NCBI RefSeq assembly: GCF_004323735.1
Contig: NZ_CP036455.1
Span: 4,583,101-4,647,100, forward strand
DNA: 64,000 nt
Source of the DNA: Streptomonospora litoralis
GTDB lineage: Bacteria; Actinomycetota; Actinomycetes; Streptosporangiales; Streptosporangiaceae
Reading direction: 5' to 3'
Shown: positions 1 to 64,000 of the stretch, piece after piece
How the letters are laid out: every line of letters begins with the position of its first letter
Numbering within the stretch: position 1 is the first letter of the stretch
Program-made: the position numbers and the translations under genes
Notes under the pieces: generated by a model
What the model saw: the letters and a program-made list of their open reading frames with translations, nothing else
What the model was told of the DNA's origin: nothing
The model's database searches: none

Positions 1-65
1 CGCAGCAGAGCGAGATCGACGCCATGGAGGGCATGCTGCGCGACCGCGGCGCCGAGGTGACCTGA
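1..65 (+). CDS. C-terminal end of a DUF305-like protein (partial)
   Basis: Only the last 20 codons are present, ending in TGA at 63-65. The peptide QQSEIDAMEGMLRDRGAEVT resembles the end of DUF305 (ferritin-like, metal-associated, often exported) proteins, whose last helix carries a Q-x-x-EI-x-x-M signature. The match rests on about ten residues, so the family call is tentative. The gene reads in the same direction as cydA but is separated from it by about 190 bases that contain dyad symmetries, so co-transcription is not implied. Confidence 0.45.
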   Translation, partial: QQSEIDAMEGMLRDRGAEVT

Positions 66-200
66 GCAGCGCGCCGGTCCGCCGCGGCACGCCGCCCCTG
101 ACATGCGTCCGCCGGGCCCGCGCCGCCCGGATCGACGCGGGCCCGGCGTCCCGGGTGATGTGTACCTCCCCCGGCCCCGGTCGACTTACGACGCCGTGTA

Positions 201-223
201 GAACTACAGTTCGTAGTACTACG
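201..223. promoter_or_regulatory. Paired palindromes upstream of cydA
   Basis: Two 12-bp perfect palindromes sit side by side: GAACTACAGTTC at 201-212 and CGTAGTACTACG at 212-223. They lie within a wider imperfect dyad (about 181-232) flanked by GTCGAC on both sides. They end about 35 bases before the cydA start, where a redox or oxygen-responsive regulator would be expected to act. The sequence is not the Rex consensus TGTGAA-N4-TTCACA, so the regulator is unknown. Confidence 0.5.
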
Positions 224-257
224 GGTCGTCGACATAGGGAGCCTTGGAGAGGCGGGC

Positions 258-1787
258 ATGGACGCTCTGGATCTCGCACGGTGGCAGTTCGGCATCACGA
301 CCATCTACCACTTCCTGTTCGTGCCGCTGACGATCGGCCTGTCGGTCATCGTCGCCTCCCTGCAGACCGCCTGGTACCGCACCGGCAAGCACCAGTACCT
401 GCAGGCGACCAAGTTCTTCGGCAAGCTCTTCCTGATCAACTTCGCCATGGGCGTGGTGACGGGCATCGTGCAGGAGTTCCAGTTCGGGATGAACTGGAGC
501 GAGTACTCCCGCTTCGTCGGCGACGTCTTCGGGGCCCCGCTGGCTCTGGAGGCCCTGCTGGCCTTCTTCCTGGAGTCCACTTTCATCGGTCTGTGGATCT
601 TCGGCTGGGACAAGCTGCCGCGCAGGGTCCACCTCGCCTGCATCTGGGCCGCTGCCGTCGGCACCAACCTGTCCGCCTACTTCATCCTCGCGGCCAACGC
701 CTGGATGCGGCACCCCGTCGGCTTCAGCCGCAACCCCGAGACGGGCCGCGCCGAGCTGACCGACATCTGGGCGGTACTCGCCAACAACCAGGCGTGGTCC
801 ACCTACCTGCACGTCCTCGCCGCGGCCTTCATCACCGCCGGCATGTTCGTGGCCGCGGTCAGCGCCTACAAGCTCTGGAGTTCCCGCCCGGCCGCGAACG
901 GCGACGGCGAAGCGGCCGAGGCCGCCGGGCGCGCGGCCGGTGCAGCGGGGCGCGGCACCGGCGCAGCGGGGACGGACGGCGATCCCGCCGGGCGGACACC
1001 GGCGGGCCGCGAGCGCGAACTGTTCCGCACCACCCTGCGGGCGGGTATGGTCGTCACCCTCATCGCCGGGGTCCTGGCGGTCTACTCCGGAGACCACCAG
1101 GCCAAGCTGGCCGCCGCCTACGAACCGATGAAGCTCGCCGCGGCCGAGGCCCACTGGGAGACCGAGGAGAGCGCTTCCTTCTCCGCCTTCGCCGTGGGCG
1201 ACACCGAGGAGCGGCTGAACGTCATCGACGTCAACGTGCCGCATGTGCTCAGCTTTTTGGCCACCGGCGAGCTGGACGGCACGGTGCAGGGCGTCAACGA
1301 CCTCCAGCGGGAGTACGAGCAGATCTACGGCGAGGGCGACTACACCCCCAACGTCTTCATCCTGTACTGGGCGTTCCGGCTGATGATCGGGCTCGGCCTG
1401 TTCGGCGTGGCGGTGTCGGCTCTGGGCCTGTGGCTGACGCGGCGCCGCCGCCTGCCGACGACCCGCTGGTTCTACTACGGGGCGATCGCTGCCCTGCCCG
1501 CCGCGCTGGCCGCCAACATCCTGGGCTGGATCCTCACCGAGATGGGCCGCCAACCCTGGACCGTGCACGGCGAACTGCTCACCGCCGCCAGCGTCTCCCC
1601 CGGCGTCAGCCTGGGCACCGTCGCGTTCTCGCTGGCGATGTTCACCGCGGTCTACGGGGTGCTCGCCGTCGTCGAGGCGGGACTGCTGTGGCGCTACATC
1701 AAGGCCGGACCCTCCCACGTCGTCCCCGACCGGGACGACGAGGACGAGTCCGGCTCCGAGCCCCCCGTCCCGGCCTTCGTCTACTAG
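258..1787 (+). CDS. cydA: Cytochrome bd ubiquinol/menaquinol oxidase subunit I
   Basis: Quinol-oxidising, oxygen-reducing subunit of the high-affinity bd oxidase in the cytoplasmic membrane; it carries hemes b558, b595 and d. The 509-aa product has the family's multi-helix layout, with His18 in the first helix (WQFGITTIYHFLF, counterpart of E. coli His19, a heme ligand) and a second His near residue 184 before an Ala-rich helix. The GDHQAKLAAAYEPMKLAAAE segment near residue 280 is the quinol-loop signature. An Ala/Gly-rich cytoplasmic stretch at about residues 214-255 lengthens the loop before it and looks lineage-specific. ATG 258 follows a GGAG-type purine-rich leader. The stop is 12 bases before cydB, forming an operon with cydB, cydD and cydC. 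Confidence 0.96.
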   Translation: MDALDLARWQFGITTIYHFLFVPLTIGLSVIVASLQTAWYRTGKHQYLQATKFFGKLFLINFAMGVVTGIVQEFQFGMNWSEYSRFVGDVFGAPLALEALLAFFLESTFIGLWIFGWDKLPRRVHLACIWAAAVGTNLSAYFILAANAWMRHPVGFSRNPETGRAELTDIWAVLANNQAWSTYLHVLAAAFITAGMFVAAVSAYKLWSSRPAANGDGEAAEAAGRAAGAAGRGTGAAGTDGDPAGRTPAGRERELFRTTLRAGMVVTLIAGVLAVYSGDHQAKLAAAYEPMKLAAAEAHWETEESASFSAFAVGDTEERLNVIDVNVPHVLSFLATGELDGTVQGVNDLQREYEQIYGEGDYTPNVFILYWAFRLMIGLGLFGVAVSALGLWLTRRRRLPTTRWFYYGAIAALPAALAANILGWILTEMGRQPWTVHGELLTAASVSPGVSLGTVAFSLAMFTAVYGVLAVVEAGLLWRYIKAGPSHVVPDRDDEDESGSEPPVPAFVY

Positions 1788-1799
1788 GAGCCGACGACC

Positions 1800-2894
1800 A
1801 TGGAACTCCCCGACATCTGGTTCATCGCCATCGCCATCCTGTGGACGGGCTACTTCGTGCTGGAGGGCTTCGACTTCGGCGTGGGGGTGCTGCTCCCGTT
1901 CGTCGGCAAAGACGACACCGACAGGCGGGTCATGATCAACTCGATCGGGCCGGTCTGGGACGGCAACGAGGTGTGGCTGATCACCGCGGCAGGCGCGATG
2001 TTCGCCGCCTTCCCGGCCTGGTACGCGTCCACGTTCAGCGGCTTCTACCTGCCGCTGCTGCTGATCCTGCTCGCGCTGATCGTGCGCGGGGTCGCCTTCG
2101 AGTACCGCGGGAAGGGCGACACCGACCGCTGGCGCGCCTGGTGGGACCGGGCGATCTTCTTCGGCAGCGCGGTACCGGCGGTGCTGTGGGGGGTGGTCTT
2201 CGGGAACATCGTGCGCGGGGTGCCGATGGACGCCGGCGGGATCGTCACGGGCGGACTGGCCGACCTGCTCAACCCGTACGCGCTGCTGGGCGGGCTGACC
2301 ACGTTGTCGCTGTTCACCCTGCACGGAGCGGTCTTTCTGACCCTGAAGACCTCCGGGGCGGTGCGTGCGCGCGCCCGCGGGGCCGCGCTGCGGACGGCGC
2401 CGGTCGCGGTGCCGGCGGGCGCGGTCTTCCTGGCCTGGACGCAGTTCTCGCACGGCGCCGACTGGACGCTGCCCGTCGCCGCGGCGGCGGCCGCCGCACT
2501 GCTCGCCGGTGCGACACTGGCCGCATCCGGCCGGGAAGGGTGGTCGTTCGCGGCCACGGCGCTCGCGATCGGCGGGACCTCGATCACCCTGTTCGGGGCG
2601 CTCCACCCCGCCGTGCTGCCCTCCACGACGGACCCCGCGTTCGACCTGACCGTGCAGAACGCGTCTTCGGCGCCCTACACGCTGACCGTCCTGTCGTGGG
2701 TGGCGCTGGTGTTCCTGCCGCTGGTGATGGGCTACCAGGCGTGGAGCTACTGGGTGTTCCGCAAGCGCGTGAGCCGCGAGCACATCGACCCCGCGCCCGC
2801 CTATGGTGGCCCTGAGCCGACGGGTGCGGAAGGCTCCGGTCCCGGCGGTGCAGGGGGCTCGGCCGCGCCGGTGCAGCGCACGGGCGGCGACTGA
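1800..2894 (+). CDS. cydB: Cytochrome bd oxidase subunit II
   Basis: Structural partner of CydA in the membrane-bound bd oxidase. The 364-aa product begins with the family-typical MELPDIWFIAIAILWTGYFV helix and the LEGFDFGVGVLLPFVGKD loop, followed by about eight hydrophobic helices. The last 30 residues are Gly/Pro-rich and probably unstructured. ATG 1800 is preceded by AGGAG at 1786-1790, which overlaps the cydA stop, so translation is probably coupled. The end is 22 bases before the cydD start. Confidence 0.96.
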   Translation: MELPDIWFIAIAILWTGYFVLEGFDFGVGVLLPFVGKDDTDRRVMINSIGPVWDGNEVWLITAAGAMFAAFPAWYASTFSGFYLPLLLILLALIVRGVAFEYRGKGDTDRWRAWWDRAIFFGSAVPAVLWGVVFGNIVRGVPMDAGGIVTGGLADLLNPYALLGGLTTLSLFTLHGAVFLTLKTSGAVRARARGAALRTAPVAVPAGAVFLAWTQFSHGADWTLPVAAAAAAALLAGATLAASGREGWSFAATALAIGGTSITLFGALHPAVLPSTTDPAFDLTVQNASSAPYTLTVLSWVALVFLPLVMGYQAWSYWVFRKRVSREHIDPAPAYGGPEPTGAEGSGPGGAGGSAAPVQRTGGD

Positions 2895-2916
2895 CCCCCG
2901 AGAGGACCTGATTCGA

Positions 2917-5055
2917 ATGAAGCCGCTCGACCCCCGCCTGGTGCGCACGGCACGCGCGGTCCGGGTGCACCTGGCCGTCACGGTACTGACGGGCGCGGCC
3001 GTGACCGGGTTCGTCCTGGCGCAGGCGTGGCTGCTGGCGCACGTCATCTCGGGCGCGGCGGCCGGAATGGGCGCCGACGAGCTTGGGTGGGCGATCACCG
3101 CGGTCGCGCTCGTGGCGCTCGCCCGCGCCGCCATGGCCTACGGGGCCGAAACGGCTGCGCTGCGGTCGGCGGCCAAGGCCAAGTCCCAGCTGCGCAGGCG
3201 CCTGGTCGCGCACGTGACCGGGACAGGCGGCGGAAACGGCAACGACTCCCCCGGACCCGCGCGGTCCGCGGGGGCGGAGGCGGTCTGGTTGTCAGGGCAG
3301 GCCGGCTCCGATGAGGGGACGAGCACGCCGCGCGCCGGTGAGTTGGTCACACTCGCCACTCGTGGCCTCGACGCGCTGGATGACTACTTCGCCCGGTATC
3401 TCCCGCAGCTGGTGCTGGCGGTGCTCGTCCCCGCCGCCGTCCTCGTCGTCGTGGCGGGCGCGGACTGGATCTCCGCGGTCGTCATCGCGGTCACCCTGCC
3501 GCTCATCCCGCTGTTCATGGCCCTGGTCGGCTGGCACACCCAGGCCCGCACGCAACGGCAGTGGCGGCTGCTGAACCGCCTGGGCGGCCACTTCCTGGAC
3601 GTGGTGGAAGGCCTGCCGACACTGGCGATCTTCCGCCGAGCCAAGGCGCAGGCGGCCATCATCCGGCGCATCACCGACGAGCACCGGCGCACCACCATGG
3701 CGACGCTGCGGGTCGCCTTCCTGTCGGCGTTCGTCCTGGAGCTGCTGTCGACGCTCGCGGTGGCGCTGGTGGCCGTGGAGATCGGCATCCGGCTGATGTA
3801 CGGGATGCTGGACTTCCAGACCGCCCTGCTGGTGCTGATCCTGGCCCCGGAGGCCTACCTGCCGCTGCGGGAGGTGGGATCGCGCTTCCACGCCAGCATG
3901 GAGGGAGTGGCAGCAGCCGAGCAGGTGTTCACCGAGTTGGAGAGGCGCCGAGCGAGCGAAGTGGACACCGGCGACCCCGAAGGCGACACCCGGGGTCCGC
4001 GCAGCCGAGCGAGAAGCCGAACACTCCCAACCAACACCGAGTTGGAGAGGCGCCGAGCGAGCGAAGTGGACACCGGCGACCCCGAAGGCGACACCCGGGG
4101 TCCGCGCAGCCGAGCGAGAAGCCGAACACTCCCAACCAACACCGAGTTGGAGAGGCGCCGAGCGAGCGAAGTGGACACCGGCGACCCCGAAGGCGACACC
4201 CGGGGTCCGCGCAGCCGAGCGAGAAGCCGAACACTCCCGACCAACACCGAGTTGGAGAGGCGCCGAGCGAGCGAAGTGGACCCCGGCGACCCCGAAGGCG
4301 ACACCGAATCGCCGCGAGCGTACGGCGCCGCCTGGATACGCCTGGAAGACGTCCGGCTGGTCTATCCCGGAAGGGATGTGCCCGCGCTCGACGGCGTCGA
4401 CCTGCTGATCTCACCCGGGCGGTCGGTCCTCCTCGTCGGGCCGAGCGGATCCGGAAAGAGTTCGCTGCTGTCGCTCCTCCTCCGGTTCGCCGCGCCCTCG
4501 TCGGGCCGCATCGTGGTGCGCGGCGCCGGGGACGAGGACGCCGCCGAGGCGGCGGACCATCCGGATGCGGATGCCGACTGGGCCGCGCTGGAGGACGTTC
4601 CCGCGGACGAGTGGCGCCGGCGGATCGCGTGGGTACCGCAGTCGCCCTACCTCTTCGACGACAGCGTCGCCGACAACATCCGCCTCGGCGCGCCCGACGC
4701 GGATATCGCCGAGGTCCGGCGGGCCGCCGAACGCGCCGAGGCCGACGGCTTCATCCGCGCCCTGCCCGACGGCTACGAGACCCGGCTGGGCGAGCGGGGT
4801 GCCCGCCTATCCGCGGGTCAGCGGCAGCGCATCGCCGTCGCACGCGCCTTCCTGCGGGATGCGCCGATCGTGCTGCTGGACGAACCGACGGCCCACCTCG
4901 ACCCGGACAACGCCGCCGCTGTCCGCACCGCCGTCACGCGGCTGCTGCGCGGCCGCACAGGCGTCGTCGTGGCCCACGACGCCCGTTGGGCCGACGCCGT
5001 GGACGAAGTGGTGCCGGTTCGCGGCGGACGTGTCGAAGCGGGGGTGACCCGATGA
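2917..5055 (+). CDS. cydD: Heterodimeric ABC exporter CydD (thiol exporter for cytochrome bd assembly)
   Basis: CydDC exports glutathione or cysteine-type thiols and is needed to assemble cytochrome bd. The product (712 aa from ATG 2917, preceded by AGAGGA) has an N-terminal six-helix ABC exporter domain (about 1-335), an abnormal linker (about 339-463) and a C-terminal ATPase with Walker A GPSGSGKSS (about 508), signature LSAGQRQR (about 631) and Walker B VLLDEPTAHLDP. The linker is more than three copies of a 35-residue Arg/Glu-rich repeat specified by a 105-bp tandem DNA repeat; this makes the protein about 125 residues longer than expected. Frame and stop codons are intact. The reading frame continues upstream of 2917, but ATG 2917 has the ribosome-binding site. 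The stop overlaps the cydC start as ATGA. Confidence 0.93.
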   Translation: MKPLDPRLVRTARAVRVHLAVTVLTGAAVTGFVLAQAWLLAHVISGAAAGMGADELGWAITAVALVALARAAMAYGAETAALRSAAKAKSQLRRRLVAHVTGTGGGNGNDSPGPARSAGAEAVWLSGQAGSDEGTSTPRAGELVTLATRGLDALDDYFARYLPQLVLAVLVPAAVLVVVAGADWISAVVIAVTLPLIPLFMALVGWHTQARTQRQWRLLNRLGGHFLDVVEGLPTLAIFRRAKAQAAIIRRITDEHRRTTMATLRVAFLSAFVLELLSTLAVALVAVEIGIRLMYGMLDFQTALLVLILAPEAYLPLREVGSRFHASMEGVAAAEQVFTELERRRASEVDTGDPEGDTRGPRSRARSRTLPTNTELERRRASEVDTGDPEGDTRGPRSRARSRTLPTNTELERRRASEVDTGDPEGDTRGPRSRARSRTLPTNTELERRRASEVDPGDPEGDTESPRAYGAAWIRLEDVRLVYPGRDVPALDGVDLLISPGRSVLLVGPSGSGKSSLLSLLLRFAAPSSGRIVVRGAGDEDAAEAADHPDADADWAALEDVPADEWRRRIAWVPQSPYLFDDSVADNIRLGAPDADIAEVRRAAERAEADGFIRALPDGYETRLGERGARLSAGQRQRIAVARAFLRDAPIVLLDEPTAHLDPDNAAAVRTAVTRLLRGRTGVVVAHDARWADAVDEVVPVRGGRVEAGVTR
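3931..4305. repeat. 105-bp direct tandem repeat (about 3.6 copies) inside cydD
   Basis: Units begin at 3931, 4036, 4141 and 4246, exactly 105 bp (35 codons) apart. The fourth is truncated after about 60 bp. Copies are nearly identical: copy 3 has a G at 4239 where copies 1 and 2 have A, and copy 4 reads GTGGACCCC instead of GTGGACACC. Each full unit contains a 7-bp hairpin arm pair (GACCCCG / CGGGGTC). Because the unit is a multiple of three, copy number can change without breaking cydD. The repeat is also open in another plus-strand frame and on the minus strand. Confidence 0.97.
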
Positions 5056-6962
5056 ACAGCACCAAGGCATCCGGAGTTCCCGCGGGCGAGGCTGCCGCGG
5101 CGGCGCGGGATGGCGCGGCCGACACCGCGGCGGGTGTGCCGTCGTCCGCCGCGGGCGACACCCGCCCCGCCGCACCCGGCAGAGACCCGCTGTGGCGGAT
5201 GATCGCCCTCGCGCGGCCGCGCAGCACGCGTTTCGTGCTGGGCGTCGTGCTGGGCGCACTCGCCACGGGTTCGGGGGTGGCGCTGCTGAGTGTCGCCGCG
5301 TGGCTCATCGCGAAAGCTGCGGAGCACCCGCCCATCACGGCGTTGAGCGTCGCCGTGGTCGCCACCCGGGCACTGGGGATCTCCCGCGGCGTCACGCGGT
5401 ACCTGGAGCGACTGGTGACCCACGATGCGGCGTTCCGCACGTTGGCCGACGTGCGGGTCCGGGTCTACGAGCGGCTGGCGCGCACCGAACCGGTGCGCCG
5501 CTTCCGTTCCGGCGATCTGGTGTCGCGGCTGGTCAGCGACACCGATGCCACTCAGGATCTGTTGGTGCGCGGGCTGACACCGCCGCTCGCCGCGCTGCTC
5601 ACCGGGGGCGCGACCGTGCTCTTCGGCACGGTGCTGCTGGTGCCCGGCGGCCTGCTGCTGGGGACGGGGCTGGTCCTGGCGGGAGTGGCGGTTCCGCTGG
5701 TCGCGGCGGCGCTGGGGCGGCGGCCGGGCCGGCGCCAGGCGGACGCCCGCGGAGAGCTGTCGACGGCCTTGGTCGACACCCTCTACGGGGCACCGGATCT
5801 GGTCGCCTACGGTGCGATGGAGCGCGCCGTGCAGCGGGTGAACGACGCCGACGCCGAGCTGACACGCGTCGCCCGGCGCGACGCCGCCGTGCTGGGCTTC
5901 GGGGCGGGGGCGGCCTCGCTGATCACCGGCCTGACGGTGTGGGGGACGCTGCTGCTCGGGGTCACCGCGGTCCAGGGCGGCACGCTCAGCGCGATCTCGC
6001 TGGCCGTGCTGGTGCTGACGGCCCTGGCGGCGTTCGAGACCGTGGCGCCGCTGCCGGCGGTCGCGGCCCGGCTGGGCGCCATCCGCGCCGGCGGCGAACG
6101 CCTCTTCGGCATCCTGGACACGCCTCCCTCGGTCGCTGCCCCGGCCCGTGCGGACCGGCCGCTGCCCGAGCCCGCCGAGTCCGCCGGAACGACCGGCGCA
6201 GACCCCGACGGCGACGACGGCGCGGCGGGTGACGGGGACAGCGGGCTGCGCGTGCGCTCACTGCGGGTGCGCTACGCCCCCGACGAGCCCTGGGCCCTGA
6301 ACGGGGTGGACCTCGCCGTACCGCCGGGGCGAACCGTGGCCGTGGTGGGTCCGAGCGGCGCCGGGAAGAGCACGCTCGCCGCTGTGCTGCTGCGGTTCCG
6401 CGACCCCGACTCCGGGACGGTGGAGCTGCACGGCGCCGACATCACCGAGTACGCGGCCGACGAGGTCCGCGCCGCGGTCACGGGCGTACCGCAGGACCCG
6501 CACATCTTCGCGAGCACGGTGCGCGAGAACCTCCGGCTCGCCGCCGCCCCCGATGCGGACGACGAGCGGCTGTGGGAGGCGCTGGAGCGGGCACGGCTGG
6601 CGGACGAGGTGCGCGCGATGCCGGAGGGGCTCGGCACCGAGGTGGGCTCGCACGGTATGCGGCTGAGCGGCGGCATGCGGCAGCGGCTGGCGCTCGCCCG
6701 TGCGCTGCTGGCCGCACCGCGCGTGCTCGTGCTGGACGAGCCCACGGCGCATCTGGACCCGGACGCGCGCGACGCGGTCGTGGCGGATGTGCTGGCGGCG
6801 GCCGAGGGATACTCGACGCTGCTGATCACCCACGACCTGGCGGGCCTGGACCGGGTGGACGATGTCTACGTGGTCGCCGAGGGCGAGGTCGTCCAGCACG
6901 GCACGCACGAGGAGCTGTCGGCGGACGAGCAGGGGTGGTACGCGCGCGCACTGCGCGCATGA
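5052..6962 (+). CDS. cydC: Heterodimeric ABC exporter CydC
   Basis: Second half-transporter of CydDC. The 636-aa product starts at ATG 5052, overlapping the cydD stop by four bases. It has an Ala-rich N-terminal extension (about 45 residues), a six-helix membrane domain (about 50-330), an acidic linker, and a C-terminal ATPase with GPSGAGKST, signature LSGGMRQR and VLVLDEPTAHLDPDA. The order cydA-cydB-cydD-cydC is the usual actinobacterial operon, and this is its last recognisable gene. Unlike its CydD partner, CydC has no internal repeat. Confidence 0.95.
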   Translation: MNSTKASGVPAGEAAAAARDGAADTAAGVPSSAAGDTRPAAPGRDPLWRMIALARPRSTRFVLGVVLGALATGSGVALLSVAAWLIAKAAEHPPITALSVAVVATRALGISRGVTRYLERLVTHDAAFRTLADVRVRVYERLARTEPVRRFRSGDLVSRLVSDTDATQDLLVRGLTPPLAALLTGGATVLFGTVLLVPGGLLLGTGLVLAGVAVPLVAAALGRRPGRRQADARGELSTALVDTLYGAPDLVAYGAMERAVQRVNDADAELTRVARRDAAVLGFGAGAASLITGLTVWGTLLLGVTAVQGGTLSAISLAVLVLTALAAFETVAPLPAVAARLGAIRAGGERLFGILDTPPSVAAPARADRPLPEPAESAGTTGADPDGDDGAAGDGDSGLRVRSLRVRYAPDEPWALNGVDLAVPPGRTVAVVGPSGAGKSTLAAVLLRFRDPDSGTVELHGADITEYAADEVRAAVTGVPQDPHIFASTVRENLRLAAAPDADDERLWEALERARLADEVRAMPEGLGTEVGSHGMRLSGGMRQRLALARALLAAPRVLVLDEPTAHLDPDARDAVVADVLAAAEGYSTLLITHDLAGLDRVDDVYVVAEGEVVQHGTHEELSADEQGWYARALRA

Positions 6963-7111
6963 GCGGACACCGGGCTCCGGCGGTGATCCGAGACGGACGG
7001 AACCGCACGATCACCGTGCCGCCGGGCCGCTCACTCGGCGCCGCGCGAACGGTATCCGAAGCCGCGGAGGCCGACGTCCGCTGCGAGGGGTTCCGCGAGG
7101 CGTAACCGCGG

Positions 7112-7155
7112 CCGCCGGGCACCGCGGCGGGCCGCGCGGGCGCGGTGCCCGGCGG
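7112..7155. terminator. GC-rich hairpin after the cyd operon
   Basis: Perfect 15-bp inverted repeat (arms 7112-7126 and 7141-7155, core GGGCACCGCG / CGCGGTGCCC) with a 14-base loop, 150 bases after the cydC stop. There is no T-tract, as is common for actinomycete terminators. The remaining noncoding bases 6963-7354 hold only a doubtful 48-codon frame from 6959 and no other recognisable feature. Confidence 0.65.
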
Positions 7156-7354
7156 ACGGGCCCCGAGCGCCGTGCCCCGGTTCGGCGGGGAGCAGCGGAG
7201 GCGGGGATCCGGTGTCCGGTTCCGCTGCCGTGATTCGCTTTGTCCACAGGGAACGGATCCGGCTGGTGGGCTGGACGGCCGCTCTTCCAGCATGGAGATC
7301 GACCGGGTACCCGCCGGGGGGTGCTCGGCGTCTCCATCGGACTGGAGGTTCGCC

Positions 7355-7870
7355 ATGGGCTTGACCGCCCGCGTCCTGCTCACCGTGTTCGTCGTCGGCC
7401 TGGGGCTGATACCGCCACCGGCCGGCGCGCAAGAGGAGGCCGCGATGCACGAGTTGGCGGGATTCACCGTCGATCACCTGCCCGAGGGGATCGGCGACCA
7501 GGTCACGGACTTCCACACCGAGTGGGGCGGCGTCGCCTTCGCCTCGCGCGTGTGGGAGCGCGAACTGCCCGACGGCGGCTACAGCGTCGATCTGAAGGTC
7601 AACGTCCTGCGCGGCGACCGCCTCGCCGACCTGGCGGCGACACGGGCGTTTCTCGCCGAGTACCACGAACGCGACCCGGCCGAGTGGGATCTGCGCCCGT
7701 TCCGGCACGGCGACGCGGCTGGGCACCGCACCGACGGTCTGGCGTTCTGGCTGGTGGAGCGGGGCCTCGTGGCGGAGGTTCGCCTCGACTCCGCCCGGTT
7801 CCCCGAACCTGAGCTCACCAGGACGGCGCTGGGGGTGCACCGGGTGGGACCGGCGGAGCGGAGCGGGTGA
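7355..7870 (+). CDS. Small secreted protein of unknown function
   Basis: 171-aa product with a clear Sec signal peptide: MGLTARVLL, then a hydrophobic core, then PPPAGAQ with likely cleavage after AGA near residue 24. The mature part (about 145 aa) has a conserved-looking pattern with FTVDHLPEGIGD, an acidic DFHTEWGG, and an FLAEYHERDPAEWDLRPF segment. I recognise it as an actinobacterial hypothetical-protein type but know no function. ATG 7355 has CTGGAGG 8 bases upstream; an in-frame ATG at 7292 would bury the signal peptide. It stands alone between the cyd terminator and a convergent DUF1707 gene. Confidence 0.75.
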   Translation: MGLTARVLLTVFVVGLGLIPPPAGAQEEAAMHELAGFTVDHLPEGIGDQVTDFHTEWGGVAFASRVWERELPDGGYSVDLKVNVLRGDRLADLAATRAFLAEYHERDPAEWDLRPFRHGDAAGHRTDGLAFWLVERGLVAEVRLDSARFPEPELTRTALGVHRVGPAERSG

Positions 7871-7918
7871 TCCGCTGCGGGCGCTCGCTGCCGTCCGCGG
7901 GCGGCCGCGCGTCGCCGC

Positions 7919-8572
7919 TCACGCGTCGCTCCACCGCCCCCAGCTGCCCGATCCCATCCAGTCGTCCACACGGCGCCGATAGCGCACTCGCAGCGCGCCG
8001 CCCTTGATGTTGCCGGTGATCCGGAAATGCGGGGCCGGCGGGGCGGGGGCATCGGGGACCGCTGAGTAGAAGCTGCCGAACCACGAGGTGTCGACGGTCG
8101 CGACCGCGGTGGCGTGGTTCGGCAGCACGATCTTGGTCTGGCCCCACGGGCCGTGCAGTACGACGTCGACGACGTTCGCGAGCAGATGGGCTTCGGTGAA
8201 GTCCAGCCGGGTGTCGCCGTAGGGGTTGCTGACCTCGATGCGCTCGGGTACGCGCCAGTTGCCGCGCCGGACCACGAGGCCGGCGGTCGCGCGGATGACG
8301 GCCGGTGTAGCGGGCTCCGCCGAGACCGGGGCGCCCGGATCCGGCGAGGCGGCGGGCATGGGAGCGGGCGGCGCCACCCCTTTTACCGGCAGATCGGCGG
8401 TGAGGGGATCAAGTTCGGCGTAGGTGCGCGCACGGTAGGCCAGATCGAGGCGCTCGGCCAGTTCGTCCAGGGTGATGCGCCCTTCCCCGACGGCGTCCTG
8501 GAGGATGCGCGCCACCTCGTCGCGATCGCCGTCAGAGGCCCGCAACTGCCGGTCATCACCCTCTGCACCCAC
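7919..8572 (-). CDS. DUF1707 and LiaF-like domain protein
   Basis: Product of about 217 aa. Residues about 9-65 (LRASDGDRDEVARILQDAVG onward, ending DPLTADLP) are the DUF1707 domain common in actinobacterial membrane- and envelope-associated proteins. The C-terminal half (IEVSNPYGDTRLDFTEA, then VVDVVLHGPWGQTKIVLP) matches the beta-strand repeat of LiaF/cell-wall-active-antibiotic-response domains. No transmembrane helix is evident. GTG 8572 is chosen because GGGAG lies just upstream and DUF1707 proteins usually start a few residues before the domain. ATG 8674 would add 34 Arg-rich residues and is the alternative. Confidence 0.8.
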   Translation of the reverse strand: MGAEGDDRQLRASDGDRDEVARILQDAVGEGRITLDELAERLDLAYRARTYAELDPLTADLPVKGVAPPAPMPAASPDPGAPVSAEPATPAVIRATAGLVVRRGNWRVPERIEVSNPYGDTRLDFTEAHLLANVVDVVLHGPWGQTKIVLPNHATAVATVDTSWFGSFYSAVPDAPAPPAPHFRITGNIKGGALRVRYRRRVDDWMGSGSWGRWSDA

Positions 8573-8742
8573 ACTGCTCCCAATTCGCCGCGCCCCGCGT
8601 CCGACTCCGAACTCAAGCCGCCGGGGCTTTCGAACCCGCCGAATCTCCGGGGCCTGACCGTCTCCTTGCCTCATCCTAGGTACACCCGTCGACACAAGGG
8701 AGACGGATGGCCAGAAAACCCATCTGGGCACACCTATACCTC

Positions 8743-8758
8743 TGATTTGGTCAAATCA
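8743..8758. promoter_or_regulatory. 16-bp palindrome in a low-GC island
   Basis: TGATTTGGTCAAATCA is a perfect inverted repeat with a 2-base centre, within the AT-rich stretch 8700-8880 that contrasts with its GC-rich surroundings. It lies upstream of the leftward DUF1707 gene. Other dyads nearby are CCGAT-TCG-ATCGG (about 8858-8870) and ACAACG/CGTTGT (about 8815-8837). No gene is visible between 8675 and 9121. Confidence 0.5.
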
Positions 8759-9104
8759 TCTCAGAGCTACATACGGCATCTGAATCTTCTCAAGGTAAGC
8801 AAAACAAGACTCCGACAACGATGCTTACGACCGTTGTCCATACGATGATTGTCGACCGATTCGATCGGTGTCCGGCACACGGAGGGACACGGTCCCTATC
8901 GAGGGTGACCGCAGCGCGACGGAGTGATTCTTGGCGCGCGCTGCCGCATCCCCGACATAACCAGCCGCCCCCGAATGCACGATTCGACGGCTGCACATCG
9001 ACGCGCCCGCCGGACACGTCGGTTCAGGCCCCCGCCGGGTAGAACGGGCCCCGCCATGGCCCCCCGCCGGTCAGCACTGCTTCCCCGGATTCGATACGAT
9101 ACAG

Positions 9105-9117
9105 TTCCGTTTCGGAA
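9105..9117. promoter_or_regulatory. Inverted repeat, likely TetR autoregulatory operator
   Basis: TTCCG-TTT-CGGAA, a perfect 5-bp-arm inverted repeat, centred 32 bases before the TetR-family start at 9143. It follows a CGATACGATAC stretch that could hold a -10 element. The position fits negative autoregulation of the TetR/SDR pair. Confidence 0.45.
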
Positions 9118-9142
9118 TTACATGACGAGCAGAGGTAGTGGC

Positions 9143-9766
9143 ATGCCGGAGTACACAGCGGCGCGGCGGCACGGCGGGCGGCACCCGGACGCGGCTCGCG
9201 ACGCCGCCCTGCGTGAGGCGGCGCTGGCCCTGCTGAGCGAGGTGGGCTACGACGGCATGACCGTGGACGCCGTCGCAGCGCGCGCTAAAGCGGGCAAGAA
9301 CACCATCTACCGGCGCTGGTCGGGCAAAGCCGAACTCGTCATCGATGCCCTCAGCCACGCCAAGGGGGATACCGAGTACCCCGATACCGGATCGCTGTCC
9401 GGCGACCTGCACGCCGTCGCCGATGCGTTAGCCGATACCGAGGGCCGTATCGATGCGCGGGTGATCCTCGGGATCGCGCACGCGATGGCGCGTGACACCG
9501 AACTCCGCAGGGTTTTCGAGGAAAGCTTCGTCACTCCCCACACAGCCGGCCTGCGTCGCGTATTCGACCGGGCCGCCGCGCGAGGGGAGATCCCCGCCGA
9601 CCGTGATCGCGAGCTCCTCGCTTCGGTCTTCCCGGCGCTGACTTTGCAGGAACTCCTGGTCTCGGGGGCGGCCGCGACACCCGAATTCGCCCGTCGCCTG
9701 ATGGACGAGGTCGTCTTTCCCCTGGCCACGGCACCGACGCGGACGGCCGGCGACCCGCATCCGTGA
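9143..9766 (+). CDS. TetR/AcrR-family transcriptional regulator
   Basis: 207-aa one-component regulator. The N-terminal helix-turn-helix (about residues 18-64) contains EVGYDGMTVDAVAARAKAGK followed by NTIYRRWSGKAEL, the canonical TetR recognition helix. The C-terminal half carries FPALTLQELLVSG, typical of the ligand-binding domain in this subfamily. ATG 9143 is preceded by AGAGG at 9131-9135; ATG 9122 in frame would add seven residues. The next gene, an SDR, begins 31 bases downstream, so the two are probably one transcript controlled by the TTCCGTTTCGGAA site. Confidence 0.9.
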   Translation: MPEYTAARRHGGRHPDAARDAALREAALALLSEVGYDGMTVDAVAARAKAGKNTIYRRWSGKAELVIDALSHAKGDTEYPDTGSLSGDLHAVADALADTEGRIDARVILGIAHAMARDTELRRVFEESFVTPHTAGLRRVFDRAAARGEIPADRDRELLASVFPALTLQELLVSGAAATPEFARRLMDEVVFPLATAPTRTAGDPHP

Positions 9767-9797
9767 TCCCACCGACCGCCCGAAGGAGGAGCACGCC

Positions 9798-10649
9798 ATG
9801 TCCGCGATGAACGGACCGGCGGACGCCGCCGGCGACTCACCGCAGCACCCCGGGCACCCCCGCGCGGCGCACGGAGACGACCGGCCCACCGCCGTGATCA
9901 CCGGAGCCACGTCCGGCTTCGGCGCGGCACTCGCCCACGCCCTCGCGGCTCAGGGTGCGAACGTCGTGATCGCCGGCCGCACCGCCGAACAGGCCGCGTC
10001 AATCGCAGGCACGATCGGCGTGGAACGCGCGCTCGGTGTCGGCTGCGACGTCCGCCGGCCGGAGGACCTCGACTCTCTGTGGGAAGCGGCCGCGGGCCGC
10101 TTCGGCCGCATCGACCATTGGGTGAACAATGCGGGGATCGGCCACCCGCACGAACGGCTGGACGGTCTCGACGCAACCCGGATAGCGGCGGTCCTGGCGA
10201 CCAACCTGACCGGCGCCCTGCTCGGTTCGCAGCGCGCCCTGCGGGGGATGCACCAGCAGGGCGGCGGCTGCATCTGGCTCACCGAAGGACTGGGCAGCAA
10301 CGGCCCGCTCCTCGCAGGCACGGGGGTCTATAGCGCAAGCAAGGCGGGAGCCACTCGCGCCCACCGGGTACTTGCCAAGGAGTGCCGCCGCACCGGCATC
10401 CGTGTCGGCTTCCTGCGTCCCGGGATAATGCCGACGCGAGTCGCCCTCGGCGAACCGGGGAGGCCCGTACCACCGACGGCGCGAACCGTGGAACGCCTGC
10501 TCGGCGAACGCCCGGAAAGGATCGCGCGCCACTTCGCGCCGAAGATCCTCACGACCACCCGCAACGGCAGACGCCTGACCTGGCTCACCCCGACCCGAAT
10601 CGTCCGTCGACTCGCCGCGGCCCTCCGCCGCACCAGCGATACGCGCTGA
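9798..10649 (+). CDS. Short-chain dehydrogenase/reductase
   Basis: 283-aa Rossmann-fold oxidoreductase. The nucleotide motif is TGATSGFG (about residues 34-41), followed by NNAGIG and the catalytic YSASKAG. The GRT after the second strand suggests NADP preference. The central proline-containing LRPGIMPT segment fits the classical SDR family. About 30 N-terminal residues before the first strand are disordered-looking. ATG 9798 follows a strong GAAGGAGGA. The substrate is unknown; its likely inducer would also be the ligand of the upstream TetR protein. Confidence 0.9.
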   Translation: MSAMNGPADAAGDSPQHPGHPRAAHGDDRPTAVITGATSGFGAALAHALAAQGANVVIAGRTAEQAASIAGTIGVERALGVGCDVRRPEDLDSLWEAAAGRFGRIDHWVNNAGIGHPHERLDGLDATRIAAVLATNLTGALLGSQRALRGMHQQGGGCIWLTEGLGSNGPLLAGTGVYSASKAGATRAHRVLAKECRRTGIRVGFLRPGIMPTRVALGEPGRPVPPTARTVERLLGERPERIARHFAPKILTTTRNGRRLTWLTPTRIVRRLAAALRRTSDTR

Positions 10650-11003
10650 TACGACGGCGCTGCGGTCACAGTTTCGGACCGAACTGAATTCCTTTATCAG
10701 ACACCGCTATCGCCTCCACCGACGGACCCTGCGGCACATTCGGCGCACCCATCCCACAGACACTCGAAAACACCCTCGAAAAAACAGCTGTGACCTGGGC
10801 ATACGATGCGATTCACCCCATGCTCGCCTCAGCCGGGAATCGGAGACCGTGCGGCGTTTGCCCAAATTCAGGGGCGAGCATGTCTGAAGATGAACGCGCT
10901 GGTCGGCGACCCTTCGGCCGCCCGCTCCGGCATCCCCCGCGATCCGCTCCCCGATTCCGTCAGGCGATCCTTCGCAAGGACTGCGACCGGAGGAACACAG
11001 GAC
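10650..11003. other. Intergenic stretch, no gene recognised
   Basis: 354 bases between the SDR stop and the helicase start. The first half is less GC-rich than its surroundings and contains a short direct repeat, CACTCGAAAA at 10761-10770 followed by CACCCTCGAAAA at 10771-10782. Frames that extend upstream from the helicase through 10806 have no ribosome-binding site and poor codon bias. Nothing else supported. Confidence 0.4.
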
Positions 11004-12893
11004 GTGCCCAAGCTCGCCATTTCGCCGACCTTTCTCTCCGAATTCTCCCGACTCGACCAAGGGATCCAGACCGCGGCCCTCACGGCCGTGGAGGCGTACA
11101 TGTCCGGCGACGACGCCCGGATCGAGCCCCTTGCCGACGCCGCCGACTCCCGGGTGCGGCTGCTGCGCGTCGGGCAGCAGTGGTCCGGGGTGGTCGCACC
11201 CGGGGCGGAGGACTCCGAGTGGCTGATCACGATCCGCCCCCGCGACGAGGCCGTGGCCTTCGCCCACGAGCTGCCCGCGCCGCCCGCGGGTCCCGGCATC
11301 GAGCTGATCGAACCCGGGCCCGGCACCGAGCCCGACGCCGACGCCCCCGCTCTCAGCCCACTGCCGCGGATCACGGGCCCCGAGGAGCTCTCCGCCGACC
11401 TGACGAGGTCATTCGCCGACTGGCAGATCACCCTGCACCCGCGCCAGCACCGCATCGTCGACGCACACTTCGCCGGTTCCGCGCAGATCACCGGCGGCCC
11501 CGGCACCGGCAAGACCGTGCTCGCGCTGCACCGCGCCGCCCACCTCGCGCAGCGCGACGCCGCGCGGCACCCCGGCGACGGGCGGCGCACCATCCTGCTG
11601 ACCACCTTCAACCGGCTGCTGGCCCAAACGCTCTCCCAGCAGCTCGACCGCATCCTGCCCGACCGCGAACTGCGCAGCCGCGTCGACGTCGCCACCGTCG
11701 ACAGCCTCGCGCGCTCGCTGGTACAGGAGCACACCGGCCGCAGTCCCCAGACGCTGGGCCGCGCGACCATCAGCGAGCGCTGGCGCGACGCCGCCCGCGC
11801 CGAAGGGCTGCCCTACTCCGGCCGGTTCCTGGTCGACGAGTGGGAGCAGGTCGTCCTCGCCCAGAACATCACGCGCCTGTCCGACTACGTCCGCTGCGAG
11901 CGCAGCGGCCGCGTGCTCCACCTCGCACCGGAGTACCGCGCCCACGTGTGGGAGGCCGTCCAGCGCTACACGGGTGCGATGGAGGTCGCCGACGAGTGGT
12001 CCTACCCCAAGGTGGCGCTGGAGGCCGCCCGCGCGCTGGCGCGCACGGGCCCGCGCTACCGGCACGTCGTCGTCGACGAGGCCCAGGACCTGCATCCCGC
12101 GCAGTGGCGGATGCTGCGCGCAGCCGTCCCCGCCGGCGCCGACGACCTGTTCATCGTGGGCGACCCGCACCAGCGCATCTACGACAACCGGGTGTCGCTC
12201 GCGTCTCTGGGCGTCAACGTGCGCGGCCGCAGCCACCGGCTGCGCGTCAGCTACCGCGTCACCCAGGAGATCCTCGATTGGGCGCTGCCCATCCTCGGCC
12301 GCCACTCGGCGCTGGGCATGGACGACAACGCCGACACTCTCGCCGGCTACCGCTCGCTGCTGCACGGGCCGGCCCCGGTGATCCGCGGCTGCGCCTCGCG
12401 GACGGAGGAGCGCGCCGCGATGGGCGAGTGGGTCCGCGTGTGGCTGGAGGCGGGCGCGAGCCCGGCGTCGATCGCGGTGGCCGGCCGCAACCAGTGGATC
12501 GTCCGCCACATCGACAAGGAGCTGCAGGCCCGCGGCATACCCACCGCTCCCCTGGACGCCGCCGAGCAGGTCGGCGCGGTGCGCGTGGGCACGATGCACA
12601 AGCTCAAAGGCCAGGAGTTCCGCTGCCTGGCGATCATGGGTATGAGCGAGCCGCTGCTGCCGCCCAAGGCGGCCGTGGACTCGGCCGAAGGCGACCCGGT
12701 GGCGCTGGAGCAGATACACCAGCAGGAGCGCAACCTGCTGTTCGTCGCCTGCACCCGCGCCCGCGACGCACTGTACGTCTCCTACACCGGCGCACCCAGT
12801 CGGCTGCTGCCGCACCTCCCGGGCACCGACGTGGGCACCGACGCGGGCGGCGACGATGGCGAGCCCGCCGAGGCGCTCTTCTCCGGCGTCTGA
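11004..12893 (+). CDS. Superfamily I (UvrD-like) helicase with a RelE-like N-terminal domain
   Basis: 629-aa protein from GTG 11004, preceded by CGGAGGA. Residues about 1-90 (PTFLSEFSRLDQGIQ, VRLLRVGQQWSGVV, IRPRDEAVAFAHE) follow the strand-helix pattern of RelE/ParE-type toxins. The rest is a UvrD/Rep-type 3'-5' DNA helicase: motif I QITGGPGTGKTVLALHRAAH (about 162), motif II VVVDEAQDL, motif III LFIVGDPHQRIYDNR, motif V VGTMHKLKGQEF and motif VI LLFVACTRARDALYVSYTG. No nuclease domain is visible. It is a single gene with no antitoxin-like neighbour. Probable role is DNA repair or conflict with foreign DNA; the toxin-like domain more likely acts in binding than in RNA cleavage, but this is inference. 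Confidence 0.85.
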   Translation: MPKLAISPTFLSEFSRLDQGIQTAALTAVEAYMSGDDARIEPLADAADSRVRLLRVGQQWSGVVAPGAEDSEWLITIRPRDEAVAFAHELPAPPAGPGIELIEPGPGTEPDADAPALSPLPRITGPEELSADLTRSFADWQITLHPRQHRIVDAHFAGSAQITGGPGTGKTVLALHRAAHLAQRDAARHPGDGRRTILLTTFNRLLAQTLSQQLDRILPDRELRSRVDVATVDSLARSLVQEHTGRSPQTLGRATISERWRDAARAEGLPYSGRFLVDEWEQVVLAQNITRLSDYVRCERSGRVLHLAPEYRAHVWEAVQRYTGAMEVADEWSYPKVALEAARALARTGPRYRHVVVDEAQDLHPAQWRMLRAAVPAGADDLFIVGDPHQRIYDNRVSLASLGVNVRGRSHRLRVSYRVTQEILDWALPILGRHSALGMDDNADTLAGYRSLLHGPAPVIRGCASRTEERAAMGEWVRVWLEAGASPASIAVAGRNQWIVRHIDKELQARGIPTAPLDAAEQVGAVRVGTMHKLKGQEFRCLAIMGMSEPLLPPKAAVDSAEGDPVALEQIHQQERNLLFVACTRARDALYVSYTGAPSRLLPHLPGTDVGTDAGGDDGEPAEALFSGV

Positions 12894-12957
12894 GGCACCC
12901 GGCCGGATCCCGCCCATCGGGGTCCGGCCGCGGATCCGCGGCCCGACGGGGCTGCGG

Positions 12958-12991
12958 CGGGGCGGGGCGGTCGGCGGGCCGCCCCGCCCCG
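12958..12991. terminator. Bidirectional GC-rich hairpin between convergent genes
   Basis: Perfect 13-bp arms CGGGGCGGGGCGG (12958-12970) and CCGCCCCGCCCCG (12979-12991) with an 8-base loop. It lies between the convergent helicase and DUF6114 genes and could serve both. Confidence 0.65.
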
Positions 12992-13044
12992 TATGCGCCG
13001 TGCGGACGGCCGTCATGGGCGTCCGGAAAACTCCCGTCGACGAG

Positions 13045-14733
13045 CTACGGCGTCTCCACCCGCTCGTCCAGACCGGTGATCTCTACGGTCTGCGCCTGGG
13101 CCAGGGGCTGGTCGGCCTCCAGGTCGGTGACGGTCATCGACGGCAGCAGCAGCGGTGGCGGGAAGCTCGGGGTGAACTCCAGCGGGATGCCGAGGATCCG
13201 GACCTTCATCCGGGTCACGTGCATGACGACGTCGCCGGACATCGTCATCTGCGGGATCTCCAGCGACGTGGTGGTCCCGCCGTGCTCGCTCCACTGCCGC
13301 GCGCCGGTGAACTCGGCGGTGTCCATGGACAGTTTGAGGTAGCGCACCGTGCCGCCCTGGACCGGGTACTCCACCACTCCTTCGAAGGCCGCGCCCTGCA
13401 TGCTGAGGCGGTCGGCGGTCAGCCCGGACGGCTCGGTGTGGGCGAGCCACCGGCCGTCGCCTTCGCGCACGTCGAACTCCGGTATCTCGCCCTGCTCCTT
13501 GGCTTCCCGGCACGCCTCCAGCAGGGCGCGGAACTCGTCCTCGCCCATGGAGGCCGGCCCCTCCCCATCCCGGACGGTGCATTCCTCGGCGGTCGGGGCC
13601 TCCTTCTCGCCGTCGCCGCCGTCCTCGGCACCCTGCCCGCCGTCCTCGCCGGCGTCTCCCTCCGCATCGCCCGCGCCGCCGCCGGGGCCGTCGGAGGGTG
13701 TCGGCGACGGCGCGAGGGTCGGGGTCGGTGTCGGGGTGGGCGTCGGGGAGGGGGTCTGCTCCTCGCCTCCGCCTCCGCCTCCGCCGAACCAGTCGTCCCA
13801 CGGCCAGGTGATCGACGCGGGAGCGGGGACCGCGAGGAGCAGTGCGGTGGCGACGGCTGCCAGCGAGTGCAGCCGGTCACCGCCGCGCGGGGGATCGGTG
13901 CCGTTGCCGGTACCGGGTGTGCCGGTGCCCGCCGTGCCGTCTCTGCCGGGCGCCGGGCCGCGGTCGGACCAGGGTTCGTCGACGCGCCACGATGCGCCGC
14001 CGCCCTTCGCCGGCCGACCGGGTTCGGACGGCGCACCGGAACCCCCGCCCGGCGGGCGCGCGGGCGTCGTCGGCGCCGCATCGCCGGCGGCGCCCACCGC
14101 CTCCGCGGCCGACTCCGCCTTTCCGTCCGCCTCGTCCTCGCCCCCCTGCGGCGCGGTTCCGGGGCCGGAGTCCCGCGCGGAATCCGCTATCTCCCGCGCG
14201 GGCTCCGAGCCTGTGTGGGCGTGATCCGGGCCGGTCGAATCCTGTTGGGCCGCTCCGTCCGCGGCGGCGGTCCCTGCCGCGGCCTCGGCCGCGGTGTCGT
14301 CCCCGACCTCCTCGGCGGTGCGGTGGCCGCGGCGCCGACCGGCGTCCTTGCGCCCGCGGTCGGGCACCCAAGCGATGGTCAGCGCGCCGCCGATCAGGCC
14401 GAAGAGCATCCCGAACACGAAGCCGCCGAAGTTCGAGGTGACGAAGGAGACGAGCGCGATCAGGATCGCCGCGATGCCGTAGAAGAACCGCTGCGGCGGC
14501 TGCAGCCACACCAGCACGCCCACGGCGATCAGCAGCAGGCCGGCGAAGTAGCCGGAGATTCCGGCGATGCCCTGCTGCACGATCAGCTGGAGGGGGTTGA
14601 GCGCGGGTGCCGCCACGATGACGATCCCGGCGAGGATGATCAGCAAGCCGCCCCAGAAGGGGCGGTTCCTGCGCCACATCCGAAACGCCGGGCGCGCGGT
14701 CTGCCAGGCGCGGGAGACGCCGTTTCGGCTCAT
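13045..14733 (-). CDS. DUF6114 membrane protein with long Pro/Thr linker and C-terminal extracytoplasmic domain
   Basis: 562-aa protein. Residues about 20-125 contain three or four hydrophobic helices (WGGLLIILAGIVIVA, YFAGLLLIAVGVLVW, FFYGIAAILIALVSF, GGFVFGMLFGLIGG), matching DUF6114. After about 170 charged, low-complexity residues comes a further hydrophobic segment (LHSLAAVATALLLAVP), a Thr-Pro repeat, and a C-terminal domain of about 180 aa whose last part (LKLSMDTAEFTG, MSGDVVMHVTRM) recalls the DUF6230 fold. DUF6114 proteins are usually short, so this looks like a fusion. The gene starts four bases after the stop of the upstream DUF6230 gene, so the two are an operon. Function unknown; the family is sometimes mislabelled as cholesterol esterase. 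Confidence 0.8.
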   Translation of the reverse strand: MSRNGVSRAWQTARPAFRMWRRNRPFWGGLLIILAGIVIVAAPALNPLQLIVQQGIAGISGYFAGLLLIAVGVLVWLQPPQRFFYGIAAILIALVSFVTSNFGGFVFGMLFGLIGGALTIAWVPDRGRKDAGRRRGHRTAEEVGDDTAAEAAAGTAAADGAAQQDSTGPDHAHTGSEPAREIADSARDSGPGTAPQGGEDEADGKAESAAEAVGAAGDAAPTTPARPPGGGSGAPSEPGRPAKGGGASWRVDEPWSDRGPAPGRDGTAGTGTPGTGNGTDPPRGGDRLHSLAAVATALLLAVPAPASITWPWDDWFGGGGGGGEEQTPSPTPTPTPTPTLAPSPTPSDGPGGGAGDAEGDAGEDGGQGAEDGGDGEKEAPTAEECTVRDGEGPASMGEDEFRALLEACREAKEQGEIPEFDVREGDGRWLAHTEPSGLTADRLSMQGAAFEGVVEYPVQGGTVRYLKLSMDTAEFTGARQWSEHGGTTTSLEIPQMTMSGDVVMHVTRMKVRILGIPLEFTPSFPPPLLLPSMTVTDLEADQPLAQAQTVEITGLDERVETP

Positions 14734-14737
14734 CGGA

Positions 14738-15361
14738 TCAGTAGCACTCGTGGTCGCCGGGCTTCACGCTCAGGTGCAGTCCGGTCAGCTTGAACGTTCC
14801 GGCGTTGACCGACCAGGCCGTCTGCCGGAGCCCGTTGATCGTGATGGTGTCCGCCTGCTGGCCGAAGGCACCGCTCTCGCCGGTCTCGCCGGAAGCGTTC
14901 TCGACCGTGGCGGCGTCGCGGCCGATCTGCATCTGGGTGAACGTGGCGTCTCCGGAGAGCTGCTTCAGGTCGATGACCATGTTCTCGGCGGTGGCGGGCT
15001 GGTCGCCCTGGCCGGCCTTGACCAGCAGCGTGACCTTGCCGACCGCGGTGTCCATCAGCACGGACTGGCACAGGTTGTGCAGTTCGACGTCGTCGATGAC
15101 GGAGAGGGCGACGGGATGCTCGGTGCCGTCGCCGGAGGTGGCGACGTCGCCGAACTGGGCGAACCCGGTGCCCTTGAGCTGGTCCGCCGAGACCTTGAAG
15201 CTCTGCCCGGAGACCGCGAAGGACGAGGCGACGGCGCCCTGGGCGGTCAGGCCGACGAGGATGCCCGCGGCGCCGAGCGCCGGGATGAGGGCGAGCGCGA
15301 ACCGCTTCCAGGCGGTACCGCCGGAGGCCCGAGGCGCCTCCGTTTGCGTCTCCGCTGCCAT
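14738..15361 (-). CDS. DUF6230 exported or membrane-anchored protein
   Basis: 207-aa protein with a short cytoplasmic N-terminus, one hydrophobic segment (FALALIPALGAAGILVGL, about residues 21-38) and an extracytoplasmic beta-rich domain (FAVSGQSFKVSADQLKGTGF, DTITINGLRQTAWSV, FKLTGLHLSV), as in DUF6230. ATG 15361 has GGAGGAATCC just upstream. It is followed immediately by the DUF6114 gene; the pair co-occurs in streptomycetes and relatives (family knowledge). It is divergent from a GMC oxidase across a 215-base region with a strong inverted repeat, which hints at shared control. Confidence 0.82.
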   Translation of the reverse strand: MAAETQTEAPRASGGTAWKRFALALIPALGAAGILVGLTAQGAVASSFAVSGQSFKVSADQLKGTGFAQFGDVATSGDGTEHPVALSVIDDVELHNLCQSVLMDTAVGKVTLLVKAGQGDQPATAENMVIDLKQLSGDATFTQMQIGRDAATVENASGETGESGAFGQQADTITINGLRQTAWSVNAGTFKLTGLHLSVKPGDHECY

Positions 15362-15449
15362 TGGATTCCTCCTTTACGGACACCGCTCGCGGGGCCCGCG
15401 ACTGGACGAGGGGGCTGTGAGGTGCGCACTGCGGCGTGTTGCCCGGAAC

Positions 15450-15468
15450 ACCTTACCCGTGGGTAGGT
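15450..15468. promoter_or_regulatory. Inverted repeat in the DUF6230 / GMC oxidase divergent promoter region
   Basis: ACCTTACCC-GT-GGGTAGGT is an almost perfect inverted repeat (one extra T in the left arm), 89 bases from the DUF6230 start and 109 bases from the GMC oxidase start. The adjoining AACATTACAATAGTTGATGT stretch is the most AT-rich part of the region and probably holds promoter elements. Confidence 0.5.
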
Positions 15469-15576
15469 GAGGAACATTACAATAGTTGATGTCACATTTC
15501 CAACCGCATGACCCGAGTGCGACTTCCGCCGGAAGTAGGTCCCTGATCAGCGCGGACGGTTCAGGAAGGCGAGGCC

Positions 15577-17424
15577 GTGGCAACGGACGACACCAGCAGG
15601 ACTTACCCGAGCGGCGTTAGCGCCGCCTCCGGCGGCGATGGGTTCGACTACGACGTAGTCATCGTCGGATCGGGTTTCGGCGGAGCGGTCAGCGCCCTCC
15701 GCCTGACCGAAAAGGGCTACAAGGTCGGCATCCTCGAAGCGGGCCGGCGCTTCACCCCCGAGACCCTCCCCGAGACCTCGTGGGACCTGGCGAACTTCAT
15801 CTGGGCGCCCGCCCTGGGCATGTACGGCATCCAGCGCATCCATCTGCTGCGCGACGTCATGATCCTGGCCGGCTCCGGTGTGGGAGGCGGCTCGCTGAAC
15901 TACGCGAACACGCTCTACACGCCGCTCGACGACTTCTACGACGACCCCCAGTGGTGCGGCATCACCGACTGGCGCGCCGAACTGGCCCCCCACTACGACC
16001 AGGCGCGGCGCATGCTGGGCGTGCGCACCAACCCCACCATGACCCCTTCGGACGCACACCTGGAGAAGGTCGCCGAGGACATGGGCGTAGGCGACACCTT
16101 CCACCTGGCGCCCGTGGGCGTCTATTTCGGCGACGGCCAGGACGGCGACGGTGAGCACCGGGCCGAACCGGGCGAATCCGGCGGCGACCCCTACTTCGGC
16201 GGAGCCGGGCCGCAGCGGCGCGCCTGCGTCGAATGCGGATCGTGCATGACCGGTTGCAGGCACGGCGCCAAGAACACGCTCACCGAGAACTACCTCTACT
16301 TCGCCGAGCGCGACGGCGCGGTGATCCACCCGATGACGACGGTCGAGCGGCTGCGCGAACTGCCGCCCCGCGCCGACCGGGGGCCGGGCTACGCGGTGGA
16401 CACCCTGGCCACCGGGGCGCCGCGCAAGCGCGCCCACGCCCGCACGTTCACCGCCCGCCAAGTCGTGGTGGCCGCCGGCACCTACGGCACGCAGAGCCTG
16501 CTGCACCGCATGCGCGACGGCGGCCTGCTGCCGCGGATGTCCGAACGCCTGGGCTCGCTGACGCGGACCAACTCCGAGTCGCTGGCCGGCGCGATGAGCA
16601 AGAGTAGCGACCCCCGGGAGGACTTCTCCCGCGGGGTGGCCATCACCTCCTCCATGCACCCCGACTCGCGAACCCACGTCGAGCCGGTCCGCTACGGCAA
16701 GGGTTCCAACGCCATGGGTCTGCTGGCCACCATGCAGGTGCCCGGCGGCGGCCGCGTGCCGCGGTGGCTGCGCTTCCTCGGACTCGCCGCGCGCCACCCC
16801 TACGTCTTCGCCCGCAGCCTCTCGGTGCGCCGCTTCTCCGAGCGCACCATCATCGGCCTGGTGATGCAGTCGCTGGACAACTCGCTGACGACGTTCACCC
16901 GGCGCGGTCTGCTGGGCGGTCGGGTGCTGACCTCCCGGCAGGGCCACGGCGAGCCGAACCCGACGTGGATCCCCCAAGGCCAAGAGGTGATGTCCCGACT
17001 GGCCGAGGAGATCGACGGCCATGCCGGCGGCACCGTCGGCGAGGTGCTGGACATCCCGCTGACAGCGCACTTCCTCGGCGGCTGCCCGATCGGGGCCTCA
17101 CCCGAGACGGGCGTCGTCGACCCCTACCACCGGCTTTACGGACATCCCGGCGTGCACGTGGTCGACGGTTCGGCGGTCTCGGCGAACCTGGGCGTGAACC
17201 CGTCCCTGACGATCACCGCCCAGGCCGAGCGGGCGATGTCGTTCTGGCCGAACAAGGGCGAGGAGGACCCGCGTCCGGCACCGGGAACCGCCTACGAGCG
17301 CGTCGCCCCCGTGTTCCCGCACAGTCCGGCCGTCCCCGCGGGCGCCAGCGGTGAGCTGCGCTTCCACCCACCGCTGCCGCTGAGCGTCGTCGACGGCGGG
17401 GAGCGACGGGAGCCGACGGGGTAA
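15577..17424 (+). CDS. GMC-family FAD oxidoreductase (cholesterol oxidase-like)
   Basis: 615-aa FAD-dependent alcohol or sterol oxidase. The N-terminal dinucleotide-binding motif VVIVGSGFGGAVSALRL starts at about residue 28. A Cys-rich segment CVECGSCMTGCRHGAKNT (about residues 217-234) is shared with the mycobacterial ChoD type. The C-terminal HFLGGCPIG, VVDGSAV and NPSLTITAQAERAM motifs complete the GMC fold with its active-site His/Asn region. There is no signal peptide, unlike secreted Streptomyces ChoA. GTG 15577 follows AGGAAGGCGAGG. Substrate specificity (3-beta-hydroxysterol or another alcohol) cannot be read from sequence. It is followed about 100 bases later by an alpha/beta hydrolase in the same direction. 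Confidence 0.9.
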   Translation: MATDDTSRTYPSGVSAASGGDGFDYDVVIVGSGFGGAVSALRLTEKGYKVGILEAGRRFTPETLPETSWDLANFIWAPALGMYGIQRIHLLRDVMILAGSGVGGGSLNYANTLYTPLDDFYDDPQWCGITDWRAELAPHYDQARRMLGVRTNPTMTPSDAHLEKVAEDMGVGDTFHLAPVGVYFGDGQDGDGEHRAEPGESGGDPYFGGAGPQRRACVECGSCMTGCRHGAKNTLTENYLYFAERDGAVIHPMTTVERLRELPPRADRGPGYAVDTLATGAPRKRAHARTFTARQVVVAAGTYGTQSLLHRMRDGGLLPRMSERLGSLTRTNSESLAGAMSKSSDPREDFSRGVAITSSMHPDSRTHVEPVRYGKGSNAMGLLATMQVPGGGRVPRWLRFLGLAARHPYVFARSLSVRRFSERTIIGLVMQSLDNSLTTFTRRGLLGGRVLTSRQGHGEPNPTWIPQGQEVMSRLAEEIDGHAGGTVGEVLDIPLTAHFLGGCPIGASPETGVVDPYHRLYGHPGVHVVDGSAVSANLGVNPSLTITAQAERAMSFWPNKGEEDPRPAPGTAYERVAPVFPHSPAVPAGASGELRFHPPLPLSVVDGGERREPTG

Positions 17425-17527
17425 CGGAGTAGGAGAAGGAGGCGCGGGAGTGGTCGGGCGGGTGCGCAACCGCGGATACCCGCCCGGCCACTCCCGACCG
17501 CACGACACTCGCACGAGAGGAGCCGCC

Positions 17528-18469
17528 GTGACTCCCCTGCGGCACGCCGCCGACCGGGCCCGGATCGTGCGCACCCCCGACGGCGCCGAACTGCGGACGC
17601 ACATCCGCGGACCCGAGCGGGCTCCGGTGGCTGCGGTGCTCGCCCACGGCTGGATGCAGGCCTCCGACACCTGGCGGCTGCAGGCCGCGCGGCTCGCCTC
17701 CGCAGGCGACGACGCGGTGCGCACGGTGCGTTGGGACGGGCGCGGCCACGGCGGGTCGACACCGGGCACCCGGCCGATCGCCAATGCGGCGCTCGGCGAC
17801 GACCTGCTGCGGGTGCTGCAGGACTGCGCGCCGGAGGGCCCGGTGGTGCTGGCCGGCCACTCCATGGGCGGCCGGGCGATCATGGCGCTGGCGGCGGCAC
17901 ATCCCGAACTCTTCGGCGAGCGGGTCGCGGGCGTGCTGCTGGTGGCCACTGCCGCGGGCCGCCTGGAGACGACCGGGCCGGGCCACACGGTCGGCGCGCG
18001 GATGGCGGGCGGCGCCCGGCTCGCGGCCATGCGCTCCCTGCGGCGCGTCCCGGCGGCCGTGGACCGGCTGCGGGCCCTGCTGCCGCCGCGTTCGGCCGCC
18101 TACCGGGCCGCGGTGCGGCGGGTGGCGTTCGGCGCGGCCGCCGACCCGGTACGCGTGCGCGAGTGCGCCGAACTGATCCACGGCACACCCACCGAGGTGG
18201 CGGCGGGCTTTTACGAGACGCTGGCGGCCGAGGACCTCTCGGGCGGGCTGGCCGCGCTGCGCGAGGTCCCGGTCCGCATCCTGGCGGGGGGCCGGGACCG
18301 GCTGATCGGTAGAGGCGGCACGCGCGCACTGGCGCGTGCGCTACCGCATGCGCGACTGCGGGTGCTGCCGGGCCGCGGGCACATGCTCCCGCTAGAGGCG
18401 CCGGAGGCGGTCGGCGACGAACTGGCCGAAATGTGCCGTGCCGCCGCACGGCGGCCGGGCGGGGACTGA
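17528..18469 (+). CDS. Alpha/beta hydrolase
   Basis: 313-aa serine hydrolase. The oxyanion HGWMQ motif is near residue 43, the nucleophile elbow GHSMGGRA near 110, an acidic residue in VRILAGGRDRLIG, and the catalytic His in LPGRGHMLPLE. GTG 17528 is preceded by GAGAGGA; an upstream in-frame ATG at 17450 lacks a ribosome-binding site. Being co-directional with the GMC oxidase, it may hydrolyse an ester or lactone in the same pathway (inference from context). Confidence 0.88.
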   Translation: MTPLRHAADRARIVRTPDGAELRTHIRGPERAPVAAVLAHGWMQASDTWRLQAARLASAGDDAVRTVRWDGRGHGGSTPGTRPIANAALGDDLLRVLQDCAPEGPVVLAGHSMGGRAIMALAAAHPELFGERVAGVLLVATAAGRLETTGPGHTVGARMAGGARLAAMRSLRRVPAAVDRLRALLPPRSAAYRAAVRRVAFGAAADPVRVRECAELIHGTPTEVAAGFYETLAAEDLSGGLAALREVPVRILAGGRDRLIGRGGTRALARALPHARLRVLPGRGHMLPLEAPEAVGDELAEMCRAAARRPGGD

Positions 18470-18731
18470 ACGCCGCGGCCTTCACGCGGCCCCCGCCGGG
18501 CACCTCGCCTTCCGGGCGATCGGGAAGGGAGGGACCACCGGGGAACCACCACGAAGCGCCACCGAAGAGGGCTGCGGCGATGGGCCCCACCGCGCGAAGC
18601 GCCGCGCGGCAGCTTGCCGCCGAGCGCATGCACCGCAGTACCGCCAAACGCCGCCACCGCGTCGGCCGCACCTGCCGCACTGGTCGCCGTTCGCTCAGGG
18701 GCGGCGGCCCCGTTACCGCAGCTCGAAGGAC

Positions 18732-19577
18732 TCAGCCGGCGGCAGAGGCCGCGGATTCGCCGTCGGTCGGCTCGGTGGCGGCCCCGTCCGCTGCGGCGGC
18801 GTCCGTTTCCGCACCGCCGACTGCCGCGGCCCCCTTGCGCTCGTTGATGTGCTCCAGGACCTCGGCGAAGTGCTCGCCCAGGACCTCGTGCAGGTGCCGC
18901 GCCATGGCGTCGGCGAGCAGGGCGTCGACCGCGGTCTGCGCCAGCGGCCGCAGGCGGCGCACCAGGACCGCTGTCTCCGCGATCTCCTCGCCCCTGAGGA
19001 TGCCCTCGGGTGCGTGCTCGGCGAGGATGTGGTCGGCGACGGTGCGCACCAGCTCGCCGGCCAGCGCCCCGACACGCTCCTTCAGCCGCTCGGAGATGTC
19101 CAGCACGGTGCTCAGCTCCATACCGGCCGCCACCAGCTCGGCGCCGGCGTTGAGCAGGCGCGGGCTGGGCACCCGGAAACGCAGCCCTTCGCGCTCCAGT
19201 AGGCCGAGCCGCAGCGAGCGCGTGATGTTGGGCGCACTGACCTGGCCCGGGAACATCTCACGCAGTTCGCCCATGGTGATGTAGCCGGCGATCTCGTCGC
19301 TCCACGGGTCGCCGACGGCCGACTCGAAGCCGAGGATGTCGTTCAGGTCGCCCCCGCGCTCCCAGACGGTGACGAGTTCACTGATGTTGGCGAAGGTGTA
19401 GCCGCGCTTGAGCAACTGGCCGATGAGCCGCAGGCGCGCCAGGTGGGCCTCGGTGTAGATGCCCACGCGTCCCTCGCGGCGGGGCGGGGAGAGCAGCCCC
19501 CGGTCCTGGTAGACGCGGACGTTGCGCACCGTGGTACCCGCGAGCCGCGCCAACTCGTCGATGCGGTATTCGGCCAT
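18732..19577 (-). CDS. MerR-family transcriptional regulator
   Basis: 281-aa regulator with an N-terminal winged helix (YRIDELARLAGTTVRNVRVY, then LLSPPRREGRVGIYTEAHL, about residues 4-45). A long helical C-terminal domain follows, containing ISERLKERVGALAGELV and a C-terminal Ala-rich tail; there are no metal-binding Cys pairs, so it is not a metal sensor of the classic type. ATG 19577 starts the MerR domain; an upstream frame adds only basic, low-complexity sequence. It is divergent from the AurF-like oxygenase gene, with 262 bases between them. Confidence 0.88.
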   Translation of the reverse strand: MAEYRIDELARLAGTTVRNVRVYQDRGLLSPPRREGRVGIYTEAHLARLRLIGQLLKRGYTFANISELVTVWERGGDLNDILGFESAVGDPWSDEIAGYITMGELREMFPGQVSAPNITRSLRLGLLEREGLRFRVPSPRLLNAGAELVAAGMELSTVLDISERLKERVGALAGELVRTVADHILAEHAPEGILRGEEIAETAVLVRRLRPLAQTAVDALLADAMARHLHEVLGEHFAEVLEHINERKGAAAVGGAETDAAAADGAATEPTDGESAASAAG

Positions 19578-19687
19578 GGTCCCAAGCCTAGGGCGTCGCC
19601 GCGACGCGCGGCGGCGGCCTGCACAGGCGATCGGGGCGGCGTGGGGGGTCGGCGGCCCGCTCTCCTCCGGGTTCAACTACCGCTTGA

Positions 19688-19698
19688 ATTGTGACAAT
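19688..19698. promoter_or_regulatory. ATTGT-G-ACAAT palindrome between MerR and AurF-like genes
   Basis: 11-bp perfect palindrome in an AT-richer stretch (19675-19720) 142 bases before the oxygenase start, followed 7 bases later by a related half-site GTTGTAATG. The location between divergent genes makes it a candidate MerR operator. Assignment is inference. Confidence 0.4.
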
Positions 19699-19839
19699 GA
19701 GCGTTGTAATGTTTCGGCATCCAGGGTGTGGACGAGATCACACCCGCCCCTCAGGGCGCGACTACGGCGTCCGTGCCGAAGTGGTTCGCCACCGCCGCGG
19801 TCCGCCGGACTCGCGCCGGGCGGGAGAAGGAGGACCGAC

Positions 19840-20811
19840 GTGACCGTTGAGTCGCAGACCCGCACGACCGACCGCGAAGACATCGCCAAACGCCTGCTGC
19901 GCTCCTCGGCCAAGGCGTCCTTCGACCCGCTGGTGGAGATCGACTGGGACGCCCCCGTGGACACCGACCGCTACGCGATCCGCCCGGAGCGGGTGTCCCT
20001 CTACGGCACCGACCTGTGGGAGATGCTCACCGAGGAGCAGCGCAAGGAGTTGAGTCGGCAGGAGATCGCCAGCCTCGCCAGCATCGGGATCTGGTTCGAG
20101 ACCATCCTCATGCAGATGCTGGTACGCCACGCCTACGACCGCGACCCCACGTCCAACCACATCCAGTACGCCTATACCGAGATCGCCGACGAGTGCCGCC
20201 ACTCGGTCATGTTCGCCAAGCTGCTCGGCAAACTCGACGCCCCCTACTACAAGCTCGATCCGGTTGCGCAGTTCCTCGGCCGCGTCTTCAAGGCCGTCTC
20301 CAACGGGCCGCTGACCTTCAGCGGCGCCCTGTTCGTGGAGGAGGTCCTGGACCAGCTGCAGCGCGAGATCATGGCCGACGAGTCGTTGGAGCCCCTCACC
20401 CGCGCCGTCTCGCGCATCCACGTCGTGGAGGAGGCGCGGCACATGCGCTACGCCCGCGAGGAGTTCGCGCGCGACTGGCGCAAGCGCGGCCCGCTCGTGC
20501 AGCACTACAGCCGCTTCGTGCTCGGCCTGGTCGTCTACTACTCCGCGACCCGGCTGATCAGCCCCAAGGCCTACGAGCGCGTCGGCTTGGACCCGCGCAA
20601 GGCGCGCCGAGCGGCGCGCCGCAACCCCCACTGGATCGACACGAAAACCTGGGCGGCCCGCAAGGTCGTCGAGACCCTCGACCGCGCCGGGGCCATCTCC
20701 GGCCCCGGCAGGCACCTGTGGCGCAAGGCCGGCCTGCTCGGCCGCCGCGGCAGCGGCTCACCCGCGGCCTCCGCCCCCTCGACCGCCGGCCCGGAGGCTC
20801 AACGCGCCTGA
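19840..20811 (+). CDS. AurF-like diiron oxygenase
   Basis: 323-aa protein of the p-aminobenzoate N-oxygenase (AurF) family of ferritin-like diiron enzymes. The paired metal-ligand helices are visible: EIADECRHSVMFAKLLG (an E-x-x-H type motif, about residue 109), FVEEVLDQLQREIM and HVVEEARHMRYAREE (E-E-x-x-H). GTG 19840 is preceded by AGAAGGAGGA. It lies 96 bases upstream of a flavin monooxygenase in the same direction. AurF homologues beside monooxygenases often act on hydrophobic substrates rather than arylamines, so the substrate is open. Confidence 0.87.
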   Translation: MTVESQTRTTDREDIAKRLLRSSAKASFDPLVEIDWDAPVDTDRYAIRPERVSLYGTDLWEMLTEEQRKELSRQEIASLASIGIWFETILMQMLVRHAYDRDPTSNHIQYAYTEIADECRHSVMFAKLLGKLDAPYYKLDPVAQFLGRVFKAVSNGPLTFSGALFVEEVLDQLQREIMADESLEPLTRAVSRIHVVEEARHMRYAREEFARDWRKRGPLVQHYSRFVLGLVVYYSATRLISPKAYERVGLDPRKARRAARRNPHWIDTKTWAARKVVETLDRAGAISGPGRHLWRKAGLLGRRGSGSPAASAPSTAGPEAQRA

Positions 20812-20907
20812 GCAACCGGGCCGGCTCCACCACCGGCGGTCCGGGCCCGCACCGCTGCCGGGCCCCGGACCGCCGCCCGCTCTACCGGCCGGAAAGGATC
20901 GGCTCAC

Positions 20908-22563
20908 GTGAGTGACGACCAACACCCGACCGAGGGCCGCCAGGCGCCGCCTCCCCACTTCCGCGTCGCCGTCATCGGCACCGGGTTCGCCGGGATCGGC
21001 ATGGCGGTCCGGCTCAAGCAGGCCGGACTCGACGACATCGTGCTGCTTGAGCGCGCCGACGACGTCGGCGGCACCTGGCGCGACAACGACTACCCCGGCG
21101 CCGCCTGCGACGTCCCCTCCCACCTCTACTCGTTCTCCTTCGCGCCCAACCCGGCCTGGAGCCGCAGCTTCTCGCCGCAGCCGGAGATCTGGGACTACCT
21201 GCGCCGGGTCGCCAAGGACTACGACGTGGTGCGCCACGTCCGGTTCGGCCACGACGTGACGGAGGCCCGCTGGGAGCCGGAGGCCAACCGCTGGCGGGTG
21301 CACACCAGCGGCGGCACCGTCACCGCGCAGTTCCTCGTGAGCGGCTGCGGGCCGCTGGCCGACCCGGCTCTGCCCGACATCCCCGGCATCGGTACCTTCG
21401 CCGGCTCGATGTTCCACTCGGCCGCCTGGGACCACGAGCGCGACCTCACCGGCCGCCGCGTAGCCGTGGTGGGCACCGGAGCCTCGGCGATCCAGTTCAT
21501 CCCCGAGATCCAGCCCGACGCGGGCGAATTGCGGGTGTTCCAGCGCACGCCGCCGTGGGTCATCCCGCGCCACGACCGCGACATCACCCGCCTGGAGACC
21601 CGGCTGTTCCACCGGGTGCCGCTCGCCCAGCGCATCGCCCGCACCTGCATCTACTGGGGACGGGAGAACTACGTGTTCGGGTTCGTGAAGAACCCGCGGC
21701 TGCTGAAGGCGGCCGAGCGGCTCGCCCGGGCGAACCTGCGGCGCGGCGTCAAGGACCCCGAACTGCGACGCAAGCTCACCCCCGACTACACCATCGGCTG
21801 CAAGCGCATACTGCTGTCCAACGACTATTATCCGGCGCTGGCCCGGCCCAACGTCGAGGTCGTCACCGACCCCATCGCCGAGATCCGGCCCGACGCCGTG
21901 GTCACCCGGGACGGCACCCGGCACGAGGTCGACACCATCATCTTCGGCACGGGCTTCCAGGTGGCCGACCCGCCGATCGCGCAGCGGATCCGCGACGCCG
22001 ACGGCGTGCTGCTGTCGGACCGCTGGGGCGACGACGTACAGGCGCTGCGCGGCACCACCGTGGCCGGATACCCCAACCTGTTCATCCTGGCCGGACCGAA
22101 CACCGGGCTCGGCCACTCCTCCCAGGTGTTCATGATCGAGGCGCAGATCGCCTACACCATGGCCGCGCTGCGTTACGCCCATGACCACGGCGCCGACCGG
22201 CTCGAACCGCGCGCCGAGGCCCAGCAGGCCTACACCCGCGAGGTCGAGGAGCGGATGAGCGGCACGGTGTGGGTCTCCGGCGGTTGCGACAGCTGGTATC
22301 TGAACGACCGCGGCCGCAACACCACCTTGTGGCCCGGTTTCACCTGGGACTACGCGCTGCGCACCCGCCGCTTCGACCCCGGTTCCTACCACGTGCGCAC
22401 CGCGCCCGAAAGCGGGGGCGGCCGGGCGCGCGGCTCGCTCCCGCGCGCCCTCGCCCGTGCGAGCGGGGGCGGCCGCGGTTGGCGGCGCGCCGGGGGCGCG
22501 GCGGTGACGGCGGCCGAGGGCGGCCTCCGCCGCGTGCGGGACGCCGGAAGGAGGACGCCGTGA
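20908..22563 (+). CDS. Flavin-containing (Baeyer-Villiger type) monooxygenase
   Basis: 551-aa NADPH/FAD-dependent class B monooxygenase. First Rossmann motif VAVIGTGFAGIGMAVRL (about residue 20), then DVGGTWRDNDYPGAACD typical of ketone monooxygenases; the fingerprint FAGSMFHSAAWDHER (F-x-G-x-x-x-H-x-x-x-W); and second Rossmann motif VAVVGTGASAIQFIPEI. Together these indicate insertion of oxygen next to a ketone, giving esters or lactones. GTG 20908 follows GGAAAGGA. The last 50 residues are Arg/Gly-rich. The stop overlaps the start of the DUF4873 gene (GTGA). Confidence 0.92.
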   Translation: MSDDQHPTEGRQAPPPHFRVAVIGTGFAGIGMAVRLKQAGLDDIVLLERADDVGGTWRDNDYPGAACDVPSHLYSFSFAPNPAWSRSFSPQPEIWDYLRRVAKDYDVVRHVRFGHDVTEARWEPEANRWRVHTSGGTVTAQFLVSGCGPLADPALPDIPGIGTFAGSMFHSAAWDHERDLTGRRVAVVGTGASAIQFIPEIQPDAGELRVFQRTPPWVIPRHDRDITRLETRLFHRVPLAQRIARTCIYWGRENYVFGFVKNPRLLKAAERLARANLRRGVKDPELRRKLTPDYTIGCKRILLSNDYYPALARPNVEVVTDPIAEIRPDAVVTRDGTRHEVDTIIFGTGFQVADPPIAQRIRDADGVLLSDRWGDDVQALRGTTVAGYPNLFILAGPNTGLGHSSQVFMIEAQIAYTMAALRYAHDHGADRLEPRAEAQQAYTREVEERMSGTVWVSGGCDSWYLNDRGRNTTLWPGFTWDYALRTRRFDPGSYHVRTAPESGGGRARGSLPRALARASGGGRGWRRAGGAAVTAAEGGLRRVRDAGRRTP

Positions 22564-22883
22564 GCGGCATGGGCGACGGCGAAGAGGAGTACCGCGGACC
22601 GGCGACCCTGGTGGCCGGCGGTGTGGAGGCATCGGTGGAGGCGCACCTTGCCGGTCACTTCGACCCGCTGGTGGGCGCCTACCGGTGGGTGGGCCGCGTC
22701 TCCCCCGACCCGGCCGCAGACGCCGCCTACGCGGCGGGCGACACCGCCGTCGTGCTGCGCACCCCCGAGGGCCACGAGGGCGAAGGCCGACTCGCCGAGG
22801 CCAACGTCTGGGGCGGGTACCGGGTGGTCGGCACCGGTACCCCGCCGTTCGCGGTGCCGCACGTGGTACCCGGCGAGGACTGA
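22560..22883 (+). CDS. DUF4873 domain protein
   Basis: 107-aa protein: YRGPATLVAGGVEASVEAHL, FDPLVGAYRWVGRVSPDP and the glycine-rich end NVWGGYRVVGTGTPPF are the DUF4873 pattern. This small beta-rich domain is frequently fused or adjacent to flavin monooxygenases (family knowledge). GTG 22560 overlaps the monooxygenase stop by four bases, so expression is coupled. It may assist the monooxygenase; no catalytic residues are evident. Confidence 0.85.
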   Translation: MSGMGDGEEEYRGPATLVAGGVEASVEAHLAGHFDPLVGAYRWVGRVSPDPAADAAYAAGDTAVVLRTPEGHEGEGRLAEANVWGGYRVVGTGTPPFAVPHVVPGED

Positions 22884-23044
22884 GTCGCGGGCCGAAAGAC
22901 GGCCGGGGGCGGATCGCACGAAGGGGACCGTCCGCCATCCGGTGCGCGCCGATGCGCCCTGCGCCTCCCGAGGGAGCGCGGGGCGCGCGGTGTGTCCGGC
23001 CGGGCGGCCCTGCGGGGCGGCCTGCGGGGCGGCCCCGGGGGCTG

Positions 23045-24172
23045 CTACCAGGGATCCTCTTGGCGGAAGAACGCCGCGCTCGCCCACTCGGTGCGCTGCG
23101 CCGCGTAGCCCGGCTTGATCACCTGCTCGATGAGCGCCAACCGCTCGTCGTGGCCGATGAAGGCGGACTTCATCGCGTTGACGGTGAACCACCGCAGCGT
23201 GTCGAGGGTGTAGCCGAACTCCTCGGTGAGCAGCGCCATCTCCTCGCTGAGGGTGGTGCTGTCCAGCAGCCGGTTGTCGGTGTTGACGGTGACCCGGAAC
23301 CGCAGCCTGCGCAGCGTGTCCACCGGGTGCTCGGCCAGCGACGGCAGCACCCCGGTGTTGACATTGGAGGTGGGGCACAACTCCAGCGGGATGCGCTTGT
23401 CCCGGATGTAGGCGGCGAGTTCGCCCAGCTTGGCCGAGCCGTCCTCGGCCACCGCGATGTCGTCGAAGATCCGCACGCCCTGGCCGAGCCGGTCCGCGCC
23501 GCACCACTGGATGGCCTCCCATACGGAGGACAGGCCGAAGCCCTCGCCGGCGTGCAGCGTCAAGTGGAAGTTGGCCCGCTTCACGTGCTCGCACGCGGAG
23601 ATGTGGCGGGTGGGCGGGTATCCGGCCTCGGGACCGGCGATGTCGAAGCCGACGACGCCGCGGCTCCGGTAGCGCACGGCCAAGTCGGCGATCTCCAGCG
23701 AGTCGGCGGCCTGGCGCATCGCGGTCAGCAGCAGGCGCACGTCGACATCCTGCCCGAACAGCCGAGCCTTGGCCCGACCGACGCGCAGTCCCGCCAAGAC
23801 GGCGTCGACCACCTGCTCGCGGCTGAGCCCGCCTTCGGTGTGCTGCTCCGGCGCCAGTTTGACCTCGGCGTAGACCACGCCGTCCGCGGCGAGGTCCTGG
23901 GCGCATTCCGCGGCGACGCGTGTCAGCGACTCCGCGTCCTGCAGCAGGTCCACCACCGGGTCCAGGCGGCGGGCCCGCTCCTCGGGCGTCGGCGCCGCCT
24001 CGGCGAACCAGGCGCGCAGCCGGTCGGGGTCGCCAGCGGGCAGCGGGGGCGCGCCGGCGCCGGCCTGAGCGGTGAGGTCGAGCACGGTGCCCGGTCGCAG
24101 ACCGCCGACGAGGTGATCGTGCAGCAGCACCTTGGGCAGGCTCCGGATGGTCTCGTAGGGGAGACGCGTCAT
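23045..24172 (-). CDS. Adenosine deaminase
   Basis: 375-aa metal-dependent deaminase converting adenosine or deoxyadenosine to inosine in purine salvage. Zinc ligands HDHL (His18, His20), HAGEGFG (catalytic Glu), the CPTSNVNTG loop and VTVNTDNRL (Asp ligand) appear in order. The length is typical of the actinobacterial form. ATG 24172 follows a strong GGAGGA; the frame extends 24 codons further without one. Single gene, convergent with DUF4873. Downstream bases 22884-23044 hold only GC-rich near-repeats (CTGCGGGGCGGC). Confidence 0.93.
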   Translation of the reverse strand: MTRLPYETIRSLPKVLLHDHLVGGLRPGTVLDLTAQAGAGAPPLPAGDPDRLRAWFAEAAPTPEERARRLDPVVDLLQDAESLTRVAAECAQDLAADGVVYAEVKLAPEQHTEGGLSREQVVDAVLAGLRVGRAKARLFGQDVDVRLLLTAMRQAADSLEIADLAVRYRSRGVVGFDIAGPEAGYPPTRHISACEHVKRANFHLTLHAGEGFGLSSVWEAIQWCGADRLGQGVRIFDDIAVAEDGSAKLGELAAYIRDKRIPLELCPTSNVNTGVLPSLAEHPVDTLRRLRFRVTVNTDNRLLDSTTLSEEMALLTEEFGYTLDTLRWFTVNAMKSAFIGHDERLALIEQVIKPGYAAQRTEWASAAFFRQEDPW

Positions 24173-24356
24173 CTTCCTCCTCGGTGTCCGTCCTCCAGTG
24201 GGTAAATTGCCCGGCAGTCTAAACGAGCACCGCCGGTGAGGCACGGGAGGGGCCGGGTGATTCGCGTCTCGGGGCGGGAACCGGTTCCAAGGTTGCCGGC
24301 TCAGGGGGCCGCCGACTGCCCGGTCGGCGACGAGGGTCCGGTTCGTCCGGCGTCTA

Positions 24357-24407
24357 TCGTGAACTTATGGCCGCGGGAAATCGCATTCCGTGGCCATAAG
24401 TTCACGA
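24357..24407. repeat. Conserved hairpin element, copy 1
   Basis: Perfect 16-bp inverted repeat TCGTGAACTTATGGCC (24357-24372) / GGCCATAAGTTCACGA (24392-24407); with inner pairs including two G-T the stem reaches 22 bp around a 7-base loop. A second copy with the same arms and nearly the same loop lies at 42660-42718. This copy is 42 bases downstream of the acid sugar kinase stop and could act as its terminator, but the sequence conservation of loop and arms points to a dispersed repeat family. Confidence 0.85.
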
Positions 24408-24448
24408 CACTGGGAGAAGCCGACGGGACCGGCATCGGCGGCTCCCTC

Positions 24449-25822
24449 TCACCCCGGACCGACAGGGCTCCGCGCCGAGCCGCCCGCCGGCGGCAGCACG
24501 TGCTCGGAGACCTCCGAGTGCACCTGCTGCAGTCGCGCGCGGGCGGCGCGGCGCAGTCGGCCCAGGCACTCCACCGCCGCCGACTCGTCACCGACCAGCC
24601 CGCCCTTGACCACCGCGGGCACGCCGTCGAGCGGCCCGCCGCTGAGGGTGCCGTGCACGGCCAGCGGCAGCACCTCCCCGCCGACCTCGAAGCCGTGCAC
24701 GTCCAGCGCGTCGAACACGCTGGAGGTGACGTCGCCGCCGGTGAGGAACAAGCCGCTGGGCAGGGCGTGGGTGCCGGCTTGCTCCTCGACGGCGGCGACC
24801 ACCTCCGCCAGCAGTCCGGCCAGGCGCGCGGGCAGGGCGCGCACGGCCGGAAGAGTCTCCGGCGCGTCCTCGGGTGTGAGCAGCCGCAGGGCCACGACGT
24901 CGGGGAATCCGGACGAGGTGAGCCGTTCGACGAGTCGGCGGCCGACCTCGTCGGCGTGGTCGTGGTCGCCGCTTCCCAGTCGGGCCGGGTCGGCGTCGAC
25001 GAACCGCACGGGGCCCGACCGGGCCAGCGCGGCGAACTGGCGCCGGCCCAACTCCGTGGTGCTGCCCCCGACGGCGAGCAGCGGTCCCGGCGCACCCGCC
25101 TGGCCGCGCAGCCGCAGCGCGTAGGCCAGCAGCGCTCCGCTCGGTCCGGGGTCGGCGGCCACCCACACGGTGCCGTCCTCCCGGTGGACCTCGGCCGCGG
25201 CCTGGGCGAGGTCCTCGATGCGCTGCTCGTCGGAGGCGTCGCAGACCAGGACAGGCTCGTCGCCCGAGCGCAGTTCGGCGGTGAGCATGCTCTGGGTCAC
25301 CTGGCGGGCGGGCACCCGGCGCACGGCCAGATCACTCTGCCGGGCGAGCACCTGCGCCACGTCGCCGGTGTCCATCGGCCTGAAGGGATCGCGGGCGAGT
25401 TCGGTCTGCTCCAGGGGTAGGCCGCCGACGTGCTGGACGCCGTCGACCGTGGTGCGCCCTCCGGTGGGGAACGCGGGGACGACGAGCGCACGCACGGCCC
25501 AGCGGGCGGGCACGCGCTCGCGCACCGCGCGCCAGGCCGCCTCCAGTTCCGCGCCGACGTTGCCGCGCAGAGTGCTGTCGAGGCGCTTGACCACCAGGCC
25601 CACCGGCCACATCGCCTCGACGACGTCGGTGACCAGGTCGGCGGCCTGCTCGGCGGAGGCGTGCCGGGTATCGAGGTTGGCGACGACCACGTCGTACTCC
25701 TCGGCGACCGCGGTCACGTGCTCGGGGGTGACGGTGGTTACCCGCATACCGGCGCGCGCGAACCGGGCACCGGTGGCGTTGGCGCCGGTGAGGTCGTCGG
25801 CGACGACGAGTACCTGGGCCAC
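24449..25822 (-). CDS. Four-carbon acid sugar kinase family protein (DUF1537)
   Basis: 457-aa kinase of the DUF1537/OtnK-DtnK family, which phosphorylates four-carbon acid sugars such as erythronate or threonate. The N-terminal domain begins VLVVADDLTGANATGARFA and has VKRLDSTLRGNVGAEL (substrate-binding KxDSTLRGn). The C-terminal nucleotide-binding part carries SGLFLTGGDVTSSVFDAL and VVKGGLVGDESA. Start ATG 25822 with GGAGG-type leader. No dehydrogenase or isomerase partner is adjacent; MFS genes follow upstream, in the same direction but 141 bases away. Confidence 0.9.
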   Translation of the reverse strand: MAQVLVVADDLTGANATGARFARAGMRVTTVTPEHVTAVAEEYDVVVANLDTRHASAEQAADLVTDVVEAMWPVGLVVKRLDSTLRGNVGAELEAAWRAVRERVPARWAVRALVVPAFPTGGRTTVDGVQHVGGLPLEQTELARDPFRPMDTGDVAQVLARQSDLAVRRVPARQVTQSMLTAELRSGDEPVLVCDASDEQRIEDLAQAAAEVHREDGTVWVAADPGPSGALLAYALRLRGQAGAPGPLLAVGGSTTELGRRQFAALARSGPVRFVDADPARLGSGDHDHADEVGRRLVERLTSSGFPDVVALRLLTPEDAPETLPAVRALPARLAGLLAEVVAAVEEQAGTHALPSGLFLTGGDVTSSVFDALDVHGFEVGGEVLPLAVHGTLSGGPLDGVPAVVKGGLVGDESAAVECLGRLRRAARARLQQVHSEVSEHVLPPAGGSARSPVGPG

Positions 25823-25963
25823 GGGTTCCTCCCTTCCTCCTGCGCCGGAGACGCGACGCTGCGGGCGGCGGTGCGGCGCCGCTGCCGCCGCGGCGAGGCG
25901 GCGGCCGGGCCGGCGCGGGCGCCGCGCGCTCGCGCCGGCGCCCCGATGCGCCTTACGAGCCTC

Positions 25964-27178
25964 TCATCTTGGGTGGCGCAGCAGCGGCGTTCCGGCCAGT
26001 GCCGCGGCGGCGCACAGGGCGAGGACGTAGACGATCACGCCGGGCCAGCCCACGGTGTCGTAGAAGACGCCGCCGAGCCAGCCGAAAGTGCTGGAGCCCA
26101 GATAGTAGGCCAATGTGTACAGGGCCGCGGCCTGGGCGCGCGAGACGGTGGCCCGCCGGCCGACCCACGCCGATGCGGTGGCGTGCGCGGCGAAGAAGCC
26201 GAAGGTGAACAGCAGGAGCCCGCCGATCACCGCGGCGAGCGAGGAGGCGAGCAGCACGGCGGCGGCGACGGCCATCGCCGCCACGCCGCACAGCAGGACG
26301 GCGCGGCGCCCGGCGCGCTCGGTGGCGCGGCCCGCCGCCGCCGAGCCCGCGGTACCGGCGAGGTAGGCGACGAACAGGAACGCCACGAGGGTCTGGGACA
26401 GGTCGAAGGGCGGCCCGGTCATCCGGAAGCCGAGGTAGTTGTAGACGGTGACGAACGCGCCCATGAGGAACAGCGCCTGGCAGTAGAGGGCGAGGAGTCC
26501 GGGGTCGCTGACGGCGGAGCGCAACCGCCGGGCCAGACCGGGCCCCGCGGAGTCGCGGCGTTTGGGGACGAACCCGCGGGTGCGGGGGACGGCGGCGACG
26601 AAGACGACGAGTGCGGCGAGCGCGAGCAGGGAGTCGGCGGCCACGCCCCAGCGCCAGCCGCCGATGTCGGCCACGGCGCCGGCGACCAGGCGCCCGCTCA
26701 TGCCGCCGACCGTGTTCCCGGCGATGTAGATACCGGCGACGCGGGACAGGTGGGCGTGGTGCACCTCCTCGGCGAGGTAGGCCATCGCGACGGCCGGAAC
26801 CCCGCCCAGCGCGGCGCCTTGGATGCCGCGCAGCGCCAGCAGCGTCCACATGTCCGGAGCGAAGGGCGCCACCAGCCCCAGGGCGGTGGAGACGGTCAAG
26901 GCGACGGCCATCACCCGCACCCGTCCGATGCGGTCGGCGACGCCGCTCCACACGAGCACGAACACGGCCAGCCCGCCGGTGGCGAAGGACACGCTCAACG
27001 CGACCTGGGAGGCCGACGCGGAGAAGCTGTCGGCGAGCCCGGGCAGGACCGCCTGGACCGCATAGAGCTGGGCGAAGGTGGCGATCCCCGCGGCGGTCAT
27101 CGCCACGACGATCCGCCGGTATCCCCCGCTGCCCGCCCGGTGCCCGGACCGGCTGTCTACCGCAGTCCCCTCATCCAC
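25964..27178 (-). CDS. MFS transporter
   Basis: 404-aa major facilitator protein with about 12 hydrophobic helices. The first helix is MTAAGIATFAQLYAVQAVLP, the loop 2-3 signature is WSGVADRIGRVRVM, and the symmetrical loop in the second half is GRATERAGRRAVLL. Related to the YnfM/Ara-type exporters that work as drug or metabolite efflux pumps. GTG 27178 is chosen because the next in-frame ATG lies inside helix 1; the ribosome-binding site is weak. 160 bases separate it from the next MFS gene upstream. Confidence 0.87.
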   Translation of the reverse strand: MDEGTAVDSRSGHRAGSGGYRRIVVAMTAAGIATFAQLYAVQAVLPGLADSFSASASQVALSVSFATGGLAVFVLVWSGVADRIGRVRVMAVALTVSTALGLVAPFAPDMWTLLALRGIQGAALGGVPAVAMAYLAEEVHHAHLSRVAGIYIAGNTVGGMSGRLVAGAVADIGGWRWGVAADSLLALAALVVFVAAVPRTRGFVPKRRDSAGPGLARRLRSAVSDPGLLALYCQALFLMGAFVTVYNYLGFRMTGPPFDLSQTLVAFLFVAYLAGTAGSAAAGRATERAGRRAVLLCGVAAMAVAAAVLLASSLAAVIGGLLLFTFGFFAAHATASAWVGRRATVSRAQAAALYTLAYYLGSSTFGWLGGVFYDTVGWPGVIVYVLALCAAAALAGTPLLRHPR

Positions 27179-27338
27179 ACGTCCGACGTTAGCCGCCGCG
27201 AAACGCGCGACCGGCGGCGCACCCGGCGGCGCGCGATCCTTCGCGGCGGAAATCCCGGAAACCGTCCCTGAATCCGGGATCCCCCGCGAAGGCCGGAGGC
27301 CGGGCTGCACGGGTCGGCCTGAGAGGACCGCCCGGCCG

Positions 27339-28586
27339 CTACCGGGCGGCGGCACGCCGCGAGCGGCCGCCGGAGAGCAGCGCCGCCGCGGCTCCCGCCA
27401 GCAGGACCGCCGCGAACAGGCAGCTCAGCGCCGTGAATCCGAGCCCGGATGCGCCGGCCACCACGGGCGCCGCGGCGCTGGAGCCGATGTAGAGCCAGAA
27501 GCCGTACATCGCACCGGCACCGGCGACGTTCTCACCGGCGGCGACCGTACTCGCCTGCATCGCCGCGGGCGCGGCCACCGCTGTGGCCAGCACGAACCCC
27601 GCGACGAGCAGGGTGAACAGCGCCACCGAGCCCAGCGGCACGGACAGGCCGGCGGCCGCGAGGAACAGTGCGGCGAACGCGACGCTCAGGGCGAGCCGCT
27701 GCACCGGCGAGAATCGCGACAGCAGCGGCGTGACCAGCGGGGCGATCGCGATCGCGGGCAGTCCGCCGGCGCGCAGCGCGAGCAGCGCGCCGTCGTCGGC
27801 GGCCACACCGAGCGGATCGGCCAGCCGGATCGCCGCGTACAGCCCGACGAAGGCGAACAGCAGAGTGAGGGCGACCAGGTAGAGGGGGATGAGTGCAGGC
27901 TGTACCGCCGCGCGCAGCAGACCGCGGTAGGCGCCGGCCGGCGAGACGGTGCTGCCGGGCCGGTCGGGCACCAGCACGTAGCGGGCGGCCACGGCGACGA
28001 CGGCGGTGACCGCGGCCGAGGCGAGGAAGACGGTCTGCCAGTCCCAGCGGGCGGCGAGGAGCTGGGCGGCGACTTGTGCGACGACCGCAGCCGCCAGGAA
28101 CGAGCTGGTCAGCGCCGTGAAGGCGAGCGGCCTGCGGTGTGCGGGGATGTTGCGGGTCAGGTAGGCGATCGCGGTGGGTGCGAACGCCGCGGCCGCGCAG
28201 CCCTGGAGGAGGCGGGCGGCGATGACCGCCTCGATGGTCGGCATGAATGCGGTGACGGCGGCGAACAGAGCCGTGGCGGCGGTCCCGCCGACGATGAGCC
28301 GCCGGTAGCCCAGGCGCGGCCCCAGCGGACCGAGGACGAGGAAACCCAGCGCGTAGGCGGCACCGAATGCGGTCACCGCCCAACTGGCCTGGGCGACGGT
28401 GGAGCCGGTGGAGTCGGCGACCGCCGAGAGCAGCGGCAGCGCGAGGTAGAGCTGGCCGATCACGGCGAGCGCGGCCGCCGAGATCACCAGGATCTGCCAA
28501 GTCATGCGCGGCGCGGACGCGGCCGCGGGCGCCCCGGATAAGGACGCCCCGGCCGGACGCGCGACGGTGGTCTGGTCGGTGGACAT
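27339..28586 (-). CDS. MFS transporter, TetR-controlled
   Basis: 415-aa, about 12 hydrophobic helices, same YnfM-like subfamily as its downstream neighbour (LGPLGPRLGYRRLIV signature loop; LLQGCAAAAFAPTAIAYL in helix 4-5). The ATG at 28586 has GGGGG immediately upstream. It is divergent from a TetR gene with only 54 bases between the two starts, and an inverted repeat sits in that gap, so export is most likely repressed by that TetR protein and induced by its substrate. The two adjacent MFS genes may be a duplication or a pair. Confidence 0.88.
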   Translation of the reverse strand: MSTDQTTVARPAGASLSGAPAAASAPRMTWQILVISAAALAVIGQLYLALPLLSAVADSTGSTVAQASWAVTAFGAAYALGFLVLGPLGPRLGYRRLIVGGTAATALFAAVTAFMPTIEAVIAARLLQGCAAAAFAPTAIAYLTRNIPAHRRPLAFTALTSSFLAAAVVAQVAAQLLAARWDWQTVFLASAAVTAVVAVAARYVLVPDRPGSTVSPAGAYRGLLRAAVQPALIPLYLVALTLLFAFVGLYAAIRLADPLGVAADDGALLALRAGGLPAIAIAPLVTPLLSRFSPVQRLALSVAFAALFLAAAGLSVPLGSVALFTLLVAGFVLATAVAAPAAMQASTVAAGENVAGAGAMYGFWLYIGSSAAAPVVAGASGLGFTALSCLFAAVLLAGAAAALLSGGRSRRAAAR

Positions 28587-28599
28587 GCCCCCATAAAAA

Positions 28600-28615
28600 C
28601 CAACCAAATAGTTGG
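28600..28615. promoter_or_regulatory. Inverted repeat between MFS and TetR genes
   Basis: CCAAC-CAAATA-GTTGG, with perfect 5-bp arms, occupies the centre of the 54-base divergent promoter region 28587-28640. The TATGATG just before the TetR start could be its -10. Typical placement for a TetR operator controlling both genes. Confidence 0.55.
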
Positions 28616-28640
28616 GTGTCAATTCGGTATGATGTGGCGC

Positions 28641-29267
28641 ATGACACCTAGGGACAGCGCGGCCACCCGCCGCAAACTGCTGGAGGCGGGGCGCGAGGAG
28701 TTCGCCGAGCACGGCATCGCCGGCGGCCGGATCGACCGCATCGCGGCCGCGGCGGGCGTGAATAAGGAGCGCGTCTACGGCCACTTCGGCAGCAAGGAGA
28801 AGCTGTTCCAGGCGGTACTGGAGGCGGTGAAGGCCGAGCACGCGGCGGCGCTGCCCACGCCGGGCGAGGACGTCGGCGAGTGGGTCGGGCGGCTCTTCGA
28901 CGCCCACGCGGCCAACCGCACGATGGTGCGGCTGACGATGTGGGAGGCGCTCTACTTCGAGGACCGCCCGCTGCCCGAAGACGAGGCCCGCTCCGACATC
29001 TACGCGGCCAAGGTGCTGGCCTTGGCGCGCACTCTGGGCGTGGAGCCCGACAGCGGCGTCGCAATGACACTGCTTTCGTTGATCGGGCTGGGCTCGTGGC
29101 CGTCCTCGATGCCGCAGATGGCGCGGCTGATCGTGGGGCCCCGGGTACTCACCGCCGCCGGCCACGCCGATCTGCGCGCGCACATCGTGCGCCTGGCCGA
29201 CGCCGCCGTCGAGGGCGCGGGCCACACCGCGGCGGGGGGCGGCGCGGGCGGCGAGCCGCCGCCCTGA
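28641..29267 (+). CDS. TetR-family transcriptional regulator
   Basis: 208-aa regulator; the helix-turn-helix is EHGIAGGRIDRIAAAAGVNK followed by ERVYGHFGSKEKLF (about residues 21-55). The rest is an all-helical ligand domain ending in a Gly/Ala tail. ATG 28641 gives the normal N-terminus (TPRDSAATRRKLL); ATGs at 28629 and 28632 are alternatives, and none has a good ribosome-binding site, so leaderless translation is possible. It is divergent from the MFS gene at 28586. Confidence 0.88.
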   Translation: MTPRDSAATRRKLLEAGREEFAEHGIAGGRIDRIAAAAGVNKERVYGHFGSKEKLFQAVLEAVKAEHAAALPTPGEDVGEWVGRLFDAHAANRTMVRLTMWEALYFEDRPLPEDEARSDIYAAKVLALARTLGVEPDSGVAMTLLSLIGLGSWPSSMPQMARLIVGPRVLTAAGHADLRAHIVRLADAAVEGAGHTAAGGGAGGEPPP

Positions 29268-29345
29268 TCCTCCCGTGCCCGCCGGACGCGGCGGCGGGCA
29301 CGGGACCGACGCAAACCAAGCTCCAACGATCAGGTTGGAAAGGCG

Positions 29346-30419
29346 TCAGGTCGAGGCCACCGCCACGACCTGGCCGGAGCGGGCGCTGCGGCGGGCGGCC
29401 TCGATGACCTCCAGGCCGTGGACGACCTCGTGCAGCTCCACCGGCAGCGGCTCGCCCTCGCCGACCGAGTCGCGGACCGCCTGGTAGAACGCCGGATAGT
29501 CGCCGCGCTCGCTGCGGACCGTACGGGACTCCCGATCAGTGCCCAGCCGCCCCCACGCGGACTCCGGCTCGACTCCCCAGTCCGGGGCGTCGGGCCGCTC
29601 GCCCGCCTCCAGCCGCTGCTCCTGGGAGTCCAGACCGTGGACGGTGAAGGCGGCCTCGTCGCCCAGCACCCGGAAGCGCGGCCCCAGTTGGGCGGCCACG
29701 GCACTCATCCACAGGTGCGAGCGCACCCCGCCGGAGTGGGTCAGCGCGAGGAAGGAGTCGTCGTCGGCGGCGGCTCCGCGCCGGGCGTCGAGTTCGGCGT
29801 AGACCGACTCCACCGGCCCGAACAGGTTCACCGCCTGGTCGATCAGGTGCGGCCCCAGGTCCCAGAGGACGCCCGCGCCCGCATCGGGGCTGCCGCTGTC
29901 GCGCCACGTGCTCTTGGCCTCGGGCCGCCACCGCTCGAACCGCGACTCGAAACGGTGCACGCGGCCGAGCGCGCCGTCGTCGACGAGCTTCCACAGCGTG
30001 AGGAAGTCGGCGTCCCAGCGCCGGTTCTGGTAGACGGTCAGCGCCTGGCCCAGTTGCCGGGCCTCCTCGGCCAACTCCCGCGCCTCATCCGCACCCAGCG
30101 CGAACGGCTTGTCCACCACCGCGGCGAACCCGGCGTTCACCGCGGCGCGGGCGAGCGGGACATGGGTCTCGTTGGGCGTGGTGACCACCGCGATGTCGAT
30201 GTCGCCGGTGCGCTTCCACAGTTCGTCGGCGGAAGGGATCACCTCGGCCCCGGGGTAGCGCTTGCGGACCGCTTCCTGCCGCTCGGGGTTGCCGGTCACC
30301 ACCGCCGCCAGCCGCAGCCCGGGTGTGGCGTCGACCAGGGGAGCGTGGAACACCTCCCCGCCCTTGCCGTAGCCGATGACGGCGACCTGGAGTTCTCGTT
30401 CGTCGTTCGCAGAGGTCAT
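29346..30419 (-). CDS. Gfo/Idh/MocA-family oxidoreductase
   Basis: 357-aa NAD(P)-dependent dehydrogenase acting on a sugar, inositol or related compound. Rossmann motif VAVIGYGKGGEVFHAPLV (about residue 12), VVTTPNETHVPLARAAVNAG, and the catalytic lysine motif VVDKPFALG (E-K-P in most members; here D-K-P). The C-terminal domain has WDLGPHLIDQAVNLFG, typical of the YdgJ-like subgroup. ATG 30419; the frame continues upstream but through non-coding-like sequence. Stands alone between a TetR gene and a toxin-antitoxin pair. Confidence 0.9.
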   Translation of the reverse strand: MTSANDERELQVAVIGYGKGGEVFHAPLVDATPGLRLAAVVTGNPERQEAVRKRYPGAEVIPSADELWKRTGDIDIAVVTTPNETHVPLARAAVNAGFAAVVDKPFALGADEARELAEEARQLGQALTVYQNRRWDADFLTLWKLVDDGALGRVHRFESRFERWRPEAKSTWRDSGSPDAGAGVLWDLGPHLIDQAVNLFGPVESVYAELDARRGAAADDDSFLALTHSGGVRSHLWMSAVAAQLGPRFRVLGDEAAFTVHGLDSQEQRLEAGERPDAPDWGVEPESAWGRLGTDRESRTVRSERGDYPAFYQAVRDSVGEGEPLPVELHEVVHGLEVIEAARRSARSGQVVAVAST

Positions 30420-30569
30420 GGGTTCCACGGTAGTGATCGGGCACCTCAACGCCTGCCAGCGCCCCGCAGCCGACACCACGGGACCGGATCTCGCCGTTAC
30501 CGGGACGATGCCTCGACGAGCCCGATACTCTCCTGCTACCTGACTACACAGCGACAGCGAAGGTGACCG

Positions 30570-30935
30570 ATGGCAGCACCGCTGGATCCGCTCGAACCGC
30601 CGGAGATCCCCGACAAGTCGGAGCGCATCGGGTTCGCCTGGCCCCTTGCCTCCCGATGCGCAATCACCTTGCCTACGGAGGTGTGGGAGTGGCTGGGGCT
30701 CGACCGTCCGGATGCCGTGGTCGATGTTCTCGGCCGCGCCGAGGAGATCGTCCTGCGTCCGCGTGTAGCCGTGCACCCCGACGACGCGTGGTTCTGGGAG
30801 GAAGGCCAGCAGCAGGCGGAGCGTGAGGTCGAAGCGGAAATCTCCGCCGGCGGGGTGGGGCCGGGCATGGCGCAGGAAGAGTTTCTCGCTCACTTGGACC
30901 GGCTGAGCTCCCGGCGTTCGGGGGATCCGCAGTGA
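30570..30935 (+). CDS. Probable antitoxin of a type II toxin-antitoxin pair
   Basis: 121-aa protein. Residues about 28-70 (RCAITLPTEVWEWLGLDRPD, EEIVLRPR) resemble the swapped-hairpin AbrB/MazE DNA-binding fold; the C-terminal half (AEREVEAEISAGG, EEFLAHLDRLS) is acidic and helical, as antitoxin tails that wrap the toxin are. ATG 30570 follows GCGAAGG. The stop overlaps the toxin start (GTGA), the usual TA arrangement. The family call is from pattern and context. Confidence 0.7.
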   Translation: MAAPLDPLEPPEIPDKSERIGFAWPLASRCAITLPTEVWEWLGLDRPDAVVDVLGRAEEIVLRPRVAVHPDDAWFWEEGQQQAEREVEAEISAGGVGPGMAQEEFLAHLDRLSSRRSGDPQ

Positions 30936-31249
30936 AGTCGGCCGTTACCGAGGCGTTCGACAGCGACTTTACCCGTCTCCCTCACGCACAGCAGCGTCGT
31001 TTGAAACGAGCGATCCGGGAAGAACTGGTTGCAGCCGTCGAGAACGGTGCCCTCGACGGCGACAGTCCGCGACCGCGGGCCCTCGGACTCCGGCTCCGGT
31101 CCGCCGACGGCGTCTATGCCATCACGTGGGATTTCGGGACGCGTGAGGCGCACGCCACCTTCCACCTGGCGAAGTGTGACGACGGGGAAGTCCTGCTCGT
31201 CTGGCGCCGGCTAGGAGACCACTCCGCCCACCCCCACCGGTCCCGCTGA
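30932..31249 (+). CDS. RelE-like toxin of a type II toxin-antitoxin pair
   Basis: 105-aa protein with the RelE/ParE pattern: helical FDSDFTRLPHAQQRRLKRAI, then LGLRLRSADGVYAITWDF, ATFHLAK and VLLVWRRLGDHSAH, where the core strands and terminal WRR-x-GDH are conserved. Such toxins usually cleave ribosome-bound mRNA. GTG 30932 overlaps the antitoxin stop by four bases. Convergent with lon, whose protease product is the classic degrader of antitoxins. Confidence 0.72.
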   Translation: MKSAVTEAFDSDFTRLPHAQQRRLKRAIREELVAAVENGALDGDSPRPRALGLRLRSADGVYAITWDFGTREAHATFHLAKCDDGEVLLVWRRLGDHSAHPHRSR

Positions 31250-31262
31250 ACGACGCGCAAGC

Positions 31263-31293
31263 GCGCATGGGCCGCCCTTCCGGGACGGCCCAT
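31263..31293. terminator. Bidirectional hairpin between toxin gene and lon
   Basis: Inverted repeat GCATGGGCCG (31263-31272) / CGGCCCATGC (31284-31293), extended inward by CCC/GGG around a TTCC loop with one bulged base. Sits between the convergent toxin and lon stop codons. Confidence 0.7.
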
Positions 31294-31329
31294 GCCTGCT
31301 TGCGGCTTGAGTTCTCGGTAATTCTTCGG

Positions 31330-33741
<2,412 letters not shown>

Positions 33742-33754
33742 CAGACCCTCCTTG

Positions 33755-33773
33755 TTGAGTCACTATCACTCAA
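33755..33773. promoter_or_regulatory. HAIR operator (HspR binding site) upstream of lon
   Basis: TTGAGT-N7-ACTCAA with N7 = CACTATC, perfectly symmetrical arms, matches the HspR-associated inverted repeat (CTTGAGT-N7-ACTCAAG) except for the outermost base pair. It starts 14 bases upstream of the lon start codon, overlapping the leader. In Streptomyces, HspR represses lon, dnaK and clpB through this element (established knowledge). Confidence 0.85.
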
Positions 33774-33857
33774 TAAACGAGAGTCCGCTTTTGTTCCCCC
33801 TGCTGTGTTCGCCGTCAGCGATGTTCTCACCGCCCCGGTTCCCGCCGCAGGCCACGG

Positions 33858-34205
33858 CTAGGCCAGCCCGAGCACCCGCCGGAGTCCTCTGTCGACGTCG
33901 TCCATGATGTCTTGGGGAAGCACCCCCACCGGCCCCGACAGTTCGTCCTTGCCCACCGTCGCCACGGCGGTGACGTTGACGACCGAGTCCTTGGGCAAGC
34001 AACCGGCGACCGAGGGGACGAAGACGTTACCCGGCATCGCGGCGAGTCTCGTGTTGGACGTGAGCACGACGACCAAGGCCGTAGCGAGCCCACTGGCATT
34101 GAACGCCTCGGACTGGACGACCAGCACCGGCCGTTCTTTTCCTGGACGACTCCCTACCGGACCCCCCAAGTCGACCCAATAGATCCCGCCACGGCGAATC
34201 ACCAC
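33858..34205 (-). CDS. PemK/MazF-type endoribonuclease toxin
   Basis: 115-aa protein with the MazF/PemK pattern: RRGGIYWVDLGGPVGSRPGK followed by ERPVLVVQSEAFN, then ATALVVVLTSNTRL, GNVFVPSVAGCLPKDSVVN and the C-terminal KDELSGPVGVLPQDIMDDVD. The conserved Arg in the first loop and Ser/Thr after strand 3 are present. Starts GTG-GTG at 34205 or 34202; the latter overlaps the antitoxin stop as GTGA. A single-strand mRNA interferase is the expected activity. Located just upstream of lon in the same direction; its end is 85 bases before the HAIR site. Confidence 0.88.
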   Translation of the reverse strand: MVIRRGGIYWVDLGGPVGSRPGKERPVLVVQSEAFNASGLATALVVVLTSNTRLAAMPGNVFVPSVAGCLPKDSVVNVTAVATVGKDELSGPVGVLPQDIMDDVDRGLRRVLGLA

Positions 34206-34444
34206 TCACCCGACGCATCGAGAATGCTGCGACGCCCCGCGGCGGCCGCAGCAGCGTTGGAATCGTCCTCACCGGAGAGGGCGATGGCTTCGTCGATTCG
34301 ACGCGACAACTCCGCGCTGTCCAACTCGTCCAAGTAGGATTGCGCGGCGCGGGAAAAGAATTCGGACCTACTCACATGCAGGTCGGCAGCACGCTGTTCC
34401 ACGCGCTCGAAGATCTCATCTGGAATCGATATCGCGGTCTTCAT
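34199..34444 (-). CDS. Ribbon-helix-helix antitoxin
   Basis: 81-aa protein; MKTAISIPDEIFERVEQRAA and HVSRSEFFSRAAQSYL form a ribbon-helix-helix DNA-binding domain (MazE/CopG type), and the Asp/Glu/Ala-rich tail likely contacts the toxin. It overlaps the MazF-type gene. Directly upstream is a tandem octamer with TATA-like content that it probably binds for autoregulation. Confidence 0.85.
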   Translation of the reverse strand: MKTAISIPDEIFERVEQRAADLHVSRSEFFSRAAQSYLDELDSAELSRRIDEAIALSGEDDSNAAAAAAGRRSILDASGEW

Positions 34445-34450
34445 ACATTT

Positions 34451-34468
34451 AGTATAACTCAGTATAAC
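34451..34468. promoter_or_regulatory. Tandem AGTATAAC sites upstream of the antitoxin
   Basis: AGTATAAC occurs twice (34451-34458, 34461-34468), spaced 10 bp centre to centre, in an AT-rich stretch 7 bases upstream of the antitoxin ATG. On the minus strand these read GTTATACT and can include the -10 box. Direct repeats one helical turn apart fit cooperative ribbon-helix-helix binding. Confidence 0.5.
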
Positions 34469-34516
34469 CCATGGACCAAGCGCTTGAACCTCGTCCCGCG
34501 CCCCAACCCTCGCCCT

Positions 34517-35173
34517 TCACCTCACCAACCCCGCCCGGTAGGCGATCACCACCAGTTGGGCGCGGTCGCGGGCGTGGAGTTTGACCATCGAACGGCTGAC
34601 GTGGGTGCGGGCCGTGGCCGGGGAGACGACGAGGCGTTCGGCGATCTCGGCGTTGGACAGGCCCTCGCCGACCAGGGCCAGGACCTCGCGCTCGCGTTCG
34701 GTCAACTCGCCCAGGTCCGGACGCGGCGAGCCGGACGGCGCGCGGGAGGCGAACGAGGCGATGACGCTGCGGGTGACCGAGGGCGACAGCAGCGACTCCC
34801 CCGCCGCGGCGAGCCGGATCGCGCGCAGCAGCTCGCCGGGGTCGCTGTCCTTGATGAGAAACCCGGCGGCGCCGGCGCGCAGCGCATCGAAGACGTACTC
34901 GTCCAGCTCGAAGGTGGTCAGCACCACGACGCGGGTGCCCGCCAGCCGGTCGTCGGCGGCGATCTCGCGCAGCGCGGCGATGCCGTCCATGCCGGGCATG
35001 CGCACGTCCATCAGGATGACGTCGGGGCGCTCGCGGCGCACCGTATGGACGGCCTCGCGCCCGTCGGCGGCCTCGCCCGCCGGCTCCATGTCGTCCTCGG
35101 CGTCGATCAGCACGCGCAGGCCCATGCGCACCAGCGCCTGGTCGTCGGCCAGCGCCACCCGGATCGTGCTCAC
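34517..35173 (-). CDS. NarL/LuxR-family response regulator
   Basis: 218-aa. Receiver domain about 1-120: VALADDQALVRMGLRVLI with acidic pocket, phosphoacceptor Asp in VILMDVRMPGMDG, Lys in GFLIKDSD. C-terminal LuxR helix-turn-helix LTEREREVLALVGEGLSNAE then IAERLVVSPATARTHVS. GTG 35173 overlaps the kinase stop (GTGA), so kinase and regulator are co-translated. It probably binds DNA as a phosphorylated dimer. No target gene is evident in the window. Confidence 0.93.
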   Translation of the reverse strand: MSTIRVALADDQALVRMGLRVLIDAEDDMEPAGEAADGREAVHTVRRERPDVILMDVRMPGMDGIAALREIAADDRLAGTRVVVLTTFELDEYVFDALRAGAAGFLIKDSDPGELLRAIRLAAAGESLLSPSVTRSVIASFASRAPSGSPRPDLGELTEREREVLALVGEGLSNAEIAERLVVSPATARTHVSRSMVKLHARDRAQLVVIAYRAGLVR

Positions 35174-36420
35174 CGCTCCCCCACCGGCAGCTCGGCGCGC
35201 ACCCGGAATCCGCCCTCGGCGCGCGAGCCCGCCGCGAGCCGCCCGCCCACGGCGCGGGCACGTTCGCGCATACCTGCGATCCCGCTGCCCTCCCGGTGGT
35301 CCGCGCCGGGGCGGGCCGGGCCGTCGTCGGTCACTTCCACGATGAGCTCCTCGGGCTGGTAGGCGATGACGACGGTGGCACCCGCGCCGCCGCCGTGCCG
35401 GACCGCGTTGGTCAGCGCCTCCTGGACGATCCGGTAGGCGGCGTGGTCGACCGCCGCCGGCAGCGCGGCCGGCTCCCCCTCGATGCGCACGGCGACCTTG
35501 CGGTCCGAGGAGTCGATACCCGCTGTGAGCTCGTCGAGACGGTCGAGGCCGGGCGCGGGCTCCCGCGAAGATGCGTCCGCCTGGGCGCCGTCGGCCGCGT
35601 GCGTCCCGGCCGGAGCGGGGTCGCCGCCGCCGTCGGGACTGCGGAAGACGGCCAGGGTGCCGCGCAGCTCCTCCAGCGCGTCCTTGCTGGTCTGGCGGAT
35701 GGCCTGCAGCGCCGGCTCGGCCTGTTCCGGCCGCTTGCCGAGCACGTGCAGGGCGACCCCGGCCTGCATGTTGATCACCGAGAGGCTGTGGCCGACGACG
35801 TCGTGCACCTCGCGGGCGATGCGCAGCCGCTCCTCGTAGGCCGAACGGCGCAGCTCCTGCTCGCGTTCGCGGCGCGCGTTCTCCCGCCGGGAACGCACGA
35901 TGACGCCCACCGCCGCAGGGGTGATCAGCACCGACAGGGTCGCGACGTACCCTGCGGCGGTCTCGGGATCCCCCAGCCCGAAGTAGGGGCGGTCGGCGTT
36001 GGCGGCCAGGAAAACCGGAACCGCGAGCGCCGTCCAGCCCAGCCACTTCCGCAGGGGCAGGGCCGATGCCAGCGTGTAGGTGAGCACCATGGGGCCGAGC
36101 CCGATCATGCCGCTCTGCGGAACCGTGAGCAGGAAGACGGCGACCGCCCCCAGCGCGCTCGCGAACGCCGCGCGAGGGTAGAAGCGCCGCAGGGCGACCG
36201 CCGCGGCGATCACGGCGATGCACGCATAGCCCAGCGGCGACAGGAGCGTGATCTCGGGTCCGCCGGCCGCCCACGGCGGCTCCCCTGGTCCGGGGCCGCC
36301 GGGCTGCCCCGCCGACCAACCGCCGCGGGTGTGCGCCGCGCCCAGCGTCAGTACGCCGACGACGAGCGCGACGGGGATGTCCAGGGCGAGGACTCGCGCT
36401 GTGCGTTGCTGCCGGCTCAC
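35170..36420 (-). CDS. NarL-type sensor histidine kinase (HisKA_3)
   Basis: 416-aa membrane kinase: five or six N-terminal hydrophobic helices (about 12-165), then the dimerisation/phosphoacceptor region with RIAREVHDVVGHSLSVINMQ (His about residue 203) and the ATPase lid motifs VQEALTNAVRHGGGA and GSGIAGMRERARAVGG. An Ala/Asp-rich insertion interrupts the segment before the ATPase. This is the DesK/NarQ-like class, with intramembrane or external stimulus sensing; the stimulus is unknown. Partner of the overlapping response regulator. Confidence 0.93.
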   Translation of the reverse strand: MSRQQRTARVLALDIPVALVVGVLTLGAAHTRGGWSAGQPGGPGPGEPPWAAGGPEITLLSPLGYACIAVIAAAVALRRFYPRAAFASALGAVAVFLLTVPQSGMIGLGPMVLTYTLASALPLRKWLGWTALAVPVFLAANADRPYFGLGDPETAAGYVATLSVLITPAAVGVIVRSRRENARREREQELRRSAYEERLRIAREVHDVVGHSLSVINMQAGVALHVLGKRPEQAEPALQAIRQTSKDALEELRGTLAVFRSPDGGGDPAPAGTHAADGAQADASSREPAPGLDRLDELTAGIDSSDRKVAVRIEGEPAALPAAVDHAAYRIVQEALTNAVRHGGGAGATVVIAYQPEELIVEVTDDGPARPGADHREGSGIAGMRERARAVGGRLAAGSRAEGGFRVRAELPVGER

Positions 36421-36546
36421 GCGTTCGACACTAGTCCGCGGCGGCGGCCGGCGGCGTCATCGCCGGTGCGTATTCCGCACTGCGGTCGCGGACGCAGAGC
36501 GAATCCGCCCGGCGCGTCCGCAGGCGGTGCGGCCGTCGCGCACATG

Positions 36547-36583
36547 CCGCGGCGGCGGGCGCCGGGACCGCCCGCCGCCGCGG
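36547..36583. terminator. GC hairpin downstream of the MHS permease
   Basis: 13-bp perfect arms CCGCGGCGGCGGG (36547-36559) / CCCGCCGCCGCGG (36571-36583) with an 11-base loop, 47 bases after the permease stop on the minus strand and before the sensor kinase start. No T-tract. Confidence 0.65.
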
Positions 36584-36629
36584 GTACCGGGGCCGGTGCG
36601 CGCCCCGGCGGATCCCCGGCACGTCTCGT

Positions 36630-38012
36630 TCAGTCCTGGGCGGCCTTGCTCGCGACCTTGCCCTTGGCGAAGACCGGGTCGTCCAGGTCGCGGCCGCGGG
36701 TCTCGCGGGCGAGTGCCACGGCCACCACCGTCACCACACAGGCCGCGGCGACATAGGCGGAAACGGGGACGGCGCTGCCGAACTGCGCCAGCAGCCAGGT
36801 CGCGATGAGCGGCGCCAGGCCGCCGGCGACGATCGAGGCCAGCTGGTAGCCGATGGAGGCGCCGGAGTAGCGCGTCCGCGTGCCGAACAGCTCGGAGAAG
36901 AAGGCAGCCTGCGGGCCGTACATGGCCGCGTGCAGTACAAGGCCGACCGCGGCGGCGACCAGCACCATGCCGAACCCGCCGGCGTCGATGATCGGGAAGA
37001 AGGCGAACGCCCACAGGCCGGTGCCGATGGCGCCGACGGCGATGATCGGCCGGCGGCCGAAGCGGTCGGAGAGGGCGCCCCAGATCGGAATGACGACCAG
37101 CTGCACGGCCGCGGCCACGAGCAGGGCGTTGAGCACGGTGCCGCGATCGAACCCGGACTCCTGGACGGCGTAGACGAGGATGAATGCGGTGATCACGTAG
37201 TAAGAGATGTTCTCGGCCAGCCGCACGCCCATCGCGACCAGGATCTCCCGCCAGTGGTGGCGGACCACGTCGATGATGGGGGCGCGCTCGGCGACCTCGT
37301 GTTCGGCGCGGTTCTGCGCGGCGCGGGCGGCCGCGGCCTGGAAGACCGGCGACTCCTCGACGGCGAGCCGGACGTAGAGGCCCACCAGCACCAGGATTCC
37401 CGACAGCAGGAACGGGATGCGCCAGCCCCATGACTCGAAGGCGGAGTCGGCCATGGTCGCGGCCAGCACCGCGAGGACCGCGGTGGCCAGCAGGTTGCCG
37501 CAGGGCACGCCGGCCTGCGGCCAGGACGCCCAGAAGCCGCGGTGCTTGGGGCTGCCGTGCTCGGAGACCAGCAGCACGGCGCCGCCCCACTCGCCGCCGA
37601 GCGCGAAGCCCTGGACCAGCCGCAGCGCGATCAGCATCAGGGGCGCGGCCGCGCCGACCGTGGCGTAGCTGGGGAGCAGCCCGATCGCGAAGGTCGCGCC
37701 GCCCATCATCAGCAGGCTGATCACCAGCAGTTTCTTGCGGCCGACGCGGTCGCCGAAGTGGCCGAAGACCAGGCCGCCGAGCGGTCGGGCGACGAACCCG
37801 ATGGCGTAGGTGGCGAAGGCGAGGAGGATGCCGGTCAGGGGGTCGGACTCGGGGAAGAAGACGACCCCGAACACCAGGGCCGCCGCGGAGCCGTAGAGGA
37901 AGAAGTCGTACCACTCCACCGTGGTGCCGATGAGGCTGGAGGTCACGACCTTTGCGAACGACCCGCGGGACGCCTCGTCCGGGGCGCCCGAGGGAGACTT
38001 CGACAGAGACAT
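36630..38012 (-). CDS. MHS-family MFS permease (ShiA/ProP-like)
   Basis: 460-aa metabolite:H+ symporter. The hallmark SLIGTTVEWYDFFLYGSAAA is in helix 1; GHFGDRVGRKKLLVISLLMM is the loop 2-3 motif; RLVQGFALGGEWGGAVLLVS follows. These are the best markers of the MHS family, whose substrates are shikimate, citrate, dicarboxylates, proline or betaine. ATG 38012 with GGAAG upstream. It is downstream of and in the same direction as the PHB depolymerase gene, which suggests but does not show uptake of an organic acid. Confidence 0.92.
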   Translation of the reverse strand: MSLSKSPSGAPDEASRGSFAKVVTSSLIGTTVEWYDFFLYGSAAALVFGVVFFPESDPLTGILLAFATYAIGFVARPLGGLVFGHFGDRVGRKKLLVISLLMMGGATFAIGLLPSYATVGAAAPLMLIALRLVQGFALGGEWGGAVLLVSEHGSPKHRGFWASWPQAGVPCGNLLATAVLAVLAATMADSAFESWGWRIPFLLSGILVLVGLYVRLAVEESPVFQAAAARAAQNRAEHEVAERAPIIDVVRHHWREILVAMGVRLAENISYYVITAFILVYAVQESGFDRGTVLNALLVAAAVQLVVIPIWGALSDRFGRRPIIAVGAIGTGLWAFAFFPIIDAGGFGMVLVAAAVGLVLHAAMYGPQAAFFSELFGTRTRYSGASIGYQLASIVAGGLAPLIATWLLAQFGSAVPVSAYVAAACVVTVVAVALARETRGRDLDDPVFAKGKVASKAAQD

Positions 38013-38178
38013 GAGATCGTCTTCCGCTCGAAAGGGAGATTGCGCTTTCGCAGCGTAGGAGCGGGCTTGTGAGCTGAACCATATACGGCGGGCACCGACG
38101 CCGGTGCCGTGGTGTGTGGCGGGGGCACACATGCGCCGCGGGCGTGTGCGGACCGCTGCGGCGGGGCCGCGGAACACG

Positions 38179-38213
38179 GCTGTGGGGGCACGCCGGTGGC
38201 GCGCCCCCGCAGC
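38179..38213. terminator. Hairpin downstream of the PHB depolymerase gene
   Basis: Outer arms GCTGTGGGGGC (38179-38189) / GCCCCCGCAGC (38203-38213) with one G-T pair, continued by CGCC/GGCG around a GGT loop. It begins 30 bases beyond the depolymerase stop on the minus strand. Confidence 0.65.
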
Positions 38214-38242
38214 AGGGCGGGGATGGGCGGTGCCGGGTCAGG

Positions 38243-39511
38243 TCAGCAGCCGGAGACCTCCTCCCAGTGGCCGGGCTCGGTCTCACGCACGGAGCTGGTC
38301 ACGCCCAGGCTCCACAGGCCGAGGTCGTCTCCGCCGCCGACCGTGTAGGCGCGGCCCATGCGGTGCTCCGCCCGTCCGGCGGCGACATGGGCGTAGTTGC
38401 TCGCGGTCACGCACTCGCCCGGCTCCGGCGTGGGGTCGGGACTGGGTGTCGGCTCGGGCGTGGGGGTGGGATCGGGTGTCGGGTCGGGATCGGGGCCGGT
38501 GTCCGATCCGACGCCCAGGAAGTCGGCCGTGTACTGCGCCGAGCAGAGAGTGTCCAGGAAGTAGGCTCCCGCGCTGCCGCACCCGGCCGAGGGGTCGACG
38601 GGTGTTCCGTGGCCCATGCCCGAGACGGTGTTCAGCGCCACCACCGGCTCCCCGCCGGCGTCGTGGAACTCCGTGGTCGTGCCCGAGGGCCGCTGCTCGG
38701 TGCGGTTGGGACCGGTGGAGGCGCCGTGCACGTTCACCCACTGGTCGCGGGAGGCCTCGGCGTTGACGGGCCGCACCGTGTAGTCGGCCGAACCGTGCCA
38801 GATCTCCACGCGCGGCCACGGCCCGCTGTAGCCGGGGTTCTTCGCGCGGACCTCGTCACCCCACTGTTCGGCGCTCTGCTGCTTGCCGGAGTTCATGCAG
38901 GTGGTGGCCTCCAGCAGGCTGCCGGCGCAGCCGGTGGGCAGGCCGCCGACGATGCTGCCGCCGGCGAAGACCTCCGGGTAGGCCGAGAGCATCTCCGAGG
39001 CCATCGCGCCGCCCGCGGAGAGCCCTGAGACGTAGACGCCGCCGGTGGCGCCGTACTGTGCGGCCGCGTAGTCGATCATCTGCCGGATCGAGGCGGCCTC
39101 TCCGGATCCGCGGGCGGTGTCGCCGGGCTGGAACCAGTTGAAGCAGGAGTTCATGTTGTTGCCGCTGCGCTGCTGGGCGTAGACGAGTACGGCCCCGCGC
39201 TCGTCGGCGACCCCGTCCCAGCCGGAGTTGCCGTGGTAGCCGGTGGCGTTCTGCGTGCAGCCGTGCAGCAGCACGACCAGCGGCGCGCCCGAGCCGGCAC
39301 TGTCGGGGACGTAGGCGTACATGTCCAGGGCACCGGGATTGGCGCCGAATGAGGAGACCCGCTGCAGCGTCGCGGCCTCGGCGCGCGCGGTGTCCAGCGT
39401 GACCAGGCCGACCGCCGCGGCCAGTACGGCGAGCAGCGCGGCGAGGGCGGGCAGTGGAGAGGAGCGGAGTGGGGATGCGAAGGGGATGCGGTAGGAGAGC
39501 GGGCGGGGCAC
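38243..39511 (-). CDS. Secreted PHB depolymerase-family esterase
   Basis: 422-aa extracellular hydrolase. Signal peptide about 1-47 ending ARAEA; catalytic domain with oxyanion VVLLHGCTQNATGY, nucleophile GLSAGGAMASEML (Ser about 170), the WHGSADYTV aspartate region and a SGMGHGTPVD His. A Pro-Thr/Asp repeat linker (DPDPTPDPTPTPEPTPSPDP) then leads to a C-terminal domain of about 55 aa that probably anchors the enzyme to polymer or another surface. GTG 39511 has AAGGAGG. PHB depolymerase, acetylxylan esterase and feruloyl esterase share this fold; the divergent hydroxybutyrate-dehydrogenase gene favours polyhydroxyalkanoate. Confidence 0.87.
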   Translation of the reverse strand: MPRPLSYRIPFASPLRSSPLPALAALLAVLAAAVGLVTLDTARAEAATLQRVSSFGANPGALDMYAYVPDSAGSGAPLVVLLHGCTQNATGYHGNSGWDGVADERGAVLVYAQQRSGNNMNSCFNWFQPGDTARGSGEAASIRQMIDYAAAQYGATGGVYVSGLSAGGAMASEMLSAYPEVFAGGSIVGGLPTGCAGSLLEATTCMNSGKQQSAEQWGDEVRAKNPGYSGPWPRVEIWHGSADYTVRPVNAEASRDQWVNVHGASTGPNRTEQRPSGTTTEFHDAGGEPVVALNTVSGMGHGTPVDPSAGCGSAGAYFLDTLCSAQYTADFLGVGSDTGPDPDPTPDPTPTPEPTPSPDPTPEPGECVTASNYAHVAAGRAEHRMGRAYTVGGGDDLGLWSLGVTSSVRETEPGHWEEVSGC

Positions 39512-39533
39512 GGCGTGCCTCCTTTTCCGGTTT

Positions 39534-39547
39534 GTGATGAGCATCAC
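39534..39547. promoter_or_regulatory. CRP-like site between depolymerase and hydroxybutyrate dehydrogenase
   Basis: GTGATG-AG-CATCAC is a 14-bp palindrome; in context TGTGA-N6-TCACG, one base from the CRP consensus TGTGA-N6-TCACA. It is centred about 30 bases upstream of the depolymerase GTG. A further dyad CACGG-CTGT-CCGTG lies at 39661-39674, close to the SDR start. Confidence 0.55.
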
Positions 39548-39718
39548 GAATGCTAGAAGCGCTGTGACGCCGCTTACATGTGCTCGACCACCCGTTCCCC
39601 GCCTCGCTGTGTGGGGGGCGCGCACAGCGGTCACCGGGTTATGGTTTCCTCCTACATATCCACGGCTGTCCGTGTGGGTTCCGCGGCTATCCGCTGACGG
39701 GGAGGGGAATCCTAGATT

Positions 39719-40588
39719 GTGCCCATGACGACCCGCGAATCCCCCCGGCCGGCACCCCCCGCGCCCGCGACCACCAGTACCTCCGGCACCGGCACCGCGC
39801 CGGTGCCGCCGGACGCCGCTGCTGCCGCGGCCGCGGCAGCAGCACCCGACCTGCGCGGCCGCACCGCCGTCGTCACCGGCGCGGCCGGGGGGATCGGCCG
39901 GGCGTGCGCCCAGCGGCTGCGCACCGCGGGAGCGGAGGTCCTGCTGGTCGACCGCGACGCCGACGCCGTCAAGGCGCTGGAGGACGCCGGCGCCGGCACC
40001 GCCGCCCCGGTCGACCTCACCGACCTGGATGCGGCGGCCGAGATCGCGCGCGGCGCAGACATCCTCGTGAACAACGCCGGCGTGCAGACCGTCGCGCCGA
40101 TAGAGGAGTTCCCGCCGGAGCGCTTCTCCCTCATCCTGCGATTGATGCTGGAGGCGCCGTTCCGCCTGGTGCAGGCGGCGCTGCCGCACATGTACGCCCA
40201 CGGCTGGGGGCGGATCGTCAACATCTCCTCGGTGCACGGGCTGCGTGCCTCCGCCTACAAGGCGGCCTACGTCTCGGCCAAGCACGGCCTGGAGGGCTTC
40301 TCCAAGGTCGCCGCGGTCGAGGGCGCCCCCCACGGGGTGACGTCCAACTGCATCAATCCCGGCTACGTGCGCACTCCCCTGGTCGAGCGGCAGATCGCCG
40401 AGCAGGCTCGTGCGCACGGCATTCCCGAAGAAGAGGTGGTCGAGTCGGTGCTGCTGGCCCGCACCCCGCTCAAGCGGCTGATCGAGCCGAGCGAGGTGGC
40501 GGCCATGGCGGTCTTCCTGTGCGGCCCCGAGTCCGCCTTCGTCAACGGGGCGTCTCTGGTGATCGACGGAGCATGGAGCGCGAGCTGA
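39719..40588 (+). CDS. SDR, probable 3-hydroxybutyrate dehydrogenase
   Basis: 289-aa NAD-dependent short-chain dehydrogenase. After a 40-residue Pro/Ala leader come TGAAGGIG (cofactor loop), LLVDRD (NAD preference), NNAGVQTVAPIEEFP, NISSVHGLRASAYKAAYVSAK (catalytic Ser/Tyr/Lys) and NCINPGYVRTPLVERQI. The HGL-x-AS and GYVRTPLVE-x-QI patterns are typical of D-3-hydroxybutyrate dehydrogenase, which oxidises 3-hydroxybutyrate to acetoacetate. The start may be GTG 39719 (GGAGGGG 11 bases upstream) or ATG 39725. It is divergent from the depolymerase and overlaps the regulator gene by 16 bases. Confidence 0.88.
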   Translation: MPMTTRESPRPAPPAPATTSTSGTGTAPVPPDAAAAAAAAAAPDLRGRTAVVTGAAGGIGRACAQRLRTAGAEVLLVDRDADAVKALEDAGAGTAAPVDLTDLDAAAEIARGADILVNNAGVQTVAPIEEFPPERFSLILRLMLEAPFRLVQAALPHMYAHGWGRIVNISSVHGLRASAYKAAYVSAKHGLEGFSKVAAVEGAPHGVTSNCINPGYVRTPLVERQIAEQARAHGIPEEEVVESVLLARTPLKRLIEPSEVAAMAVFLCGPESAFVNGASLVIDGAWSAS

Positions 40589-42504
40589 GCGAGGACACCC
40601 AGGCGAACGGCGGCGGGAGCGGCGCACAGGTGCAGTTCCTGCGGCTGCTGCTGCGCGACGCCCCGGCCGTGGAGTACGAGCGGCCGCTGGTGCAGGCGCG
40701 GGCCGAAGGCGCCGGCGCCCAGGAGCTGGCCGATCTGGAGGAGGCCAAGGTGCTCGCGCTGCGGGTGCGCACCGTCCTCTCCGACCGGCGGCGGCGCGAG
40801 TCGGAGCTGAGCGCCCTGTTCGAGACCGCCAACGACCTCGCGGGCATGCGCGACCTCGACCAGGTGCTGCGCGCGATCGTCGACCGCGCCCGAAACCTGC
40901 TGGGCACCGACACCGCCTACCTCACGCTGCGCGATACGGCGGTGGAGGAGGGCGACACGGTCATGCGGGTCACCGCCGGCTCGGTGTCGGCGGAGTTCCA
41001 GCAGTTGCGGCTGGGGCCGGGCGAGGGCCTGGGCGGGCTGGTCGCCGAAACCGCGCTGCCCTACGTCACCGCCAACTACTTCACCGATACCCGTTTCCAG
41101 CACACCGACAGCATCGACGCCGGGGTGCTCGACGAGGGCCTGGTTGCGATTCTGGGCGTACCGCTGCAGCTCAACGGCCGGGTGATCGGGGTGCTGTTCG
41201 CGGCCAACCGCCGCGAGCGCCCCTTCTCCCACGCCGAGGTCGCGCTACTGGGGTCGCTGGCCACCCACGCCTCCATCGCCATCGACAGCGCCAACCTGCT
41301 GGACGGCACGCGCGCGGCGCTGGAGGAGCTGAACGAGGTCAACCAGCGGCTGACCAGCCACAGCGGGGCCGTCGAGCGGGCCGCCGAGGCGCACGACCGG
41401 CTCACCGACCTGGTCCTGCGCGGCGGCGGGGTGGAGGAGGTCGAGGCCGCCGTCAGCGCGGTGCTGGGCGGCGCGGTCACCGTCTACGACTCCTCGGTGC
41501 ACGCCGACCGGCTGGCCGCACCCGAGCTGGCCGAGGCGGTGGGCTCGTCGCAGTCCAACGGGCGCGCGGTACCCACCGGCAACGGCTGGGCCGCGGCGGC
41601 GATGGCCGGCGGCGAGCCGCTGGGCGCCGTGGTGTTGGAGGGTGTCGATCTGGACGCCGCCGACCAGCGGATTCTGGAGCGCGCGGCCATGGTGATCGCG
41701 CTGCTGCTGGTGATGCGCCGCTCGGCCAGCGAGGCCGAGAACCGGGTGCGCGGCGACCTGCTGGACGCGGTGCTGGACGCCCCCGAGCGCGACCCCGACA
41801 CGCTGCGCCGCCGCGCCGAGCGGCTGGGCGCCGACCTGGACGCCGAGCACGTCGTCGTGGTGGCCGAGGCGCCCGGTGCGCACCCGGGCCGACTGCGCTC
41901 GGCGGCGATGCACCTGGCCGAGACCTCCGGCGGGCTGGCCGGCTCCCGCGCGGGCACCACGGTGCTGGTGCTGCCCGGCCCGCGCCCCGCGGAAGTCGGC
42001 CGCAAGGCCGTGGACACGCTGGCCGCGGCGGTCAACACCGAGGTCACCGGCGGCGCCTCCGGCCCGACCGCCGGCCTGGCCGGCTACTCCGCCCGCTTCA
42101 CCGAGGCGCGGCGCTGCCTGCGCACACTCGTGGCGCTCGGCCGCTCGGGCGAGGTTGCCGCGCCCCAAGACCTGGGCTTTTTGGGCCTGCTGCTGGGCGG
42201 CGACCGCGACGTGGCCGGTTTCGTGGACTCGGTACTGGGACCGCTGATCGACTACGACCGCCGCCGCGAAACCGCGCTGGTGGATACCCTGCGCGCCTAC
42301 TTCGCCAGCGGCGGCAGCATGTCCAAAGCCAAGGACGACCTGCACGTGCACGTGAACACCGTCGCCCAGCGGCTGGAGCGCGTCGGCCGGCTGATCGGCG
42401 CCGACTGGCAGGAGCCCGCCCGCGCCTTGGAGATCCAGCTCGCGCTGCGCCTGCACAACCTGCTGGAAGGCGGCCTGTCGGATCCCGGACAGCCGGGCGG
42501 GTGA
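40573..42504 (+). CDS. GAF-domain PucR/CdaR-type transcriptional regulator
   Basis: 643-aa regulator. A helical N-terminus (QAREGAGAQ-like linker, coil LADLEEAKVLALRV) precedes a GAF sensory domain (about 80-235: LFETANDLAGMRDLDQVLRA, GLGGLVAETALPYVTANYFT, FAANRRERPFSHAEV), a central helical region, and the C-terminal PucR helix-turn-helix (TLRAYFASGGSMSKAKDDLH then VHVNTVAQRLERV). This class controls catabolic operons in response to a small molecule. ATG 40573 overlaps the dehydrogenase end by 16 bases, so it is co-expressed; it probably regulates the hydroxybutyrate genes. Confidence 0.88.
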   Translation: MERELSEDTQANGGGSGAQVQFLRLLLRDAPAVEYERPLVQARAEGAGAQELADLEEAKVLALRVRTVLSDRRRRESELSALFETANDLAGMRDLDQVLRAIVDRARNLLGTDTAYLTLRDTAVEEGDTVMRVTAGSVSAEFQQLRLGPGEGLGGLVAETALPYVTANYFTDTRFQHTDSIDAGVLDEGLVAILGVPLQLNGRVIGVLFAANRRERPFSHAEVALLGSLATHASIAIDSANLLDGTRAALEELNEVNQRLTSHSGAVERAAEAHDRLTDLVLRGGGVEEVEAAVSAVLGGAVTVYDSSVHADRLAAPELAEAVGSSQSNGRAVPTGNGWAAAAMAGGEPLGAVVLEGVDLDAADQRILERAAMVIALLLVMRRSASEAENRVRGDLLDAVLDAPERDPDTLRRRAERLGADLDAEHVVVVAEAPGAHPGRLRSAAMHLAETSGGLAGSRAGTTVLVLPGPRPAEVGRKAVDTLAAAVNTEVTGGASGPTAGLAGYSARFTEARRCLRTLVALGRSGEVAAPQDLGFLGLLLGGDRDVAGFVDSVLGPLIDYDRRRETALVDTLRAYFASGGSMSKAKDDLHVHVNTVAQRLERVGRLIGADWQEPARALEIQLALRLHNLLEGGLSDPGQPGG

Positions 42505-42659
42505 AGAGCGGTCCCGCTAGCGCGGTGGCGCGCGCGACGGCGGCTCGGGTCTGCTGGGCGGCCTTGCCGGCCTGCCGGGCGGCGGGTGGCCTGCTGGAAA
42601 GGCGGGCACCGAGGACAGCGCCGGGTCCGGGCCGCGGTCGACGGGCGCGGCTTCTCCCG

Positions 42660-42718
42660 TCTATCGTGAACTCATGGTCGCCGGAAAGCGCATTCCGTGA
42701 CCATAAGTTCACGATAGA
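42660..42718. repeat. Conserved hairpin element, copy 2
   Basis: Arms 42660-42679 and 42699-42718 (TCTATCGTGAACTCATGGTC and complement) pair over 20 bp with a single mismatch at 42673. The loop region GGAAAGCGCATTCCGT is almost the same as in copy 1 at 24357-24407 (GGAAATCGCATTCCGT). It lies between the convergent regulator and alpha/beta hydrolase genes, in the otherwise featureless interval 42505-42830. Confidence 0.85.
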
Positions 42719-42830
42719 GGCCGAATGAACGGGCATACCGGACATACCGGCGCAGGTCCCGGCCATCCGCCTCCGTCGCCGGCCCTTCCGCCCCTCCCGC
42801 CCCTTCCGCCCGTCGAATGTGCCGGGCGGT

Positions 42831-43748
42831 TCAGGCCCCGGCCGACTGCCGCTGGAGGTCTCGGACGCGCTCGGCCACCAGCCGGGCCGACTCCGGGTCG
42901 AACAGCAGGCTGTAGTGGTTGGTGCCCGGCACCTCCTCGGTGGGTACGCCCGCCTCGGCGAGCGACGTCAGCGTCTCGGGGGTGTAGAGGCCGGGCTCCT
43001 CGTCGAGTAGGCCGCGCCGCGCCCACAGCAGGCGCGTCGGGCAGGGCAGCCGGTGCACCGCGCCCAGCACCTCCGCATCCGCCAGCACCTGCGCGCCGTC
43101 GGTGCGCACGGCCTCCTCCACACACGGCGAGTGCATGTGGGGCTCGGCGCCGACGAGGTCGCGCTGGATGTAGGCGTCCACCACCTCCGGCAGCTCGCCG
43201 CCGAAGGCCGGGTGCCGCCGCCAGAAGCCGCGGTAGGCGTCGCGGTCGGCGAACTCCATGCGCAGCCGCGCCATGGCCGGGCCGATGACCGCCTCGATGT
43301 CGGTTCCCGGAGGTGCGGCCAGTCCGTAGCCGCCGTCGACGAGCAGGGCGGCGGCGAACCGGTCGGGGCGGCGTACCGCGGCCAGGCACGAGACGAACGC
43401 GCCCATGGAATGCCCGGCGAGCACGGCGCGCTCGACGCCCAGGTGGTCGAGCACGGCCACCAGGTCGTCGACGTGCGCGCCGAGACCGTAGGGGCCGGGC
43501 AGGTGCCCGCTGGCGCCGCGCCCGCGCAGGTCGGGCGCGACGACGGCGGTGTGCGGCGCCAGGTGGGCGGCCACGGCGCCGAAGGACAGGCCGTTGGCGG
43601 TGATGCCGTGCACTGCCAGCACCGGCGGCGTGCCGGAGGCGCCCGTTGCGGCGCCCGCGCCGTCGCCGCCTGCAGCGGGCCAGCGCAGGGCGGCCAGGTC
43701 TCCCCCGGACACGGGGATGCGCAGTTCCTCGGGGGTGGGGCTCTGCAC
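42831..43748 (-). CDS. Alpha/beta hydrolase
   Basis: 305-aa serine hydrolase; oxyanion VLAVHGITANGLSFG (about residue 46), DLRGRGASG, nucleophile GHSMGAFVSC (about residue 114), acidic residue in LLWARRGLLDEEPG, and catalytic His in VPGTNHYSLLF. GTG 43748 with GGAAGGAGC. It follows livM by 83 bases in the same direction and may be carried on the same transcript; substrate unknown. Confidence 0.88.
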   Translation of the reverse strand: MQSPTPEELRIPVSGGDLAALRWPAAGGDGAGAATGASGTPPVLAVHGITANGLSFGAVAAHLAPHTAVVAPDLRGRGASGHLPGPYGLGAHVDDLVAVLDHLGVERAVLAGHSMGAFVSCLAAVRRPDRFAAALLVDGGYGLAAPPGTDIEAVIGPAMARLRMEFADRDAYRGFWRRHPAFGGELPEVVDAYIQRDLVGAEPHMHSPCVEEAVRTDGAQVLADAEVLGAVHRLPCPTRLLWARRGLLDEEPGLYTPETLTSLAEAGVPTEEVPGTNHYSLLFDPESARLVAERVRDLQRQSAGA

Positions 43749-43831
43749 TGCGACAGCTCCTTCCGGTCGCCGAATCCCGCCGGTCTCGTAGGTGGCCGGG
43801 TTCGGGGACGACGGTGACTACAGGTACCGGG

Positions 43832-45028
43832 TCAACGCCGCTGCGGGTGCCTACCGCGGCGGCGCCGGGCCAGGGCCGCGCTGACACGGGCGGGCAGGGC
43901 AGCCAGGCCGCCGGGGAAGAAGTACACCATCACCACGAACAGCATCCCCAGGATGAACAGCGGTTGCGACAGCGGCGCCCGCAGCACCGCCGGGAGGGAC
44001 GCGAACCCCTCGGAGGCGGCCACGTCGAGCAGCCGGTGGTCGAGGTAGGTGTAGAGCACCGCACCCAGCATCGGCCCCCAGCGGGTTCCTGCGCCGCCCA
44101 AGGCCACCATCACCAGCAGGGTGAGGGTGAACTCGGCGGTGGTCACCACCGGGGTCACGCCGCCGGAGACGACCACGTAGGCCACTCCGCCGAGCGAGGC
44201 GAGCCCGCCCGCGACGGTGAACGCGGCCAGCTTGTACGGGTAGGGGTTGACGCCCAGCACCTCGACGCGCTGCTCGTTGGCGCGGATGCCGCGCCAAACG
44301 CGCCCGGTGGGTGTGGCGTCCAGCCACCACACGACGCCCGCGGCCACCACCGCGTAGGCGACGGCGAGCCAGTACAGGTTGGCGGTGTTGAACACGCCCA
44401 CGAACGCGTCGGGCACCAGCCCCATCTCCAGCGGCATCCCCTCCTCGCCGCCGGTGGCCCGGCCCGGGTCGCGGGTGACCAGGATGGAGCCGGCCTGGGC
44501 GAACGCGAGGGTGACCATGGCCAGCGCGATCCCGGAGACCCGCAACGAGACCGCGCCCAGCACCAGCGCGAGCAGCGTCCCGCCGGCGACGGCGAGGGGC
44601 GCGGCGGCCACCAGCGGCAGCCGCAGCAGCTCCATCAGCAGCGCGGCGAAGTAGGCGCCGGAGGCGAAGTACAGCGCGTGGCCGAAGGACAGCAGCCCGA
44701 GGCGCCCGTAGAGCAGGTCGTAGCTGGTGGCCAGCCCGGCGAAGACCAGGCAGGTCGCCAGCAGTTGCAGGGTGGCCGGGCTGTTCAGCGGGCCCTCGAA
44801 GACGCCGGGCAGCGGCAGGGTGGAGAAGGGCAGCAGCGCGAGCACCGCGACGACCGCCGCGGGCACCGCCCAGCCGGGCAGGCGGCGCCGTCCCGCGCCC
44901 GCCGCTGCGGGGTCGCCGGTATCAGCGCCACCCCCGCCGCCGGCGCGCTCCGGAGCGGGCGCCGTCTCGGCCGCCTGCGCGGCCTCCGCGCCCGAGGCAG
45001 CTTCAGTGGTGCTCTGCCGGGTGTCCAT
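43832..45028 (-). CDS. livM: Branched-chain amino acid ABC transporter permease LivM
   Basis: 398-aa inner-membrane permease. An Ala/Gly-rich cytoplasmic N-terminus (about 45 aa), then about eight to nine helices with the LivM signature YDLLYGRLGLLSFGHALYFA and VVMVALGGAGTRWGPMLGAV. The C-terminal Arg-rich tail is short. ATG 45028; a GTG at 45034 overlapping the livH stop is an alternative, with AAAGGG spaced better for the ATG. Forms the translocation path with LivH, energised by LivG and LivF. Confidence 0.93.
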   Translation of the reverse strand: MDTRQSTTEAASGAEAAQAAETAPAPERAGGGGGADTGDPAAAGAGRRRLPGWAVPAAVVAVLALLPFSTLPLPGVFEGPLNSPATLQLLATCLVFAGLATSYDLLYGRLGLLSFGHALYFASGAYFAALLMELLRLPLVAAAPLAVAGGTLLALVLGAVSLRVSGIALAMVTLAFAQAGSILVTRDPGRATGGEEGMPLEMGLVPDAFVGVFNTANLYWLAVAYAVVAAGVVWWLDATPTGRVWRGIRANEQRVEVLGVNPYPYKLAAFTVAGGLASLGGVAYVVVSGGVTPVVTTAEFTLTLLVMVALGGAGTRWGPMLGAVLYTYLDHRLLDVAASEGFASLPAVLRAPLSQPLFILGMLFVVMVYFFPGGLAALPARVSAALARRRRGRHPQRR

Positions 45029-45030
45029 GC

Positions 45031-45927
45031 TCACGCCACCCTTTCCGCGGTCTTCGCGCTCAGTCCGCCCTGGCGGGTCAGCAGCACCGCGGCCAGTACG
45101 GCGACGACCGCGATGTCGCCGAGCCCGGCGACGGTGTAGTAGTTGGCGAACTGCTGGATCATCGCGACCGCGACCGAAGCCACGGCGCAGCCGGTGATGG
45201 AGGCGGTTCCGCCGATCACGACCACGATGAAGGCGAAGATCAGCAGGGACACGCCCTGTGTGGGGGTCACCACGCCGAAGTACAGCCCGCCCAGCGCACC
45301 GGCCAGCGAGGCCGCGGCTCCGCCGATCGCGAAGACCAGCGTGAACGCCTTGCGCACGTCGATGCCCAGGGCGGTGACCATGGCGCGGTCCTCCACCCCG
45401 GCCCGCACGATCAGGCCGTAGCGGGTGCGGCGGACGAACAGCAGCAGCCCGACCAGCACCGCCGCGGCCACCGCGATCAGCAGCAGCCGGTCGCGGGGCA
45501 CCGCGGCGCCCAGTACCGACACCGTGCCCCGCGCGATCTCCGGGCGCGGGAACGTCAGCGGGTCGGCGCCCCAGATGCCCTGGACGAGGGCCGGTACGGC
45601 CAAACTGAGCCCGACGGTGACGAGGATCTGCTCCCGGTGGCGGCCGTAGAGCGGGCGGATCACCAGCAGCTCCACGACCAGCGCGGCCGCGGTGCCGACC
45701 GCGGTGCCGAAAGCGATCGCGGCCAGGAACCCCCAGCCGCCGCCCGCGGCCCAGGGCAGGTGCGCCGAGGCCCACCAGGTCGCGTAGCCGCCGATGGTCA
45801 AGAACGCGCCGTGGGCGAAGTTCAGCACGTCCATCAGGCCGAAGATGAGCGAAAGCCCGGAGGCGATGAGGAAGTAGAGCGCCCCCAGCCCCAGGCCGGT
45901 GGCGAGCAGCAGCACGACGGTACTCAT
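45031..45927 (-). CDS. livH: Branched-chain amino acid ABC transporter permease LivH
   Basis: 298-aa permease with about eight helices: LIASGLSLIFGLMDVLNFAH and GAFLTIGGYATWW are the LivH signature, and VVVIGGTASITGCAVASVAV the later conserved loop. ATG 45927 follows GGGGAGGA and overlaps the livF stop (ATGA). Partner of LivM. Confidence 0.95.
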   Translation of the reverse strand: MSTVVLLLATGLGLGALYFLIASGLSLIFGLMDVLNFAHGAFLTIGGYATWWASAHLPWAAGGGWGFLAAIAFGTAVGTAAALVVELLVIRPLYGRHREQILVTVGLSLAVPALVQGIWGADPLTFPRPEIARGTVSVLGAAVPRDRLLLIAVAAAVLVGLLLFVRRTRYGLIVRAGVEDRAMVTALGIDVRKAFTLVFAIGGAAASLAGALGGLYFGVVTPTQGVSLLIFAFIVVVIGGTASITGCAVASVAVAMIQQFANYYTVAGLGDIAVVAVLAAVLLTRQGGLSAKTAERVA

Positions 45928-46709
45928 CGGTCCTCCCCTTGCGCGGACTCCGCACCCGCCGGGGCGCGGGAGACGCCGAGCAACTCCCTGGTGCGCTCGG
46001 CGTCCTCCAGCAGCTCGGCCGCGGCGCCGGTGTGCACGACCCGGCCGGCGTCCAGCACGACCGCCTCGTCGGCGACGCGCCGCACCAGGGCGAGGTTCTG
46101 CTCGACCAGCAGCACGGGTACGTCGGCGGCGGCGCGGACCACGGCGTCGGCGACCTCGGCCACCACCCGCGGCGCGAGCCCCTTGGTGGGCTCGTCGACG
46201 ACCAGCAGCCGGTTCTCGTTCAGCAGGGCCCGACCGATGGCCAGCATCTGCTGCTGGCCGCCGGAGAGGGTGCCGGCGGGTTGGGAGGCGCGCTCGCGCA
46301 GCTCGGGGAAGAGTTCGTGGACCAGCTCGTAGCGCGAGGGGCTGCCGGCCCGCTGCGCCAGCCGCAGGTTCTCGGCGACGGTGAGGCCGTTGAATACGCC
46401 GCGGTCCTCGGGCACGTAGCCCACTGAGCGGGTGATCTCGTAGGTGGGGCGGTCGGTGATGTCGCGCCCCTCCAGCACGACCTCGCCGGTGCGAGGCACC
46501 AGGCCGAGCACCGCCTTGACCGCGGTCGTCTTACCGACGCCGTTGCGGCCCAGCACCGCGGTGACTCCGCTGGCGGGCACGGACAGGTCCACGCCCTGCA
46601 GGATGTGGGAGCCCTCGATCCACACGTGCAGCCCGCGCACGCGCAGCAGCGGGCCCGCGGCACCGCGGGCCCCGGGCGCGGCCGGGGCGGTTCCGGGTTT
46701 CGGGGTCAC
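45924..46709 (-). CDS. livF: Branched-chain amino acid ABC transporter ATPase LivF
   Basis: 261-aa ABC ATPase. Walker A LGRNGVGKTTAVKA, signature LSGGQQQMLAIGRAL, Walker B LLVVDEPTKGLAP and the LLVEQNL switch His region typical of LivF. GTG 46709 overlaps the livG stop (GTGA). N-terminal 20 residues are Pro/Ala-rich. Energises uptake through LivHM. Confidence 0.95.
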   Translation of the reverse strand: MTPKPGTAPAAPGARGAAGPLLRVRGLHVWIEGSHILQGVDLSVPASGVTAVLGRNGVGKTTAVKAVLGLVPRTGEVVLEGRDITDRPTYEITRSVGYVPEDRGVFNGLTVAENLRLAQRAGSPSRYELVHELFPELRERASQPAGTLSGGQQQMLAIGRALLNENRLLVVDEPTKGLAPRVVAEVADAVVRAAADVPVLLVEQNLALVRRVADEAVVLDAGRVVHTGAAAELLEDAERTRELLGVSRAPAGAESAQGEDR

Positions 46710-47497
46710 AGCGACTCCCCCAGGTAGGCGGCCTGGACCTGCGGGTCGGCCATAGCGGTCTCGGGGTCGGCGAAGGCCAGCAGCGCGCCGTGGTGCATGA
46801 CGGCCAGCCGGTCGGCCAGCTCCAGCAGCACCTCCATGTGGTGCTCGACCATCAGCACGGTGCACTCGCGCTCGCGCTGCACGGCGCGGATGACGTCGGT
46901 CAGCTCGCCGACCTCGCCCGCGCTGACGCCGGCCATGGGCTCGTCCAGCAGAATCAGCTCCGGGTCGCGCGCCAGCAGCAGCGCCAACTCCAGCTTGCGC
47001 TTGTCACCGTGGGAGAGCCCGGTCGCCTCGGCGCCGCGCCGGTGGGACAGCCGCACGAGCTCCAATACCTCGGCGGTCTGCGGGCCCGCGGCCGACGAGG
47101 CGCGGCGCCAGAAGCGGTGGGACTCGCCGCTGCGCGCCTGCGCGGCCAGGCCCACGTTCTCCTCCGCGGTGAGGTCGCCGAAGACGCTGGAGGTCTGGAA
47201 GGTGCGGCCCAGACCGCGTCGGGTGCGCCGGTGGGGCCGCTCCCGGGTGACGTCGGCGCCGCCCAGCAGCACGCGTCCGCGGGTGGGCCGGGTCAGCCCG
47301 GAGACCAGGTTGAACAGCGAGGTCTTGCCCGCGCCGTTGGGGCCGATGACCGCGACGAACTCGCCGTCGCGCGCGGCCAGGGTGACGCCGTCGACGATGA
47401 CGGCGCCGCCGACGGACCAGGACAGGTCCTCCAGCGCCAGTGCGGGAGCGGGCGCCGCCTCGGGTGCGGCGCCCGCCGGTGTGGGTGCGGTGGGCAT
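46706..47497 (-). CDS. livG: Branched-chain amino acid ABC transporter ATPase LivG
   Basis: 263-aa ABC ATPase. Walker A IGPNGAGKTSLFNLVSG, the LivG-type RRGLGRTFQTSSVFGDLTAE, signature LSHGDKRKLELALLLA, and Walker B LILLDEPMAGVS. The signature S-H-G-D replaces the common S-G-G-Q, as in other LivG proteins. ATG 47497 is 4 bases after the livK stop. Confidence 0.95.
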   Translation of the reverse strand: MPTAPTPAGAAPEAAPAPALALEDLSWSVGGAVIVDGVTLAARDGEFVAVIGPNGAGKTSLFNLVSGLTRPTRGRVLLGGADVTRERPHRRTRRGLGRTFQTSSVFGDLTAEENVGLAAQARSGESHRFWRRASSAAGPQTAEVLELVRLSHRRGAEATGLSHGDKRKLELALLLARDPELILLDEPMAGVSAGEVGELTDVIRAVQRERECTVLMVEHHMEVLLELADRLAVMHHGALLAFADPETAMADPQVQAAYLGESL

Positions 47498-47501
47498 CCG
47501 G

Positions 47502-48692
47502 CTACCCGCCCACCGGGGGTGCGACGTCCTCGGCCGGAACGGTGGCGACCAGTTCGGGCTCGGCAGTGTCGCCGGAACCGGTGAGCCGCGCCTGGTACAT
47601 CGGCTGCAGCAGGGCGTGGTCCTCGGCGCGCACGGTCAGCTCGCCCTTGACGCCGTCGAAGGTCCAGCCCTCCAGCGCGGAGATGTGCTTCTGCACGTCG
47701 TCGCCGGCGGCTGCGGCGCGGACCACCATCTGGGCCGCGGTGAACCCGTCGGGGGTGAAGAGGTCGACGGTTCCGCCGGCCTCCTCGACGCGGGTGCGCA
47801 TCGCCTCGGAGACCTCGGTGTCGGCCGCGCCCTCGAAATAGTGCGACAGGAAGTCGATCTTGCCCGTGCTCTTGCCGAACACCGGGTAGGACGCCTTGAT
47901 GTCGAGGCCGGTGACCACGTCGGTGGAGTCGAGCACACCCTGCTGGTCCAGCGCCTTCCACATCGCCGAGGCGGTCTCGCCCGCCCAGGCCACGAACAGC
48001 AGGTCGGGTTCGGCCTGTTTGGCCTGCTGGGCGAACGGGGTCAGGTCGGTGGAGTCCGGCGGCGCGAGGATGGAGTCGACCTTCGCGCCCTGCTCCTCCA
48101 GCACCGCGGTCACGGCGTCGACGTTGTCCTGGCCGAAGGCGTTCTGCTGGGCGAAAACGGTGACGTCGGCGCCCCGGGGGTCCTCCATGAACGTCGCGGC
48201 CGTGCGGATGTCCTGGTGGGTCTGCCGGCCCGAGCGGAACGTGTAGTCGTTCATGCCGGTGATGGCGTCGGTGGCGGCGGCGCCGGAGACGAACAGCACC
48301 TCGTTCTGCTTGGCGACCGGGGCCACCTGTACGGCGACCCCCGAGGAGGTGGACCCGGCCAGGATGGTGTGGCCGTCGCCGATCAGCTCGCGGGCGGCGG
48401 AGACCGCCGTCGCGGGGTCGCCGGCGTCGTCCATCTCGGTCACCTCGACGGGGCGGCCGTCGATCTCCATGGTGCCGTCGGTGGCGTAGTCCAGGCCGGC
48501 CTCGAAGCCTTCGTAGTACTGCTTGCCGTAGGTGGCCAGCGGTCCCGACGCGGAGTAGACGACGCCGACCTTGATCGGGCCGTCCTCTGGGCCGCCCGCG
48601 GCGGTGGAGGCGGGCGAGCCGCAGGAGCTCAGCAGCAGGGCGCCGGTGCACAGCGCGGCGGCGGCAAGGCCCCCTCGGGGGAATCGTCGCAT
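47502..48692 (-). CDS. livK: ABC transporter substrate-binding lipoprotein (branched-chain amino acid or related)
   Basis: 396-aa lipoprotein. Signal with lipobox LLSSCGSP (Cys24), then a periplasmic-binding-protein type I fold: IKVGVVYSASGPLATYGKQY, AARELIGDGHTILAGSTSSG, FVAWAGETASAMW, YFEGAADTEVSEAM and FTAAQMVVRAAAAGDD. Related proteins bind branched-chain amino acids, urea or amides, so the substrate is not certain. ATG 48692 follows TTGGAGAGCC. First gene of livKGFHM; a CRP-like dyad lies 90 bases upstream. Confidence 0.92.
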   Translation of the reverse strand: MRRFPRGGLAAAALCTGALLLSSCGSPASTAAGGPEDGPIKVGVVYSASGPLATYGKQYYEGFEAGLDYATDGTMEIDGRPVEVTEMDDAGDPATAVSAARELIGDGHTILAGSTSSGVAVQVAPVAKQNEVLFVSGAAATDAITGMNDYTFRSGRQTHQDIRTAATFMEDPRGADVTVFAQQNAFGQDNVDAVTAVLEEQGAKVDSILAPPDSTDLTPFAQQAKQAEPDLLFVAWAGETASAMWKALDQQGVLDSTDVVTGLDIKASYPVFGKSTGKIDFLSHYFEGAADTEVSEAMRTRVEEAGGTVDLFTPDGFTAAQMVVRAAAAGDDVQKHISALEGWTFDGVKGELTVRAEDHALLQPMYQARLTGSGDTAEPELVATVPAEDVAPPVGG

Positions 48693-48781
48693 GGGCTCTC
48701 CAAGGGGATGTTCGGGCCGGGCGGGGCCGCGTGGCGCTCCGCCCGGGCCGTGGGGGTGGATGTCACGAACTTAGAACCGCA

Positions 48782-48795
48782 GTGACTCGTTTCAC
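48782..48795. promoter_or_regulatory. CRP-like dyad upstream of livK
   Basis: GTGA-N6-TCAC (GTGACTCGTTTCAC, followed by A), 90 bases before the livK start. The interval 48693-49264 (572 bases) otherwise shows no convincing gene: its open frames are Arg/Ala/Gly-rich, lack ribosome-binding sites, and resemble shadow coding. Confidence 0.4.
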
Positions 48796-49264
48796 ATGTA
48801 GGTAGCGCACACATCTACCACCGGGTTCATGTGCGCGCCATCCCTGCGCCGCGCCGACGGGAAGTACAAGTTCATCGGCAGAGCCGCGCCGAATCCGCCC
48901 GGACCCTCGCCGAGCGCGTGGTTTTCGTCGGAGAACGGCCCGCATCCGGTGATCTTCGCGCGTTGGACGGCCGCAGCCGCCGCCCCGAAGAGCGGGCGGC
49001 GAACCGGATCGGCGCCCCGAAACGCCAGCGCGACGATACGGCAGGCGCACCGAGGCGGGACATGGGCGGCTCGCCCACACCCGGGCGCGTCCCGGCGTGG
49101 CGGGGCGACACCCGCCGACGGAGGCGCCGCCGGGCGCCCGCGGGCGGCGCGGGTACGCCGCGCCGTAGTGCCGAACGCGTACGCGGCGTCGTGCCGCGCG
49201 CGTAGCGCGATCGCCGCCACTCGGGCGACGCGCCGCGGGGGGCACGGCGCGCAGTCTTGGGTGC

Positions 49265-49606
49265 ATGGACACCGCACTGGCAGCGGCGGCCGGGCGGGGC
49301 GCCGAACTGGTACTCCTCGCCGAGCCCGCCGCCCGCTTCCACCACCCGCACCCACCGTTCCCATCGATGATCGGAGCCGCCATGCTGCTCTTCCTGCTGC
49401 TGGGCGTGATCGCCTTCCTGCTGCTCTCCCGCTTCAAGGGCCGGCGGCCTCCGTGGGCGGCCGCGCCCCACGAACCACCCGAGTACGCCGCCCGCAAGGT
49501 GCTCGCCGAGCGCTTCGCCCGCGGCGACATCACCGTCGACGAGTTCCTGGAGCGCGCCAGCGTGCTGAACTGGACGCCGGGGACGCCCGAAGGCGGCCGC
49601 AAGTGA
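49265..49606 (+). CDS. SHOCT-domain membrane protein
   Basis: 113-aa protein with one transmembrane helix (AAMLLFLLLGVIAFLLL, about residues 38-54) and a C-terminal SHOCT motif (KVLAERFARGDITVDEFLER). Start uncertain: ATG 49265 or the internal ATG 49367 that begins just before the helix. Precedes a DUF2269-like membrane protein with GTGA overlap, suggesting the two work together in the membrane. Confidence 0.7.
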   Translation: MDTALAAAAGRGAELVLLAEPAARFHHPHPPFPSMIGAAMLLFLLLGVIAFLLLSRFKGRRPPWAAAPHEPPEYAARKVLAERFARGDITVDEFLERASVLNWTPGTPEGGRK

Positions 49607-50166
49607 AGCTGCCGCCGGGCCCGCGCAAGGCCGTGCTGAGCGTGCACGTCATCGCCTCCGCCGGCTGGCTGGGCGTGCACGCGGGCGTGCTGACACTGCT
49701 GGCCGCGGGCCTGGCGGCCGAGGGCGCGGCGCGAGCGGGCGAGCTGTACGGTGCCGCGGCGACGCTGGCGGGCACGCTGGTGCTTCCGCTGAGCCTGCTC
49801 GCGCCGGCATCGGGCCTGCTCTGCGCGCTGGGAACGCCCTGGGGTCTGTTCCGCCACTACTGGGTGGCCGCCAAGCTCGCGCTGACGCTGGTACTGGTGG
49901 TGGGCAGCAACATCCGGCTCGTCCCCGGGGTCGTAGCGCTGGCGGCCGACACCGAGGGCGGGACGGTGCTGCCCGCCTATGCCGACCGGCTCAGCCTCGT
50001 CGTCGCGCTGTCGGTGGCGCTGGCGGTGCTGTGCGCGGCCAGCGTGCTGTCCTCGGCCAAACCGTTCGGCCGGATCCGCCGCCGGCGAGGGCCCGCGGAC
50101 TCCCCGGCCGACAGCACCGCCGAACGCGCCGGGGCGCGCACCCGGGCCGGCGCCGCTTCCCCCTGA
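49603..50166 (+). CDS. DUF2269-like integral membrane protein
   Basis: 187-aa protein with four hydrophobic helices (VLSVHVIASAGWLGVHAGVL; LAGTLVLPLSLLAPASGLL; HYWVAAKLALTLVLVVGSN; LSLVVALSVALAVLCAASVL), a conserved early His and a helix-3 Lys, as in DUF2269/YqhA-type proteins. GTG 49603 overlaps the upstream stop. Function unknown. Confidence 0.75.
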   Translation: MKLPPGPRKAVLSVHVIASAGWLGVHAGVLTLLAAGLAAEGAARAGELYGAAATLAGTLVLPLSLLAPASGLLCALGTPWGLFRHYWVAAKLALTLVLVVGSNIRLVPGVVALAADTEGGTVLPAYADRLSLVVALSVALAVLCAASVLSSAKPFGRIRRRRGPADSPADSTAERAGARTRAGAASP

Positions 50167-50251
50167 ATCGCGGGGCTCGCCCGCCCGCCGCAGCGACAGC
50201 CGCGCGCCGCCGTGGCATCCTCGGTCCGGGCAAGCGAGAAGCGGGAGGATC

Positions 50252-50929
50252 ATGGTCGGCATGCGGCACGGCGACCCCTACTCCGATTTCGGCGAGACCG
50301 ACCAGACGGGCGCGGACGACATCGACGCCCTCGTCCGCGCCACCTCACCCGGGACGGGCGGCGGCCGCGCCGGCCCCCACTCCGGCACCCGGCCCGCTCC
50401 CGCCGCGCGCACCGTCCCCTTCGACGTCGTCACCGGCGTGGCCGAGACCCCCGTCGGCTTCCTGTTCTGCGCGATGACCGAGTCCGGGCTGGCGGCGTGC
50501 TCGTTCGCCCCCGAGGAGGACCTCGTCGAGCGGCTCGAACGCGCGGTCTCGCCCAACATCGGTCCGCACGACGCCCACCTGGAGGCGGTGCGGCGCGAGA
50601 TCGACGCCTACTTCGCGGGGCGGCTGAGCTCCTTCACCGTCCCGTTGGACCTGCGGTTGACGGGCGACTTCGCCCGCGTGGTGCTGCGTTCGCTGCTAGA
50701 CGTGCCCTACGGAGCCACGATCACGCTGGGCGGCTTGGGCGCACGGATCGGCCGGCCCAACGCGCGCCGCGCCATCGCCAGCACCCTGGCGGAGAACCCG
50801 CTGTGCCTGTTCCTGCCCTGCCACCGGGTGGTCGCCGACGACTACCCGGCGGAGCTGGGCCCCTATTCGGGCGGCGCCCGCGCCAAGCGCGGACTGCTCG
50901 ATCTGGAGGCCGCGCACGCGGCCGAGTGA
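50252..50929 (+). CDS. ogt: Methylated-DNA-[protein]-cysteine S-methyltransferase
   Basis: 225-aa suicide enzyme that removes alkyl groups from O6-alkylguanine. The active-site PCHRVV motif (Cys about 191) is preceded by YGATITLGGLGARIGRPNAR, the helix-turn-helix and Asn hinge, and followed by YSGGARAKRGLLDLE. The N-terminal 55 residues (DPYSDFGETDQTG and a Gly/Ala-rich stretch) are extra relative to the minimal enzyme. ATG 50252 follows GGGAGGA. Convergent with a phosphatase gene. Confidence 0.92.
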   Translation: MVGMRHGDPYSDFGETDQTGADDIDALVRATSPGTGGGRAGPHSGTRPAPAARTVPFDVVTGVAETPVGFLFCAMTESGLAACSFAPEEDLVERLERAVSPNIGPHDAHLEAVRREIDAYFAGRLSSFTVPLDLRLTGDFARVVLRSLLDVPYGATITLGGLGARIGRPNARRAIASTLAENPLCLFLPCHRVVADDYPAELGPYSGGARAKRGLLDLEAAHAAE

Positions 50930-50987
50930 GGCGGTGGGCCGGTGAGCCGGACGGCGCCGGCCGTGCCGCGGACCCGCTCACGGTGGT

Positions 50988-51521
<534 letters not shown>

Positions 51522-51597
51522 GACCACCACGGTAGCCGAGACAGCGGGCGATTCGCGGGGCCGCGGACCGGGCGGGTGCGGCGGCGGGCGGCGCGGC

Positions 51598-52026
<429 letters not shown>

Positions 52027-52040
52027 CAAGTTGACCTCGC

Positions 52041-53888
52041 TCAATGTCGTCCGACCTGTTCCGAATCGGCCCCGCGCGCGGCGGGAGGCTCCTCGTCTCC
52101 ATCGGATCGCGGATGCGGACCGCCGGTTCGCGACGCGTCCGCTGCGCCGGGCTCGGCGCCCGTCGGGACAGCGTCGTCCGGCGGGTGCGCCGACGGCGAC
52201 GCCGACGCCGCCACAGCGTGCGCCGCGCCGGGCCCGTGCTCGGCCGAGCGGTCCTCGGCGGATGCTTCCCGGTCGCGGCCGCCTTGCTCGGCAGGACCGG
52301 AGTCCGCGGCCTCCTCGGCCTGCGCCGCGGCGGCCTCCTCGCCGTCGCCGTCGCCGACCGGCAGGCTCCAGCATATGCGGGTGCCCGTCGCCTCCTCGCG
52401 CGTCTCGGCGATCGACGAGGTGTCCAGCCAGATCCGGCCGCCGTGGAAGTCCACGATCTTCTTGCACATGGCCAGGCCGATGCCCGTCCCGCTGTACTTG
52501 TCGCGGGTGTGCAGCCGCTGGAAGATGACGAACACGCGCTCGGCGTACTGCGGCTCGATGCCGATCCCGTTGTCGGAGCAGCAGAACACCCACTCGTCGC
52601 CGCTGCGCTCGACGCCGATGTGCACCCGGGGCGGCTCCTCGCCGCGGAACTTGACGGCGTTGCCGATGAGGTTGAAGAACACCTGGGTGAGCAGCGTGCG
52701 GTCGCCCAGGACGGTGGGCAGGTCGTCGGCGGTGACGACCGCGTCGGCCTCCTCCAGGCGGGTCTCCAGACTGCTGAGGGCGTCGGCGAGCGCCTCGTCC
52801 AGCTCGACCGGCGCGTCGTCCTTGGTGCGGCCCACGCGCGAGAACGCCAGCAGATCGTTGATGAGCGTCTGCATCCGCTTGGCGCCCTCGACCGCGTAGT
52901 CGATGTAGGAGTCGGCGCGCTCGTCGAGCTGCCCGCGGTAGCGCCGCTGCAGAAGCTGGCAGAAGCTCGCGACCTTGCGCAGCGGCTCCTGGAGGTCGTG
53001 CGAGGCGACGTAGGCGAACTGCTCCAGCTCCAGGTTGGAGCGGCGCAACTCGTCCCGCTGGCGCTCCAGCAGCTCCGACTGCTCCTGCAGCGTCCGGCGG
53101 GCGGTGCCGACCTCGTCCAGGTCCTTGACGATGCGCTCGCGCATAGCGTCGACGTCGCGGCCCACCCGTTCGATCTCGGGCGGCCCGTGCAGCTCGATGC
53201 GGTGGGCGTAGTAGCCCTCCGACACCTGCATCAGGTGGCTGCCCAGCTCGTCCAGCGGCCGCAGCACCCAGTTCTGCAGCATGACCCACAGGAACGCGCA
53301 CAGGATCACCACGACCATGCCGACCAGCACCAGCAGCGCGACGACCTGCTGGGTGGCCAGCGTCAGGCCCTCGCGCGCCTGGCTCAGCTCCTCGTCGATG
53401 CGCTGCTCGGCGCGGGCGCCTGCGGCGCGCAGGTCGTCGAAGCGGGAGCGGCCGAGCCGGTAGTCCTCCGAGGTGATCTCCTGGCCGGCGTGCACCTTCT
53501 CCAGGGTGGGTTCGGCGAAGTCCTCCTGCCAGTCGCGGCCCGCCTCGATCAGCCGGTTGATGTAGCCGTCGACGTCGCTGTTCTGGTCGGCGATGGACCG
53601 CAGCTGCGGCAGGCTCTCGGCGAGGTCCTGCTTGCCCTGCTGGTAGGGCGCGAGGAAGTCGATGTCGTTGGTCAGCGCGTAGCCGCGGATGCCGTTGTCC
53701 ATGTTGAGGTAGGCAGACATGGTCTGGCGGACGGCGCTCTGGGCCGGGGTCAGCTCGTCGACCTGGCGGTCCAGGGCCTCGCGGGCGTCGAAGGCGGCCA
53801 GCGTGATCGTCGAGACGCACGCGACCAGGACGACCGCGACGGCCGAGAGCAGGACGGTCACCCGGCGGCGCAGCGGCCACTTCCTCAA
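52041..53888 (-). CDS. CHASE3 histidine kinase
   Basis: 615-aa membrane kinase. Helix 1 (VTVLLSAVAVVLVACVSTI), a CHASE3 extracytoplasmic domain (about 35-180, with QSAVRQTMSAYLNMDNGIRG), helix 2, HAMP, HisKA (QFAYVASHDLQEPLRKVASF; His about 335), then HATPase with FFNLIGNAVKF, CCSDNGIGIEP and GTGIGLAMCKKIV. A Ser/Ala/Glu-rich tail of about 100 aa follows. TTG 53888 is chosen: it overlaps the upstream stop (TTGA), has GAGGA 7-8 bases upstream, and gives a short basic N-terminus before helix 1; a GTG at 53861 would trim the basic stretch. Confidence 0.92.
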   Translation of the reverse strand: MRKWPLRRRVTVLLSAVAVVLVACVSTITLAAFDAREALDRQVDELTPAQSAVRQTMSAYLNMDNGIRGYALTNDIDFLAPYQQGKQDLAESLPQLRSIADQNSDVDGYINRLIEAGRDWQEDFAEPTLEKVHAGQEITSEDYRLGRSRFDDLRAAGARAEQRIDEELSQAREGLTLATQQVVALLVLVGMVVVILCAFLWVMLQNWVLRPLDELGSHLMQVSEGYYAHRIELHGPPEIERVGRDVDAMRERIVKDLDEVGTARRTLQEQSELLERQRDELRRSNLELEQFAYVASHDLQEPLRKVASFCQLLQRRYRGQLDERADSYIDYAVEGAKRMQTLINDLLAFSRVGRTKDDAPVELDEALADALSSLETRLEEADAVVTADDLPTVLGDRTLLTQVFFNLIGNAVKFRGEEPPRVHIGVERSGDEWVFCCSDNGIGIEPQYAERVFVIFQRLHTRDKYSGTGIGLAMCKKIVDFHGGRIWLDTSSIAETREEATGTRICWSLPVGDGDGEEAAAAQAEEAADSGPAEQGGRDREASAEDRSAEHGPGAAHAVAASASPSAHPPDDAVPTGAEPGAADASRTGGPHPRSDGDEEPPAARGADSEQVGRH

Positions 53889-55153
53889 GAGCGGTCCTCG
53901 TGGGTGATCAGCAGCATCGCGACGTCGTCCTGCAGCGGACCGCCGTTGTAGTGCTCGGCCTCGTCGACCAGGTGCTCGGGCAGGTCGACGATGGAGGTGC
54001 CGCGGCCCAGCACGTCGCCCACCATCCGGCGCAGCCCGCCGACCTCCAGCCGTGCCGGAGGCTCGCCGTCGTAGGCGTCGACCAGGCCGTCGGTGTAGAG
54101 CATCAGGGTGGCACCGCGCGGCAGCCGGAAGCCCTCGACCTCGGTCTCGCCCTCGGGGAAGACGCCCAGCGGCGGCCGCGGGCCGACGGAGACCTCCTCG
54201 ACCTTGCCGTCGTGCAGCACGAGCGGCGGCGGGTGGCCGAACAGCCGGATCCGGGCGTCCTCGCTGCCGGAGTCGAGACTCGTCTGGCACAGCGTGGCGT
54301 ACATCTCCTCCTGGGCGCGCTCGCTGATGAGGATCTCCTCCAGCGCGGGCAGCACGTCGGCCTCGGCCACGCCGCCCATGACCAGCGCGCGCCAGGCGAT
54401 GCGCAGGCTCACCCCGAGCGCGGCCTCGTCGGGCCCGTGGCCGCTGACGTCGCCGACGATCACGTGGGTGGTGCCGTCCTTCTGCACGGCGTCGTAGAAG
54501 TCGCCGCCGACCAGGGCGCGCTTGCGGCCGGGCCGGTAGAACGAGCGGTGGCTCAGGGGGGAGCTGTCGAGCAGCACCTGGGGGAGCAGGCCGCGCTCCA
54601 GGCGCATGTTCTCGCGCGCGTACAGCTCGGCCTCGCGCAGTTGGCGGGCGTTCTCGTCGGCGCGCTGGCGCTCGACCGAGTAGCGCAGGCTGCGGGCCAG
54701 CAGGGAGCCGTCGACCTGGCCCTTGACGAGGTAGTCCTGGGCGCCCGCCGCGACGGCGGCCACGCCCTCGTGCTCGTCGTCGTAGCCGGTCAGCACCACG
54801 ACGGCGGCCGATGGGGCCGTGGTGAGCACTTCGCGGAGCAGCCCCATGCCTTCGGCGTCGGGGAGGTTGAGGTCGAGGAGCACGCAGCCGCGGAAGCCGG
54901 CGAAGTGCTCGCGGGCCTCGCCGAGGGTGGGCACCCAGGTGATACGGGTGTCCAGCGCCGTGTCTGCGAGCAGTTCCTCGACCAGGAACGCGTCCTGGGT
55001 GTCGTCTTCGATGAGGAGGACGTCGACCGCTTCGGCGGTCGCGGGGGTGCGCCGTTCCATGACAGCCTCAGCGGCGCGGCCGGCGCCGGCCGACCGCGTT
55101 GGTTCGGTATCGGTCATGGTCACGGGCTCTTGCCCTGGTTTCCTGATATCCAC
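53885..55153 (-). CDS. REC-PP2C (RsbU-type) serine phosphatase
   Basis: 422-aa. Receiver domain about 40-160: VLLIEDDTQDAFLVEELL, CVLLDLNLPDAEG, YLVKGQV; then a coiled linker (RQRADENARQLREAELYA) and a SpoIIE-type PP2C domain with GGDFYDAV, VGDVSGHGPDEA, MLYTDGLVDA and PLQDDVAMLLI, the metal-binding acidic residues. Such phosphatases usually act on anti-anti-sigma factors (general stress control), but none is adjacent. GTG 55153 has AGAGG 6 bases upstream; ATG 55117 is an alternative. The stop overlaps the kinase TTG start. Confidence 0.92.
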   Translation of the reverse strand: MDIRKPGQEPVTMTDTEPTRSAGAGRAAEAVMERRTPATAEAVDVLLIEDDTQDAFLVEELLADTALDTRITWVPTLGEAREHFAGFRGCVLLDLNLPDAEGMGLLREVLTTAPSAAVVVLTGYDDEHEGVAAVAAGAQDYLVKGQVDGSLLARSLRYSVERQRADENARQLREAELYARENMRLERGLLPQVLLDSSPLSHRSFYRPGRKRALVGGDFYDAVQKDGTTHVIVGDVSGHGPDEAALGVSLRIAWRALVMGGVAEADVLPALEEILISERAQEEMYATLCQTSLDSGSEDARIRLFGHPPPLVLHDGKVEEVSVGPRPPLGVFPEGETEVEGFRLPRGATLMLYTDGLVDAYDGEPPARLEVGGLRRMVGDVLGRGTSIVDLPEHLVDEAEHYNGGPLQDDVAMLLITHEDRS

Positions 55154-55393
55154 ACATCGCCTCTACGTCGACCGGTGCGCGGTGCGCGTCGTCAGCCGTT
55201 GTGGCAGTCAAACGATAATCGCCCGGCACGGCTTGTCGCTAGCGGGATTGCACGGGAGACATTCGGACGGTGACTGGGGAGTCCCGCGCTTTCGGTGCGC
55301 ACGATCGCACCGGCGTGCCCTCCCAGATTACCCGCCCTCACGGCCCACGTTTTCTTGACGCTGCGTCGTTTAACACTTGAAGCGCCCACAGCG

Positions 55394-55426
55394 TACTGAC
55401 ATCATGTCAGTATCCCGATCGGGATA
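55394..55426. promoter_or_regulatory. Two abutting perfect palindromes upstream of heme oxygenase
   Basis: TACTGACATCATGTCAGTA (55394-55412, 19 bp) overlaps TATCCCGATCGGGATA (55411-55426, 16 bp) by two bases. Both are perfect dyads, together covering 33 bp and ending 22 bases before the GTG start of heme oxygenase (promoter/operator position). The first has the look of a TetR operator. The rest of 55154-55393 is AT-richer than coding DNA and holds no gene. Confidence 0.75.
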
Positions 55427-55447
55427 AAAGGCGACAAAGGAGGGCGT

Positions 55448-56182
55448 GTGTCCCCTGGTCCGGCAGCCGACCGCCACCCCGCCGAGAGCCTCTACCCCAG
55501 CGGAGGACGCGCCGCCCCAAGCGGCGCACCGCAGCACACGCCCTTCTCCGAGCAGCTGAAACAGGCCACCTGGAGTGCGCACGAGGACGCCGAAGGGCAC
55601 GGTTTCACCCGCGCCCTGCTCGACGGCAGCCTCCCGCGCGAGGGCTACGCCGCGATGGTGGCCCAGCACTACTTCGCCTACGCGGCCTTGGAGGAGGTCG
55701 GTCGCGCGCTGGCCGACGACCCCGTCGCGGGCCGTGTGGTCCTGCCCGGCCTGTTCCGCGTGCCCGCCCTGGAGCGCGATCTGGCCGTGCTCTACGGCGC
55801 CGACTGGCGCGGACGCATCGCGCCCAGCCCGCCCACGCGCACCTACGCCGCCCGCATCGAGCAGATGGCGGGCGACCCGGCCGGCTACGTCGCCCACCAC
55901 TACACCCGCTACCTCGGCGACCTCTCCGGCGGACAGTTCATCCGCACCGCGGCGGGCCGCGCCTACGGGCTGGACGAACAAGGCGGAACCGCCTTCTACG
56001 ACTTCGCCCACCTGGGCAGCCTGCCGCGGTTCAAGGCCGGCTACCGCGCGCGCCTCGACGCGCTGGAACTGGACGCGGCCGAGCGCGAGCGCGTCGTCCG
56101 CGAGACCCGGCTCGCCTATCAGCTCAACGTGGAGGTGCTGGCCGATCTCGGCCACACCTACGCCCGCGGCACCGCGGCTTGA
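55448..56182 (+). CDS. Heme oxygenase (biliverdin-producing)
   Basis: 244-aa HmuO/HO-1-fold enzyme that opens heme to biliverdin, releasing Fe2+ and CO. The proximal His region is KQATWSAHEDAEGHGF (His about 45), and the distal-helix glycines are in YTRYLGDLSGGQFIRT. The terminal YQLNVEVLADL completes the helical bundle. The first 30 residues are Pro/Ser-rich. GTG 55448 follows AAGGAGGG. It uses ferredoxin-type electrons; a ferredoxin and reductase are encoded 4-5 kb downstream. Biliverdin is also a phytochrome chromophore, yet the divergent sensory cassette shows no phytochrome domains. Confidence 0.94.
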   Translation: MSPGPAADRHPAESLYPSGGRAAPSGAPQHTPFSEQLKQATWSAHEDAEGHGFTRALLDGSLPREGYAAMVAQHYFAYAALEEVGRALADDPVAGRVVLPGLFRVPALERDLAVLYGADWRGRIAPSPPTRTYAARIEQMAGDPAGYVAHHYTRYLGDLSGGQFIRTAAGRAYGLDEQGGTAFYDFAHLGSLPRFKAGYRARLDALELDAAERERVVRETRLAYQLNVEVLADLGHTYARGTAA

Positions 56183-56183
56183 A

Positions 56184-56207
56184 GCGGCGGCCCGAGCGGG
56201 CCGCCGC
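56184..56207 (+). terminator. Hairpin immediately after heme oxygenase
   Basis: GCGGCGGCCC / GGGCCGCCGC with a 4-base GAGC loop, starting 2 bases after the stop codon. No T-tract. It separates heme oxygenase from the TetR gene at 56305, so the two may be independently expressed or partly attenuated. Confidence 0.65.
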
Positions 56208-56304
56208 CCACCGGCCGGAGCACCGCACAGCGCCCGCTGCGCCGTCCGGGCGGGCGCTTCACTCCTTTAGTCGGGCGGCCACACAGCGTGCCACCATAGG
56301 AGCC

Positions 56305-56940
56305 ATGCCCAAGATCTCGGCGCCCACCATCGCGGCGCACCGCGCGCAGACCCGCGAGCGCATCCTGGAGGCGGTCGCCGCGCTGACCCGCGTCCAGGGC
56401 ATCGACGAGATCTCCATGACCGAGGTCGCCGCCGAGGCGGGCATCACGCGCACCGCGCTGTACAACTACTTCCCCGACAAGCCCGCGCTCCTGCTCGCGT
56501 TCACCGAGCAGGCCACCTCCGACTTCGTCGACCGCTACCACCGCGAACTGCCCGCAGGCGCCGCGGCCGCCGAGCGGCTGGAGACCTTCGTCCGACTCCA
56601 GGTCGAGGCGCTGGCCGAGCACCCCCACCCCGCGGCCGCCGAACTGGGCGCCAGCCTCGGGCCCGACGCCTACCAGGCTCTCGCCGACCACGTCGCCCCC
56701 ATGCACGGGCTCCTCGCCGGCATCCTGCGCCAGGGCGTCGCCGACGGCGAGTTCTCCGCCGTGCCGGTGGACGCGGTGGCACGCCTGGTACTGGCGATGC
56801 TCGGCGCGCAGCGGGTGCCGCTGCTGCGCGGCGAGACCACCCCCGCCGACGCCGGCCGGCTCGTCGCTGGGTTCATCCTGCGCGCTCTGGAGGCCGGGAG
56901 CAACGGAATCGGCGACGCTGCGTCACACCCGTTCACATGA
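56305..56940 (+). CDS. TetR-family transcriptional regulator
   Basis: 211-aa regulator. Helix-turn-helix QGIDEISMTEVAAEAGITRT followed by ALYNYFPDKPALLLAF (about residues 30-65). The C-terminal domain has HVAPMHGLLAGILRQGVADG and VARLVLAMLGAQRVPLLRGE. ATG 56305 with TAGGAGCC. As the nearest regulator gene it is the prime candidate to bind the palindromes upstream of heme oxygenase (inference). Confidence 0.9.
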   Translation: MPKISAPTIAAHRAQTRERILEAVAALTRVQGIDEISMTEVAAEAGITRTALYNYFPDKPALLLAFTEQATSDFVDRYHRELPAGAAAAERLETFVRLQVEALAEHPHPAAAELGASLGPDAYQALADHVAPMHGLLAGILRQGVADGEFSAVPVDAVARLVLAMLGAQRVPLLRGETTPADAGRLVAGFILRALEAGSNGIGDAASHPFT

Positions 56941-57055
56941 GGTGATACCGGCGCGACCGGAACCGGCCGCGACCAGGTAAGCGACTCCGCTGTAGCGCCC
57001 GCTGTGCGGCAGAATCGCAGCACCACCAGCCCCCGCGCCCCTGGAGGAGCCCCCG

Positions 57056-57250
57056 GTGTCCCTGCTGCTGATCCTGGCCGGTGCCGCCCTGGTAGCCGTC
57101 GCAATGTCCAACCGCGTCCCGCGGTTGACGGCGAGTGCCGCTCCGCAGCTGGTCCGGGCGCGGCTGACGGAAGCGGGCCGGGCCACCCTCACCGCGGTGG
57201 GCGGCAGCGCGCTGATCATCGCGTTCTTTCTGGCGCTGTCCGGAGTGTAG
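57056..57250 (+). CDS. Small hydrophobic membrane protein
   Basis: 64-aa product with two transmembrane helices (SLLLILAGAALVAVAMS and GGSALIIAFFLALSGV) joined by a basic loop. GTG 57056 has TGGAGGAGC close upstream. No family recognised; it may be a small membrane regulator or orphan. Coding evidence rests on the ribosome-binding site and hydrophobic pattern. Confidence 0.6.
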   Translation: MSLLLILAGAALVAVAMSNRVPRLTASAAPQLVRARLTEAGRATLTAVGGSALIIAFFLALSGV

Positions 57251-57311
57251 GCCGCCGACCGCGGTCACGCCGGAGTTCAGGCCGCCGGGCGCGGCTGCCG
57301 GTGCACGAGCG

Positions 57312-58259
57312 TCAGGCCAGTGCCGAGCGCAGCCGACGCGCCAGCAGCCGCGCAGCACTCGTGGCGGCCAGCGCGCTGGTCAGCGCCGCCGAGGCGGCCG
57401 CGGCGTCGCGGTAGGCGCTGCGGCACTCCGCTTGGCGCTGAGCGGCCGCGCGCTGCTCGGTGGTGAAGCGGCCCACGCAGTCGCGCGGGTCCAGCTCCAG
57501 TCGGCGCCAGCGGGAGGGCCAGGACACGGGCGGGCGCTCGGGGTGGCGGCGCAGCGCGACTGAAGACGCTGCGGAGGCGTGCGCGGTACGGGGTTTCAGT
57601 CCGGCGAAATCCGGTTCGGCGGATTTCAGCCGCATGGGATCGGGCCCGGTATAGCGCAGCGTTCCCGGCGCGTTGGTCAGCAGCTCGGCGAGCAGCTGCG
57701 CACACGCGCGGGCGTCGCCCAGCGCCGTGTGCTGGCCGGTGGGCCAGTGGCCGCTGAGGGTGTGGCAGGCGCGCGGCAGCGAATAGCGGGGCAGATCCAC
57801 CTGGGCGCGCAGCGCGAGCAGGGTGCACAGGCCGGGAAGCTCGCCGGGCAGTCCGGCGGGCAGCAGCTCCGAGGCCAGGAACCGGCCTTCGAAGTCGAGC
57901 TTGTGCCCGGCCAGCACCGCGCCGGAGAACAGCCCGCGGAGCACCCCGACCAGCTCGGACGCCTTGGGCGCCCCGACGACGTCGCTGGCGCCGATACCGT
58001 GGAACTCCTGCCCCGTGATCGGGACGCCCGGGTCGACGAGGGTGCTGAACTCCCGGAGGAGCGTGCCGTCGCCGCGCATCCGCACCACGGCGATCTCGCA
58101 GATCCGCGCCCCCTCACCGGGGTAGAGGCCGGTGGTCTCCACGTCCACCACGGCGTATTCGAGGTCGCGCGCGCTGCGGGCCGACCCGCGGCGGCGGGTC
58201 AGGGTCCCCATTCGGACCACCCGCCCGGCGTCCGGTTCGGCGTCCAGCACGTCGTCCAT
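57312..58259 (-). CDS. DEDD-type 3'-5' exonuclease (DnaQ-like)
   Basis: 315-aa protein. Exonuclease motif I VVDVETTGLYPGEGA (Asp and Glu), motif II with HKLDFEGRFLASEL (Asp), motif III HTALGDARACAQLL (His and Asp) match the RNase T/DnaQ family. The C-terminal 100 residues (LELDPRDCVGRFTTEQRAAA) are helical and of unknown function. ATG 58259 preceded by AGAGG. Not fused to a polymerase subunit; probably a stand-alone DNA or RNA trimming enzyme. Confidence 0.88.
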   Translation of the reverse strand: MDDVLDAEPDAGRVVRMGTLTRRRGSARSARDLEYAVVDVETTGLYPGEGARICEIAVVRMRGDGTLLREFSTLVDPGVPITGQEFHGIGASDVVGAPKASELVGVLRGLFSGAVLAGHKLDFEGRFLASELLPAGLPGELPGLCTLLALRAQVDLPRYSLPRACHTLSGHWPTGQHTALGDARACAQLLAELLTNAPGTLRYTGPDPMRLKSAEPDFAGLKPRTAHASAASSVALRRHPERPPVSWPSRWRRLELDPRDCVGRFTTEQRAAAQRQAECRSAYRDAAAASAALTSALAATSAARLLARRLRSALA

Positions 58260-58414
58260 ACCTCTGTCCGATCGTCATAGCGGAACTCCCGCGGGGCCGA
58301 CCCTACGACACGCGGGGGAAGACCGGCGCCGCGACCGGCGTTGACGCATCGGCACCGGGCCGCGCCGACCGGTCGGCGCCCGGCGGCCGCAGACACCGAC
58401 AACGAGGAGAACCG

Positions 58415-59398
58415 ATGCCCGCAAGCCCGCAGTCGCAGTACGTCCCGCTGGTCGAGGCGATCCGGTCGGGATTTCGCGAAAGCGTGCACTTCGGCACCGT
58501 CGTGGGGCTCACGGCGGACGGCGGGATCGGCTACCGGCGCGGCCGCCCCGAAGCACCGATGCTCCCCCGCTCGGCCGCCAAGCCGTTCCAGGCGGCCTCC
58601 GCCCTGCACGGCGGCGCCGACCTCAAGCCCGACCAGATCGCGCTCGCCGCGGGCAGCCACAGCGGCGAGCCGCGCCACGCCGAAGCGGTGGTGGAGATGC
58701 TGGAGCGGGCGGGACTGGACACCGGCGCGCTGCGCTGCCCGGCCGACTGGCCGCTGGACCGCCGCGAACGCGACCGGCTGCTCAAGGCGGACGGTTCGCC
58801 CACCCGGCTGCTGATGAACTGCTCGGGCAAGCACGCCGCCATGCTCGCCGCCTGCGTCGCGCAAGGCTGGACCACCGACGACTACCTCGACCCCGCCCAC
58901 CCGGTGCAGGCGCTCGTCCGCAGCGAACTGGAGGAGCTGTGCGGTGAGGAGTCCGCCCACACCACCGTCGACGGGTGCGGTGCGCCCCAGCTCGCGGTCT
59001 CCCTGGCGGGTCTGGCGCGCGGGTTGCGGGCGATGGCGCTCGCTCCGGAGTCCTCGCCGGAGTCGGCGGTGCTGGAGGCCATGCGGGACTTCCCCGACTA
59101 CGTCGCGGGCGAGGGCCGCACCGACACGCTGCTGATGCGGCGGCTGCCCGGTTCGGTGGCCAAGATGGGCGCCGAGGGGGTGTTCGCGGTGGCGGCGCCG
59201 AGCGGCGAGGTCGTGGCCGTCAAACTCAGCGACGGCGACCCGCTGTTCCGCGCGCGCACCATGGCCGCGCTGGCCGCCCTGGAGGCCCTGGGCGTCGACG
59301 TGGAGCCGGCCCGCGACCTCGCCGCCGCCGAACTCCGCGGCGGCGGCGTCCCGGTCGGCGAGCTGCGGCCGATCGCGGAGGAGGACACGGCCGACTGA
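58415..59398 (+). CDS. L-asparaginase II family protein
   Basis: 327-aa amidohydrolase; MLPRSAAKPFQAASAL (Ser-Ala-Lys), AAGSHSGEPRHAEAV, NCSGKHAAMLAAC, DGCGAPQLAVSL and GAEGVFAVA are the motifs of the actinobacterial/rhizobial asparaginase II family (thermolabile AnsA-unrelated type). Converts asparagine to aspartate and ammonia. ATG 58415 with GAGGAGAACC. No operon partner; a ferredoxin reductase gene follows 157 bases later. Confidence 0.92.
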   Translation: MPASPQSQYVPLVEAIRSGFRESVHFGTVVGLTADGGIGYRRGRPEAPMLPRSAAKPFQAASALHGGADLKPDQIALAAGSHSGEPRHAEAVVEMLERAGLDTGALRCPADWPLDRRERDRLLKADGSPTRLLMNCSGKHAAMLAACVAQGWTTDDYLDPAHPVQALVRSELEELCGEESAHTTVDGCGAPQLAVSLAGLARGLRAMALAPESSPESAVLEAMRDFPDYVAGEGRTDTLLMRRLPGSVAKMGAEGVFAVAAPSGEVVAVKLSDGDPLFRARTMAALAALEALGVDVEPARDLAAAELRGGGVPVGELRPIAEEDTAD

Positions 59399-59555
59399 TC
59401 CGGCGGTGCGGCTCGGGTCCGCATCTTCGTCCGCATCCCACTGCCGGGCCTGTGGACGGCCCCGGCGGAATCAGCGCGTCCTGGGCTATGTTGCGGGCGG
59501 AGGAAGACCGGGAATGCGCGCCGCGGTGCGTACAGGAACCACGGAAGGGCGGCAG

Positions 59556-60773
59556 ATGGGCGGCATCCGCGAGATCGCGATCGCCGGGGCGGGGATGGCC
59601 GGGCTGCATGCGGCCGAGTCCCTGCGCGAGGCCGGGTTCGAGGGCCGCGTGACGATGATCGGCGACGAAGGGCACCGCCCCTACTCCCGTCCGCCGCTGT
59701 CCAAGGAGTTCCTTACCGGCAAGGGCGCCCCGGCGAGCGTCGAGCTGCGCGACGACGCCGCGTTCGAGGCGCTGGATCTGGACCTGCGCCTAGGGCGGCG
59801 TGCGCAGCGGTTGCGGCCCGCCGAGCGCGCGATCGAGTTGGACGACGGCTCCGCGGTGGCCGCCGACGGCGTCGTCGTCGCCACCGGCGCCCGCGCCCGG
59901 CGCCCCGACACCGCGCTGGACGGGGTGCACGTGCTGCGCAGCGTCGAGGACGCCGAGGCGGTGCACGAAGCGTTCAAGACCGAGGAGCGCGTGGTCGTGG
60001 TGGGCGCCGGGTTCATCGGCGCCGAGGTCGCCTCCAGCGCCCGCTCGGCCGGGCTGGAGGTCACGCTGCTCGAAGCCGCTCCCACCCCGCTGACGCGCGT
60101 GATCGACCCCCGCGTGGGCGGCGTGTTCACCGAGCTGCATCGCGACAACGGCGTCGACCTGCGGCTGGGCGTGGGTGTCACGGGGTTCGAGGGCCGCGGC
60201 CGTGTCGAGCGGGTCCGGCTCAGCGACGGCGACACGCTGGATGCGTCGCTGGTCGTGGCGGGGCTCGGCGCGCTGCCCAACACCGAGTGGCTGGAGGGCT
60301 CCGGCGTCGGCCTGGCCGAAGGCACCGGCGGGGTGCTGTGCGACGAGTACTGCCGCACCGCGGTTCCCGGCGTCTACGCGGCCGGCGACATCGCCGCCTG
60401 GCCGCATCCGCGCTACGGCGGCCTGATGCGCCTGGAGCACTGGACCAACGCCGGCGAACAGGCCGACACGGCGGTGCGCAACCTGCTGGCAGGCGACGGC
60501 GCCGGCACCCCCTACACGCCGGTCCCCTACTTCTGGTCCGATCAGTACGGGATGAAGATCCAACTGCTGGGGCAGGCGGCTCCCGCCGACACCGCCGAGA
60601 TCGTGCACGGCTCGGCCGAGGACCGCAAGTTCGTCGCGTTCCTCGGCCGGGACGGGATGCTGGTGGGCGTCCTGGGGCTGCGCTCGACGCCGAAGGTGAT
60701 GCGCTACCGCCGGCTCCTCAGCGAACGCACCACCTGGGAAGGCGCACTCGCCGAGGTCAACCCTCGATCGTGA
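59556..60773 (+). CDS. NAD(P)/FAD-dependent ferredoxin reductase
   Basis: 405-aa flavoprotein. FAD Rossmann IAIAGAGMAGLHAAESL, then YSRPPLSKEFLTGK; NAD Rossmann VVVVGAGFIGAEVASSA; GDIAAWPHPRYGG with WTNAGEQADTAVRNLL at the FAD end. This is the PdR/ThcD-type reductase that feeds cytochrome P450 or dioxygenase ferredoxins. ATG 59556 after GGAAGGG. It ends tail-to-tail with and 17 bases over the ferredoxin gene, so the proteins are likely a redox pair. Confidence 0.92.
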   Translation: MGGIREIAIAGAGMAGLHAAESLREAGFEGRVTMIGDEGHRPYSRPPLSKEFLTGKGAPASVELRDDAAFEALDLDLRLGRRAQRLRPAERAIELDDGSAVAADGVVVATGARARRPDTALDGVHVLRSVEDAEAVHEAFKTEERVVVVGAGFIGAEVASSARSAGLEVTLLEAAPTPLTRVIDPRVGGVFTELHRDNGVDLRLGVGVTGFEGRGRVERVRLSDGDTLDASLVVAGLGALPNTEWLEGSGVGLAEGTGGVLCDEYCRTAVPGVYAAGDIAAWPHPRYGGLMRLEHWTNAGEQADTAVRNLLAGDGAGTPYTPVPYFWSDQYGMKIQLLGQAAPADTAEIVHGSAEDRKFVAFLGRDGMLVGVLGLRSTPKVMRYRRLLSERTTWEGALAEVNPRS

Positions 60774-60948
60774 TGGCCTGTTTGGGGCACATGCGCGCGG
60801 CCTCCTCGACCTCGGCGCGCAGGTCTTCGGGAGGCTCCTCCTGCAGGACGTAGAGGAAGTCGTCCTCGCGCACCTCGAAGACCTCCGGCACCACGCCCAT
60901 GCAAATCGCGTTGCTCTCGCACAGGTCGAAGTCGACGTTGACCCGCAT
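60757..60948 (-). CDS. [3Fe-4S]-type ferredoxin
   Basis: 63-aa electron carrier. Cys10-x5-Cys16 (CESNAIC), with VPEVFEV next, and Cys54-Pro (MCPKQAITIEG) give the single-cluster [3Fe-4S] pattern of P450-associated ferredoxins (SoyB/SuaB type). ATG 60948; strong purine leader AGCGAGGAGAG upstream. Convergent with the reductase gene. No P450 is present nearby; candidate clients include unlinked P450s and heme oxygenase. Confidence 0.9.
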   Translation of the reverse strand: MRVNVDFDLCESNAICMGVVPEVFEVREDDFLYVLQEEPPEDLRAEVEEAARMCPKQAITIEG

Positions 60949-61016
60949 GGCTCTCCTCGCTCGCGCTGTTCCCCGGGTGCTGTTCCCCGCTGATCCGGAA
61001 CCGAGCCTAACGCCGC

Positions 61017-61052
61017 CCGCCGGGGGCCGTCTCGTCGCGGACGCCCCGGCGG
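61017..61052. terminator. Hairpin downstream of the prolyl aminopeptidase gene
   Basis: CCGCCGGGG (61017-61025) / CCCCGGCGG (61044-61052), extended inward by CGTC/GACG with two bulged bases. On the minus strand it starts 33 bases beyond the peptidase stop; it also lies upstream of the leftward ferredoxin gene. Confidence 0.6.
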
Positions 61053-61085
61053 CGGGGGTTCCGCGCGCTTCCACGGCCCGCCGGC

Positions 61086-62513
<1,428 letters not shown>

Positions 62514-62564
62514 TTAGTGTTTTCAGTGGGTCCGCAGGGGAGACGGAAGAGGGACACAGAGGGC

Positions 62565-63620
62565 ATGCCCAATACCAACGACACTCGCGTCGCCAGCTAC
62601 CAGCCGCTGATCGCACCGCAGGACCTTTTGGCCGAGCTCCCGATGGGTCCGGAGCGCGCCGCCCTGGTCGAGGACGCCCGGGCCGAGGTCAAGCGGGTGC
62701 TCGACGGGACCGACGACCGCCTGCTGGTCATCGTGGGCCCGTGCTCGGTGCACGACCCCGAGGCCGCGCTGGACTACGCGGAGCGGCTCAAGGCGCTCAC
62801 GCCCTCCCTGAGAGAGGACCTGTGCGTGGTGATGCGGGTGTACTTCGAGAAGCCGCGCACCACGCTGGGCTGGAAGGGGCTGATCAACGACCCCGGCCTG
62901 GACGAGAGCTACGACGTGCACCGCGGCCTGCGCACCGCCCGCAAGCTGCTGCTGGACATCGGCTCGATCGGCGTCCCCGCGGGCACCGAGTTCCTCGACC
63001 CCATCACTCCGCAGTACATCGCCGACGCCGTCACCTGGGGCGCCATCGGCGCCCGCACCACCGAGAGCCAGGTGCACCGCCAGCTCGGCAGCGGCCTGAG
63101 CATGCCGGTGGGCTTCAAGAACGGCACCGACGGCGACGTGCAGGTGGCCGTGGACGCCTGCGGCGCCTCGGCGGCCTCGCACACCTTCTTCGGCATCGAC
63201 CCCGCCGGCGCGGGATCGGTGGTGGTGACCGCCGGCAACCCGGACTGCCACGTCATCCTGCGAGGCGGGCGCAGCGGCCCCAACTACGACGCGCAGAGCG
63301 TCGGCTCGGCGCTGGGCGTCATCGAGGGATCGGGGCTGCCGCGGCGGCTGATGATCGACGCCAGCCACGCCAACAGCGGCAAGGACCACACCCGCCAGCC
63401 CGCCGTGGCCGAGGCGATCGCCGCGCAGGTGGCCGACGGCCGGCGGGGCATCGTCGGCGTGATGCTGGAGAGCTTCATCGAGGCGGGCGCGCAGCAGCTC
63501 GGCGATCCCGCCGGGCTGGTCTACGGCCGCTCCATCACCGACAAGTGCATGGACTTCTCGACCACCGAGGACGTACTGGCGGGTCTGGCCGAAGCGGTGC
63601 GCAAGCGCCGCTCGGTGTAG
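62565..63620 (+). CDS. Type I 3-deoxy-7-phosphoheptulonate (DAHP) synthase
   Basis: 351-aa AroFGH-type enzyme condensing phosphoenolpyruvate and erythrose 4-phosphate, the first step of the shikimate pathway. LLVIVGPCSVHDPEAALDYA, VVMRVYFEKPRTTLGWKGLI, WGAIGARTTESQVHRQL, GFKNGTDG, MIDASHANSGKDH and YGRSITDKCMD are the canonical motifs with metal and substrate residues. Most actinomycetes rely on the unrelated type II enzyme, so this may be a second isozyme (family knowledge; not testable in this window). ATG 62565 with AGAGGG. Confidence 0.93.
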   Translation: MPNTNDTRVASYQPLIAPQDLLAELPMGPERAALVEDARAEVKRVLDGTDDRLLVIVGPCSVHDPEAALDYAERLKALTPSLREDLCVVMRVYFEKPRTTLGWKGLINDPGLDESYDVHRGLRTARKLLLDIGSIGVPAGTEFLDPITPQYIADAVTWGAIGARTTESQVHRQLGSGLSMPVGFKNGTDGDVQVAVDACGASAASHTFFGIDPAGAGSVVVTAGNPDCHVILRGGRSGPNYDAQSVGSALGVIEGSGLPRRLMIDASHANSGKDHTRQPAVAEAIAAQVADGRRGIVGVMLESFIEAGAQQLGDPAGLVYGRSITDKCMDFSTTEDVLAGLAEAVRKRRSV

Positions 63621-63761
63621 CTCGGCCTTCGAGTAGCCCCGCCTTTGAGTGGGGCCACCGTGCGACGCAGCCGGTCAGCGCGCCGGCCGCCGGGTTTTGC
63701 CCGCCCTTGCCTATCCCGGTCGGGGCCCCGCTGCTAGCCTGGTACCGGTCGCTGACCCCGT

Positions 63762-63951
63762 ACGGGAGAGCGTCCGTGCAAGCCGGCACGGGCCGCCGAA
63801 GGAGCAATTCCTCCCCAGTGAACCTCTCAGGCGAGACGGACCGTACGGTCGAGACCACTCTGGAAAGCAGGGGTTCTCCGGAACCCCTCGCCGAAGGTGC
63901 AAGCCGCGCCCGCGCGGCGAAGCTCTCAGGCACCATGACAGAGGGGGAGGA
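63762..63951 (+). ncRNA. Tandem glycine riboswitch
   Basis: Two successive aptamers. First: CGGGAGAG (63763-63770), GCCGCCGAAGGAGCAA (63792-63807), AACCTCTCAGGC (63821-63832), ACTCTGGA (63857-63864). Second: CTCGCCGAAGGTGCAA (63887-63902), AGCTCTCAGGCA and GACAGAGGGGG (to 63947). The GCCGAAGG-x-GCAA and CTCTCAGGC-plus-GACAGAG signatures are diagnostic. After it, GGGAGGATGG (63945-63954) can pair with CCATCCTCTC (63978-63987) next to the ribosome-binding site GGGAG; the first bases of this helix overlap the 3' strand of aptamer II P1. Usually switches on glycine cleavage genes. Confidence 0.93.
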
Positions 63952-63997
63952 TGGCAACGCCTGTGACGAAACGACGTCCATCCTCTCGGGAGTGAGC

Positions 63998-64000
63998 ATG
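63998..64000 (+). CDS. Start codon of a riboswitch-controlled gene, probably glycine cleavage (partial)
   Basis: Only ATG is inside the window, preceded by GGGAG at a 5-base spacing. A tandem glycine riboswitch upstream makes gcvT, gcvP or a glycine transporter the expected product; none of its sequence can be read here. Confidence 0.4.

Follow-up and report, generated by a model that had tools for sequence, protein, structure and literature searches.

Tandem array in the CydD linker of Streptomonospora as a probable in-frame capture of a dispersed palindromic element

The inter-domain linker of CydD in Streptomonospora litoralis is expanded by an in-frame tandem array whose 105-nt unit is a member of a family of dispersed, imperfectly palindromic elements of about 80–95 nt. 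We analyzed the array in a 64,000-nt stretch of this genome (referred to as the window) and in the genomes of relatives. Most likely, the array is a coding-captured and tandemly amplified copy of such an element, which otherwise usually occupies operon junctions, and is tolerated in CydD as a neutral spacer.

The array and the CydD linker

The cyd genes of the window were assigned with Pfam and NCBIfam and all lie on the plus strand: cydA (cytochrome bd oxidase subunit I; 258–1787; PF01654, E 1.6e-163), cydB (cytochrome bd oxidase subunit II; 1800–2894; TIGR00203), cydD (thiol reductant ABC exporter subunit CydD; 2917–5055; TIGR02857) and cydC (the partner ABC subunit; 5052–6962; TIGR02868, 603 bits). 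CydD comprises 712 residues, and its identity is given by a TIGR02857 equivalog score of 660.5 bits against a cutoff of 435. The gene starts with ATG at 2917 and ends with the stop codon at 5053–5055, which is overlapped by the ATG of cydC (ATGA). The ABC_membrane match (PF00664; 3331–3840) and the ABC_tran match of the ATPase (PF00005; 4387–4893) correspond to residues 135–304 and 487–655, respectively, of a query starting at 2929.

Tandem Repeats Finder, run on the window, yielded a repeat at 3930–4305 with a period of 105, 3.6 copies, 99% matches and a score of 738. It is in frame and lies between the two domain matches, as the sequence-only reading of this DNA had placed it. All units are on the plus strand. 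Unit 1 (3937–4041; LERRRASEVDTGDPEGDTRGPRSRARSRTLPTNTE) recurs exactly as unit 2 (4042–4146) and with one nucleotide difference as unit 3 (4147–4251); the last unit (4252–4305), which is truncated and lacks the 3′ arm of the hairpin, matches the others at 88% over the 60 nt compared. In unit 1 the hairpin core is formed by a 5′ arm at 3961–3971 that pairs with a 3′ arm at 3990–4000, and it recurs in units 2 and 3. The array contributes ∼125 residues, of which 27 are K/R and 28 are D/E, and one more plus frame and one minus frame are open across it; both the charged insertion of about 125 residues and the openness of the unit in several frames had been noted earlier. GC3 is 0.76 in the array versus 0.90 in the rest of cydD, and CGA accounts for 8.0% versus 0.5% of the codons. 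A separate 30-bp repeat (2.3 copies, 84% matches) is present in the window at 38420–38488.

An assembly artefact is an unlikely source of the array because the host assembly consists of two contigs and arrays occupy the identical site in five other assemblies. All six Streptomonospora genomes examined, including S. alba, S. mangrovi and S. sp. PA3, thus have the array in cydD. Together they hold 12 full units, every one exactly 105 nt long, in line with the proposal that a 35-codon unit is frame-neutral; copy number and linker length vary, and by our reading of the sequences the final unit is truncated in all six. Outside the genus, the unit is absent and the linker spans 19–46 residues in 25 of 25 measurable CydD orthologues. 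This outgroup sample was found by peptide patterns and consists of L053–L076 (L053 is an unplaced MAG) and L078; the count leaves out L077, whose linker was not measurable, and L079–L088, ten ATPase-only weak relatives that by identity are not CydD orthologues. An empty cydD site was found in none of the six Streptomonospora genomes, and it is therefore from the outgroup linkers that we infer an insertion. Since all six carry the array, the site was probably filled before the Streptomonospora genomes split and the genus radiated.

Five genomes contain two or more full units; the identity of these units was 0.97–1.00 in four of the genomes and 0.74 in S. mangrovi, whereas full units from different genomes averaged 0.79 (59 pairs). 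In S. alba, the core types of the two cydD units resemble different sister genomes. Judged from these comparisons, the near-identity of the units is the outcome of within-genome homogenisation or turnover and not of a single fresh duplication. The recent duplication put forward by the sequence-only reading accordingly stands as far as the units are near-identical within most genomes; as a purely recent expansion, which that reading held to fail if orthologues shared the repeat, it does not apply to the genus. The alignment of orthologues across the linker, also suggested there, separates Streptomonospora from the repeat-free outgroup and, with the array common to the whole genus sample, leaves no one-strain event. 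Differences in the CydD linker within Streptomonospora are likely a product of repeat turnover, not of adaptation, and strains could be typed at this locus.

Constraint on the encoded peptide was estimated as pN/pS, using uncorrected proportions and one unit (the first) per genome. The value was 0.93 for the whole unit (six genomes), and 0.31, 1.29 and 0.73 for its 5′ arm, core and 3′ arm, respectively; reference values were 0.07 over 150 codons of the membrane domain and 0.38 over 38 codons around Walker A. Synonymous divergence itself is low in the 5′ arm (pS 0.11 versus 0.31 in the membrane domain). All 18 cydD units encode the peptide LERRRAS without change, which together with the pN/pS of the 5′ arm could be a sign of peptide constraint; the RRRAS and RSRTL patterns of the unit resemble what we take to be basic kinase motifs. 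An AlphaFold2 model of CydD calculated with 29 orthologues had a mean pLDDT of 75.4 and a pTM of 0.49, and most of residues 352–463 of the 708-residue query fell below a pLDDT of 50; the linker is thus predicted to be disordered. Two roles had been suggested for the array before this work. Tuning of the CydDC linker finds no support in a whole-unit pN/pS this high and a linker modelled as disordered; a neutral repeat is the probable alternative, as there is little amino-acid constraint on the unit.

Dispersed relatives of the cydD unit

BLASTN of the unit against its own genome gave short partial matches and no second full copy, and a distant BLASTN against plasmid records gave no match to the unit. 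Among 100 relatives, matches at E 1e-3 or better were obtained in 12 genomes. Six are Streptomonospora genomes matched at their cydD arrays, with one weak match elsewhere in G005; G025, which belongs to another genus of the same family, was matched at 2.0e-6 and 3.7e-6, both times outside the flanking genes by our reading; and G013, G035, G057, G072 and G077 had short partial matches. When one G025 copy was searched in turn against 60 relatives, eight genomes were matched: G000, G004 and G005 at their cydD arrays (1.5e-6 to 2.9e-6), G025 at the query itself and four more copies, and G010, G020, G006 and G063, the last two with matches that by reading look unlike the element. An exact two-arm pattern matched four of 150 genomes, namely at the cydD arrays of three species and at one intergenic copy of G025, and its reversed version, used as a control, matched none of the 150. 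A short motif was dropped, as it and its reversed control each matched two genomes (of 60 searched with the motif).

We built a covariance model, denoted R1, from four cydD units and 12 dispersed copies; its matches in cydD arise by construction because cydD units were part of the training. In a survey of the family, with at most 23 candidates scored per genome, R1 matched at least 80 of 200 genomes at E 1e-3 or better, in at least 31 of 68 genera. A deeper search of eight genomes chosen for high counts gave 16–51 matches in each, and in the class 37 of 394 genomes were matched at 1e-5, including members of three further families. Dispersed relatives on this scale favour the suggestion of the sequence-only reading that the unit is an insertion-type palindromic repeat lodged in a permissive loop. 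The genome-wide search for the unit that it had called for had a divided outcome: BLASTN found no second full copy, and R1 found one confident copy outside cydD in the S. litoralis genome (L130:1501–1595). This copy sits between genes that we take to be nuoM and nuoN, and its place in S. alba (L135) is occupied by three tandem copies (2.9 copies of a 99-nt unit). Searches of Rfam with 12 loci returned nothing above the gathering score on the element, the two sub-threshold matches both lying off it. In open-licence papers, no description of this element family was found among the matches listed, which is weak evidence of absence.

Several further copies were observed. Diverged copies are present at 1501–1593 of L139 and L140 in two Streptomonospora genomes, just upstream of a gene presumed to be atpB, and one G025 copy (L037) lies at a junction that we assume to be pntA–pntB; by these gene readings, respiratory operons (nuo, cyd, atpB, pntA–pntB) recur among the element sites. 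G002 contains three arrays of related, more diverged units that R1 matches weakly: L146:1516–1959 (102-nt period, 4.4 copies), L280:1488–2049 (102-nt period, 5.5 copies) and L281:1503–1857 (100-nt period, 3.5 copies), with 96–98% matches within the arrays. The low-scoring, weak copies are L139, L140, L142, L145, L146, L147, L280, L281 and L282. At L123/L124 (G010:C8:20639–20728), shortened tandem copies have arms that by reading seem fused, as if the hairpin core had been deleted.

Of the 18 cydD units, 11 entered the hairpin analysis; copies that were identical or nearly so were excluded, as was the truncated last unit in each of four genomes. In G000, G002 and G004 this truncated unit has no 3′ arm and hence no stem. 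In the 11 distinct full units, which come from six genomes and were aligned with MAFFT without fitting to a structure, an 11-pair stem had 92.5% of its cells paired, so that the hairpin core noticed earlier is confirmed. Two-sided changes (A-U/G-C, C-G/U-A, G-C/C-G) occurred at four of the 11 pairs, and two-sided cells numbered 16 versus 6.7 in shuffles; the count of pairs with such changes lay within the shuffles, 59 of 500 reaching four. The same holds for a second small alignment, where 134 of 500 shuffles reached the count, and likewise for the number of further pair types in the small alignments. Across 105 distinct elements including the training sequences, 13 of 15 pairs showed two-sided changes and 95.3% of the cells were paired. 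For 73 distinct elements from places outside the training of the model, no member of which is identical to any training row, the figures were 12 of 15 pairs and 94.9% of cells, and two-sided cells numbered 126 versus 38.8 in shuffles. Both of these larger alignments were fitted to the R1 structure, which favours pairing, and slid controls fell to 27–42%. The outer inverted arms were paired in 78.6% (105 elements) and 76.3% (73 elements) of the cells, and single-sequence fold energy was ordinary for the composition (z −1.0 to −1.1). On these alignments, what is conserved across the family appears to be a nucleic-acid hairpin, with conserved arms and a palindromic core that changes by compensation, and not one peptide.

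The genomic placement of the copies was assessed at 142 loci (82 + 60) comprising 145 arrays, 144 after removal of one duplicate and 138 outside cydD; because these loci are the higher-scoring matches among those listed, the proportions describe strong copies. Flanking coding frames were called by openness and GC3, and the sense frame was taken where both strands qualified. An upstream sense gene was callable in 95 arrays, and in 89 of them its stop codon lay ≤45 nt from the 5′ end of the element; the remaining six comprise two genes that read through (L213 and L230) and four with stops further in or beyond. At the other end, a downstream sense gene was callable in 108 arrays, and in 48 of them the match finishes, in frame, with the three bases of that gene's start codon. 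Antisense coding only was seen upstream in six arrays and downstream in seven, and the first 76 arrays include 8 with an ambiguous strand upstream and 19 with one downstream. Of 135 non-redundant loci outside cydD, 109 have a TGA close to the 5′ end, compared with 26 of 135 random stretches. ATGA or GTGA forms the end of 55 of the loci, and in 29 of the 55 the frame that terminates at this TGA runs uninterrupted through the entire last unit. Tandem arrangement is found in 44 of the 138 non-cydD arrays, and the 63 tandem spacings outside cydD, unlike those in cydD, show no preference for multiples of three (remainders 2/1/0 = 25/19/19). The notion that the element is open in all sense frames was rejected (10 of 94 distinct non-cydD elements versus 27% of shuffles); sense frames of the dispersed elements carry more stops than shuffles, and on the antisense strand 91 of the 94 have no stop in any of the three frames.

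In-frame capture outside cydD is rare, amounting to the two read-through cases among the 95 callable arrays. At L213, the element is in frame inside an MGH1-like glycoside hydrolase (PF22422) that is present in four of five genomes of its genus; of the three other orthologues, two are without the insert and the third differs in sequence at this place. At L230, it lies in frame in a Hydantoinase_B protein (PF02538, 654.8 bits), where 32 residues (88–119 of the query) stand against two (773–774) in the solved homologue 7hk5 chain A. Elements also reach protein ends: three 90-nt units form the C-terminal extension of a protein at L195, whose gene is presumably recO, and the element forms the C-terminal tail of a protein at L151, from a gene that we take to be carA. 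By reading, the frames relative to the conserved arm are three different ones in cydD, in L213/L230 and in L195, and therefore no single peptide is conserved.

Origin of the array

The explanation that we favour starts from an element that elsewhere in Actinomycetes typically resides between co-directional genes, starting near one stop codon and often ending on the next start. The ancestor of Streptomonospora may have gained a copy, presumably by mobility, in the cydD linker, one that happened to be stop-free in the relevant frame. This captured copy would then have been amplified, by whatever route, at a 105-nt (35-codon) pitch, and units would have been gained, lost and homogenised in each lineage, which would give them their freshly duplicated look. 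The resulting charged, disordered peptide is probably tolerated in CydD as a longer spacer, and the lack of in-frame stops, the frame neutrality and the location in a disordered linker may be why the array has persisted.

Other explanations account for parts of the data. A functional linker module, in which selection keeps several charged 35-residue copies that adjust the distance between domains, the binding of a partner or a modification site, would fit the exact frame of the array in all six genomes, the invariant LERRRAS and the low pN/pS of the 5′ arm. We regard it as unlikely: pN/pS rises above 1 in the core and is close to 1 over the whole unit, copy number and linker length vary in a segment modelled as disordered, the captures in other genes are, by our reading, translated in different frames, and conservation in the 5′ arm extends to its synonymous sites, which points to the nucleic acid. 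That last feature would in turn suit structured RNA in the cydD mRNA, whose hairpins might slow ribosomes between the domains or set mRNA processing, as would a hairpin with compensatory changes conserved inside an ORF and the less common codons of the array, CGA among them. Against this proposal, to which we give little credence, the fold energy is ordinary for the composition and the hairpin is also conserved in intergenic copies, so that the biology of the element itself may account for this conservation. It is very improbable that the array is a plain coding minisatellite, that is, a native stretch of linker duplicated by slippage and unrelated to the dispersed elements, given that intergenic elements of other genera, and one intergenic copy in the same genome, match the unit in both arms and in the spaced core, that the unit is missing from all 25 outgroup linkers and that the hairpin has undergone compensatory changes; the invariable 105-nt pitch at variable copy number and the lack of a second full BLAST copy in the genome are what such a minisatellite would explain.

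Relation to known repeat systems

Capture and amplification of a dispersed element, as favoured here, can be set beside several described systems, and the likeness drawn here to mycobacterial interspersed repetitive units (MIRUs) and Rickettsia palindromic elements (RPEs) is one of described features and position. MIRUs are described as carrying an ORF with a stop codon that shares the sequence ATGA with the start of the next gene (PMC12548453), and repeats that end at a start codon are described in PMC2734929. The present elements are similarly short, dispersed repeats, often tandem, at start codons, and resemble MIRUs in part in that some hold an ORF with an ATGA overlap onto the downstream start (the 29 open cases among the 55 loci ending in ATGA or GTGA). 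This stop/start placement is a feature of the dispersed relatives; the cydD array itself lies inside a gene. The elements differ from MIRUs in occurring in other genera, in their full-length covarying palindrome and in their in-frame capture within genes.

A bolder joint reading, which taken as a whole we hold to be rather unlikely, is that an apparently undescribed self-complementary family spreads through Actinomycete operons. It would insert at stop/start overlaps and occasionally enter genes in frame, and some elements would carry their own coupling ORF, sparing downstream expression; the cydD array would stand, with hairpins maintained by selection or by a copying mechanism, and MIRUs may be the mycobacterial branch of the family. 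If this were true, a single element would have simultaneous effects on DNA, on mRNA and on the length of a protein linker.

REPs, according to PMC3733652, measure 20–40 bp and are extragenic. Like REP/BIME and MITEs, the present elements are dispersed palindromic repeats without genes of their own; unlike REPs, they are longer (about 80–95 nt) and are also found inside genes. With coding VNTRs or minisatellites, the cydD array shares a tandem, frame-preserving arrangement, homogenisation within genomes and a variable copy number, and it differs from them in that its unit belongs to a dispersed family of structured elements. A further parallel for the array is provided by the RPEs, which PMC2229807, PMC10969869 and PMC3767692 describe as palindromic dispersed elements of about 100–150 bp, both intergenic and in frame in unrelated protein genes. 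The present family is likewise palindromic and dispersed, and is found in frame within unrelated genes (cydD, the MGH1-like glycoside hydrolase and Hydantoinase_B). It departs from the RPEs in its Actinomycete hosts, the rarity of capture, the tandem amplification at a coding site and the preference for stop/start junctions.

The covariance model and the 138 located non-cydD arrays provide a resource for following element movement, hairpin persistence and the transition from repeat to protein. A route from palindromic repeat DNA to protein sequence, of the Rickettsia type, would now be seen in Actinomycetes and tied to an operon-junction repeat family that is placed like MIRUs. Taken together, these comparisons are best read by analogy as a cydD array that works like an RPE insertion and whose relatives sit like MIRUs.
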